Source: a virus. Taken from it: 34,801 nt of DNA. Positions 1 to 34,801 of the stretch are shown in pieces. A program made the position numbers and the translations under genes. The notes under the pieces were generated by a model. It saw only the letters and a list, made by a program, of their open reading frames with translations. It had not been told where the DNA came from and ran no database searches. Location of the stretch: the IMG/VR virus record IMGVR_UViG_3300034374_011850, positions 1 through 34,801 of that record; one strand, given 5' to 3'. Position 1 is the first letter of the stretch, and the number at the start of each line of letters is the position of its first letter.

Positions 1-444
1 GACGATGCTCTGCAGAGGAGTGATGATAGTTGATTTGCCGTTGTTGAAAGTCCTCTCGTTTAGGAGGGTCAGTAAAGAGTTGAGGATGGCTGAGCTGCCA
101 CGGAACAGCTCGTCCAGGAAGCCGACGTGTGCCGAGGGGAGGTAACCATCGGTATCACGTTCGTATTCATCCTTCAGCAGTTTTGTTACTGCGACAGGTC
201 CGAATACTTCCGAAGGGTCGGTAGTAGGAGTCAGCAAGTAACCGAAGTAGTTGACTCCTGTAATACCTTTGCAAATGTTGCGAACGAGATCGGATTTGCC
301 GGTGCCAGGGGCACCGAGCAGAAATGCGTTTTGCCTAGAGATTAGACAGCTGAGCAGACCATCAATAACGTCTGTTCGTTCGAGCGTGGCGGAGTTAAGA
401 GCGCTACGAAAGTTTTGAAGCTGAGTGAAGAGTTTGGTGTTCAT
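1..444 (-). CDS. MoxR/RavA-type AAA+ ATPase, N-terminal part (runs off the left edge)
   Basis: The frame opens with ATG at 444 (minus strand) and is still open at base 1, so about 148 residues are visible. A Walker A motif GAPGTGKS lies near residue 44. A Walker B-like FLDELFR is followed by SSAILNSLLTLLNERTFNNG, the signature of MoxR/RavA ATPases, which remodel partner proteins and usually work with a von Willebrand A (VWA) protein. The ATG overlaps the stop of the 441-644 gene (ATGA), so it is the distal gene of a translationally coupled run that also holds a DUF3150-like protein. The sensor regions and any VWA partner would lie left of the window. The family call is secure; the role in the phage is unknown. 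Confidence 0.9.
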   Translation of the reverse strand, partial: MNTKLFTQLQNFRSALNSATLERTDVIDGLLSCLISRQNAFLLGAPGTGKSDLVRNICKGITGVNYFGYLLTPTTDPSEVFGPVAVTKLLKDEYERDTDGYLPSAHVGFLDELFRGSSAILNSLLTLLNERTFNNGKSTIITPLQSIV

Positions 445-644
445 TTGTTTAGAGGCTTAGGGAATTGAGCTTGAACGGGTTTGATGTTTACCTCGCCGGC
501 GTATACACCGCTAGCAGCAGCTAGACGTTTACACGCTGAATCGAAATCCACAAAAGTGATCGCTTCGAAGGGATCGGTCGTAGTTGTGCGGTCTTCAGTT
601 AAGTAACCTTTGTCAGTTTGAAATACGTAGAGAGTTCGGTACAT
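441..644 (-). CDS. Small conserved hypothetical protein in the AAA ATPase operon
   Basis: A 67-residue protein beginning MYRTLYVFQTDKGYLTEDRT. Its ATG at 644 overlaps the stop of the upstream DUF3150-like gene by one base and its own stop overlaps the ATPase start (ATGA). It has no membrane segment or cysteine motif. The phrase DPFEAITFVDFDSACKRLAAASGVYAG suggests a small alpha/beta fold. The tight overlaps on both sides are the main evidence that it is a real gene. Function is unknown; by position it may be an accessory factor of the MoxR-like ATPase. Confidence 0.75.
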   Translation of the reverse strand: MYRTLYVFQTDKGYLTEDRTTTTDPFEAITFVDFDSACKRLAAASGVYAGEVNIKPVQAQFPKPLNK

Positions 645-1840
645 CAGAAGTCAACTGCAATTTCAGTGTTTGGGTTGTCTTTAACGTCAGCAATCAACCC
701 ATCGAGATTGTCTGCCGACGCGGAGATCAGTTCTTTGCGGCGTTCGATCAGTTTGCGAAGGTGCTTGGAGCGTTGCTCGTAAACATCAATCTCAGTGTTT
801 GCTTCTGCTACTAGCAGGTTCAGATGAGAGACGTTCTCGGTTGATTTAATGCGTTCACATAGGGTTTTGTACTTAGAAGAGAGTGCAAGGGATTGCTTGA
901 GCTTTTCGAGACCCTTCGATTGATCTCGATTGTTGCAGATGGATTCCAACTCAGAGCGAACTGAGGATTGAATCACCTGGAACTCTTGCTGCGCCTGCCT
1001 GTAGGTGGACTTGTCGGGCGAAGTCAGCAGTTTGCCGCACTGCAAAAGCCGCGTGGATAGCACCGCCAACTCCTCAAAACCAGGAACGGAGTCGCTGATG
1101 AGCTTTAGTTTGTTTGCTGTAATCTCCCACGAACCACGCTTCTTATCGGAACCTGTTTGTTGCTTACCGATCTTTGTGATGTTGCGAGCATCAAGATCGT
1201 CTAGCAGTTCGGCGCCCATCGTGAGTGCTCGATCAGCAGCTGAAGCTTTAGCAGCTTCAAGAACTTGCGCAGTGTTGATGTTGTTCTCATAGGCGAGGAG
1301 TGATTGAATGTCGCCCTGGACAGGCTCATCGGCAACCTCAAGAACAACAGGGAGGGGGCCTACAACCGAAACACGAATCGGGGCGTGGTACGCAGCTTTT
1401 GTAGGAAATACTTTCATGTATGCCTGGAAAGCAAGATCGTATTCCTGCTCATCATCAAACAGCGGTCGAAGAATGTTCTCTGCTGTTTCTTGCCACGCTG
1501 CGTACTCTTGATCCCAAAGTTCACGGAGTTCGTTGTTAGCTACCTCTGTCGCATACTTGATATCTTTGATGTATTCGTGTGCTTTGTAGAAGTAGTTTTC
1601 CGTTACGAAGTGTGCGTCGCCGAAGTGAATTGTGCATTCGTCGTACAGTTCACGTTGTAGAGAACGAAGCGAGTCAAGTTTGCCCTTCAATGCGTTAGAA
1701 AGCGACGGGCGGATAGAGACCGTGTTCTTCTCTTTAAGCGTGCGGATAGTTTGATCCGGAAGCTTTAGATCATCGAAAGCGATTTGCACGCTTTGACGCA
1801 CTGTGCCGGAGATTGAACACGAGAGAAAGTAATGATTCAT
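644..1840 (-). CDS. DUF3150-like protein, partner of the MoxR-type ATPase
   Basis: A 398-residue, mostly helical, charged protein. The N-terminal part (LSCSISGTVRQSVQIAFDDLKLPD, then TVSIRPSLSNALKGKLDSLRSLQRELYDECTIHFGDAHFV) resembles the DUF3150 family, which in phages and plasmids is often encoded beside CobS/MoxR-like ATPases and VWA proteins. The C-terminal third (about 280-385) looks like a coiled coil. I choose ATG 1840 over an in-frame GTG at 1849 because the ATG overlaps the stop of the 1837-1986 gene (ATGA), as elsewhere in this operon. The leader before it is A/C-rich with no Shine-Dalgarno. The family assignment is by recall; biochemical function is unknown. Confidence 0.75.
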   Translation of the reverse strand: MNHYFLSCSISGTVRQSVQIAFDDLKLPDQTIRTLKEKNTVSIRPSLSNALKGKLDSLRSLQRELYDECTIHFGDAHFVTENYFYKAHEYIKDIKYATEVANNELRELWDQEYAAWQETAENILRPLFDDEQEYDLAFQAYMKVFPTKAAYHAPIRVSVVGPLPVVLEVADEPVQGDIQSLLAYENNINTAQVLEAAKASAADRALTMGAELLDDLDARNITKIGKQQTGSDKKRGSWEITANKLKLISDSVPGFEELAVLSTRLLQCGKLLTSPDKSTYRQAQQEFQVIQSSVRSELESICNNRDQSKGLEKLKQSLALSSKYKTLCERIKSTENVSHLNLLVAEANTEIDVYEQRSKHLRKLIERRKELISASADNLDGLIADVKDNPNTEIAVDF

Positions 1841-1986
1841 TGTTTGCACTCGATTGATGTTTCGCTAGTGGGATGTTGATGGTGGGCTGTCATAGAAGGA
1901 TGTGCTCCTATGAGACCCAGGGCAGCAAACGCCATGCCAATCGAAGCGATAAGCGCGGCGCCTGCGTTAGCTGCACGGTCAGTCAT
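1837..1986 (-). CDS. 49-residue single-pass membrane protein
   Basis: A short frame, ATG at 1986 and TGA at 1837-1839. It encodes MTDRAANAGA, then one hydrophobic segment (about residues 10-28, ALIASIGMAFAALGLIG), then a His-rich tail (SMTAHHQHP) and a lone Cys near the end. Its ATG overlaps the upstream stop (ATGA) and its TGA overlaps the ATG of the DUF3150-like gene, so it exactly fills the space between two genes. That fit plus the clean transmembrane segment makes it convincing despite its size. Function is unknown; a membrane anchor for the neighbouring ATPase module is one possibility. Confidence 0.7.
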   Translation of the reverse strand: MTDRAANAGAALIASIGMAFAALGLIGAHPSMTAHHQHPTSETSIECKQ

Positions 1987-2405
1987 TTGAGTCGGGTAAA
2001 TGCGAGAGAAATTTTGTCTGTGACTTGGTCACATTCGCCTGACTGAACCAGCAGTTCAGCCTGCTGCTTCAACTTAAGCTTTGCCAGCTTGAGTTGTTGC
2101 TCAAGGTCTTCAACCTTGGCGGCTAGTTTCTCAAGTTTCGAGTGCGGCGTGGGCTTTCTGCTTACCCGCACAATGATGTTCGCTTTGTACTGAGGGAACT
2201 TGAACTTACTTTCGGCTCCGCTGAAGAGACCGAGATCGAAACCCTCGCTTTCCGCTTGCTGAACGTCAGCTAGCAGATTGTCTCGGGCAGCTTCGAAGGG
2301 AGTCCCGAAAGCTTCGTTCACTTGAACTAAAGCCACGTCGCATTCGGACCAGGCTGATGCTGCTGTGTCAGCGAGCTTGAGGATAGAAGGTAGTTTGATC
2401 GTCAT
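1983..2405 (-). CDS. Coiled-coil hypothetical protein, first gene of the ATPase operon
   Basis: A 140-residue protein. I place the start at ATG 2405 (MTIKLPSILKLADTAASAWS) rather than further upstream because the bases before it (CCAACAACATCACATCGCC) match the A/C-rich leader of the 4975-5274 gene. Residues about 85-120 (KLEKLAAKVEDLEQQLKLAKLKLKQQ) form a strong coiled coil. It is followed with ATGA overlap by the small membrane protein, then the DUF3150-like and MoxR genes. A structural or adaptor role is plausible, but no family is recognised. Confidence 0.75.
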   Translation of the reverse strand: MTIKLPSILKLADTAASAWSECDVALVQVNEAFGTPFEAARDNLLADVQQAESEGFDLGLFSGAESKFKFPQYKANIIVRVSRKPTPHSKLEKLAAKVEDLEQQLKLAKLKLKQQAELLVQSGECDQVTDKISLAFTRLK

Positions 2406-2827
2406 GGCGATGTGATGTTGTTGGATGCGCACCACGTTCAGGGCCGGTGCCGCCCGTAAATAGTAGCACTGCAGAGCAGTCCTGTAAATAGGTGCGCCTG
2501 CTACTTGGTCGGATACACGCAGAGGCCGTGCCAGTTTGAGATGCGATGCTCATTCATGACGATTTCCTTTGCGTGCCTAGTGTCTTGAGCCTCCACTGCG
2601 CACAGAAATTTCCACGAACCGGTTTTGTTACTAAACACATCGAAGCTTTGCGCTGCTTTAGTTTCCTTTTGCATGGTTTAGTTAAAAGCTCAGTTAGGTT
2701 AGCACACGCTGACTTTTGCATTGTGTTAGTTACAAGGTACACACTGGTATGTATGGATTAAAACCACATAGGAAAACATTTTAGAATAAGCTCTAACTTA
2801 ACGTGAATTTCTAGGGTTTTCACTTAG
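2406..2827. other. Intergenic region, 420 bp, possibly holding one small minus-strand gene
   Basis: This stretch separates the NrdR-like gene from the coiled-coil/ATPase operon. It carries one weak minus-strand frame (listed separately), a mini-frame of 18 codons starting at 2557, and a GTTAGTTAC element at 2725-2733. The AT-rich part at about 2755-2820 could hold a minus-strand promoter, but no convincing -35/-10 pair stands out. No terminator hairpin with a U-run was seen. Confidence 0.5.
2554..2721 (-). CDS. Possible small basic protein (doubtful)
   Basis: A 55-codon minus-strand frame starting MQKSACANLTELLTKPCKRK and ending LKTLGTQRKSS. It is rich in Lys/Arg with four Cys and has no recognised family. 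In favour: the leader TAACTAACACAATG matches the A/C-rich leaders of clearly real neighbours. Against: the composition looks unselected, and there is a 150 bp gap before the next sure gene. Treat as tentative. Confidence 0.3.
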   Translation of the reverse strand: MQKSACANLTELLTKPCKRKLKQRKASMCLVTKPVRGNFCAQWRLKTLGTQRKSS

Positions 2828-3178
2828 TTAGCTTCTTGCGGTATTGAAGCTGCAATCTGCAGCGTCTTCCGTATCGAACTCTGGAAAATCAAAGTTGCAC
2901 CTACCGTTTAGGTTGTACTCGCAACTCCCGCAGGGGCTTTCAGCTAAAGGATTGAACTTCCTCTTCATGATCTGCTCGGCTATCTTTCTGAAAAAGATAA
3001 CTTCTTCGTAGAAAGCCTGTGATACTTCATACGTTGTCAGCCTGTAGCTGCACTCTGCGCATTCTCTGCGACGTCTGATCGCTTTGTACTTGTTCCTTCT
3101 TGTTTCGATTGTTCTGAATGCTACCGCTTTGCACTTTGGGCAGCTTAGGGCTTCGTTGCTTGTTCCTGGTTTGAACAT
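2828..3178 (-). CDS. NrdR-like zinc-ribbon protein with a second cysteine cluster
   Basis: A 116-residue protein. Residues about 12-60 hold CPKC...ETRRNKYKAIRRRRECAECSYRLTTYE, which closely follows the N-terminal zinc ribbon of the ribonucleotide-reductase repressor NrdR (two CxxC pairs around an RRRREC core). The NrdR ATP-cone is absent. Instead the C-terminus has CGSCEYNLNGRCNFDFPEFDTEDAADC, four more Cys that could bind a second metal. I chose ATG 3178 because the leader ends CATTACACACAATG like other genes of this strand. A nucleic-acid-binding regulator is likely; the target is not known. Confidence 0.75.
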   Translation of the reverse strand: MFKPGTSNEALSCPKCKAVAFRTIETRRNKYKAIRRRRECAECSYRLTTYEVSQAFYEEVIFFRKIAEQIMKRKFNPLAESPCGSCEYNLNGRCNFDFPEFDTEDAADCSFNTARS

Positions 3179-3272
3179 TGTGTGTAATGATGAGGGTCGT
3201 GAGGATTGCACTCACCTATGGCGAATTATGAGTTCGCTGCATTCACTAGATTGCTAGACCCCCGTGCGCTTC

Positions 3273-3596
3273 TCAGCAAGGATCGTAATCATAACCGATT
3301 TTCACGTCCACAACGTCGCAGGGTAACACTCCGTAAGGTCGCGCATCGTGATGCTTGCTGAAGTATGGCGATTGTCCTACGGATAGAATGTCGCTGGTTT
3401 CCACGAAGTGGTACATAAACTGCCTGTATCCTTTGAGCTCCTGTGCAGAAACATCTAGACGTGTTTCGTCATCGTTAATCAGAGCATCAACCCAATGCTC
3501 GGGAATCTGAAACCAGATGTGATTGTTATCAGTCACGGCAGACCGTGGCAAATTAAGTAGGCCATCCAGCTTAACTAGACAGCCTGCATAGTCCAC
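3273..3596 (-). CDS. Conserved small phage protein, paralogue of the 6897-7154 protein
   Basis: A 107-residue protein with a GTG start at 3596. Two blocks match the product of 6897-7154: IPEHWVDALINDDE (there LPAHWASILINHDY) and FSKHHDARPYGVLPCDVVDVKI (there FRKYHDAQPYGVLACDCINYTF). I recognise this 'LPxHWAxxLINGD ... HDA...GVLxCD' pattern from small hypothetical proteins of phages and bacteria, with no known function. This copy has an extra N-terminal segment (MDYAGCLVKLDGLLNLPRS) that the other lacks. The stop is close to a 94 bp gap before the NrdR-like gene. Confidence 0.8.
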   Translation of the reverse strand: MDYAGCLVKLDGLLNLPRSAVTDNNHIWFQIPEHWVDALINDDETRLDVSAQELKGYRQFMYHFVETSDILSVGQSPYFSKHHDARPYGVLPCDVVDVKIGYDYDPC

Positions 3597-3602
3597 TACA
3601 TT

Positions 3603-3713
3603 TTAGGATTGCCTAGGAAGGAAGAAACACAGAGCGCCCAAGATGATCAGCAGGGGAAGCTTGGTGGCCCACCCTAGACCAATCAGAAATCCACCGATCA
3701 TTAAAAAAGCCAT
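3603..3713 (-). CDS. 36-residue hydrophobic membrane peptide
   Basis: A short frame from ATG 3713 to TAA 3603-3605. Nearly the whole product is hydrophobic: MAFLMIGGFLIGLGW, then ATKLPLLIILGALCFFLP and a short RQS tail, consistent with one long or two short membrane segments. Unlike most genes on this strand it has a Shine-Dalgarno (AGAGG, 8 nt before the ATG). It fits between its neighbours with 6 and 11 nt gaps. Function is unknown; a holin-like or membrane-effector role cannot be judged from sequence alone. Confidence 0.6.
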   Translation of the reverse strand: MAFLMIGGFLIGLGWATKLPLLIILGALCFFLPRQS

Positions 3714-3724
3714 TGAGTAACCTC

Positions 3725-3997
3725 TTAGTTAATTTGGTTGATGCGAGCTTTGAGCTTTGCAGCAGCTCTGAACAAACTGCCGTTTATACGTTGCCCATAT
3801 GTCTGCTCGATGTACTCACAAATGTTGTTAACGGCTTCAATGTGCTGAGGCTCCCAAACTGAGTCAAACTCATCTGTATTGTACTTAATAACTTGTTCTA
3901 GAAGATAAGGCGTTACTAAATCAAGTAACGCTTCAACGTCAGGTGTCATTTGGGAAAAGGGGTAGAGGGCAAAGGGACTATCATCAATCCTCGTCAT
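3725..3997 (-). CDS. Hypothetical helical protein
   Basis: A 90-residue protein. The frame is open from 4027, but ATG 3997 (MTRIDDSPFALYPFSQ) gives only a 14-nt overlap with the upstream gene and is preferred; a still shorter start (MTPDVEALLDLV) is possible at about 3949. The protein is mainly helical (DVEALLDLVTPYLLEQVIKY, HIEAVNNICEYIEQTYGQ, LFRAAAKLKARI). No motif is recognised. It lies between the membrane peptide and the first of the duplicated IQRRD proteins. Confidence 0.65.
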   Translation of the reverse strand: MTRIDDSPFALYPFSQMTPDVEALLDLVTPYLLEQVIKYNTDEFDSVWEPQHIEAVNNICEYIEQTYGQRINGSLFRAAAKLKARINQIN

Positions 3998-4151
3998 TCC
4001 ATGCTCGGCATGGTTGGCGGGTGACATAGTAATGGGCGAACGAATCGCTCAGGTTGTACTCACGAGCAGCAGCAAAAGCTTCTTTGCTGTCTGTAAATTG
4101 ATCAACAGTTTCGAGTCGATCGTTGTCTCTACGTTGAATGAAGTACGGCAT
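3984..4151 (-). CDS. Small 'IQRRD' protein, copy 1 of a tandem pair
   Basis: A 55-residue protein starting MPYFIQRRDNDRLETVDQFT and ending RQPCRAWNDED. It is a tandem paralogue of the next gene upstream (4205-4378): shared YFIQRRD, ETVDQF, KEAFAAAREYNL, HYYV and C(R/K)AW. I have seen this pattern in cyanophage and picocyanobacterial hypothetical proteins. ATG 4151 is chosen over upstream starts because the leader ends GTACACAATG, as in neighbours, and because homology to the paralogue begins there. Function is unknown. Confidence 0.8.
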   Translation of the reverse strand: MPYFIQRRDNDRLETVDQFTDSKEAFAAAREYNLSDSFAHYYVTRQPCRAWNDED

Positions 4152-4175
4152 TGTGTACGCTCGATAGAATACTAT

Positions 4176-4193
4176 GCGGCGGCTCCGCGCCGC
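4176..4193 (-). other. GC-rich intergenic hairpin
   Basis: GCGGC (4176-4180) can pair with GCCGC (4189-4193) between the tandem IQRRD genes. It has no U-run on either strand, so it does not look like an intrinsic terminator. Similar GC-rich hairpins lie at 5307-5320 and 6208-6220, each just upstream of a minus-strand gene. A processing or mRNA-stabilising role is possible. Confidence 0.4.
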
Positions 4194-4204
4194 GGGATAG
4201 TGAT

Positions 4205-4378
4205 TTAGGCTGCGCTTTCTAGCCAAGCTTTACAGGCTCTCTTAGCCACATAATGGACAGCCGTGGGATCCGCCAAGTTATATTCACGTGCGGCTCTGTA
4301 GGCTTCTTTAGCTGTTTCAAATTCATCGATTGTTTCCACGGTGTTGGTGTAATCTCGTCGTTGGATGTAGTAAGCCAC
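4205..4378 (-). CDS. Small 'IQRRD' protein, copy 2 of a tandem pair
   Basis: A 57-residue protein with a GTG start at 4378 (VAYYIQRRDYTNTVETIDEF), preceded at 9 nt by GAGG and only 5 nt after the stop of the 4384-4731 gene. It aligns along its whole length with copy 1 (3984-4151): IQRRD, ETIDEF, AREYNL, VHYV, CKAW. The two copies differ enough to be an old duplication. No function is known. The conserved aromatic/basic pattern suggests a small globular binding domain. Confidence 0.8.
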   Translation of the reverse strand: MAYYIQRRDYTNTVETIDEFETAKEAYRAAREYNLADPTAVHYVAKRACKAWLESAA

Positions 4379-4383
4379 GCTGA

Positions 4384-4731
4384 TCAACCTCGCACAAAAC
4401 AGTGACGGGAGTTCTTTTCGATCTCCCAATCAGCTTCTTCGATTGCTGTGCCAAACCACTTGTGATTCTTCTGGTAGATACCAGCGCCGCACAGCTCACG
4501 CAGAATAGCATTTAGTCTTGACTTAGTTGTAGGTGTTTGGTAACCATAGTCGCAGATCGTAACTGTATCGGGGCTGATCTGAGCGATTGGGCTACCGTGC
4601 AGATATACAGTTGTGCGATCAATGAGTCGATCAGCGTGGGCGAAATAAGTTACAGAGACTTGTGTGTTGGCGCACTTCCAATCTTTCTTAGAGTGGATTG
4701 CGAGCAACATTTGTGATTCGATCTTACGCAT
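4384..4731 (-). CDS. Conserved phage protein with TPTTKSRLNAIL motif
   Basis: A 115-residue protein starting MRKIESQMLLAIHSKKDWKC. It contains NTQVSVTYF, VYLHGSPIAQI, and GYQTPTTKSRLNAILRELC. I recognise this combination (an LHGxxIA strand, then TxTTxSRLNA) from hypothetical proteins of many unrelated phages. Its role is not known to me; the SRLNA segment may be a DNA-contacting helix. The leader contains TTAACTAACCCA about 18 nt upstream, the same element seen before other genes here. Confidence 0.8.
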   Translation of the reverse strand: MRKIESQMLLAIHSKKDWKCANTQVSVTYFAHADRLIDRTTVYLHGSPIAQISPDTVTICDYGYQTPTTKSRLNAILRELCGAGIYQKNHKWFGTAIEEADWEIEKNSRHCFVRG

Positions 4732-4761
4732 GATGTTTGTGCGAGTTGGGTTAGTTAAGAG

Positions 4762-4935
4762 TCAGTAATCTTGGGAGACAATACCTTCAAGAGCTGGGAT
4801 GATCTTGTCTTCGATTAAGTAGACAACGTCATCAGGCATCTCCTCTTTAAGGAGAATCTGTTTGAATTGTGCGAGGGAATGGTAGGCCAGGCTATGCGAA
4901 TCCAACTGATAAATGTCGTAAGGGAAGTGATTCAT
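4762..4935 (-). CDS. 57-residue acidic hypothetical protein
   Basis: A small frame from ATG 4935 to TGA 4762-4764. The product starts MNHFPYDIYQLDSHSLAYHS and ends PALEGIVSQDY; it is helical and acidic with no cysteine. The leader CAAACTAACTCCAATG matches the TAACTAAC-type leaders of neighbours, and the frame fills a 240 bp space between two sure genes. No family is recognised. Confidence 0.65.
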   Translation of the reverse strand: MNHFPYDIYQLDSHSLAYHSLAQFKQILLKEEMPDDVVYLIEDKIIPALEGIVSQDY

Positions 4936-4974
4936 TGGAGTTAGTTTGTGTAGGCGGCGTGGGCAACCACAGGG

Positions 4975-5274
4975 TTAAACAGGAGTGATCGGGATACCAC
5001 AATCGTCATCGAAAGTGTAACCATCAGGAATCTCCCAAAGGTCACCATCTTGATGCAATCTCCAGGTAACACCGTCACTAACTATGCTGGCATTGTCTAG
5101 GATGTTCTGCCACGCTTCCCAATACCATTCGTGATCTGGGCCAGTCTGACAAGTAAGCACATCGTTGTAGTCAACGCCTACACATTCAGCCCAGTGTTCG
5201 TCAGCATCGCTGCAATACATCTGCGGGATGTACACACCGTGGAAGTCAAGTAAGACGAGGTTAGGTTCAAGCAT
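4975..5274 (-). CDS. Conserved phage protein with FHGVYIPQ and GPDHEWYWEAW motifs
   Basis: A 99-residue acidic protein starting MLEPNLVLLDFHGVYIPQ. The segments FHGVYIPQMY, GPDHEWYWEAWQNILDNA and RLHQDGDLWEIPDGY recall a hypothetical family I know from phages and a few bacteria. I place the start at ATG 5274 because the upstream bases (CCAACAACATCACACA) repeat the leader of the 1983-2405 gene almost exactly; a longer frame from 5325 overlaps a hairpin and is less likely. Function is unknown. Confidence 0.8.
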   Translation of the reverse strand: MLEPNLVLLDFHGVYIPQMYCSDADEHWAECVGVDYNDVLTCQTGPDHEWYWEAWQNILDNASIVSDGVTWRLHQDGDLWEIPDGYTFDDDCGIPITPV

Positions 5275-5306
5275 TGTGTGATGTTGTTGGTAGTAGATGA
5301 AGGCGC

Positions 5307-5320
5307 CCCGCGTTAGCGGG
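5307..5320 (-). other. Intergenic hairpin CCCGC-loop-GCGGG
   Basis: CCCGC (5307-5311) and GCGGG (5316-5320) form a perfect 5-bp stem with a 4-nt loop directly after the stop of the 5322-5537 gene and upstream of the 4975-5274 gene. The minus-strand sequence after the stem is not U-rich. A nearly identical hairpin sits at 6208-6220. Both may mark mRNA 3' ends or processing sites. Confidence 0.45.
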
Positions 5321-5321
5321 A

Positions 5322-5537
5322 TCAATCAAACTCGCTAAGGTCTACATCTATAGGGCGCTCGATGATCTTGCGGCCCGTATCATGTACCTGCGACGTGATA
5401 ACTACACGACCACACAGTGAATTGTATGCGGCCGGACATTCGCGCATCAGATGGTTGCGCATCTCTGATGTCATGTAGTTGTTAACAACGTGCAGGATTT
5501 GGTCTTTGTGGAAGTCACGGATGTGGTTGTACATCAT
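5322..5537 (-). CDS. Small phage protein with MTSEMR...CPAAY motif
   Basis: A 71-residue protein, start MMYNHIRDFHKDQILHVVNN (ATG 5537, or 5534 one codon later), beginning 2 nt after the stop of the previous gene. The core YMTSEMRNHLMRECPAAYNSL resembles a small phage hypothetical family I recall. It ends with an acidic tail. An upstream extension to 5621 is open but overlaps the neighbouring gene and is not supported. Function is unknown. Confidence 0.75.
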   Translation of the reverse strand: MMYNHIRDFHKDQILHVVNNYMTSEMRNHLMRECPAAYNSLCGRVVITSQVHDTGRKIIERPIDVDLSEFD

Positions 5538-5539
5538 GA

Positions 5540-5734
5540 TCAGAATGTGATGGTTTGTTCGAAGGATGAAAAAGTCTTGGCGCGTAAGTCTTCCAGCATA
5601 GTTAGATGTTCGACTGCCCAATCACCACCAGGATGATCTGGAGTATCTGCAACTAACTGCATGAGATCTTGCTCGTAGGCACGAATCATGCGACGCATGA
5701 AGTCTCTATTTAAGTGTGTGCGAGTGTCGTACAT
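5540..5734 (-). CDS. Small hypothetical protein (HPGGDWAVEHL)
   Basis: A 64-residue protein starting MYDTRTHLNRDFMRRMIRAY. The segment DTPDHPGGDWAVEHLTMLEDL is distinctive. The start codon follows the stop of the upstream 5735-5899 gene with no gap (TAA then ATG), so the two are co-transcribed and probably coupled. It has no membrane segment or metal motif. Function is unknown. Confidence 0.75.
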   Translation of the reverse strand: MYDTRTHLNRDFMRRMIRAYEQDLMQLVADTPDHPGGDWAVEHLTMLEDLRAKTFSSFEQTITF

Positions 5735-5899
5735 TTACTTAGGCCAAGCGTGGGAACTGAGGATGTCGTTGGTGAACTGTTGGCGCACACAGTGGCGGGC
5801 GATTGATTCAGCTTCTAGGCAACTAGATGCCAGTGTGTGAATCTTAAAGTCGCCACGATCTGCAGTCTCAACGTGCACGATGTACTTACGATCTGACAT
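5735..5899 (-). CDS. 54-residue hypothetical protein
   Basis: The start is ATG 5899 (MSDRKYIVHVETADRGDFKI). The stop codon of the upstream gene is part of a GTAACTAAACCA element lying 3 nt before this start, the same type of element found before several genes on this strand. The product looks like a small alpha/beta protein (strands at IVHVET and FKIHTL, helix CLEAESIARHCVRQQF). Longer upstream starts run through the 5908-6180 gene and are rejected. Function is unknown. Confidence 0.7.
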   Translation of the reverse strand: MSDRKYIVHVETADRGDFKIHTLASSCLEAESIARHCVRQQFTNDILSSHAWPK

Positions 5900-5907
5900 T
5901 GGTTTAG

Positions 5908-6180
5908 TTACAGGTTGCGGAGATGGGAGTAGCCGGGGACTTGGTAAGCATAGTCCGGACCGGGCAATGTACGCAATAGGTGACGGTAAGCTGCAACTGT
6001 ACACTCAATGCGCGGCGCATTGTATGCAGCCTCACGCCAGATTCCAGGGACAGCGAGGTTACCTAGGTAACCCTCATCCCATGCGGCTACAGCTACATCG
6101 TCAAGATCAAGTAGAACATAACAACGTTGAGGGTTACCGTTGCGATCGTTAGGTGCACAGTGATGTTGAATGGTTGCCAT
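5908..6180 (-). CDS. Conserved phage protein ending AYQVPGYSHLR
   Basis: A 90-residue protein starting MATIQHHCAPNDRNGNPQRC. The blocks QRCYVLLDLDDVAVAAWDEGYLG, YRHLLRTLPGPDYAYQVPGYSHLR recall small hypothetical proteins of cyanophages and other phages. The start at 6180 has an A/C-rich leader (CACATCAACATC) and no Shine-Dalgarno, and a CCCGC/GCGGG hairpin lies about 30 nt upstream. Function is unknown. Confidence 0.8.
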   Translation of the reverse strand: MATIQHHCAPNDRNGNPQRCYVLLDLDDVAVAAWDEGYLGNLAVPGIWREAAYNAPRIECTVAAYRHLLRTLPGPDYAYQVPGYSHLRNL

Positions 6181-6207
6181 GATGTTGATGTGATTGTGTG
6201 AGTTGGC

Positions 6208-6220
6208 CCCGCGTAGCGGG
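6208..6220 (-). other. Intergenic hairpin CCCGC-loop-GCGGG
   Basis: CCCGC (6208-6212) and GCGGG (6216-6220) pair around a 3-nt loop immediately after the stop of the 6221-6553 gene. Same stem sequence and same placement as the 5307-5320 hairpin. No U-run follows on the minus strand. Confidence 0.45.
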
Positions 6221-6553
6221 TTACTTAATGCCTGTAACTTCTTGTGCAATCTGATTAACAAACGTCCACACCATATGATTAACCATGCCGCGCACACTTG
6301 TGCTGTTCTTGGCGAATCGTTCTAGCCAAGCATCACCGTACTTATCGTAGAAATAATCTTCTACATCGTCTTCAAACTTGATGAAGAACTCCCAAGTATC
6401 GTGATAATAGGTGAGTCCGTTAGGTGCACAAGCTGCACAACCTTTGCGGGCAATGTCCTGCAGATCTTCAAACGTCAGCAGCCCATTGTCTTCATTGATC
6501 AGATACTCTACTGCGTGGGATGCAGTGAGCTGCGTGGATTGGCTCAGGTTCAT
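6221..6553 (-). CDS. Conserved phage protein with YYHDTWEFF and MV..MVWTF motifs
   Basis: A 110-residue acidic protein. I choose ATG 6553 (MNLSQSTQLTASHAVEYL): the bases around it (GTGAATGTTATGAAC) are conserved with the start of the 7188-7487 gene (GCGAATGTTATGAAC), arguing against the longer MLVNV start. The segment GCAACAPNGLTYYHDTWEFFIKFEDDVEDYFYDKYGD resembles a hypothetical family common on phages and plasmids (perhaps the one labelled DUF7222; unsure). The gene lies behind the first copy of the structured leader. Function is unknown. Confidence 0.8.
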   Translation of the reverse strand: MNLSQSTQLTASHAVEYLINEDNGLLTFEDLQDIARKGCAACAPNGLTYYHDTWEFFIKFEDDVEDYFYDKYGDAWLERFAKNSTSVRGMVNHMVWTFVNQIAQEVTGIK

Positions 6554-6656
6554 AACATTCACCAGCATGGCGGGCAGCTAACAACAAAGAGGGAGAATCC
6601 CTCACACAATGAACCGGAACTGCGATACAGCTCCGGAATCATTGGGGGAGAGAATC
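6554..6656 (-). promoter_or_regulatory. Structured 5' leader element, copy 1
   Basis: On the minus strand, from 5' to 3': GATTCTCTCCCC; a long hairpin with an inner 9-bp stem (plus-strand arms 6614-6622 and 6628-6636) extended by AATGA/TCATT (6608-6612, 6639-6643); a GAGGGA-TTC-TCCCTC hairpin (6589-6603) followed by TTTGTTGTT, which looks like an intrinsic terminator or attenuator; then GCTGCC and the start of the 6221-6553 gene. The same order of parts recurs at 7488-7570 with different stem sequences. The inner stem has a G-U pair only if read as minus-strand RNA. This fits a regulatory leader (attenuator or riboswitch-like); the ligand or signal is unknown. Confidence 0.65.
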
Positions 6657-6894
6657 AACGTTTGATCTTGGCAATCGGATAGCGATCACGCAGGATCTCT
6701 ATAGCTTCATCTCTACATGAAGCCCGGAAGTAGTCTGCCCACAGACCTTCTTCATCTTGGGCAAAGTAGAGCGGATCACCCACACCAAAGTAGATACCAT
6801 CGCTGGTATAACCGCCTTGATTGAGTCTCTCTTTCTGCAAGTACACGCGGCCAGTGAACTGTTTGCAGAGCTTGGTAACTTCAAAAGGGAACAT
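6655..6894 (-). CDS. Conserved phage protein with YTSDGIYFGVGDPLY motif
   Basis: A 79-residue protein starting MFPFEVTKLCKQFTGRVYLQ. The segments GGYTSDGIYFGVGDPLYFAQDE and FRASCRDEAIEILRDRYPIAKIKR match a hypothetical pattern I know from phages (YxSxGxYxGxGxPLY ... RAxxRxxA...P). It starts 2 nt after the stop of the 6897-7154 gene, so the two are coupled. Its stop lies within the structured leader of the next gene downstream. Function is unknown. Confidence 0.8.
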   Translation of the reverse strand: MFPFEVTKLCKQFTGRVYLQKERLNQGGYTSDGIYFGVGDPLYFAQDEEGLWADYFRASCRDEAIEILRDRYPIAKIKR

Positions 6895-6896
6895 GA

Positions 6897-7154
6897 TCAG
6901 AACAGGAAAGTGTAGTTAATGCAGTCACAAGCGAGCACACCATACGGTTGCGCGTCGTGATACTTACGGAAGGATGGTTCTTCATCCCAATCTGCAATAG
7001 TTACAGTGCAGAACAATGAATCACCAAACTCACCATCGATAAAGTTATCAATCTCCTGTTCTTCTTCATCACTTGTGCCGGTGTAGTCGTGGTTGATTAA
7101 GATGCTGGCCCAGTGTGCGGGCAGAGTGTAGGTAGCTTCGCGTAGTTCAGTCAT
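6897..7154 (-). CDS. Conserved small phage protein, paralogue of the 3273-3596 protein
   Basis: An 85-residue acidic protein starting MTELREATYTLPAHWASILI. It shares the LPAHW..LIN block and the HDAQPYGVLACDCINYTF block with the 3273-3596 protein; here they are joined by an acidic linker (TGTSDEEEQEIDNFIDGEFG). This copy is closer to the usual length of the family as I recall it. A GTAACTAACTCA element lies about 25 nt before the start. No function is known. Confidence 0.8.
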   Translation of the reverse strand: MTELREATYTLPAHWASILINHDYTGTSDEEEQEIDNFIDGEFGDSLFCTVTIADWDEEPSFRKYHDAQPYGVLACDCINYTFLF

Positions 7155-7187
7155 GATCAGATAGCGATGGGATTGAGTTAGTTACAG

Positions 7188-7487
7188 TCAGGAATAGTAA
7201 CGGCCGACAATAACATCCTCGCCGCACAGTTTGATCAGCACACCGCTGAAATAAGAGTCGGAGCTGTAACCATGCCAACCGCTAAGTGCTGACTCCAGAC
7301 AAGAATCAACCCGCATAAAGTCAGCGAGGTTGTAGTAATAACCTTTGTAGCGAAAGAAAGAACAATCGGAGTCGAACTCCTCATCACTCATCCAGTCAAA
7401 CTGTTGGCGGAGTTTGGCACGTTCAGCGCCAGAGAACTCACACGCAAACAGCAGTCGGCGTGGTTGATTGTTGGTCTTGATGTTCAT
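7188..7487 (-). CDS. Conserved phage protein ending SDSYFSGVLIK...VIVGRYYS
   Basis: A 99-residue protein; ATG 7487 (MNIKTNNQPRRLLFACEFSG). The order of motifs EFSGAERAKLRQQFDWMSDEEFD, FFRYKGYYYNLADFMRV, GWHGYSSDSYFSGVLIKLCGEDVIVGRYYS follows a widespread phage hypothetical family. It is the first gene downstream of the long non-coding tract and of the second structured leader, so it probably opens an early operon. Function is unknown. Confidence 0.85.
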   Translation of the reverse strand: MNIKTNNQPRRLLFACEFSGAERAKLRQQFDWMSDEEFDSDCSFFRYKGYYYNLADFMRVDSCLESALSGWHGYSSDSYFSGVLIKLCGEDVIVGRYYS

Positions 7488-7570
7488 AACATTCGCCAGC
7501 AATAGAGCTGGCAGCTAACAACAAAGAGGGAAGAATCCCTCACCAAACTGATAAGCTTGGGGAGAGAATC
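7488..7570 (-). promoter_or_regulatory. Structured 5' leader element, copy 2
   Basis: Same architecture as 6554-6656. On the minus strand: GATTCTCTCCCC; a 7-bp hairpin with loop TATC (plus-strand arms 7543-7549 and 7554-7560, with one G-U pair when read as minus RNA); GAGGGA-TTCT-TCCCTC (7526-7541) followed by TTTGTTGTT; then a third perfect hairpin GCCAGC/GCTGGC (7495-7512) close to the ATG at 7487. Sequence outside the stems is strongly conserved with copy 1 while the first stem differs (CCAAGCT versus CCGGAGCTG). This is what an RNA under structural selection should look like. Confidence 0.65.
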
Positions 7571-8730
7571 GAACACAACACGATGATCCTAAATGATCCT
7601 ATCGGATCAAACTTAAGACTACATCCGGACAAGGCTAGTGATTAACTGGCTCCGCCCTAATACAGTTCGGGATTGTCACCCGAAACTAAAATGTACGCAC
7701 TAAGTTAGCTACAGTTTGCACAGTTTCACCTAGTTGCGGGACTTAATTCGCCATCGGCGGTTAATCGACGGCGTGGGAATTGCCTCCAGCTTGTCCAGCG
7801 TACCTGCATTAAGGACAGATACTCTGGACAAGCCTGCAAAGTGACAAGTGCAAAGCTGTAACTAACTGCGTGCCACGGTGACGACTACCGTTTGCGTCGT
7901 TAAATGTAGAGAACGACTCTACTGATCAGTTCTAGTTACGTTGTTGTAGTTATTGTCTGGGCTTCATTACTCTCTAGTGGGGGTTCTCCTACCCTTATTC
8001 CCACGCTGTGACCTTAAAGGTCTGGCACTTAGCACTGCACCGTAGCCGGAGTCTGGCGGGCTAAGCTGTGTCATCCGTACGTTCCCTTGCGGTACTAGCT
8101 GACAACAACTACAACAACTGTTCTTGTCATTAACTGTTCACCTAGTTAAAGGTGCCAGCTGACAAGGTACAGCCTGATAAGTTCGGCATCGTGCACACTT
8201 AACCGGTTGAGTTGCAACCGTATTGTGCTCAGGGGATCGCTCGCGCCCTTAGTTCCGTCTTATGACGATGCCTGCTATATAAAACAGTTAGCCAAACCTT
8301 AGGCTTTCCGTGCAAACTATCTCAGCACGGCTAACTATTTAGATTGTCAAGGTTCTTTCACCTAGTTACCTACTACAACTCTCGCCGCTCACGTTCCGGC
8401 ACACCACGCCTGCCATCGCTTACACTTCGGGGAAGTACTCCCTACCATCAGCGGCAGACGCGCGGGGCCAGTTCGGCCGTCGCGAGAGTCGATTCAGTTT
8501 TCTAGGTGCCCTGGCGGCGTGGCTCTCGCCCCGTTCCTCCAGTGACCTAAAGGTATCCGGGATCGGTGCGATCCGTCAAGCCCCCCAACGGGATGTCACA
8601 GAATCCACACAATGCCAGGGTCTGTCCCTTAGTTAATTGAAACGCGCACACGCGCACGCGCTAGCACCACGTCGCGCCTTTAGTCAAGCGGCTTCACGAT
8701 CTGAATTCTCTTTAATTAAAGAGGGTACCC
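7571..8730 (-). ncRNA. Hairpin-rich non-coding tract; candidate large structured RNA or replication origin
   Basis: About 1.16 kb with no open frame of 60 codons. It contains many perfect inverted repeats: 7594-7599/7604-7609; 7666-7671/7679-7684; 7789-7798/7824-7833 (10 bp); 7906-7911/7917-7922; GACCTT-A-AAGGTC at 8010-8022; 8028-8033/8060-8065; 8100-8105/8124-8129; 8204-8209/8215-8220; 8286-8293/8329-8336; 8308-8313/8325-8330; 8378-8385/8482-8489 enclosing smaller hairpins at 8424-8436 and 8466-8478; 8560-8565/8569-8574. One imperfect stem near 7750-7773 has an A-C mismatch on the plus strand but a G-U pair on the minus strand, favouring minus-strand RNA. TTCACCTAGTT-type repeats occur at about 7725, 8138 and 8357. 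An origin of replication is the main alternative. Confidence 0.4.
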
Positions 8731-8961
8731 CCCTGGCTTAGCTAAAAGAATAAAACAAGAGTAGGAGTTTGTAATACATAGCAATCGTTAATTGATTGTT
8801 TATACAAACTCCTGCCCCGTACCCGCGCGTGCCTGCCCGCAACCTGCCCCTTTTTTTTAAATATGCGCGTTACACGTCGACGGCGGCGAGAACCCTTTGT
8901 GAATCTTGCTGGAAAATAGGGGGTAAAAGGTTCCAGTGTCAGTATACAGGCACGGGCACAC
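8731..8961. other. Remainder of the non-coding gap with a large inverted repeat
   Basis: This holds no convincing gene. Overlapping frames on both strands are low-complexity and cross the terminator. It contains the long inverted repeat listed separately, a T8 run at about 8851 and an AT-rich patch near 8745-8810. A minus-strand promoter for the 7188-7487 operon should lie between here and 7571, because a terminator cuts off transcription from 8987 onwards, but I could not pick a clear one. Confidence 0.4.
8763..8813. repeat. 51-bp inverted repeat (cruciform-capable)
   Basis: Perfect 11-bp arms AGGAGTTTGTA (8763-8773) and TACAAACTCCT (8803-8813), with inner 5-bp arms CAATC/GATTG, enclose an AT-rich centre. 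Neither side is followed by a U-run, so it is not a simple terminator. In a non-coding gap this could be a replication-origin element, a recombinase or protein-binding site, or an RNA stem. Confidence 0.55.
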
Positions 8962-8987
8962 AAAAAAAAATCGCCCGCGTGGGCGAT
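8962..8987 (-). terminator. Intrinsic terminator of the minus-strand unit
   Basis: On the minus strand ATCGCCC and GGGCGAT form a perfect 7-bp stem with a 4-nt loop, followed directly by nine U residues. It overlaps the stop codon (8987-8989) of the 8987-9184 gene. This is a textbook Rho-independent terminator and separates that short transcript from the non-coding tract. Confidence 0.9.
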
Positions 8988-9184
8988 CAAGCAGAAGTTT
9001 TTTCGAGACTCAGTACTAAATCTTTTAAATACGTGACGTAGGTGCGCAAAAGCTCGGCGGCTATAAGGTGTCTTGCGTCCTTTGATTGAAAGTAGTGGGC
9101 GTTATGTCGATCTACAGCGTCTAGTGCTGTTTTAATCGCCCCGTTCCACGGTTTACGCACAGGGGTATTCCACTCCCGAGCCAC
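8987..9184 (-). CDS. Small helical phage protein
   Basis: A 65-residue protein starting MAREWNTPVRKPWNGAIKTA and ending LKDLVLSLEKTSA. The pattern PWNGAIKTALDAVDRHNAHYF and AELLRTYVTYLKDLV looks like a small conserved helical phage protein. ATG 9184 lies in a sequence without a clear Shine-Dalgarno. Its stop is built into the terminator hairpin, so it is the last gene of its transcript. Function is unknown. Confidence 0.75.
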   Translation of the reverse strand: MAREWNTPVRKPWNGAIKTALDAVDRHNAHYFQSKDARHLIAAELLRTYVTYLKDLVLSLEKTSA

Positions 9185-9230
9185 GGAAGGGGAGGCAGAG
9201 TACCCCTATATGCTAAACGAAACTAGATTT

Positions 9231-9575
9231 TTAGAGTTTCTCTAGTTTGAAATAGATGGTTTCAGGGAACTCACAGAAAAATTTAAGTGTCGCAGGACAT
9301 AACCAGCCTTTTTGTTCGTTACAGGAGTACCATGCGCCGCCCATTTCCTCGTTTTGACGAGTCAACGCCCCGTGGTAGGCAGGAAACTCCTGGGCAGCGA
9401 ACAAAATCCGGTAGTTTTTGCCTTCTTCGATCAGTTTTTGCTCTTCTAGGGCGCTGTTGATGATGTCTGGGATACCTAGGACGAAAGGTTCGTGTAGAAG
9501 TTCCCTCTCAGTGTCGGTGAAGCACCAAGTTCCATTGAATTTATAGATTTCAATGCAGAGCATTGCGTTGGCCAT
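9231..9575 (-). CDS. DUF6717-like conserved protein
   Basis: A 114-residue protein starting MANAMLCIEIYKFNGTWCFT. The motifs GTWCFTDTERELLHEPFVLGIPDIINSAL, RILFAAQEFPAYHGALT and EEMGGAWYSCNEQKGWLCPATLKFFCEFPETIYFK follow a family I believe is DUF6717, found in cyanobacteria, phages and some other bacteria. Function is unknown. It is the first gene of the short minus-strand unit that ends at 8962 and is divergent from the 980-residue virion-type gene. Confidence 0.75.
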   Translation of the reverse strand: MANAMLCIEIYKFNGTWCFTDTERELLHEPFVLGIPDIINSALEEQKLIEEGKNYRILFAAQEFPAYHGALTRQNEEMGGAWYSCNEQKGWLCPATLKFFCEFPETIYFKLEKL

Positions 9576-9646
9576 GTGCTTTTGATGTTATGCAGGGCTA
9601 CTGTAGCACACGACACGGTCTGTGAGGCTGCCACATTTAAGTATTT

Positions 9647-9655
9647 TGGTATGAT
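9647..9655 (+). promoter_or_regulatory. Extended -10 promoter before the 980-residue protein
   Basis: TGGTATGAT (TG, one base, TATGAT) lies 26 nt before the GTG start at 9682, in the divergent intergenic region. No -35 match is evident at the usual distance. It is one of a series of TGnTAnnnT elements ahead of plus-strand units. Confidence 0.5.
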
Positions 9656-9681
9656 GGATAGAAAGGATTGCTTCGGGCGTT

Positions 9682-12624
9682 GTGAGTTCTTCTAGTTTTG
9701 AGCGTCTGCCCGAACTGTCTCGGAAGCTTCAAGGGGATTACGATGTCAATCAGCGTCAACTTCGGCGTCAGATTTTTGAGGCTGCGTTAGAAGCAGGAGA
9801 CTTAGATAGAGATCTGGGGGATATGTTTCCCGATGAAGATCCGGAAGAGTCACGTTATAACGTCAGTGCCGAAGATTTCCCTGATTACATTCCTTACGAA
9901 GGGTTTGATATTGACCCTGATCTTGAAAACTTAAACGCTTTTCGATTTGCTGCTGAAAACCCTAAAGCTCGGGAGTTTGTTTCTCAAAACAGCGATTTGA
10001 GTTCGCTGCTGCCAGGAGGAAGTCGCGATGACGCTCAAGCTGCGTATTTGCGTGCTGTTCAGTCCGGCGCACTTAGCCCTGCAGAACGAGAAACTCTTCG
10101 ATACGCGGGAGATTCGAGATTTTTACAAGGCGAAAGTTACAGCGGGACGGCCACGGATGCCCTAAATCAACTCCTTCAAGAGTACACAGGCGAGCGTGGC
10201 ATCGACTACAGCGAGAACATCGATAACCTTGGCGACCTTCTGGCGGAAGCAGATGACATTATTGCTCCTGTTGAGAGGGGTTTGACGACTCGTGCTGCTC
10301 TGCTGAACACTGCCGATCAGGCTGTACGGGCCGTTAATCCTTTAACTGAACGTCTCGGTTACGGCGCTACACAGCCAGGACTGCCTTTTGGTGGTGAAGC
10401 GGCTCGACAAGTTCTGACAAGGTTAGAAAATGTTCGGGAAAACTTCCCCGGAACTATTGAAGAACTTCGTCAACAACTTACAGATCTGCAGAATCTTCGC
10501 GGGCTTCAGCGCTCAGGTGCTGGTTCTGTCTTCCCCATCGAAGGGTCTACAGTTCTACCCCAGGTAGAAGAGGCTATTACACGCGGACGGGGAGAAGGAC
10601 GGCGAGAGTACCTGATGGGGGAAGCGGAGCGCTTCGCTCGTGACCCTTCTAGAAACACGCTTTACCAACTGCAACGCGATCTAGCGCAAGAAGTCCCGCG
10701 TGGACTTTCTGCGGAAGAAACGCTGCGTGCTTTGAATCGTCCCGTCGTCGAATTAGATCCTTGGTTCCGTAATCCCACTGGCGCAGATGTTATCCAAGAA
10801 GCTATCCCCGGCATTTCTTTGGAGCTGGCAGATATTAGGGACAAAGCTCAAAAAGAAGCTTTTGCAAAACAAGTTACGGAGCTTAATCAGTTAGTTGAAC
10901 GATATCCAGAACTAGGTTCTTACTTACAAGCTCCTCTCGCTAGTGTTACTCCTAAAGTTGAACGCGACATAGAAAAGTTACGTCCTTATCTAGATCTTGA
11001 GCAAGAGATATCTAAGCCCGAAACACGTTCAGACATTTATAACCGTGCTTTTAAAGAGCTTGGTGTTCAGCCGAGTTACTTATCTCAGATAGAGCTGGAT
11101 TACACGAGTGGAGAACCCACTAAACAACGAGATTCTATTGATCGAATAATTTCGATGGGTTACGGACCCGAGCTTCAAGCAGGTTCGGCTTCAGCTGTTT
11201 CCCGCAGGATGCCTGTTGTAGGCGGCGGTGGTTATGCCAAGAACGCTGAACTTCAAGAGGGTCTTAAATATCTAGAAGAGCGCAAACGGGATCTTGATCG
11301 TATTAAAGGATCTACAAGGTCTTTACCTGCATCCTCTTCTGTCGATCCGCTTTCTATTACAAATCCTCAGCTGGCTTCTGCTCCGCGCGAAATGCGCTTC
11401 AGCTTCGATCCAGATACAAATCAGGTTACGTCCGACCCCTCTGGTGAGTACGGAATTCGTATGTCCGTAACTTCAGCACCTAATCAATTCAATTTGGATT
11501 CCGAATTCGGCGGACAGGAGATGTCTAGGAACGTCATGCGATTCTTGCAGGATAATCCTGTTATGCGCAGAGGTTCTGTTTCTTTTTCGACCCTGGCTCC
11601 TGGATGGTCCGGATACAACATGGAGGCTAAGGAACTTCCTGCTCCTGTGTTCGAAGAGATGAACAAGTTTATTTCTGCAAACGTCTTAAAGGAGATGCAG
11701 CCAGGTATGTTGCTGGAGAATCAACCTCTTCGCACATACGACATCGCTCGTTTGAGGGAAGAGCAAGGTAAAGCTCCGTCTGAAAGTTCCACGCTTCGCC
11801 GGGAACAACAGTTTGTCGGCGAGCCCCCCAACCGCCGTGCCGCTGCTTATCGCTCCGTGGGATTTGGACCTTTAGGTCGTAACGACAGTCAACTTCTTTA
11901 CATGAATAGCGAGGGGAATATTGTTCCACTGCAGCCTGGACGTCCCGCGCGATCCCTTGCCGGCGGAGTTGAAATTGTCGGACCTCGGTTTGAATCTGAT
12001 CCGCAAGTTTTGCGTGCTCAGGTTTCGCAATCACGGGAACCTCTGACTGCTAAAGCGTACTATTCGCAGGATCCTGTTATGGCGGCGGGGCAAGGTTTGC
12101 GTGAGTACGGTCGTGCTTTGCGCCGCACACCTTCCGCGTTGTTGCCTGGTGTCGCTGATCTGATTCCCAGCCCTGAAGCTATCCAAACTGGATATCGCGA
12201 AGGTCTTGCGCCTATGGCTCAGCAGATGGGACGCGAATTTGTTCAGAGTCTGCCTGCGGCAGTTGGGTATTCAGCTGCTTTGGCCGCTGCTCCGGTATTA
12301 GCCCCCGGTGTGGGAGCAGGCATGGTCGGCACAGCAGGTACTCGTGCACTTAATGAGGTAGTACGTCAAGAAACTGGGGAAGGTATTGTTCCGAAACTGC
12401 GGCAGGCGCTAGGCACCGCACCGCGTACCGGCGCAGCCAGTCCGACTCGTGTGGGACCGCAACCGCTAACTCAGCAGATTCGTCCTTTGACTCAAGCACA
12501 AAGAACGGAACAGCAACGTCAGCAAAATCGTTCGGAGGTTCAACGTCGACTTGACTTAGCTCGTGAGCGTTTTAATCCACGCCGGGGTGAGTTTGGTTTG
12601 TCTGAGTTGTTATTTGGACGCTAA
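9682..12624 (+). CDS. Large probable virion protein (980 aa)
   Basis: The largest gene in the window, with a GTG start (MSSSSFERLPELSRKLQGDY). The N-terminal 80 residues are very acidic; residues about 170-480 are helical and charged with repeated ELRQQL/ERDIEKL-like coiled-coil segments. A Gly-Ser-Pro-rich middle (about 550-760) follows. Around 865-895 is an Ala/Gly/Val hydrophobic segment (AAVGYSAALAAAPVLAPGVG), and the Gln/Arg-rich C-terminus ends RRGEFGLSELLFGR. No enzyme motif is visible. The size, the hydrophobic segment and the placement at the head of the plus-strand genes suggest an internal or ejected virion protein, but that is inference. Late-type promoter upstream. Confidence 0.85.
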   Translation: MSSSSFERLPELSRKLQGDYDVNQRQLRRQIFEAALEAGDLDRDLGDMFPDEDPEESRYNVSAEDFPDYIPYEGFDIDPDLENLNAFRFAAENPKAREFVSQNSDLSSLLPGGSRDDAQAAYLRAVQSGALSPAERETLRYAGDSRFLQGESYSGTATDALNQLLQEYTGERGIDYSENIDNLGDLLAEADDIIAPVERGLTTRAALLNTADQAVRAVNPLTERLGYGATQPGLPFGGEAARQVLTRLENVRENFPGTIEELRQQLTDLQNLRGLQRSGAGSVFPIEGSTVLPQVEEAITRGRGEGRREYLMGEAERFARDPSRNTLYQLQRDLAQEVPRGLSAEETLRALNRPVVELDPWFRNPTGADVIQEAIPGISLELADIRDKAQKEAFAKQVTELNQLVERYPELGSYLQAPLASVTPKVERDIEKLRPYLDLEQEISKPETRSDIYNRAFKELGVQPSYLSQIELDYTSGEPTKQRDSIDRIISMGYGPELQAGSASAVSRRMPVVGGGGYAKNAELQEGLKYLEERKRDLDRIKGSTRSLPASSSVDPLSITNPQLASAPREMRFSFDPDTNQVTSDPSGEYGIRMSVTSAPNQFNLDSEFGGQEMSRNVMRFLQDNPVMRRGSVSFSTLAPGWSGYNMEAKELPAPVFEEMNKFISANVLKEMQPGMLLENQPLRTYDIARLREEQGKAPSESSTLRREQQFVGEPPNRRAAAYRSVGFGPLGRNDSQLLYMNSEGNIVPLQPGRPARSLAGGVEIVGPRFESDPQVLRAQVSQSREPLTAKAYYSQDPVMAAGQGLREYGRALRRTPSALLPGVADLIPSPEAIQTGYREGLAPMAQQMGREFVQSLPAAVGYSAALAAAPVLAPGVGAGMVGTAGTRALNEVVRQETGEGIVPKLRQALGTAPRTGAASPTRVGPQPLTQQIRPLTQAQRTEQQRQQNRSEVQRRLDLARERFNPRRGEFGLSELLFGR

Positions 12625-12648
12625 ACTAGATACAGACTCTATGTTGCT

Positions 12649-12993
12649 GTGAACAGGGACCCTAACGAGTACACAGTCACTCAAGGTGGCGCTGTTTACA
12701 GTCGGCCGATCGGTGCTTCAGATTTTGATCAACCTGGCGCTCGCGGCAGTTGGCGTCCCGCTTATCCTCAGATAGATCCTGCGACTTTTTTGAATCAGGC
12801 TGTCGGGGAGCGCTTGATGGCTGGTATTGACGAATTCGGTAATCCTAGTTTTCCTTTAACTCAAGGCGAGTTTCGTGAGTTCGTTGAAAAACGAATGGAC
12901 GAGCGTCGTCATCAGGATCTTTTGAAAAATGCCCCCGGCTTAAACCTAATCGACATCATGCGTCAGCGCGGTCTTCCTATCAGGGGCGTATAA
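12649..12993 (+). CDS. Hypothetical protein following the 980-aa virion-type gene
   Basis: A 114-residue protein with a GTG start at 12649; an ATG at 12641 is followed at once by a stop in its own frame and cannot be used. It starts MNRDPNEYTVTQGGAVYSRP and has an extended, Gly/Pro-rich N-terminal half and a helical C-terminal half (GEFREFVEKRMDERRHQDLL). It is 24 nt after the large gene and probably co-transcribed with it. No family is recognised; a small virion or scaffold-like component is possible. Confidence 0.75.
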   Translation: MNRDPNEYTVTQGGAVYSRPIGASDFDQPGARGSWRPAYPQIDPATFLNQAVGERLMAGIDEFGNPSFPLTQGEFREFVEKRMDERRHQDLLKNAPGLNLIDIMRQRGLPIRGV

Positions 12994-13053
12994 CTAATAC
13001 TTTCTTAATTTATCTTGTAACACAGTAAACTTTGTAGCGCATTCTACGCTTTT

Positions 13054-13082
13054 TATAATAACTGCAGTTGCGTAACTGCAGT
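13054..13082 (+). promoter_or_regulatory. Promoter with start-codon hairpin for the YRG protein
   Basis: A consensus -10 TATAAT (13054-13059) is followed at once by a perfect hairpin, ACTGCAGTT (13061-13069), loop GCGT, AACTGCAGT (13074-13082). The 3' arm takes in the first two bases of the GTG start at 13081. Transcription would begin near 13066, inside the 5' arm. The palindrome could be an operator for a DNA-binding protein or, if transcription starts earlier, an RNA fold that hides the start codon. The -35 is poor (TTGTAG at 13032). Confidence 0.55.
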
Positions 13083-13242
13083 GACTACTATTACGTATCG
13101 CGGTGTTACATACGATCGCGAAGAGCATCAAGCAGGGTATCTTGATTGGTGGTCTTTAGTGCATCGAGCCAGCCTGTGGCTGTGCTATCGCGGTATCCCC
13201 TATCGTCCAGCTTCTTTTAATAAAGGACCATCAGTATTTTGA
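13081..13242 (+). CDS. Small YRG-motif protein, DUF4278-like
   Basis: A 53-residue frame, GTG start, beginning VTTITYRGVTYDREEHQAGY and ending RPASFNKGPSVF. The paired motif ITYRGVTYD ... WLCYRGIPYRP matches the cyanobacterial DUF4278 pattern (TYRGxxY at the N-terminus, YRGxxY near the C-terminus), which also occurs in cyanophages. Its function is unknown. The start is dictated by the hairpin and the lack of any other in-frame start. This protein supports a cyanobacterial host. Confidence 0.7.
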   Translation: MTTITYRGVTYDREEHQAGYLDWWSLVHRASLWLCYRGIPYRPASFNKGPSVF

Positions 13243-13284
13243 GGTCAGCGGCCTAAAGTAGATAGAACTTGAAGGTTGGACCGC

Positions 13285-13464
13285 GTGACTACAGAGTTGC
13301 CGGATTCTGAGAACGTGCCGATCGTACGCGAACTCGAAAAACTTATAAAATTGAACGGCGGAAGTGGACCAACCACTTTGGCTAAGTTCAAAACGGACAT
13401 TGAAAGGCACAGGTTAAGCCTTTTTATGAGCTGGGATGCTAATGGTGAACTTAGAATCGAATGA
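13285..13464 (+). CDS. Small hypothetical protein
   Basis: A 59-residue protein. GTG 13285 is chosen over TTG 13276 because GAAGG lies 9 nt before it. The product VTTELPDSENVPIVRELEKL continues as a helical charged peptide ending SLFMSWDANGELRIE. Its 3' end overlaps the start of the next gene by 29 nt. The pattern VPIVRELEKLIKLNGGSGPTTLAKFKTDIERHRLSLF is not one I can name. Function is unknown. Confidence 0.6.
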   Translation: MTTELPDSENVPIVRELEKLIKLNGGSGPTTLAKFKTDIERHRLSLFMSWDANGELRIE

Positions 13465-13642
13465 AGTTGACCCTTTTGGGTTGCTTTATCGCGCTAAATG
13501 GAATGTTCCTACGGCTGCCAAGGCTCTAGGGGTGTCTGACGAGGAGTGTAAACAGCTTTTTCGGGACTATTGCGCACGCGTTTGGGCAGATGAAGAGGTA
13601 TGTGACTCAAAAAAGGCATATAAATCCGGCCCGGAGGGTTAG
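13436..13642 (+). CDS. Small protein with helix-turn-helix-like segment
   Basis: A 68-residue protein; ATG 13436 or the in-frame ATG 13442, the latter spaced better from GGGA. The middle, YRAKWNVPTAAKALGVSDEECKQLFRDYC, reads like a short helix-turn-helix (helix, T/A-A-A-x-x-L-G-V turn, recognition helix), as in FIS-type or replication-initiator-type small DNA binders. It overlaps its neighbours on both sides, typical of coupled phage genes. Sequence-specific DNA binding is inference. Confidence 0.65.
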   Translation: MLMVNLESNEVDPFGLLYRAKWNVPTAAKALGVSDEECKQLFRDYCARVWADEEVCDSKKAYKSGPEG

Positions 13643-13811
13643 ATCTAAGCCTTTATTGCTTCGTTTATGGTTCAAAGCCCTAGGTGAGCGGGCTTCGGAC
13701 TGTGATTTTGAGTCTGATTCTGTTGCGTGGATACGTACGGCGATATTTTGTACGTATTTTTTGACTAATTTGTTTATCTGTGCCGGTGTTGTTAGGCACT
13801 GGAACAACTGA
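13590..13811 (+). CDS. Small membrane protein, cyanophage-like
   Basis: A 73-residue protein with a basic N-terminus (MKRYVTQKRHINPARRVRSK) and one strong transmembrane segment near the C-terminus (VAWIRTAIFCTYFLTNLFICAGVVRHWNN). It overlaps the previous gene by 53 nt in another frame. A minus-strand frame over the same bases looks unselected. The pattern of an acidic stretch, an IRT and a single membrane helix ending in RHW recalls small membrane proteins of cyanophages. Function is unknown. Confidence 0.65.
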   Translation: MKRYVTQKRHINPARRVRSKPLLLRLWFKALGERASDCDFESDSVAWIRTAIFCTYFLTNLFICAGVVRHWNN

Positions 13812-13816
13812 CTGGT

Positions 13817-13954
13817 TTATTTGAAGTCCGGTCCTGGGTCTTCTTTGCCTTGAGCTACCGCCAAAGCTCGTTTGTAGAAAGGCGAGTTTGTTTTTCCGGC
13901 AGCTTCTAAGGCTGCTTTTACTTTCAGCCAGTTTTCGCGTGTTCTAGTGTCTAT
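13817..13954 (-). CDS. Small conserved-looking ORF without a canonical start (ENWLKVKAALEAAGKT)
   Basis: On the minus strand the frame is open from 13981 to TAA 13817-13819 and reads IDTRTRENWLKVKAALEAAG, then KTNSPFYKRALAVAQGKEDPGPDFK. The motif ENWLKVK..LEAAGKTNS.FYKRA is one I associate with cyanophage small proteins, so it appears to be a true coding sequence. But between the upstream stop and the motif there is no ATG, GTG or TTG. An ATA at 13954 is preceded at about 8 nt by TAGGG. Options are a rare start codon, a decayed gene that lost its 5' end, or loss of a start by sequence error. Confidence 0.45.
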   Translation of the reverse strand: MDTRTRENWLKVKAALEAAGKTNSPFYKRALAVAQGKEDPGPDFK

Positions 13955-14025
13955 GACGATATCCCTACTGAATAGCCACTTTTAAATGCTAATCAATAAG
14001 TTAGGTGTTTTTAAAACGTTTATAT

Positions 14026-14778
14026 TTAATTCAAAAACCAATCGAGCAGGATCTTCCACCACGGAATATCGGGCACCTCTTCCGTCTTTTCGGTCTGCTG
14101 CTCGTATAACAGATCTATGAGGCTCACGTCTTCCTGGCGGCTAAACTTGATTTTTTCAAGCTGCTTGAAGGTTTTGTCGTTGAGCTTTAGTTTCTCCGGC
14201 GGCACTGCGTCTAATTTGTGCCCCAGTAATTTCATTATCTTTATGGTTACCGGCAAAACGTACGTACCTTGTACGGCCATCATTCCCGTCATCAGTTCTT
14301 TGCCAAACTTTTCTTCGTCCCAATGTGCGTAACGAGTAGCCGGTCCGTAGTCCAGCTCGATCTCCATCTTCGCCAGCTCGGGGATTTGTTCAACGTATTG
14401 TTGATGGAACTTCCCTGTTTCTTTGTCGTATAGCTCATCGAGAGATTCCCAGCCAAATCCGAGCCCGTGGGCAATTTCGTGAATGAATACAGTCGCTACG
14501 AATGAAGTAAACCAGATCTTGGATGAGCTGTATTCGATCTTGACGTAACGTGTGCCGTCTTTTTCGAAGGGTTTGTAGGTCCGGGCGATGGTCGTTGTAT
14601 TTGGATCTGTGAATACGTCTATTTGAAGTACAACATTTTTATCTGGGGTTATATGCCCGTTCCAGAAGTTACAAGCTATTTTGGCTGCGTTTACGAGTTT
14701 TTTGTAGTAAATTTTACGCTCAGCTTTTAATTTGGATGCTCCTTCACCTATGAATGTGTAAGTTACGAGTTTAGCCAT
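14026..14778 (-). CDS. Leishmanolysin-like (M8-type) zinc metalloprotease
   Basis: A 250-residue protein starting MAKLVTYTFIGEGASKLKAE. At residues 100-107 is HEIAHGLG, the zinc-binding HExxHxxG of gluzincin/metzincin-type proteases. The residue after the usual spacing is Trp, not His; instead a third His follows about 45 residues on in YAHWDEEKFGKELMTGMM (His152, Met-turn Met163), the arrangement of leishmanolysin-type M8 peptidases. The wording HWDEx-FGxELMTG...PVTI...LLGH closely follows bacterial members. There is no signal peptide. The Trp-rich C-terminus ends IPWWKILLDWFLN. It lies in a minus-strand island inside the plus-strand region. Cytosolic or virion-carried protease activity is inferred. 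Confidence 0.8.
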   Translation of the reverse strand: MAKLVTYTFIGEGASKLKAERKIYYKKLVNAAKIACNFWNGHITPDKNVVLQIDVFTDPNTTTIARTYKPFEKDGTRYVKIEYSSSKIWFTSFVATVFIHEIAHGLGFGWESLDELYDKETGKFHQQYVEQIPELAKMEIELDYGPATRYAHWDEEKFGKELMTGMMAVQGTYVLPVTIKIMKLLGHKLDAVPPEKLKLNDKTFKQLEKIKFSRQEDVSLIDLLYEQQTEKTEEVPDIPWWKILLDWFLN

Positions 14779-14831
14779 ATTTAGGTTGTGTCTATTTTTA
14801 TTCTAGATCCCTGTCGACTTTGGTTTCTAGT

Positions 14832-15134
14832 TCAGTCATCGAGTTGCTCCACCCGTCTGAGAGCCGTGCCAATGTCTTCGTTCTGAAGAGCCACTGCAAG
14901 CTGTTCCTTCAAGCTCGGCGGCTTGGGGCGACGGGCGGCACGGAGTTGCTCAGCATCCCAAGGTGTCGCCTTCGGGATCCACTCACAGCACGCCTCCAAC
15001 TCTTGGTTTGCGCCCCATTGGGCGGCAAGAGCAGCAAATTTCATTTTGACTTCAAACATGCCAGAAGCTGTCAGTGCTTCGTCAGACCAGTGCTGCACCA
15101 GCTCCGGCGGAGGAATGACGGGGTGCTGTGTCAT
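14832..15134 (-). CDS. Conserved cyanophage/picocyanobacterial protein (QWGANQELEACCEW)
   Basis: A 100-residue protein starting MTQHPVIPPPELVQHWSDEA. The blocks AALAAQWGANQELEACCEWI and AEQLRAARRPKPPSLKEQLAVAL are typical of a hypothetical family I know mainly from Synechococcus/Prochlorococcus phages and hosts. It carries vicinal cysteines (CC) but no metal motif. Function is unknown. This is one of the stronger hints to a cyanobacterial host. It lies 53 bp upstream (in its own direction) of the metalloprotease. Confidence 0.8.
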   Translation of the reverse strand: MTQHPVIPPPELVQHWSDEALTASGMFEVKMKFAALAAQWGANQELEACCEWIPKATPWDAEQLRAARRPKPPSLKEQLAVALQNEDIGTALRRVEQLDD

Positions 15135-15171
15135 GGGTGATTAGTGGTAATGACTACTGAACACCAATTGT

Positions 15172-15399
15172 TTACTTTATTTTGTGTTTGGTTTTAATGC
15201 TTTGAATACTTTTATGTAAGTATCCGTAGTCGCGGGTTTCGGTGACCGCGGCGGGTTCACCGCACACATCACACGTCCCATGCCACATCGTACTAGCTCC
15301 TTCGCGAGGTTCACCATATAGTGTGCCGCAGAAATGGCAGCACTGGTACGCCTGTTCAAGCTTTTTGATGAATGTCCTATGGTTGATGTTCGGGTTCAT
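15172..15399 (-). CDS. Zinc-ribbon protein, paralogue of 17453-17704
   Basis: A 75-residue protein; ATG 15399 (MNPNINHRTFIKKLEQAYQC) lies inside the end of the upstream gene (23-nt overlap). Two CxxC pairs (CHFC near residue 21 and CDVC near 43) flank a GTLYGEP turn, giving a four-Cys zinc ribbon, followed by GEPAAVTETRDYGYL. The plus-strand gene at 17453-17704 has the same plan. Binding of nucleic acid or protein is likely; the target is unknown. A longer frame to 15522 only shadows the upstream gene. Confidence 0.75.
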   Translation of the reverse strand: MNPNINHRTFIKKLEQAYQCCHFCGTLYGEPREGASTMWHGTCDVCGEPAAVTETRDYGYLHKSIQSIKTKHKIK

Positions 15400-15937
15400 G
15401 GTCGGAGCCCCAGAAGTTTTCTGCCTTTTGAGCTTCGCGGTACAACCACTCGCGGATGTCTCCCCCCGTGGTTTGGTAAACGCCGAACTCGTCCTCACCG
15501 CTGGTTTGGATCTGGTCGGCAATGATCCTGAACATCTTAGCTAGCTTTTGGGTCCATACAGATCCGTAAAGATCTGAAGAATCCCCCACGATTTCGTACA
15601 GGGGTTTCTTCTCTGGGTTTTTGGGCGCTTCGAGTTTGATGTTCGGGGTTGGGTCTGGGTCTTCGACGAGTCGTAGGTCGTGTTCAATGGCGACCTTTTT
15701 CATTTCCTCAGAGTCCCGCAGTTCGTTGAAGGCGAGACTGCAGGCGCCCGACATGATGGAGGTTTCGCAATAACCCAGGGCGCCTAGTACACGCTCGAAC
15801 AGGAGGAACCACGAGTCCGATGAGATCTCCGTAGCATCTTCCATGAGCATGGTGAACGTGTGCTCAGGGAGTCCGTCGTACCGACCGCTGCCGCTGTAGT
15901 TGATCTTGATTTCGACCGCTGTGGTTGGATAGGTCAT
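15377..15937 (-). CDS. Hypothetical protein in the minus-strand accessory island
   Basis: A 186-residue protein starting MTYPTTAVEIKINYSGSGRY. The N-terminal half (GLPEHTFTMLMEDATEISSDSWFLLFERVLGALGY) looks alpha/beta and a Pro-rich linker (DPDPTPNIKLEAPKNPEKKP) precedes a helical C-terminal part. No motif is recognised. Its ATG overlaps the stop of the 15934-16140 gene (ATGA-like) and its end overlaps the zinc-ribbon gene, so these genes form one coupled operon. Confidence 0.75.
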   Translation of the reverse strand: MTYPTTAVEIKINYSGSGRYDGLPEHTFTMLMEDATEISSDSWFLLFERVLGALGYCETSIMSGACSLAFNELRDSEEMKKVAIEHDLRLVEDPDPTPNIKLEAPKNPEKKPLYEIVGDSSDLYGSVWTQKLAKMFRIIADQIQTSGEDEFGVYQTTGGDIREWLYREAQKAENFWGSDHEPEHQP

Positions 15938-16140
15938 TGGATGTTGCCAGTTTGAAGAAGCTCAAGGACGCGCTTGAGTTTGCCGCACCTTTCGGAATGA
16001 TGTTTGTATTCGGCTTGAAGATGGCTGAGGATTGCGACGGCAAGTGCTTCAAACTCCTCGCCGTCTAGGTATTCGTTCATGCTGTCATGTAGACGGTTTT
16101 CACGTTGTTCTAGGTAACAACCGTTGTTGATAGGTAGCAT
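15934..16140 (-). CDS. Small helical hypothetical protein
   Basis: A 68-residue protein; ATG 16140 (MLPINNGCYLEQRENRLHDS) is preferred because the longer TTG start at 16197 would overlap the 29-residue membrane peptide frame. It is largely helical (GEEFEALAVAILSHLQAEYKHHSERCGKLKRVLELL). It starts 10 nt after the membrane peptide's stop and its stop overlaps the next ATG. Function is unknown. Confidence 0.65.
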   Translation of the reverse strand: MLPINNGCYLEQRENRLHDSMNEYLDGEEFEALAVAILSHLQAEYKHHSERCGKLKRVLELLQTGNIQ

Positions 16141-16150
16141 GTCGGGTTGG

Positions 16151-16240
16151 TCAGGGGAGTACTTTGGATGCGAGCCAGAAGAAGAGGATGATTGCAAGGG
16201 TGTAGATGGCGAATATGATAAGCAGTGTTTGGATGGTCAC
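16151..16240 (-). CDS. 29-residue transmembrane peptide
   Basis: A short frame from GTG 16240 to TGA 16151-16153: VTIQTLLIIFAIYTLAIILF then FWLASKVLP, a single continuous membrane helix. Its GTG overlaps the stop of the methyltransferase gene (GTGA), and the next ATG follows 10 nt after its stop. The fit and the uninterrupted hydrophobic run argue that it is translated. Function is unknown; it may anchor or regulate something in the membrane. Confidence 0.6.
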   Translation of the reverse strand: MTIQTLLIIFAIYTLAIILFFWLASKVLP

Positions 16241-16854
16241 TTTTTGACGGTCCAGAGCTGCCAAGGGCAGAGTACACCCTTTTCAAGGGAGAGGAAGGAG
16301 TTGACGGCGGCATCTACGGAAATGCGCACAGACTCAGCGCCGTAGTCGTCGAATAGGATAGCACCACCTGATTTGACATGGGGCGCGTACAGAGCGATGT
16401 CACGCATGACTGAGGTGCTATCGTGCGCACCGTCGATGTACAGGATGTCGATGCCTTGTGTGAACTCGGCCTTGAGGCTCGGGTAGAGGTCCCACGAGCA
16501 GCCCTTTTCAATGCGGACTTTGCCGGGGTGCTTGGACTTGGCGACGTTGGATCGGGCTGTGAATTCGATCTGGGACAGCGTGGGATGCTGCTGGGGGTCC
16601 CGGATCATCTCCTCAGAGCCGGTGAACGGGTCGATACTGATCAGTCTGCTGTCGGGGTGTTCGAGCAAGTTGTCGGAGAACCAAACTGTCGACGCACCCT
16701 CATAAATGCCAATCTCGACGATTAAACGCCTATCAGATGGGCTAAATTGGAGTTCTGATGCTTCGGGCGTATTGTTGATGACCGCCCAAGATTTCAGTAA
16801 GTTTTGGATCCAGTCGTTGTGAATGCTATATTTCGGATCTAGACTGTGAGGCAT
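16237..16854 (-). CDS. Class I SAM-dependent methyltransferase (Methyltransf_24 type)
   Basis: A 205-residue protein. Motif I VEIGIYEGAS is at residues 46-55, the acidic post-I strand ISIDPF at 72-77, YIDGAHD at 139-145, and GGAILFDDYG at 163-172. This order is the Methyltransf_24/CmcI-like class, often found in sugar, antibiotic or surface-polymer O-methylation clusters. It is the first gene of the minus-strand island and diverges from the 16881 gene across a 26-bp space. Together with the FkbM enzyme at 18480-19196 it suggests that a phage-made or host glycan is methylated; the substrate is not known. Confidence 0.85.
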   Translation of the reverse strand: MPHSLDPKYSIHNDWIQNLLKSWAVINNTPEASELQFSPSDRRLIVEIGIYEGASTVWFSDNLLEHPDSRLISIDPFTGSEEMIRDPQQHPTLSQIEFTARSNVAKSKHPGKVRIEKGCSWDLYPSLKAEFTQGIDILYIDGAHDSTSVMRDIALYAPHVKSGGAILFDDYGAESVRISVDAAVNSFLSLEKGVLCPWQLWTVKK

Positions 16855-16860
16855 GGGGCC

Positions 16861-16880
16861 ATCAGCTTAGTGATATCAGT
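16861..16880 (+). promoter_or_regulatory. Leader element ATCAGCTTA before the 16881 gene
   Basis: ATCAGCTTA at 16861-16869 recurs before the terminase gene (28200-28208), and a variant ATCAGTTA lies directly before the HTH gene (22181-22188). Each sits within 20 nt of the start codon. It may be part of a promoter-proximal operator or a translation signal. Confidence 0.35.
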
Positions 16881-17096
16881 ATGATAAGGAAACCAAACTC
16901 CGACGTCAAGGAAGTAGATCTTTCAGGCGTGGATATTGCCAAGTACGTAACTAGCGCAAACCATACTGACGGGGATTCGGTGGTAATCAAGAGCGTGTGG
17001 GGCGACGAATGCTATGTAAGTTCTTGGCACTTGGCGCCTGAGAAAGAGCTTTATTTTGTTAGGAAGGCGATCGAAGAAGGGCGGCTGTTAGTTTAG
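16881..17096 (+). CDS. Small hypothetical protein
   Basis: A 71-residue protein starting MIRKPNSDVKEVDLSGVDIA. It looks like a compact alpha/beta protein (DGDSVVIKSVWGDECYVSSW strand pair, then ELYFVRKAIEEGRLLV helix). The start has no Shine-Dalgarno but carries the ATCAGCTTA leader element. It is followed by the tRNA gene. No family is recognised. Confidence 0.65.
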   Translation: MIRKPNSDVKEVDLSGVDIAKYVTSANHTDGDSVVIKSVWGDECYVSSWHLAPEKELYFVRKAIEEGRLLV

Positions 17097-17099
17097 TAG

Positions 17100-17108
17100 T
17101 GTTACAAT
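17100..17108 (+). promoter_or_regulatory. Extended -10 promoter before tRNA-Leu
   Basis: TGTTACAAT (TG, one base, TACAAT) lies 39 nt before the tRNA 5' end, just after the stop of the preceding gene. It fits the extended -10 series of the plus-strand units. No -35 is clear. Confidence 0.45.
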
Positions 17109-17147
17109 GGTGCTTGCTTCCGTATTGCGGGGGTATGCTCTGCTGGC

Positions 17148-17229
17148 GCCCGAGTGGTGGAATCGTAGACACACAGCATTTAAAATGCTGAGACGTTACG
17201 TCGTACGGGTTCAAGTCCCGTCTCGGGTA
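17148..17229 (+). tRNA. tRNA-Leu (anticodon UAA)
   Basis: An 82-nt class II tRNA. The acceptor stem GCCCGAG pairs with CTCGGGT (first pair G-U). The anticodon stem CAGCA/TGCTG encloses the loop TTTAAAA with anticodon TAA. A long variable arm (GACG-TTA-CGTC) is diagnostic of Leu/Ser, and the T arm ACGGG-TTCAAGT-CCCGT is canonical. CCA is not encoded (A then TC follow). It would help read UUA codons. Phage tRNAs are also common integration sites, but no attachment repeat or integrase is visible here. Confidence 0.95.
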
Positions 17230-17247
17230 TCACTTTAAATTATCGAC

Positions 17248-17487
17248 ATGAAAACTCACCCTTTGATCTGTAGAGTCGCCCGTGACCTTGCCGGATACCA
17301 CGGGAGAGCTGATTGGGAATCTTACGTCTTGGATGCGACTCACGCGATTCGAGCGGTGGCTGAGTGGACTGAAGATTTGCACAAAGATGCAAAGGCTGAT
17401 TTAGACCTCACAGACTGCTATATTACAGTGCCGTACTTACACGGCATTGTCGATGGAGCCTACGCAGGAGAACATACAGATTCTTAA
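17248..17487 (+). CDS. Hypothetical protein downstream of the tRNA
   Basis: A 79-residue protein starting MKTHPLICRVARDLAGYHGR. It is helical and acidic (SYVLDATHAIRAVAEWTEDLHKDAKADLDL), ending YITVPYLHGIVDGAYAGEHTDS. Its 3' end overlaps the zinc-ribbon gene by 35 nt. There is no Shine-Dalgarno and no recognised family. Confidence 0.65.
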   Translation: MKTHPLICRVARDLAGYHGRADWESYVLDATHAIRAVAEWTEDLHKDAKADLDLTDCYITVPYLHGIVDGAYAGEHTDS

Positions 17488-17704
17488 AAAGGCGAGAAAG
17501 GCTTGCCAAGCATGTGGTCTCCGGTACGGCGAAAGGTGCACTGGAGACGCGACGTTCAGCCGTGGCGTCTGTGACGTCTGTGACAAATTGACTGCTGTTA
17601 CGGAAGCCGACACATTCGGCTTTTTCTATCGGGGTATCTGTAATCTGAATCGGCGTAAGTCCCGCATTGAACGGGAATCCAAGCGTGTCACGACATCTAA
17701 TTGA
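17453..17704 (+). CDS. Zinc-ribbon protein, paralogue of 15172-15399
   Basis: An 83-residue protein; ATG 17453 (MEPTQENIQILKKARKACQA) is preferred to TTG 17447. Two CxxC pairs (CQAC and CDVC) lie on either side of GLRYGERCTGD, then KLTAVTEADTFGF. It matches the minus-strand zinc-ribbon protein block for block (C..C G.xYGE ... CDVC ... AVTE...(Y/F)G(Y/F)) but has a longer, basic C-terminus (NRRKSRIERESKRV). Two diverged copies on opposite strands 2 kb apart point to duplication or separate acquisition. Nucleic-acid binding is likely. Confidence 0.75.
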   Translation: MEPTQENIQILKKARKACQACGLRYGERCTGDATFSRGVCDVCDKLTAVTEADTFGFFYRGICNLNRRKSRIERESKRVTTSN

Positions 17705-18062
17705 ACTTTGTTTGCACGAGTTTTGGCACGAATCGTTCAACGAAGAAACGCTTAGTTCTGTAGCCAGAATGGCAGCAGTACTTAAAATCCTTGAAGACAA
17801 CGGAATTTCGATGACTCAAACTGAACAACCCAACATGAAGTTCGCTGTGGGCGACATGATCGGTAAACGAACGTGTTCTGCTGGTATGTCGTTACCTAAT
17901 AAGAAAGGCGAGGTTATGGGATATAAGAAGACATTAAGGAGGGACGGTAAGCCCCAGTGGCGCTACATCGTTAAGTTGGCGAATGGGCACACTGAGGAGT
18001 GGGTGCCTGGGATGGTGTATCTTTGTGATGACGATAAAGCGGAGCGAGTCGCTTTCGTATGA
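17685..18062 (+). CDS. Hypothetical protein upstream of dCMP deaminase
   Basis: A 125-residue protein. GTG 17685 (VSRHLIELCLHEFWHESFNE) is preferred to TTG 17667. It has a helical N-terminal part (about 1-40) and a C-terminal part from MKFAVGDMIGKRTC that looks like a small beta barrel (GEVMGYKKTLRRDGKPQWRYIVKLANGHTEEWVPG), as in SH3-like folds. Its stop overlaps the deaminase ATG (ATGA), so the two genes are coupled. Function is unknown. Confidence 0.65.
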   Translation: MSRHLIELCLHEFWHESFNEETLSSVARMAAVLKILEDNGISMTQTEQPNMKFAVGDMIGKRTCSAGMSLPNKKGEVMGYKKTLRRDGKPQWRYIVKLANGHTEEWVPGMVYLCDDDKAERVAFV

Positions 18063-18508
18063 GCGAGAAGTGGGATCGTAGGTTTTTAGACCTGGCGAAG
18101 CACGTCAGTGATTGGAGTCGCGATCCCTCGACTAAGGTTGGGGCTGTCGCAGTTAAAGATCGACGAGTCTTAGCGACCGGATATAACGGATTGCCTAGGG
18201 GCGTTGCGGATCTGCCTGGGCGGCTGAACAATCGGGAGGAAAAATACCTGCGCACAGTGCACGCCGAGGCGAATATTGTCGCGCAGGCTGCCCGATTTGG
18301 GATTGATTTATTTGGTGCTTCTGTTTATGTGTGGCCGTTTTTGCCTTGTAGCAACTGCACCACGCTGATGATTCAGGCCGGTATCCAGCGGATCGTTGTG
18401 CCTGATCTGCCGATACCGGACCGTTGGTTGTCGAACTTCAATCTGTCGATCGAAATGTTGCGCGAGGCCGGCGTGGATATTATGCAGCTTCCTGTCGAAC
18501 AGCAATAA
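18059..18508 (+). CDS. dCMP deaminase
   Basis: A 149-residue protein of the cytidine/deoxycytidylate deaminase family. The catalytic HAE is at residues 68-70 and the zinc ligands are in PCSNC at 96-100. The N-terminal RDPSTKVGAVAVKDRRVLATGYNGLPRGV is the substrate-binding part typical of dCMP deaminases. The enzyme makes dUMP from dCMP and so feeds dTMP synthesis during phage DNA replication. Its ATG overlaps the upstream stop; its 3' end overlaps the convergent FkbM gene by 29 nt. Confidence 0.92.
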   Translation: MSEKWDRRFLDLAKHVSDWSRDPSTKVGAVAVKDRRVLATGYNGLPRGVADLPGRLNNREEKYLRTVHAEANIVAQAARFGIDLFGASVYVWPFLPCSNCTTLMIQAGIQRIVVPDLPIPDRWLSNFNLSIEMLREAGVDIMQLPVEQQ

Positions 18509-19196
18509 ACATATTGTCGAAACCTCGGATTGCGGCGACCGAGTAGCCAAAGGTTACTTGGAGATATTTAAATAGTTCTGCGCGTTTTTGGTTGTAGGCA
18601 CCGGGACCATTGGACTCGAATACGATCGGCGGGTAATTAGAGTCCATGATTGACCATTCGGCGCCTTGCAGCACTTGAAGCTCGGCGCCTTCGACGTCTA
18701 GTTTGATCAGTCCGATGTCTTTAAATTCGAAGTCATCTAGGGTTGTTGTTTCGACAATTTCTTCGTGTTTGATTTGATCTTCTGCTGGTTTTATAAGGCT
18801 TGATCCGCCGCCATCTTCGCTGACGACGTAGAGAGATTTAACTTCGTAGGCGTCTTCTTTGTTTGTCAGGGCTACGTGCTCAGGATTGATGTTTGTTTTC
18901 TCGTTTAGGAAGATGTTGCCGCAGAGCTGGAAGTACGTGCGGCGTTGGGCTTCGAATGCTTCCACGGAAGCGAAGTGATCAGCAAGTAAAATGCTGTATG
19001 CGCCCATGTGCGCTCCGCCGTCGATAAAACGCTTGGTGCTGTCGGCGAATTGCTTGCAGAATTCAATTAGAGGGTGCTCAGGAATTCCGACGCGGAACAT
19101 TTGGCACAGACCTGAGTCGTCCTCGTTCATGAGGAACGCTGGTTTCGGCGTGGGAACGATTAGTTTTTGTTCGGGACCCCAAAGGAAACGTGTCAT
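18480..19196 (-). CDS. FkbM-family methyltransferase
   Basis: A 238-residue protein. SAM-binding motif I FIDGGAHMGAYSI (57-69), VEAFEAQ (78-84) and the family signature IKLDVEGAELQVLQGAE (164-180) are all present, then PPIVFESNG. FkbM enzymes transfer methyl groups to hydroxyls of sugars or polyketides and are common in glycan loci. It is a single minus-strand gene between the deaminase and the tailspike, divergent from the tailspike. With the other sugar-active enzymes of the window it suggests a methylated glycan. Confidence 0.88.
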   Translation of the reverse strand: MTRFLWGPEQKLIVPTPKPAFLMNEDDSGLCQMFRVGIPEHPLIEFCKQFADSTKRFIDGGAHMGAYSILLADHFASVEAFEAQRRTYFQLCGNIFLNEKTNINPEHVALTNKEDAYEVKSLYVVSEDGGGSSLIKPAEDQIKHEEIVETTTLDDFEFKDIGLIKLDVEGAELQVLQGAEWSIMDSNYPPIVFESNGPGAYNQKRAELFKYLQVTFGYSVAAIRGFDNMFIAVRQEAA

Positions 19197-19248
19197 TTCG
19201 GTTTTTATTGTGGCTGTATGTTAACACAAGTTTGGAAGGTTTTTGTTT

Positions 19249-19254
19249 TATACT
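19249..19254 (+). promoter_or_regulatory. Late-type -10 element before the tailspike
   Basis: TATACT (19249-19254) within TTTTATACTGTAAG, about 24 nt before the GTG start of the tailspike gene. The same TATACT is found before the glycosyltransferase at 21393. There is no TG extension and no clear -35. Confidence 0.45.
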
Positions 19255-19277
19255 GTAAGTAATAGGCTTTTTGCGCC

Positions 19278-21257
19278 GTGTCTAGCCAGAATTTTGTTAC
19301 TCGCCCTGGAAGTCAGTTTGTTCAGAGCGGTGCTGATGCTGTTGAACGGACTGTAGAGAATAAACTTCAAGATATTGTCTCCGTTAAGGACTTTGGTGCT
19401 GTTGGAGACGATGTGACAAATGACACTGCCGCTATTCAGGCAGCTATTGATGCGGTTAACACTGCGGGTGGTGGTACAGTCTACTTTCCTCCGGGCTCTT
19501 ATCTTGTTAGCGCTAGCCTAAGTATCTATAGCAAGATTAAGTATCTCGGAGCCGGCTCAAAAGCATCAATCCTAAGAGTCTCTGGAACGCCAGGTCCAGT
19601 TTCTATATTTCAAACGCTTTCTTCCGTTAATGGAGTAGTGTTTGACTCTCTAGGGTTTTCTGGAAGTGTAAACTATCCAGCTGATAGCACTGTTTATAAA
19701 CAAACATATGCTAATAGAAACACAGCGATTCAAACAGCTGGCGGAGTAGCTACAGATTTCTTGGTGCAAAACTGCGACTTCAGGGAGCTGTCTACAGGTT
19801 CTATTGACATCAATGGGGCACAGAGTTCTAACATTAAAATTGTAAACAACTCTTTTTACAAGGGATCCTATTGTTCGCATGTAATCAATGTACGACATCA
19901 AAGCGCTCAGACTGAGGCAAATAGAATCACCGACGTTGTAATTACTGGGAATACATTTGATACCTGTGGACCAGAATATCACTATGACCCAAGTAAAGAG
20001 GATTGGGTCTTCTCTACTAACTGCATAATCGTAGATCGTATTAAGCACGGAACTATTTCCAACAACACCGCCAAGAATGTGAGCGATGGAATCCGCGTGG
20101 AGGATTCTAAATATGTCGCAGTTACTGGTAACGTTGTCGCAGGATCTGGAGGAAGTGGTATTACTGTCTATAAGTATTGCTCTGATTGCAGCGTAACAGG
20201 TAATGTAATACAAAATTGGGGTCGCATACCTTTTGTTTATGCCGTTCGTAATTATAGCGGTACTTATGTTGTAGCTAGAGAGTTTCCCGATGCAGCTACT
20301 GCTCCATTGCCTGCCGACCCAACTGCTTCAACTTGGTTCGATACTTGGCCGTATGCACTTACTGGTGTAGATACAGCCAGCATTATCACGTATAGCGACT
20401 CTGATTATTATACGGGACCCTCTAGCGGCATCCTTCCTTTTAGAGGATACGCTGCTATTTCTTACACTACAGAGAGTCATAACGTAACAGTTACAGGTAA
20501 CACTATTCTTGGAGACATTACTCAAGTTGGCGGGCTATATGTTTATGCTTGTGACTTTGGTGTTACTCCCGTTCACCCTGTTAACAGTCCAACTAGCACA
20601 TTACCTGGACAAGGATGCGTCGTTACCGGCAATTCTATCAGTGACGCGCTTTATAGGTCTCATTATCATCCTGAAGACGAAGACCCTATCAATGGAAACA
20701 ATCCAACTGGCGTTGCTGTTTATGGTCCCGATAAAGAAACGTCTGTTGACGTAGCAGAGAAGAATTTTCATGTTGCTTCGGGAGTGCGTGGCATTGGAGT
20801 AAATAGAGTTGAGTTTCCTGCAACTCCTGTTTATTCAAGCGAACCTAATCATTTGGACACCTACGCGGAAGGCACGTGGGTCGCTCAGTTAAGTCCTGCA
20901 TCTGGCTCCATTACGCTGGAGTACTTCCAATGCCGATACACAAGAATTGGCAATCTGGTTCAAGTAACTGGTCAAATCAAGGCACTTTCGGTGAGTTCAC
21001 CAACTGGAGCACTAAGCATCAATCTTCCATTCACTAGCGCACCAAATAGCGCCGGTAGAGACGCTATTACTGCACACGTAATTACTGCAGGTAGTTTTAC
21101 GGGTTCTCCTGTAGGCTCTATAGAGCTTTCCATTTTAGGCGGTAGCAATACCGGTACTTTCTATCTTTTAGGCACTGATTTTACGCGACTAGATGTCTCT
21201 TCCTACGTGCAAGCCGGCACGGAGTTTAATTTGAACTTCTCTTATTTGGCTACTTGA
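19278..21257 (+). CDS. Tailspike / receptor-binding protein with pectate-lyase beta-helix
   Basis: A 659-residue protein with a GTG start (MSSQNFVTRPGSQFVQSGAD). Residues about 14-33 (FVQSGADAVERTVENKLQDI) are a tail-attachment motif shared with many phage tailspikes, leading into VSVKDFGAVGDDVTNDTAAI, the classic start of the pectate-lyase-3 beta-helix. Repeated short strands with Asn turns (NITNTFD-like GNTFDTCG, SNNTAKNV, VTGNVV, TGNTIL, TGNSIS) form the helix to about 480. A separate C-terminal domain (from about 530, SEPNHLDTYAEGTWVAQLSP) looks like a beta-sandwich trimerisation or receptor-binding part. It probably binds or cleaves host surface polysaccharide. Confidence 0.88.
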   Translation: MSSQNFVTRPGSQFVQSGADAVERTVENKLQDIVSVKDFGAVGDDVTNDTAAIQAAIDAVNTAGGGTVYFPPGSYLVSASLSIYSKIKYLGAGSKASILRVSGTPGPVSIFQTLSSVNGVVFDSLGFSGSVNYPADSTVYKQTYANRNTAIQTAGGVATDFLVQNCDFRELSTGSIDINGAQSSNIKIVNNSFYKGSYCSHVINVRHQSAQTEANRITDVVITGNTFDTCGPEYHYDPSKEDWVFSTNCIIVDRIKHGTISNNTAKNVSDGIRVEDSKYVAVTGNVVAGSGGSGITVYKYCSDCSVTGNVIQNWGRIPFVYAVRNYSGTYVVAREFPDAATAPLPADPTASTWFDTWPYALTGVDTASIITYSDSDYYTGPSSGILPFRGYAAISYTTESHNVTVTGNTILGDITQVGGLYVYACDFGVTPVHPVNSPTSTLPGQGCVVTGNSISDALYRSHYHPEDEDPINGNNPTGVAVYGPDKETSVDVAEKNFHVASGVRGIGVNRVEFPATPVYSSEPNHLDTYAEGTWVAQLSPASGSITLEYFQCRYTRIGNLVQVTGQIKALSVSSPTGALSINLPFTSAPNSAGRDAITAHVITAGSFTGSPVGSIELSILGGSNTGTFYLLGTDFTRLDVSSYVQAGTEFNLNFSYLAT

Positions 21258-21264
21258 GTTATTT

Positions 21265-21354
21265 ATGACAAAAACACGTGACTTAGCCGACCTGGGTGGA
21301 GGTTTCATCCAGGTCGGTTCTGGTGCTGTGCAGCGCACCGTTGAAGGTGACTAA
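21265..21354 (+). CDS. 29-residue stub resembling a tailspike N-terminus
   Basis: Directly after the tailspike, ATG 21265 opens MTKTRDLADLGGGFIQVGSG, then AVQRTVEGD and TAA at 21352-21354. This resembles the head of tailspike/fibre proteins of this type (the neighbour has FVQSGADAVERTVENKLQD), and it stops where the fold would continue into KLQD-VSVKDFGA. Its DNA also contains a perfect 9-bp inverted repeat, CCGACCTGG (21287-21295) and CCAGGTCGG (21309-21317). It looks like the stump of a second tailspike whose body was lost, or a short decoy/assembly peptide. Confidence 0.6.
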   Translation: MTKTRDLADLGGGFIQVGSGAVQRTVEGD

Positions 21355-21359
21355 TACTT

Positions 21360-21368
21360 TGCTATACT
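21360..21368 (+). promoter_or_regulatory. Extended -10 promoter before the GT2-like gene
   Basis: TGCTATACT (TG, one base, TATACT) lies 24 nt before the GTG start at 21393, directly after the tailspike stub. Among the best examples of the TGnTAnnnT series. Confidence 0.55.
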
Positions 21369-21392
21369 GCCACAAAATCGATATCACTCCAC

Positions 21393-22163
21393 GTGGTAAT
21401 TCCTGTCATCAGCACAGGTGTAGTTAATACGCCTCACTGGGTGTATCGTCTTTTCTACAGCATAGACTATCCTGTAGACACCTTTGTTGTCTTCAACAAC
21501 AACGGTCGTGACCAAATCACCGAAGAGCTCGACGCTCTAAAAACACTTCCTCACAAATACATCAAAAACGTCAAGGTCTGCCACTTGCCCGCCAATATCG
21601 GCTGCTCTGGCTACTGGAACCTGACGATCAAATGCTTTATGAATGCGCCGTATTGGCTCATCGTAAATCATGACGTTATGTTCACTCCAGGCTTTCTCAA
21701 AGCAATGCACGAGAAAGCCCAAGATCCCGAAGTCGGCGTGGTGCACGGAGACAACGGTGCTTGGGACGTCTTCTTGCTGAAGGATTGGGCAGTCCAGAAG
21801 TACGGTCTGTTCGACGAAAATCTTTATCCCGCTTATTGCGAAGATTTGGACTGGGGTATGCGGTTCCAGCATGACGAAGACTTTAAACGCGTCATGTCAG
21901 TCGGTGTGCCGTATTACCACGGCGAGCTTACTGGGTCGTATGAAGACGGCTCTCAAACCTGGCGTTCCGAACCCGAACTCGCCAATAAAATCCACATGGC
22001 CCACGAGCTCAATAAAACGTACATGCACGCTAAGTGGTCCGAGGCGTGGCAGGGACACGTCGAAGGTAAGCCTTACAAAAACCCGTTTAACAATCCGGCG
22101 TTCCCGTCCTGTCTGACTACCTACAACCTCGATTTTGTGCGGGCGAAAAATTTAGGATTCTAA
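21393..22163 (+). CDS. GT-A-fold (GT2-like) glycosyltransferase
   Basis: A 256-residue protein with a GTG start (VVIPVISTGVVNTPHWVYRL). The N-terminal nucleotide-binding part has FVVFNNNGRD; NIGCSGYWNL and PYWLIVNHDVMFTPGFL hold the acidic metal-binding NHDV (in place of DxD), followed by LYPAYCEDLDWGMR, where the ED may be catalytic. These are features of GT2-like glycosyltransferases. It lies between the tailspike and the packaging genes behind its own late-type promoter. Its product may glycosylate the virion or a host surface structure; donor and acceptor are unknown. Confidence 0.85.
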   Translation: MVIPVISTGVVNTPHWVYRLFYSIDYPVDTFVVFNNNGRDQITEELDALKTLPHKYIKNVKVCHLPANIGCSGYWNLTIKCFMNAPYWLIVNHDVMFTPGFLKAMHEKAQDPEVGVVHGDNGAWDVFLLKDWAVQKYGLFDENLYPAYCEDLDWGMRFQHDEDFKRVMSVGVPYYHGELTGSYEDGSQTWRSEPELANKIHMAHELNKTYMHAKWSEAWQGHVEGKPYKNPFNNPAFPSCLTTYNLDFVRAKNLGF

Positions 22164-22165
22164 CT

Positions 22166-22174
22166 TGTTAAAAT
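22166..22174 (+). promoter_or_regulatory. Extended -10 promoter before the HTH/virion gene run
   Basis: TGTTAAAAT (TG, one base, TAAAAT) lies 15 nt before the ATG at 22190, just after the stop of the glycosyltransferase gene. An ATCAGTTA element separates it from the start codon. It would drive the run of coupled genes 22190-25905. Confidence 0.5.
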
Positions 22175-22189
22175 ACGGCTATCAGTTAT

Positions 22190-22462
22190 ATGCCTGTTAT
22201 GCCGTACTACAGTTCGCGTCCGTCCGAAAAACGTTTAGTTAACCGACTGAACGAACTGCTAGCGGAGCGCGGGTTGACGTCGTTTAGGCTCAGCAAAATC
22301 GCCGATCTCTCGCCGACGACAACCCGCAACATCTGTGTTGATCAGTTTTATATTCCAAGTCCTGAAGTGCTTGAGAAAATCTGCATTGTATTAGAGGTAC
22401 AACCCGGCGAAATCTTGAAGCTTCGTACTAAAATGGAAGGAGAAGACGTAGCCGCTAGTTGA
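22190..22462 (+). CDS. XRE/Cro-type helix-turn-helix regulator
   Basis: A 90-residue protein starting MPVMPYYSSRPSEKRLVNRL (ATG 22190; 22199 also possible). The segment LNELLAERGLTSFRLSKIADLSPTTTRNICVDQFYIPSPEVLEKICIVLEVQPGEILKL is a full HTH_3/HTH_26-type domain with all five helices. Such proteins repress or activate from operators. Here it opens a coupled run of virion-type genes (its stop overlaps the next ATG), so it may control late transcription. The nearby palindromes and ATCAG leader elements are candidate targets. Confidence 0.8.
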   Translation: MPVMPYYSSRPSEKRLVNRLNELLAERGLTSFRLSKIADLSPTTTRNICVDQFYIPSPEVLEKICIVLEVQPGEILKLRTKMEGEDVAAS

Positions 22463-22965
22463 TGTTCTCCGAAGCTGATTACGAATTAGCGGCCCGCGTA
22501 CTGGGTCTGCCCGTACCCCGCAGTTCTGCTGAGCGTGCTGCTGCGACTCCTATGGTCGCCACGGTGCTCAAGAACTATTACCGTGCTGCTCCTCCGATGC
22601 CTGGTCGCGAAGGTGAAGGCATGATGACGCAGCCCACCCGGTCGCTCAACGCGTATCCGGATACCAGTCAGCCTGAGATCAAGGTTCAGCTGGAGCGCCG
22701 TCTGCAGGCCGGCATTCCTAACGAGCAAGCTTTTGATGAAGTCGAAGAGCTCGTGGCGGCGATCATGCAGGATCCCAGTCTGCTCGAAGTGTTCTTGCAG
22801 TACGTGCAGAACTGTATGCAGCAGTCTGATGAGGGTGCTGAGTATCTGAGCCGTCAGCGTCCTGCCGAATATGATCTGCCCAACTACGGCGGTCAGTATT
22901 CGATGCTGAACGCGCCTTCGTCGAACAACATTCCGCCCAGTGTGGCATTCCAACGACTCATCTGA
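22462..22965 (+). CDS. Hypothetical protein, probable virion or packaging component
   Basis: A 167-residue protein; ATG 22462 overlaps the HTH stop (TGATG). It starts MFSEADYELAARVLGLPVPR, has a Pro-rich region near 45-65 and a helical segment (QLERRLQAGIPNEQAFDEVEELVAAIMQDPSLLEVFLQYVQNCM), and a Tyr/Asn/Pro-rich tail. No family is recognised. Its ATG and stop are both overlapped by neighbours, so it is part of a tight operon. Confidence 0.75.
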   Translation: MFSEADYELAARVLGLPVPRSSAERAAATPMVATVLKNYYRAAPPMPGREGEGMMTQPTRSLNAYPDTSQPEIKVQLERRLQAGIPNEQAFDEVEELVAAIMQDPSLLEVFLQYVQNCMQQSDEGAEYLSRQRPAEYDLPNYGGQYSMLNAPSSNNIPPSVAFQRLI

Positions 22966-23201
22966 TGAACTTACGCGAACAACAACTAAAAGAAAAAGAC
23001 GTACGCCGGGATGCGCCTGAGTTAGATCCTGGTATGTTTTTAAAGTTGTATATTGCGTCTACGTTCCCTCAGACATCTGCATTACCTTCGCCGGAACAAA
23101 TGCAGACTTTGGCTGCTTCTAATGATCCACAAAATCAATTAAAATTCGATAAGAACATGGCTTTGCCGGGCACAAAATATGACAATCCAGGAGGGCGATA
23201 A
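22965..23201 (+). CDS. Small hypothetical protein in the virion gene run
   Basis: A 78-residue protein starting MNLREQQLKEKDVRRDAPEL, charged and largely helical, ending GTKYDNPGGR. ATG overlaps the preceding stop (TGATG). It is followed 3 nt later by the 23205 gene, whose Shine-Dalgarno (GGAGGG) lies within its 3' end. No motif is recognised. Confidence 0.7.
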   Translation: MNLREQQLKEKDVRRDAPELDPGMFLKLYIASTFPQTSALPSPEQMQTLAASNDPQNQLKFDKNMALPGTKYDNPGGR

Positions 23202-23204
23202 ACA

Positions 23205-23891
23205 ATGACTGTAGCTCCAGTTGCAGGGTTAGCCCGTCTTGCTGCGCAGCTTACTGCTCAAGGCGTGGCACCTAATGTTATCCAGAGCATCATTCAAGGT
23301 GCCGGCGGTACTCCCAGTGTGGGAGGAACTCCTCCAGGCTTTAACCGACAGAATATTGTTGCGCCTCTTTTAAGCTCTGCTGTAGGCTCTTCTGTTCCGG
23401 ATTTAGTCGCCGCGATGCGCGGCAAGTTACCAGAGACTTCTGACGCTCCTGGTTCTAAAGCTATTCTCAGCGAGGATCTCATCCCTCGGCTGATTGAGCA
23501 GGAACGAGCCCGTCAACGTTTTGGTAGTTTCTTTGGCTTGGACTCTGGTCCTAGTGCTGAGGATGTTTACGGTCAGATTCGTGCCGGACGTAGCGCTGAG
23601 CTTGAAGAGCTGGGTGCACGCGAACGTGCTTTGGAAGCTCTAAAAGGACAAATTCAATCTGCTATCCGGCAGATGGAATTGGGTGCCGGATTGCAGCAGG
23701 CTGAACTAGAAGTTGGCGGGGGCATAAAACGACAGGAACTGAGTTCCCTTGGGGATATTCAACGTCAGCGAGTCGCATCTGGATACAATACGGCTCAGTC
23801 GTTATTAAATACGGCTATCCAGAACCTGACTGCTCCGCAGAACCTTGCGTCCAGTTCCGTTCTGCAGCAACTCGGCACCCAGGTACCCTGA
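23205..23891 (+). CDS. Probable virion protein with coiled coil
   Basis: A 228-residue protein, ATG 23205, with a strong Shine-Dalgarno GGAGGG about 10 nt upstream. It starts MTVAPVAGLARLAAQLTAQG. After a Gly/Pro-rich stretch, residues about 120-200 form a coiled coil (LEELGARERALEALKGQIQSAIRQMELGAGLQQAELEVG). Polar C-terminus. No enzyme motif. The pattern and gene order suggest a structural, internal or tail-tube-associated component. Confidence 0.75.
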   Translation: MTVAPVAGLARLAAQLTAQGVAPNVIQSIIQGAGGTPSVGGTPPGFNRQNIVAPLLSSAVGSSVPDLVAAMRGKLPETSDAPGSKAILSEDLIPRLIEQERARQRFGSFFGLDSGPSAEDVYGQIRAGRSAELEELGARERALEALKGQIQSAIRQMELGAGLQQAELEVGGGIKRQELSSLGDIQRQRVASGYNTAQSLLNTAIQNLTAPQNLASSSVLQQLGTQVP

Positions 23892-23892
23892 C

Positions 23893-24654
23893 ATGGCAAA
23901 CGGACTTTTTGAAGTTGCTAAAAATCTGGTTGATCCTGCAGCCATGATGCGGGGCGGCGGTGAGCTTGCCATTCTCGGCGGACGCCCCGTGGTTTGGGCC
24001 GGACCTCAGATGGGTTGGCAGAGCCCTGAAAGTTTTTTCGAATATACCGGTCCCCAGCAAGCAGAAGCGCTGACCGGAGCTAAGTCCCCGGCCGAAATTT
24101 ATCAGCGGGCCACGTCGCTTCGCGGGTATAAGCCTGAGGCTATGGCAGCTAAGCCGCCTAAAACCCCCAATCAGCCTGGTACCGTTACCCCTGGTGGTAT
24201 GGAAGACCAGCTTCCTCCTCCCCCTCCGATTCTTCCGCCTCCTCCTAACAATTCGCTGCCGCAAACTACGGCGCCTTACTCAGGCACAACAATTCCTCAG
24301 ACGCAGGATGCCGTTGTCGGAGACCTGTTTAAGTACCTGAAGGAGCTCGGTGATCCTGAGCGTCTGCGTCAAATTGAAGATATGCGACTTCAGAATCTTC
24401 TGAAGTCCCAAGTACTGACGTCGGAACTGACTCGTTCGGGCGAACGTGCTCGCTATATGCGGGATATTGAGCGTGAAAATATCAAAGCGTGGCGGGATAA
24501 GCAAGTTGCACAGCTTCAAGCTAACGCTGTACAACAGGCTGCTCTCGGCACCGCGATGATTTCTGCTTTCGCTCCTCCTAACGCGGCCGCACTGTCTAGT
24601 ACTTTGCAGGCTGCTTTACAGCCCTTCTCCAACGTCAGCTTTAAGCGAGGTTAA
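23893..24654 (+). CDS. Probable virion protein with a proline-rich linker
   Basis: A 253-residue protein; ATG 23893 (MANGLFEVAKNLVDPAAMMR) right after the preceding stop is preferred to an upstream start. A Pro-rich linker (QLPPPPPILPPPPNNSLPQT) at about 115-135 separates an N-terminal region from a helical C-terminal region (LFKYLKELGDPERLRQIEDMRLQNLLKSQ; RENIKAWRDKQVAQLQANAVQQAALG). It resembles phage internal core or connector proteins only in layout. Function is inferred. Confidence 0.75.
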   Translation: MANGLFEVAKNLVDPAAMMRGGGELAILGGRPVVWAGPQMGWQSPESFFEYTGPQQAEALTGAKSPAEIYQRATSLRGYKPEAMAAKPPKTPNQPGTVTPGGMEDQLPPPPPILPPPPNNSLPQTTAPYSGTTIPQTQDAVVGDLFKYLKELGDPERLRQIEDMRLQNLLKSQVLTSELTRSGERARYMRDIERENIKAWRDKQVAQLQANAVQQAALGTAMISAFAPPNAAALSSTLQAALQPFSNVSFKRG

Positions 24655-24658
24655 TTCA

Positions 24659-25378
24659 ATGCCGATTCCTTTTGCTGCCGCTGCCGCTTTACCTTTACTA
24701 GCCGGCGGTGGAACCGCCGCAGCGGGAGGGGCTGCCGCAGCCGGCGGTCTTGGGGCCACGCTGGGCGGTATCGGTGCGGCTGCTGGCGGCTTAGGCTCGC
24801 TTTTTGGCAGTGTTTTTGGAGGTGGGGGCGGAAGTAGCGCTCCCCAACAGGCTGACTACAGTTCTCTTTATGCCCAACTTGCGCCCATTAATACTCGCCT
24901 CACTTACGCCGGGCAAGAACTGATGGCGAATATGGCTCCGTATTTAGGAGCCCAGGCTGCCCAAACTAATCTGCTAGGTCAGTCGATGTACGACATCTTC
25001 AGCGGAGCAACGTCTAAAGAACAACAACTTGCTGGATTGCAGACTGGTATTGCTTCTCAATTAGCAGGTGCAGCTATCGGTCAGCAGGAAATGGCCGCTA
25101 AAGGTCGAACTGCTATGGAACTTCTTGGCGGGGAAACTCAAGCCAAGTTAACTGAAAAAGGATCTGATGTTCTTGGTCTTCAGTACACCAATTTGGCTAA
25201 AGGTCTGACCGACGTTGGCGTGGGTGCTGGTAATGTTCGTAACCAGCAAGTTATGGCTCAAACTCAAGCTAACCTTGACATCGGTAAGCGTCTTTCCGAA
25301 ATTCAAGGCCAGACTATCGCACAAGGTAAGCTGCGGTCTCAAGCTGCAGGAATGGCTTTGTCGCCTCGTTTCGCATGA
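24659..25378 (+). CDS. Probable internal virion protein with Ala/Gly-rich hydrophobic N-terminus
   Basis: A 239-residue protein starting MPIPFAAAAALPLLAGGGTA. The first 60 residues are an Ala/Gly repeat, then come helical Gln-rich segments (YAQLAPINTRLTYAGQELMANMAPYLGAQAAQTNLL). A membrane-active Gly/Ala-rich N-terminus followed by long helices is reminiscent of internal virion proteins of short-tailed phages that line the DNA-ejection conduit (such as T7 gp14). That analogy is by layout only. ATGA overlap with the next gene. Confidence 0.7.
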   Translation: MPIPFAAAAALPLLAGGGTAAAGGAAAAGGLGATLGGIGAAAGGLGSLFGSVFGGGGGSSAPQQADYSSLYAQLAPINTRLTYAGQELMANMAPYLGAQAAQTNLLGQSMYDIFSGATSKEQQLAGLQTGIASQLAGAAIGQQEMAAKGRTAMELLGGETQAKLTEKGSDVLGLQYTNLAKGLTDVGVGAGNVRNQQVMAQTQANLDIGKRLSEIQGQTIAQGKLRSQAAGMALSPRFA

Positions 25379-25905
25379 TCAAATCTGTAATCGGCGATTC
25401 GACCACGGTTGCTTCGTGGTTAATTTCGCTTGACGCATCAAATAAAGACGCTTTTATTCATTACGCCAAAAATGCTACCAGCGATATCGAGGCGTACTTG
25501 TACGCTAGGTTCCTGCGTCCTGGTTATGAAGGCAGCATCGCTGACCTGACAGCCTGGATTCAGGAGAAATTTCCTAAAGGAGATTTGCGCAAAGTTCTAC
25601 TTCGCGAAATTGATGACTTACAAATTGACATCCGAAATGTACGGGACATGGTTCAGAATCAGATGCTCGACCCAGCCTCAGCGGCGACAAAGATTTCGGC
25701 AGTTCAAAAGGAACTTCGTAGCCACATTCAAGCTGTACGAGCTATTTCAGACGGTTTAGACCGGCGCGGCCTCATCCTCGCAGGCGCGGATCGTACTATC
25801 CGCGAATTGATAAATACCCTCGACGGCCAACCTGGTCTACAACAACTTGTAGACGAGGCTGCCGTTTTGGTCTGGACTACGATTGAAAACGAAGAGAAAG
25901 CCTAA
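25375..25905 (+). CDS. Hypothetical helical protein, possible terminase small subunit
   Basis: A 176-residue protein, ATG 25375 overlapping the previous stop. It starts MIKSVIGDSTTVASWLISLD. The helical, charged middle (DLRKVLLREIDDLQIDIRNVRDMVQNQML) and C-terminal helices (LINTLDGQPGLQQLVDEAAV) give no clear family. By position it is the last plus-strand gene before the terminase large subunit, with a minus-strand island between, so a terminase small subunit is possible but unsupported by motif. Its stop overlaps the convergent propeller gene by 4 nt. Confidence 0.7.
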   Translation: MIKSVIGDSTTVASWLISLDASNKDAFIHYAKNATSDIEAYLYARFLRPGYEGSIADLTAWIQEKFPKGDLRKVLLREIDDLQIDIRNVRDMVQNQMLDPASAATKISAVQKELRSHIQAVRAISDGLDRRGLILAGADRTIRELINTLDGQPGLQQLVDEAAVLVWTTIENEEKA

Positions 25906-26984
25906 TCAGCTTTCCGCATACGCTTCATAATGTGTTCTAGTTTAGTTCGGAAGATGCCCATAAAAGCATCGTTAACTCCAAGGGACATTACAAGTTCGTC
26001 GCCTTCAACAAAAGCACCGAAGGGAAGGATCACTGCAGGTTGATTCGAAACCGGAGTTCCAAAGGCATCCGTCCACTCTATTACGCGATCGTTCAATGAA
26101 CCTGTAAACAAAGACTCTTCGGTAAAGTACATAACTTTGGTGAAGTTTTTGTCAGTGATGTAAGCCCCGACGTGGTAAATCAAATAAGGTCGACCCTCTG
26201 GAGTGCACGTCATGTGCTTCCAGTGATAAAAAATAAGATAACCGTATCCTAAATTAATAGGTGCTGTAGAGTTAAACGTAGCGCAGCCTTTAGTAGCTTG
26301 ATCTAATACTTTCGTATCGAGTGTAATTTTGTTGCCCGACTCACGCTCGACGATTAAAGGCCGCGTGGAATACAAACAGTTAAGTTCGTCGTTCGCACTA
26401 AAAAACGCCCAGTTTTTTTCCGCAGCTTCTGGTTGGCGGTTTTTGCCAATGGGAGGGATAGCGGCCCGAACTGCCTGGAAATTCTCGTTAACCCAGCAGA
26501 CGACGACCTTAGGTTGGTGAAACAGCTTTTTGGGGTTCGAGTCGTACTTACTGGCGTAGGTCGAGGCGACGAACTGAACGTACAGATTTTTATCTGGGCC
26601 AACGAAGAGACGAGGGTCCTCATAACTAAGCCGGTGCTTGTTAGGGCGCAGTTTCTTGGTGCCGATCACTGACGTTTGGTCAGCACTCAACATGCCAATG
26701 TAGATATCGTTAGGTTCGTTATTTAAGTAGAAGTACTTGTTGTCGTACCTAAAGCCGAATGCTTCGGGTTGTGACCGCCACGCGATGTAAACCGTGTCGT
26801 TAAAGACTTCAATCGATGGGTTGAAGTTGGCGACACTGCCTTTTGGAAGTCCCTTTACAATCCGCGTGAATTTACCGCCGAGGTCTTCCGCTTGTTCGTA
26901 TACGGTGGGAACGCCAGTTCCGAAACCTTTGATCGGATGTACAACATCGCTGTACAAGTGAAAGTAACGAGTTTGAGACTGCAT
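25902..26984 (-). CDS. Beta-propeller protein, GH130-like glycoside phosphorylase/hydrolase fold
   Basis: A 360-residue protein; ATG 26984 lies 2 nt after the stop of the GT4 gene and is preferred to TTG 26990. The repeated blade-like pattern (NPSIEVFNDTVYIAWRSQ; YEDPRLFVGPDKNLYVQF; EKNWAFFSANDELNCLYSTRP; STAPINLGYGYLIFYH; PFGAFVEGDELVMSLGVNDA) matches five-bladed propellers of the GH130/GH43-like group that act on mannose or glucose linkages. EDPR and the final GVNDA are typical. It is co-transcribed with a GT4 glycosyltransferase, so synthesis or trimming of a glycan is likely. Whether it is active is not clear. Confidence 0.7.
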   Translation of the reverse strand: MQSQTRYFHLYSDVVHPIKGFGTGVPTVYEQAEDLGGKFTRIVKGLPKGSVANFNPSIEVFNDTVYIAWRSQPEAFGFRYDNKYFYLNNEPNDIYIGMLSADQTSVIGTKKLRPNKHRLSYEDPRLFVGPDKNLYVQFVASTYASKYDSNPKKLFHQPKVVVCWVNENFQAVRAAIPPIGKNRQPEAAEKNWAFFSANDELNCLYSTRPLIVERESGNKITLDTKVLDQATKGCATFNSTAPINLGYGYLIFYHWKHMTCTPEGRPYLIYHVGAYITDKNFTKVMYFTEESLFTGSLNDRVIEWTDAFGTPVSNQPAVILPFGAFVEGDELVMSLGVNDAFMGIFRTKLEHIMKRMRKAD

Positions 26985-26986
26985 GA

Positions 26987-28159
26987 TCAAACCCCCAGGT
27001 CGTTAATGGCGGCAGTAAAGCCGGCGGCGATAGATTCCCAGCGATACTCAGGGCGCTGAGTTACAGCAAAACAACTTTCGGCGGTGTCGTCGTACGAGAA
27101 TTTGTCGTAGTACAGATCGCTAAGGATCTTGGCGGTTGCTTGTACGTCGATTAAACCGCGCTCGACACCGAGGTCTTTATCCACAACCCATGTGGAAATG
27201 GGGATAAGTTCGGCCGCCGCATTCCAAATGTCTTTGCACGCCGTGTGGTTAGGCACGACTTGCGGTTTTTTGCAGCTTGCGTGTTCGAAGCTAACGAGAC
27301 CCCAACCTTCGCCGTCCGACGTATTGAGGCCCACGTCGCACGCGTTGTAAATAGTATTCAGCAGCTCGTCCGGAGGCGCGTCCAGGTAGTTGATGTTAGT
27401 TGAAGTTAAAATAAGACGGTTATCGCCATCGATATTGCGCCGTTGCATTTCATGCCTGAACAGCGGCAGAATGTCCCAGCCCATGTCTTTGCTGCCCATA
27501 TGTAGGTACAGCATGGCATCGGGCTTGTCGACCGCAAACTCAGCGAATGCTTTGATCGTTAGATCGATTCGCTTGCGGGGTTGATTGCGATTCGCGTTCA
27601 GTACGACAAATTTATCGTCGGGAATGCCGATTTTTTTGCGGGCTTCCGTTTTATCAATCGGGTAGAATCGACCGGTATCGACCCCGTGGGGAAGTACAGC
27701 GAGCCGCTTAGCCTCAGCACCATATTTCATGACGCGCTCAGCCGACGGGATCGTAAATGTGATGGCAAGATCCCAGTGTTTGATGTTACGCAACATGTCC
27801 GGGAAGTAGCTTTCGCTATCCACGGGGAAATACGCGATGAACTTGAACCCGATCTGATCTTTTAAAAACTGACATCGCTCCCAGAACTGGTTTACAACCC
27901 AGATATCGTTAAGGCAGATGATGACGTCCGGTTTTTCCTTATCGATGATCTGAGGGATTCGACCGATGCCGAATCGATCGCCTGAGCCAGAAGGACAAGC
28001 CGGATACACTTTGTATGGATGCTCGTGTGGATCGCCCATATAGTTGATCCCCATAACCACGATATCGTGTTGGTCTTTGAGGATGTTTAAGATGCTGTGA
28101 GTAACTCTTGCAAAGCCTGTATTGCTACAAGCATCACCGTACCAAAGGATTTTCGCCAT
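26987..28159 (-). CDS. GT4-family glycosyltransferase (GT-B fold)
   Basis: A 390-residue protein; ATG 28159 (MAKILWYGDACSNTGFARVT) is preferred to longer starts. The N-terminal GDACSNTGFARVTHSILNIL is the usual GT4 acceptor-domain start; VLNANRNQPRKRIDLTIKAF precedes the donor domain; and the E-x7-E motif appears in DGEGWGLVSFEHASCKKPQVVPN. Such enzymes transfer a hexose from a sugar nucleotide. It is the first gene of the minus-strand pair with the GH130-like propeller, divergent from the terminase. Donor and acceptor are not known. Confidence 0.88.
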   Translation of the reverse strand: MAKILWYGDACSNTGFARVTHSILNILKDQHDIVVMGINYMGDPHEHPYKVYPACPSGSGDRFGIGRIPQIIDKEKPDVIICLNDIWVVNQFWERCQFLKDQIGFKFIAYFPVDSESYFPDMLRNIKHWDLAITFTIPSAERVMKYGAEAKRLAVLPHGVDTGRFYPIDKTEARKKIGIPDDKFVVLNANRNQPRKRIDLTIKAFAEFAVDKPDAMLYLHMGSKDMGWDILPLFRHEMQRRNIDGDNRLILTSTNINYLDAPPDELLNTIYNACDVGLNTSDGEGWGLVSFEHASCKKPQVVPNHTACKDIWNAAAELIPISTWVVDKDLGVERGLIDVQATAKILSDLYYDKFSYDDTAESCFAVTQRPEYRWESIAAGFTAAINDLGV

Positions 28160-28178
28160 GCAAACTCGGTAGATCGAG

Positions 28179-28208
28179 TACAATTACTATAACAGTGCTA
28201 TCAGCTTA
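28179..28208 (+). promoter_or_regulatory. Promoter/leader of the terminase gene
   Basis: Two overlapping -10-like boxes, TACAAT (28179-28184) and TATAAC (28188-28193), are followed by ATCAGCTTA (28200-28208), an element also found before 16881 and in variant form before 22190. The ATG is at 28214. This is a divergent region shared with the GT4 gene. Confidence 0.4.
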
Positions 28209-28213
28209 TAGAC

Positions 28214-29737
28214 ATGCCTAGTCGGGAAACTTTTGCGTATCGCCGTGGAGCACAACTACGAGCGCTGAGAGCAATAGAGAGTAACGATAATAACGCTACA
28301 GAGACTATTTATACCAAGGCTTCTAACGACTTTCATACTTTCTGTACGTTGTTAGATAAGCCGCCAGCTCCTCACATGCTGGAATGGCACGAGCACTTAG
28401 TGACAGATGAGAGCAATAAGTATTTGTTAGATATTGCTGGACCGAATCTCGATATTCTGGCGCCTAGGGGGTCGGCCAAGTCGACTGTACTCAACATGTT
28501 TACTGCATGGTGCATAGGACGCCATACTACTGCAAAACGACCATTGCAAATTATTTATGTGAGTTACAACATCGCGACTGCGATTCCCAAGTCGCGCATT
28601 ATTCGGCAGATCGTTGATTCTTCTGAGTTTCGCAAGATCTTTCCGACATGCAGACTGAAACCTGGGATGCAGTCGGATATCGGTTGGTCGATTGATTATG
28701 ACTACGCCGGCATCCCTAGACTCGGTGATGAAGAATTCACTCTAAGAGCAGCAGGACTACGAGGTAGTATTACGAGTAAAAGGGCTCACTTGGTACTAAT
28801 TGATGACCCTATAAAATCTTCAGCTGATATTAAAAACCCTACAATCAGGGAAGAAATGAATAATAACTGGAGTAGCGTTATAGCTCCTATTGTGTTTGAA
28901 GGCGGGCGTTCTATTTGTTTGGGTACCCGGTTCCACCCGTTAGACATCCACAAGACGATGTTTGTGCCCGAAAAAGGGTGGAAGCAGGTTACGCAGGAGG
29001 CTCTGACCTACGACGATAAAGGGCAGCCGAAAAGTTATTGGCAAAATCAATGGTCTGTTGATTACCTGCTACAACAGAAAGAACTGGATCCCGTCGCGTT
29101 CTGTTTTCAGTATCAACAGCAGCCCGTGGCCACGTCGGATTTAGTCGTGTCTCCTGATTTACTACTTAAGGGTGATGTTGCTACCGAGTTTGACAGTTTG
29201 GCGCTCGGAATTGATTTGTCAGCGAGTAAAAACGAGACGTCAGACTACACAGCTTTTGTTTTAGCGGGGCGATTAAAGGATAAATACTATGTTGTAGATG
29301 CTCATCAGTGTCGATCTATAGGCAATCTCGAAAAAATAGACTTGCTATGCGACATGTTGCTGGAATGGGGCATCTTAACTAAGTACAACGGAGAGTATCA
29401 GCCGACGTATTCCACGGTGACTCTCGTGGTTGAATCGGTCGCCTACCAAGCGAGTTTGGCTGCCGACTTACGACGCGTGCTTTTGAACGAGCGGGGCCTG
29501 AGCAATCTGCACATTCACGAAGTTAAAGGGTTTAGGGGCGATAAGATTGCTCGTTTCCGGGGTACCTTGGGTCTCTTGGAGAATCAGAGAGTGGTCTTTA
29601 ACAAATATCGCAAATTCGATGCTTTGTTCGATCAGCTCATTAACGTAGGTGCCACAGCGCATGACGATTTGCTGGACGCTTATACGTGGGTAATTACATT
29701 CTTACAGCGGCGAGGCAGTTTTTCTGTTGAGTATTAA
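28214..29737 (+). CDS. terL: Terminase large subunit
   Basis: A 507-residue protein. Walker A LAPRGSAKST is at residues 82-91, Walker B LVLIDDPI at 193-200, and coupling residues follow in GTRFHPLD (237-244). The nuclease domain has GIDLSAS (Asp334), LVVESVAYQ (Glu407) and HDDLLDAY (Asp484/485), as in TerL RNase H-fold nucleases. It packages DNA into the procapsid using ATP and cuts it. It begins the plus-strand run that includes the portal. No insertion or inactivating change was seen. Confidence 0.95.
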   Translation: MPSRETFAYRRGAQLRALRAIESNDNNATETIYTKASNDFHTFCTLLDKPPAPHMLEWHEHLVTDESNKYLLDIAGPNLDILAPRGSAKSTVLNMFTAWCIGRHTTAKRPLQIIYVSYNIATAIPKSRIIRQIVDSSEFRKIFPTCRLKPGMQSDIGWSIDYDYAGIPRLGDEEFTLRAAGLRGSITSKRAHLVLIDDPIKSSADIKNPTIREEMNNNWSSVIAPIVFEGGRSICLGTRFHPLDIHKTMFVPEKGWKQVTQEALTYDDKGQPKSYWQNQWSVDYLLQQKELDPVAFCFQYQQQPVATSDLVVSPDLLLKGDVATEFDSLALGIDLSASKNETSDYTAFVLAGRLKDKYYVVDAHQCRSIGNLEKIDLLCDMLLEWGILTKYNGEYQPTYSTVTLVVESVAYQASLAADLRRVLLNERGLSNLHIHEVKGFRGDKIARFRGTLGLLENQRVVFNKYRKFDALFDQLINVGATAHDDLLDAYTWVITFLQRRGSFSVEY

Positions 29738-29738
29738 C

Positions 29739-30620
29739 ATGGAGTCGTCTAAAAAGCTTTGGGTCGCTATAACTGCGTACGACCCTCTGTCCCGTTTGGA
29801 TAGCATTTTCAAGATCTTACAGCTGTATACGGAGTACGAGCTTAAAGTTTCGGTATTTTTGTTTGTCAATTACGAGGCTCAGGATCAGGTCCCACAGCTT
29901 TCTTCGCTTTTGCGCCCTTTTTCGGAGCAAATCGGCGTGGAAATCATCGTTGCTAGCCCCGAGCACGAGGGATGGTGGCTTACTTGGGCGCACAAAATAG
30001 ACTTAACTGTCGCTTGTATGCGCAGAGAGTACGATTATTACATGTATCAGGAAAATGATATGCTTATTACATGGGAACACTTCAAATATTGGATGCGTTG
30101 GAAGCCTCGCTTGGCCTCTTTGGGCCTAGAACCTGGTTTTATAAGGTATGAGTTGTTTGGCGGCAAGAAAGTACCGTTTGATAACCACTATCGCTACTCC
30201 TTGACCGGTAAAACACCGAATGTTTGGAGTGATCGCGGATATACAGTCGCTAAACAGCTTGTCGTCGACCACGAAATCAAGTTTTTCGCGAGTTTGGGCA
30301 GCCCTTACTACGCAGCTATGATTTTGGACGCTGAGGATGCGGTCAAATACGTAAAAAGCGCCAGTATGGACCCTCAAAAGAGCGTCGAACTGGTTTCTTT
30401 CCGTAATTGGCCATTAGCTGACCGCAGTTCGATGGGTTTAGCCTTCGAAAACCCGCCAGTCGGGTATGAACACCGTCGTTGCGTGCCTGTAATCGAAAAA
30501 AACGGACGATACATGCCGCATGAGTGCTGTTTGTTGCGCCATGACGATCTGAAGTACGCACCGGAGCTCAATAAGAGGGTTGGCAACTTGATTACTTGCG
30601 ATACAATGCTTACGATTTGA
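29739..30620 (+). CDS. Glycosyltransferase-like protein (GT-A type)
   Basis: A 293-residue protein; ATG 29739 begins 1 nt after the TerL stop (MESSKKLWVAITAYDPLSRL), preferred to an upstream TTG. LWVAITAYDP and the alternating VFLFVNYEAQ, VEIIVASPEH look like a Rossmann-type GT-A core; YYMYQENDMLITWEHFKYW has an END acidic motif at the place of DxD. The C-terminal part holds several Cys (RRCVPVI, HECCLLRH). It lies in the packaging module but is unlikely to be a packaging protein. Probably part of the same glycan pathway as the other GTs. Confidence 0.65.
   Translation: MESSKKLWVAITAYDPLSRLDSIFKILQLYTEYELKVSVFLFVNYEAQDQVPQLSSLLRPFSEQIGVEIIVASPEHEGWWLTWAHKIDLTVACMRREYDYYMYQENDMLITWEHFKYWMRWKPRLASLGLEPGFIRYELFGGKKVPFDNHYRYSLTGKTPNVWSDRGYTVAKQLVVDHEIKFFASLGSPYYAAMILDAEDAVKYVKSASMDPQKSVELVSFRNWPLADRSSMGLAFENPPVGYEHRRCVPVIEKNGRYMPHECCLLRHDDLKYAPELNKRVGNLITCDTMLTI
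30580..30607 (+). promoter_or_regulatory. Possible sigma70-type promoter before the DUF3310 gene
   Basis: TTGGCA (30580-30585) and TACAAT (30602-30607) are spaced 16 bp apart, within the end of the previous gene. The start codon is at 30628. One of few plus-strand elements here with a plausible -35. Confidence 0.4.
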
Positions 30621-30627
30621 TATTTTT

Positions 30628-30855
30628 ATGGACAACGTTAATCACCCTTCACACTATACGTCTGGTGCTATTGAGTGCATAGATGCCATTAAAGAACAAG
30701 TCGGTAATGAGGGGTTTCAGGGCTACTGCCACGGCAATATCGCTAAATACCTCTGGAGGTACAAGCACAAAAACGGTGTCGAGGACTTGAAGAAGGCCGC
30801 GTGGTACTTACAGTGTTTGATCGGTGAGTTAGAATTGACTCAAGATAACAACTGA
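30628..30855 (+). CDS. DUF3310 family protein
   Basis: A 75-residue protein starting MDNVNHPSHYTSGAIECIDA. The motifs NHPSHY...ECID, GYCHGNIAKYLWRYKHKNG and DLKKAAWYL are diagnostic of DUF3310, widespread in phages and sometimes annotated as nucleotide-kinase-like. It is a small helical protein thought to relate to nucleotide metabolism, but no activity is established as far as I know. Preceded by a possible promoter and only 7 nt after the previous stop. Confidence 0.9.
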   Translation: MDNVNHPSHYTSGAIECIDAIKEQVGNEGFQGYCHGNIAKYLWRYKHKNGVEDLKKAAWYLQCLIGELELTQDNN

Positions 30856-30858
30856 CTT

Positions 30859-31140
30859 GTGGACGTAAGAGCATTTGGGTCTGTTTACGGCCAGGTAGCG
30901 TCTCTGCCTTATTCAAGTGGATTTACTTGGGTACCCGCCGATGGAACTAGATATTTTCCAGCGTGTAGGGCTTTGTTTATTCAGAATGGCGGAGGCAGTA
31001 ACAAAAGTCTTTTAGTAGAATTTACAGATGCTCCAGGACAGGTATGTGAAAACAATCACTTGAACGGTGATTTTCTCTGTCCCCTCTCTTGTACAGCTCT
31101 TGTAAGTGGTAACGTAACTAATGTCGTAGTCTTGTACTGA
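30859..31140 (+). CDS. Small beta-rich protein, possible virion decoration
   Basis: A 93-residue protein with a GTG start (VDVRAFGSVYGQVASLPYSS). The pattern of alternating hydrophobic strands with a final VTNVVVLY and the central FIQNGGGSNKSLLVEFTDAPG resembles small phage proteins predicted to be trimeric decoration or fibre-tip-like proteins. The family is not firmly recognised. Stop and next ATG overlap (TGATG). Confidence 0.65.
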   Translation: MDVRAFGSVYGQVASLPYSSGFTWVPADGTRYFPACRALFIQNGGGSNKSLLVEFTDAPGQVCENNHLNGDFLCPLSCTALVSGNVTNVVVLY

Positions 31141-31334
31141 TGGCTAGCGACCTTTCCGGCTTAGTTACGTACCTGCAGGGTGGCACAAGTCTGCGTGAAA
31201 GTGCCGGCATGGATGCTGATCAAATTATCAGTGCTTTACGTAAAGGAGCAGCCGCGCAAAGCGGTCCGTTAGATCTTTTTAAAGACGCCTTGTTAGCTAG
31301 AGCAGCTGAAATAAAAGCCCTGGGCTCTATTTGA
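31140..31334 (+). CDS. Small hypothetical protein
   Basis: A 64-residue protein starting MASDLSGLVTYLQGGTSLRE, entirely helical in look (DADQIISALRKGAAAQSGPLDLFKDALLARAAEIKAL). Coupled to the preceding gene by a TGATG overlap. No family is recognised. Confidence 0.65.
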   Translation: MASDLSGLVTYLQGGTSLRESAGMDADQIISALRKGAAAQSGPLDLFKDALLARAAEIKALGSI

Positions 31335-31340
31335 CATCGT

Positions 31341-31346
31341 TATAAT
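31341..31346 (+). promoter_or_regulatory. Consensus -10 giving a possibly leaderless transcript
   Basis: TATAAT lies only 6 nt before the ATG at 31353, so transcription would begin at or next to the A of the start codon. There is no Shine-Dalgarno. A TTGACA-like hexamer (31331-31336) is too close to serve as its -35. Confidence 0.45.
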
Positions 31347-31352
31347 TAAGTC

Positions 31353-31676
31353 ATGGCTGACCCTTTTATCGAAGCCGGTGATTTTTTCACTAAGGCTTTT
31401 AACGCTCAGGAATTAGCTTCGCGTCGTCAACGCATAGCGCAGCGTCCTGCCATGCGTAGCGATAGTTATGAAAATCAGGTCAGCGAGCAACCGCTAAATG
31501 CACCGATTCCTCCTCAATATGGTCCCTACGGAACTTATGAGGATGAGTTTACGCCGGAAGAAGATTCCACGGAATCTATGAAAGCTGAGCTTTTGCGAAA
31601 GGCAGCCGCCAAGCGTGGGCCTCGGACCGGTGTTCCTGTATATCCCGGCGATGGCGCCGTGACTCCCAGTGTCTGA
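31353..31676 (+). CDS. Hypothetical protein upstream of the basic proteins
   Basis: A 107-residue protein starting MADPFIEAGDFFTKAFNAQE. The N-terminal part is helical and Arg-rich, the middle extended and Pro-rich (PLNAPIPPQYGPYGTYEDEFTPEE), the C-terminus basic. No family is recognised. Overlaps the GTG start of the next gene. Confidence 0.65.
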   Translation: MADPFIEAGDFFTKAFNAQELASRRQRIAQRPAMRSDSYENQVSEQPLNAPIPPQYGPYGTYEDEFTPEEDSTESMKAELLRKAAAKRGPRTGVPVYPGDGAVTPSV

Positions 31677-31899
31677 AGTCTCGAAAAAGCGGGACCCAAA
31701 GAAATGGGCAGCCGCTAAAGCTAAAGCTCGCAAGCGTCTCGGCGGACATTCGGCCCGAGCCATGCAGCTTGCTGTTAAGTATTACAAAGAGGCAGGAGGT
31801 CGTTACGAGGGTAAGAAATCGAGCAAAAATAAATTAAGTCGTTGGGGAAAAGAAGATTGGAGTACCCGTGAAGAATACGAAAAGAACAAAAGTTCTTAG
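31669..31899 (+). CDS. Small basic protein with KKWAAAKAKARKR motif
   Basis: A 76-residue protein with a GTG start overlapping the previous stop. It begins VSEVSKKRDPKKWAAAKAKA and then has RKRLGGHSARAMQLAVKYYKEAGGRY and a Lys-rich tail ending EYEKNKSS. The order 'DPKKWAxAKAxAR...LGGHSARAMQLAxKxYKxxGG.Y' follows a small conserved phage and giant-virus family I recall (perhaps DUF5872). Highly basic, probably binds nucleic acid. Confidence 0.75.
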   Translation: MSEVSKKRDPKKWAAAKAKARKRLGGHSARAMQLAVKYYKEAGGRYEGKKSSKNKLSRWGKEDWSTREEYEKNKSS

Positions 31900-31901
31900 T
31901 T

Positions 31902-32120
31902 ATGGCCGATTTAGCGCGAGAAAAAGGGCGCACTGAGCGTTATCTGCCTAAGGCAGCGTGGGCTTCGATGTCTGCAGAAGAACGCCGGGCTACTGACGAG
32001 AAGAAAAAGCGGGCCACGGCGGGTAATAAGCCCGTTAACACTCAGGTGCCTAACACTGAAAAAGCTAAAGAAGCACGGCGCCGCGCTTCCGCGTATATTA
32101 AAAGCAAAGGTAAAAAGTAA
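31902..32120 (+). CDS. Small basic protein with YLPKAAW motif
   Basis: A 72-residue protein starting MADLAREKGRTERYLPKAAW. The phrases RTERYLPKAAWASMSAEERRATDEKKK and KAKEARRRASAYIKSKGKK are shared with small basic proteins of phages and large DNA viruses. It forms a set with the genes at 31669 and 32120. Function is unknown; nucleic-acid binding is likely by composition. Its stop overlaps the next ATG (TAATG). Confidence 0.75.
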   Translation: MADLAREKGRTERYLPKAAWASMSAEERRATDEKKKRATAGNKPVNTQVPNTEKAKEARRRASAYIKSKGKK

Positions 32121-32371
32121 TGGCCAAGATTCGACTTGCTGGAGAGGTGTTCTCCGGCTATAATCAACCTCGCCGTGATTCGGACGGGGGTAAGAAGTTT
32201 GCTGTCGCAGCGAAGGAGGGCGATCAAGTACGGCTAGTCCGATTCGGCGATCCAAATATGACAATTAAGAAGCACATACCCGAACGCCGCGAGAGCTTTA
32301 GAGCGCGTCATAACTGTGACAATCCTGGAAGCAAGTTAAAAGCACGCTACTGGTCGTGTGAACAGTGGTGA
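32120..32371 (+). CDS. Conserved basic protein with KKHIPERRESFRARHNC motif
   Basis: An 83-residue protein starting MAKIRLAGEVFSGYNQPRRD. The block VRFGDPNMTIKKHIPERRESFRARHNCDNPGSKLKARYWSCEQW is strongly conserved in many phages and eukaryotic large DNA viruses, with two Cys and a final W..xW. No function is established that I know of. Together with the two preceding basic proteins it forms a conserved cluster. Confidence 0.82.
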   Translation: MAKIRLAGEVFSGYNQPRRDSDGGKKFAVAAKEGDQVRLVRFGDPNMTIKKHIPERRESFRARHNCDNPGSKLKARYWSCEQW

Positions 32372-32406
32372 TATTTAAGAAATTTTAGTTGTTTACTTGT
32401 GAGTCC

Positions 32407-32415
32407 TGCTAAACT
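32407..32415 (+). promoter_or_regulatory. Extended -10 promoter before the GT17-like gene
   Basis: TGCTAAACT (TG, one base, TAAACT) lies 23 nt before the ATG at 32439, in the 67-bp gap after the basic-protein cluster. Same TGnTAnnnT form as other plus-strand units. Confidence 0.5.
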
Positions 32416-32438
32416 ACGCAGGCCCTTCCAGCATCACC

Positions 32439-33281
32439 ATGCTGTTCGATTGTTTTTTGTACTTCAATGAACGCGAGCTTTTAGAGCTACGCGTGGAAAT
32501 GCTTAAAGATGTTGTTGATGGTTTTATAATTACAGACGCTAATAGAACTTTTAAAGGCGACGAAAAGCCTTTTACTTGTGTAGACACGATCCGCGAACTC
32601 GGATTACCCGAAGACAAAATTCAAGTACTGCACGTAGAACTGCCGCCGCCGGATATCGCACCTAGTCCTTGGGTCCGGGAATATTCTCAGCGCGACGCTC
32701 TGGCTGTCGGTATGCGGATGACTCCGCCAGATTCTGCTTTCTTCTTCAGTGATGTCGATGAGATTCCCAAACCTTCTGCTTTATTAGAAGCTGTTGAAGT
32801 AGCTAAGAAAGACCCCGAACGCTGTGTTCGCCTCTCGATGCCGATGATGTACGGCCGCGCTGACCTTCGGGTTATGAGTCCGGATGGAGACAAAACTAAG
32901 CCTCCCACCAATTGGACTTGCGGGACCGTGGTTCTCCACGACCATCTAGATAAGACCTTGTCCGAGATACGCCGCAACCCTAATGATGTCGTTATAGGCG
33001 ACTGTAATGCCGGATGGCACTTCAGTTGGATGGGCGGCGCGGATCGTCTCAAGCGCAAACTGACGTCTTTTTCTCATTGTTACGACGAAATTCCCAACGC
33101 GTATGCTCCTGCATATAGCCAGGAGATGCTGGACTACTTAGATAGCTATAAAGCTACTGTAGGAGGCACAGATCCTCTTGGTCGTAAAGACCATATACTG
33201 ACTTCGTATCCTCATGATCTTTTACCGCCAGAATTGTTTAAACTGGAACGAGTGAAGGAGTACCTGCTCCCGGACTCCTGA
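32439..33281 (+). CDS. GT17-like glycosyltransferase
   Basis: A 280-residue protein starting MLFDCFLYFNERELLELRVE, the typical opening of GT17 (beta-1,4-N-acetylglucosaminyltransferase-like) proteins. The metal-binding DVDE is in FFFSDVDEIP at 101-110, and NAGWHFSWMGG at 190-200 is a conserved acceptor-side motif. A family known from bacteria, giant viruses and phages. It lies between the basic proteins and the portal, behind its own promoter. It adds a fourth GT-like enzyme to the window; donor and acceptor are not known. Confidence 0.85.
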   Translation: MLFDCFLYFNERELLELRVEMLKDVVDGFIITDANRTFKGDEKPFTCVDTIRELGLPEDKIQVLHVELPPPDIAPSPWVREYSQRDALAVGMRMTPPDSAFFFSDVDEIPKPSALLEAVEVAKKDPERCVRLSMPMMYGRADLRVMSPDGDKTKPPTNWTCGTVVLHDHLDKTLSEIRRNPNDVVIGDCNAGWHFSWMGGADRLKRKLTSFSHCYDEIPNAYAPAYSQEMLDYLDSYKATVGGTDPLGRKDHILTSYPHDLLPPELFKLERVKEYLLPDS

Positions 33282-33299
33282 TAACTTTGTAATCGAGAC

Positions 33300-34801
33300 A
33301 TGCCTGCGGACAACCTCAGTATCCGGCAACGCTTTAGCGAAATTCTGGAGGCCGCACGCACTCAGGATCGCTCTAAGCAGTCCGCCACGATGGTGGTGCT
33401 TAGTCACCTGCAACAGATGACCCTTCTTATGGTGAAGAAGGGTCTTTATTTTTACTGTGATCAGGATACTTATAAAGCACGTAGTAAGTTTCTAGACGAT
33501 CTTATAGAGCTAAATAAGCTAGATATCAGATTTCCTGCGATCATCCGTAATTTTCTTATTGATGGTTGCGGACTTTTTTACTTTCGTCCAGATCCCAAGC
33601 TTAAGTACCAAATTTATTTTTTCAATAAAAACCAGTACAGGGTTTATCACGATCTGAATGGAGAGATCGAAGAAACCGTTATTCTTTACTCTTATAAAGT
33701 AAAAAATAGCAGTCTAGGTTTACCTACAAATAGTTACGGACAGAACAAGCGCTACGTGCGCATCTCGATCACTGCGGATCGCATCCAAGAGTTCGAGTCT
33801 GATACCGAACTTAGTTTTGATCTAGAACCGTCTTCTTTAGTAACACCTAAAAACACCAGGCCCAACACGCTCGGGTTCATTCCCGCCGTGGAGGTCCTCA
33901 ATAAGCCGAACGCTAGTGGCACGGAGGGTGAAGGGGAATTTGAAACCTACATGCAACAGATTGTTCTGCACGATCAGATGATGCAGAACATTGCCAAGAA
34001 TATTGAATTCTTCGGCAATCCCACGCTGATTAGTTCGCGTCCCCGTAGCGATCTGGTGGAAGCCAGCGATACGGATCGTAACTTCCGTCCGACCATTAGC
34101 AGTCAAAGCGGATTTGCCGGGTTAGATTCTCCGTCAACCCGAGTCTCGGATCCGTTTGGATCGCAAGCCGGTCTCGGCGGTCTTCGTGTTCCTCGGATCA
34201 TCGCGAACGTCGAACCGACGGACCGCGTGGGTTACATGACACCCGACCCCGTTAATGGGGATATGAATCGTTATGCACTTCTACTGCGCGAGGAAATTCG
34301 AACCGCACTCGGCGGCGTTGATGAAATATCGATTAGCGCCGGTGCCACTGCGACTGAGATTAAGGGCCTTATGGGCCGGGCTCAGGCGACTGCTCTCCGT
34401 AAAAATAAGAGCTTTTTGAGCTACGGCTTCTGCCGTCTTCTGGAGATGATTATTTATCACCAGGAGCAAGTCTTCCGCGAAAGCTTTATTTCGGTTATGG
34501 GCATGGCCCCGCCGAAAGAGCCAAAGGAAGATACCCCAGAAGCGGCGGAAAAGTACCAGAAAAAACTTGCTAAATACGAGCAGGATGTAGATCTGGCTAT
34601 TCAGACCGCGCTGACGGAAAATAAAGTCCCCGGCGGCGTTTATGGTTTACCGCCTGATGGAGATCGAACCGTAACTTACAGGTTCCAGGGCGATGTCTAC
34701 GAAGATACTGCTTACGACATCAACCAAAAATCCATCGTCGTCCGAAACTTGCAGGAACTCGGTGTAGATAGCGTGGAAGCCTTGCGCTATCTCTTCCCAG
34801 A
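33300..34801 (+). CDS. Portal protein, partial (runs off the right edge)
   Basis: The frame opens with ATG 33300 (MPADNLSIRQRFSEILEAAR) and stays open to the end of the window, about 500 residues. The layout is that of an SPP1/phi29-independent portal: N-terminal helices, a wing with strands (YQIYFFNKNQYRVYHDLNGE), a long central region with GFIPAVEVLNKPN and helical stem DQMMQNIAKNIEFFG, then LREEIRTALGG. It follows the terminase and precedes what are probably capsid genes. Portal forms the dodecameric ring for DNA entry. No catalytic motif is expected. An intrinsic-terminator-like hairpin lies inside the gene near codon 42. Confidence 0.7.
   Translation, partial: MPADNLSIRQRFSEILEAARTQDRSKQSATMVVLSHLQQMTLLMVKKGLYFYCDQDTYKARSKFLDDLIELNKLDIRFPAIIRNFLIDGCGLFYFRPDPKLKYQIYFFNKNQYRVYHDLNGEIEETVILYSYKVKNSSLGLPTNSYGQNKRYVRISITADRIQEFESDTELSFDLEPSSLVTPKNTRPNTLGFIPAVEVLNKPNASGTEGEGEFETYMQQIVLHDQMMQNIAKNIEFFGNPTLISSRPRSDLVEASDTDRNFRPTISSQSGFAGLDSPSTRVSDPFGSQAGLGGLRVPRIIANVEPTDRVGYMTPDPVNGDMNRYALLLREEIRTALGGVDEISISAGATATEIKGLMGRAQATALRKNKSFLSYGFCRLLEMIIYHQEQVFRESFISVMGMAPPKEPKEDTPEAAEKYQKKLAKYEQDVDLAIQTALTENKVPGGVYGLPPDGDRTVTYRFQGDVYEDTAYDINQKSIVVRNLQELGVDSVEALRYLFP
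33419..33453 (+). terminator. Intrinsic-terminator-like hairpin inside the portal gene
   Basis: GACCCTTCTT (33419-33428) and AAGAAGGGTC (33435-33444) form a perfect 10-bp stem around a 6-nt loop, followed by TTTATTTTT (33445-33453). It lies within codons about 40-51 of the portal frame, which continues unbroken. By sequence it is the best plus-strand terminator in the window. It could attenuate portal transcription or end a short upstream transcript when ribosomes are scarce. Confidence 0.6.

Follow-up and report, generated by a model that had tools for sequence, protein, structure and literature searches.

A truncated tailspike start behind the tailspike gene of an S-EIV1-like cyanophage fragment, a probable scar of receptor-binding-gene exchange

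Introduction

The choice of a cyanobacterial host by a phage is set by receptor-binding genes. The viral DNA analysed here, referred to as the window, is the whole 34,801-nt stretch of IMG/VR record IMGVR_UViG_3300034374_011850 (positions 1 to 34,801), in which the tailspike gene is directly followed by a frame of 29 codons. In a preliminary description this frame was read as the attachment end of a second tailspike that stops before the beta-helix, and the question raised by the locus is why such a stub stands behind a full tailspike gene. Two answers had been proposed, namely a scar left by the swapping of receptor-binding proteins, in which the conserved 5' part would have been the point of recombination, and a short peptide that competes for tail binding.

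Results

The stub and its neighbours in the window

The tailspike gene (19278..21257, plus strand) has a GTG start and encodes a 659-aa protein (Pect-lyase_RHGA_epim) classed as a beta-helix by both Pfam and PHROGs. The stub frame (21265-21354, plus strand) was confirmed directly behind it, running from ATG to TAA and opening 7 nt beyond the tailspike stop (21257). It encodes 29 aa (MTKTRDLADLGGGFIQVGSGAVQRTVEGD) that gave no match in Pfam and PHROGs. Its head-derived DNA comprises 81 nt (21265..21345, plus strand), from the ATG to the GAA of MTKTRDLADLGGGFIQVGSGAVQRTVE. The non-head tail of the frame (21346..21354, plus strand; GGTGACTAA, coding for G, D and stop) forms the junction to the upstream region of the glycosyltransferase gene, and full-length heads read ...GTTGAATCAAAGCTGCAAGAT at this position instead. 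A receptor-binding body is absent from the stub, which stops after 29 codons and is followed by the glycosyltransferase gene (Glycos_transf_2 in Pfam; 21393..22163, plus strand). The head of the window's own tailspike is MSSQNFVTRPGSQFVQSGADAVERTVENK, which differs from the stub; the stub is therefore not a local duplicate, and its origin as a copy of the window's own spike head was ruled out.

Several glycosyl- or methyltransferases were predicted among the structural genes of the window (16237-16854, 18480-19196, 21393-22163, 26987-28183, 29727-30620 and 32439-33281), three of them confirmed by Pfam and the rest guessed from the sequence.

The TerL of the window is closest to that of Synechococcus phage S-EIV1 (51% over 100% of the length, with the next best at about 25%), and the window is consequently a fragment of an S-EIV1-like cyanophage. 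A separate observation concerns the terminase of the relative L004 (record G021, 40193-42910), in which two pieces of a single 913-aa open frame, about 1.2 kb apart, match the window. The S-EIV1 terminase likewise matches in two pieces, over 2.5 kb, and an in-frame insertion such as an intein is a possible cause of the split.

Full-length genes that start with the same DNA

A scan of IMG/VR with a degenerate-codon DNA pattern of the stub peptide motif yielded 64 loci; all the loci are metagenome assemblies except for a few isolates. In about 45 of the 64, MTKTRDLADLGGGFIQAGTGAVQRTVESKLQDVVSVKDFG forms the start of a tailspike ORF, either full-length or end-truncated, of roughly 420-840 aa, such as the head-bearing ORF of L097, which matches Pect-lyase_RHGA_epim. 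The first 81 nt of the stub, hereafter called the head (MTKTRDLADLGGGFIQ.GSGAVQRTVE), open dozens of full-length beta-helix tailspikes in this database and are 98-99% identical, over 82-83 nt, to the full-length heads of L057, L067, L068, L084 and others. With about 45 full-length ORFs having the identical starting peptide, the resemblance is far above chance, and the stub was correctly described as similar to a tailspike attachment end that terminates before the beta-helix, its stop coming after 29 codons.

Identity anchored at the ATG was computed on 29 heads with non-redundant bodies. It was at the chance level upstream of the ATG (0.26-0.29, with 0.29 in the preceding 30 nt), rose to 0.89-1.00 between the ATG and +90, and was down to chance by +200; head nt 30-45 were 100% identical in the 29 heads. 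Since the wobble positions were left free in the scan pattern, this conservation at the DNA level is not an effect of the search. At fourfold-degenerate sites in the same phages, identity was 0.89 in the heads versus 0.63 in a holin-like gene, a figure that is approximate because it was obtained in an ungapped register. The most conserved part of the head is a core 18-mer (GGTGGAGGTTTCATCCAG; 21295..21312, plus strand), which is exact in 51 IMG/VR loci, essentially all heads and stubs. An unrecognised function of the DNA or RNA is another possible cause of the extreme conservation at nt 30-45. There is also a second DNA type (..CGAGACCTAGCCGACCTTGGTGGCGGC..), in which other codons specify the same head peptide and both the core and the hairpin described below are missing.

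The head-carrying full-length spikes belong mostly to T7-like cyanophages, and a Phage_T7_tail (T7 tail-fibre) protein was present in 17 of the 20 head-carrying records tested. The exceptions were L102, related to the tape-measure phage L071 and encoding a 1314-aa protein distantly related to tail proteins of the cyanophages S-CBS1 and S-LBS1; L055, which is S-EIV1-like (TerL 98%); and L091, the relative of the window. The head is thus found in at least three lineages that are otherwise unrelated, and its DNA stands in front of or behind receptor-binding genes in many T7-like cyanophages and in some long-tailed and some S-EIV1-like ones. Isolated phages gave only weak protein matches to the head and no DNA match in the phage collection, where the nearest DNA matches were three Aeromonas phage records (E 0.1 over 32 nt). 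The head matches in bacterial genomes were weaker, and nearly all of the best 80 fell in the later part of the head.

A tailspike slot with replaced bodies

Judging from the aligned relatives, the interval between the FkbM-type methyltransferase gene (18480..19196, minus strand; Pfam and relatives), its left border, and the glycosyltransferase gene, its right border, is a slot in which tailspikes are gained and lost. The slot is without a spike in four relatives (L005, L007, L008 and L010) and holds spikes of 433 aa in L004, 448 aa in L006, about 586 aa in L091 and 659 aa in the window, these four having related heads and different bodies. Several of the slot relatives trail a different foreign fragment behind the spike: a holin-like gene in L002-L004, with DNA 84-91% identical to T7-like head-carrying phages; a stub of another head (MANIKIS) at the same place in L001, preceded by a 59-nt piece that is 91.5% identical to S-SRP01; and, in the window and L091, the stub described here. 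At CGCACCGT, 69 nt from the start of its gene, the L004 spike turns near-identical to the head of T7-like phages, and in this phage both the left crossover and the right-hand hitchhiker of one transfer are caught.

The same stub occurs in only one close relative, L091. Over 188 nt (19221..19408, plus strand), comprising the spike upstream region and the first 131 nt of the spike gene, the window and L091 show no mismatch. This stretch would represent the left homology arm of the swap; the bodies beyond are unrelated. Identity resumes exactly at the stub ATG (21265), with only two differences in the 348 nt up to the end of L091, both inside the stub. In the FkbM methyltransferase gene the two phages are only 55-74% identical (18468-19068) with both flanks at 93-100%, and this is, on the alignment, a second replaced segment adjoining the spike. 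Identity also dips to 53-73% at 17268-17568, within otherwise 87-99% sequence.

No contig carrying the window's spike body together with a full-length second tailspike was found in IMG/VR, and IMG/VR scans with both spike bodies (window and L091) returned only the relative itself. Distant relatives of the C-terminal domain of the window spike are present in head-carrying phages. The full-length second tailspike for which related phages were to be searched was found in other, donor lineages; at the same place in L091 there is only the stub.

The pattern recurs in an independent pair: ahead of the head ATG the sequences of L055 and L196 diverge, and beyond it they are almost the same. Their identity runs through the truncated head into a second head (MASIKISEL), which belongs to a 307-aa product in the long-tailed phage L196 and is cut at 70 aa in L055. 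The replaced body between the window and L091, together with a border at the same ATG in L055/L196, supports the earlier proposal of a swap scar whose conserved 5' part serves as a recombination point. Two truncated heads of tail genes are stacked in L055 (3345-3640; record G008, about 32900-33200), like layers of successive swaps.

Recurrence of stubs and head repeats

Stubs with varied cut points and varied next genes were also found in L069/L092, L071, L082, L102, L110, L112 and L195/L196. In these phages they end at 16, 20, 21, 23, 28, 44 or 52 aa, and their C-termini are unrelated. Between L071, L102 and L112 the stubs match at 98-100% over 48-49 nt, in a setting of unrelated immediate flanks and of aligned structural genes with mostly 70-81% identity. 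Of 39 full-length head genes, about a dozen have a short head repeat behind them, in most cases no more than 30 nt past the stop; these right-hand repeats reach up to 28 nt (L100) and retain only 8-17 codons, and some are degraded or without ATG. By its length among these carriers, the window stub is one of the longest in the class of right-hand head fragments. In the T7-like L100 (10370-12123), L194 (306-2036) and L198/L200, a 24-28 nt direct repeat of the tail gene's own start was observed within 30 nt of the stop, just ahead of the following gene, which is not a tail gene and in most of them is holin-like.

These comparisons bear on whether the 29-aa stub is translated into a peptide that would bind to the tail or influence the assembly of the spike. 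The ATG placed 7 nt behind the spike stop would allow re-initiation, and the stub sequence corresponds to the presumed attachment end. However, the conservation in L071, L102 and L112 is at the DNA level with ends at different codons, and the few codons of the right-hand repeats, not always with a start codon, fit such a product poorly. Because the length, the C-terminus and even the ATG of the stubs vary between phages, a functional peptide is highly improbable, and the suggested competition for tail binding is not supported.

Inverted repeat, hairpin and promoter-like element

The perfect 9-bp inverted repeat noted previously is present in the stub (21287..21317, plus strand), with arms CCGACCTGG (21287-21295) and CCAGGTCGG (21309-21317). 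With loops of 3-20 allowed, the window contains seven such perfect 9-bp repeats and ten mononucleotide shuffles gave 0-7, so that the repeat alone is not beyond chance. It is perfect only with a GTC (Val) codon, and most heads are without GTC. A strong RNA hairpin was predicted at stub nt 21-55, with a fold of -36 kcal/mol for the stub versus -21 +/- 3.8 for synonymous variants. The common head folds at about -30 kcal/mol, and the second DNA type shows no excess. In 22 distinct sequences, 0 pairs were changed on both sides, which means that no compensatory changes were detected. A functional hairpin was ruled out by this lack of covariation and by its absence from the second DNA type, and the inverted repeat is treated as incidental.

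A promoter-like element, TTGAAG-16-TATACT with TG (21341..21368, plus strand), spans the end of the stub, with its -35 box in the last stub bases. It is probably the promoter region of the glycosyltransferase gene, as suggested by a consensus match that is not above shuffles. This element and the strong hairpin could indicate that the stub has been kept as a regulatory element of that gene, through the hairpin or the -35 box, but the same glycosyltransferase gene has an entirely different upstream sequence in the relatives and the promoter match itself does not exceed that of shuffles, which makes such a role very unlikely.

The invariant nt 30-45 would also be explained if the head DNA were the dedicated site of a specific recombinase. 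The core is invariant with variation on both sides, it is found in three lineages, identical right-hand haplotypes are joined to two different left-hand ones, and the hairpin is stronger than in synonymous variants. Nevertheless, the second DNA type, without core or hairpin, also yields a stub (L069/L092), the hairpin lacks compensatory changes, and the junctions lie at many different positions. These many junction positions and the coreless second type do not correspond to the fixed crossover point of an integron- or invertase-like cassette, and a dedicated site is considered improbable.

Discussion

From the comparison of sequences, the stub is very probably the scar of a receptor-binding-gene exchange between co-infecting cyanophages, and it is best read also as a reusable crossover point. 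The donor would have carried a spike body followed by a next gene starting with head DNA, and recombination would have placed this body in an S-EIV1-like phage, in the slot between its FkbM and glycosyltransferase genes. On the left, the crossover would have taken place in the conserved spike head, by homologous recombination between the heads of co-infecting phages, and the right-hand join would carry along the first part of the donor sequence that lay behind the spike. A right join 81 nt into the head of the next gene, just before the glycosyltransferase promoter region, would leave a 27-codon remnant with two junction codons and a stop. The remnant could then act as a right-hand homology arm for further swaps, as between the window and L091, which have a shared stub and unrelated bodies. 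The sequences directly show the full-length versions in other lineages, the DNA identity that begins at the ATG, the spike bodies replaced between head and stub in relatives, the foreign fragments behind other spikes of the slot and the repeated occurrence of stubs. We infer that the enzymatic route was homologous recombination, in which direction the transfer went, and that the 29-aa peptide has no function.

A tentative, rather doubtful extension is that the head DNA serves a local cyanophage community as a common exchange site and stays near-identical at synonymous sites across unrelated lineages because of its continual use for swapping on both gene sides, with selection or gene conversion acting on the head as DNA and as protein. 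A head common to T7-like, long-tailed and S-EIV1-like cyanophages provides a concrete route for exchange across lineages, and the stubs constitute a readable record of past swaps and their donors. It is predicted that co-infecting head-sharing phages should recombine at the head.

In a limited search of the open-access literature, no description was found of a DNA-conserved head on both gene sides with truncated copies recording swaps. Among characterised cyanophages, S-EIV1 (KJ410740) shares the terminase lineage of the window (51%) and gave no head DNA match in the phage collection, and the T7-like cyanophages (Autographiviridae) DSL-LC07 and S-SRP01 are relatives of the main head-carrying group, although these isolates are themselves without head DNA.

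The exchange of receptor-binding modules, also across morphologies, is already established (PMC10579305, PMC10684548). Tailspikes and tail fibres undergo modular exchange via conserved N-terminal anchors, with domain mosaicism (PMC10684548). As in those systems, a conserved N-terminal part is joined here to unrelated C-terminal bodies and recent exchange crosses taxa; unlike them, the present case shows conservation of the head at the DNA level, truncated stub copies and short right-side head repeats. The distantly related Alteromonas phages A5, V22 and P24 have a common host recognition module (PMC10579305), and the parallel lies in tail-fibre genes that moved among podo-, myo- and siphoviral phages of one host genus. 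In those phages whole multi-gene modules with about 41-67% protein similarity are involved, whereas the exchange here concerns individual spike genes, and the element they share is a near-identical head of about 90 nt. What appears to be new in the present system is a repeat-bounded, cross-lineage DNA head with scars.
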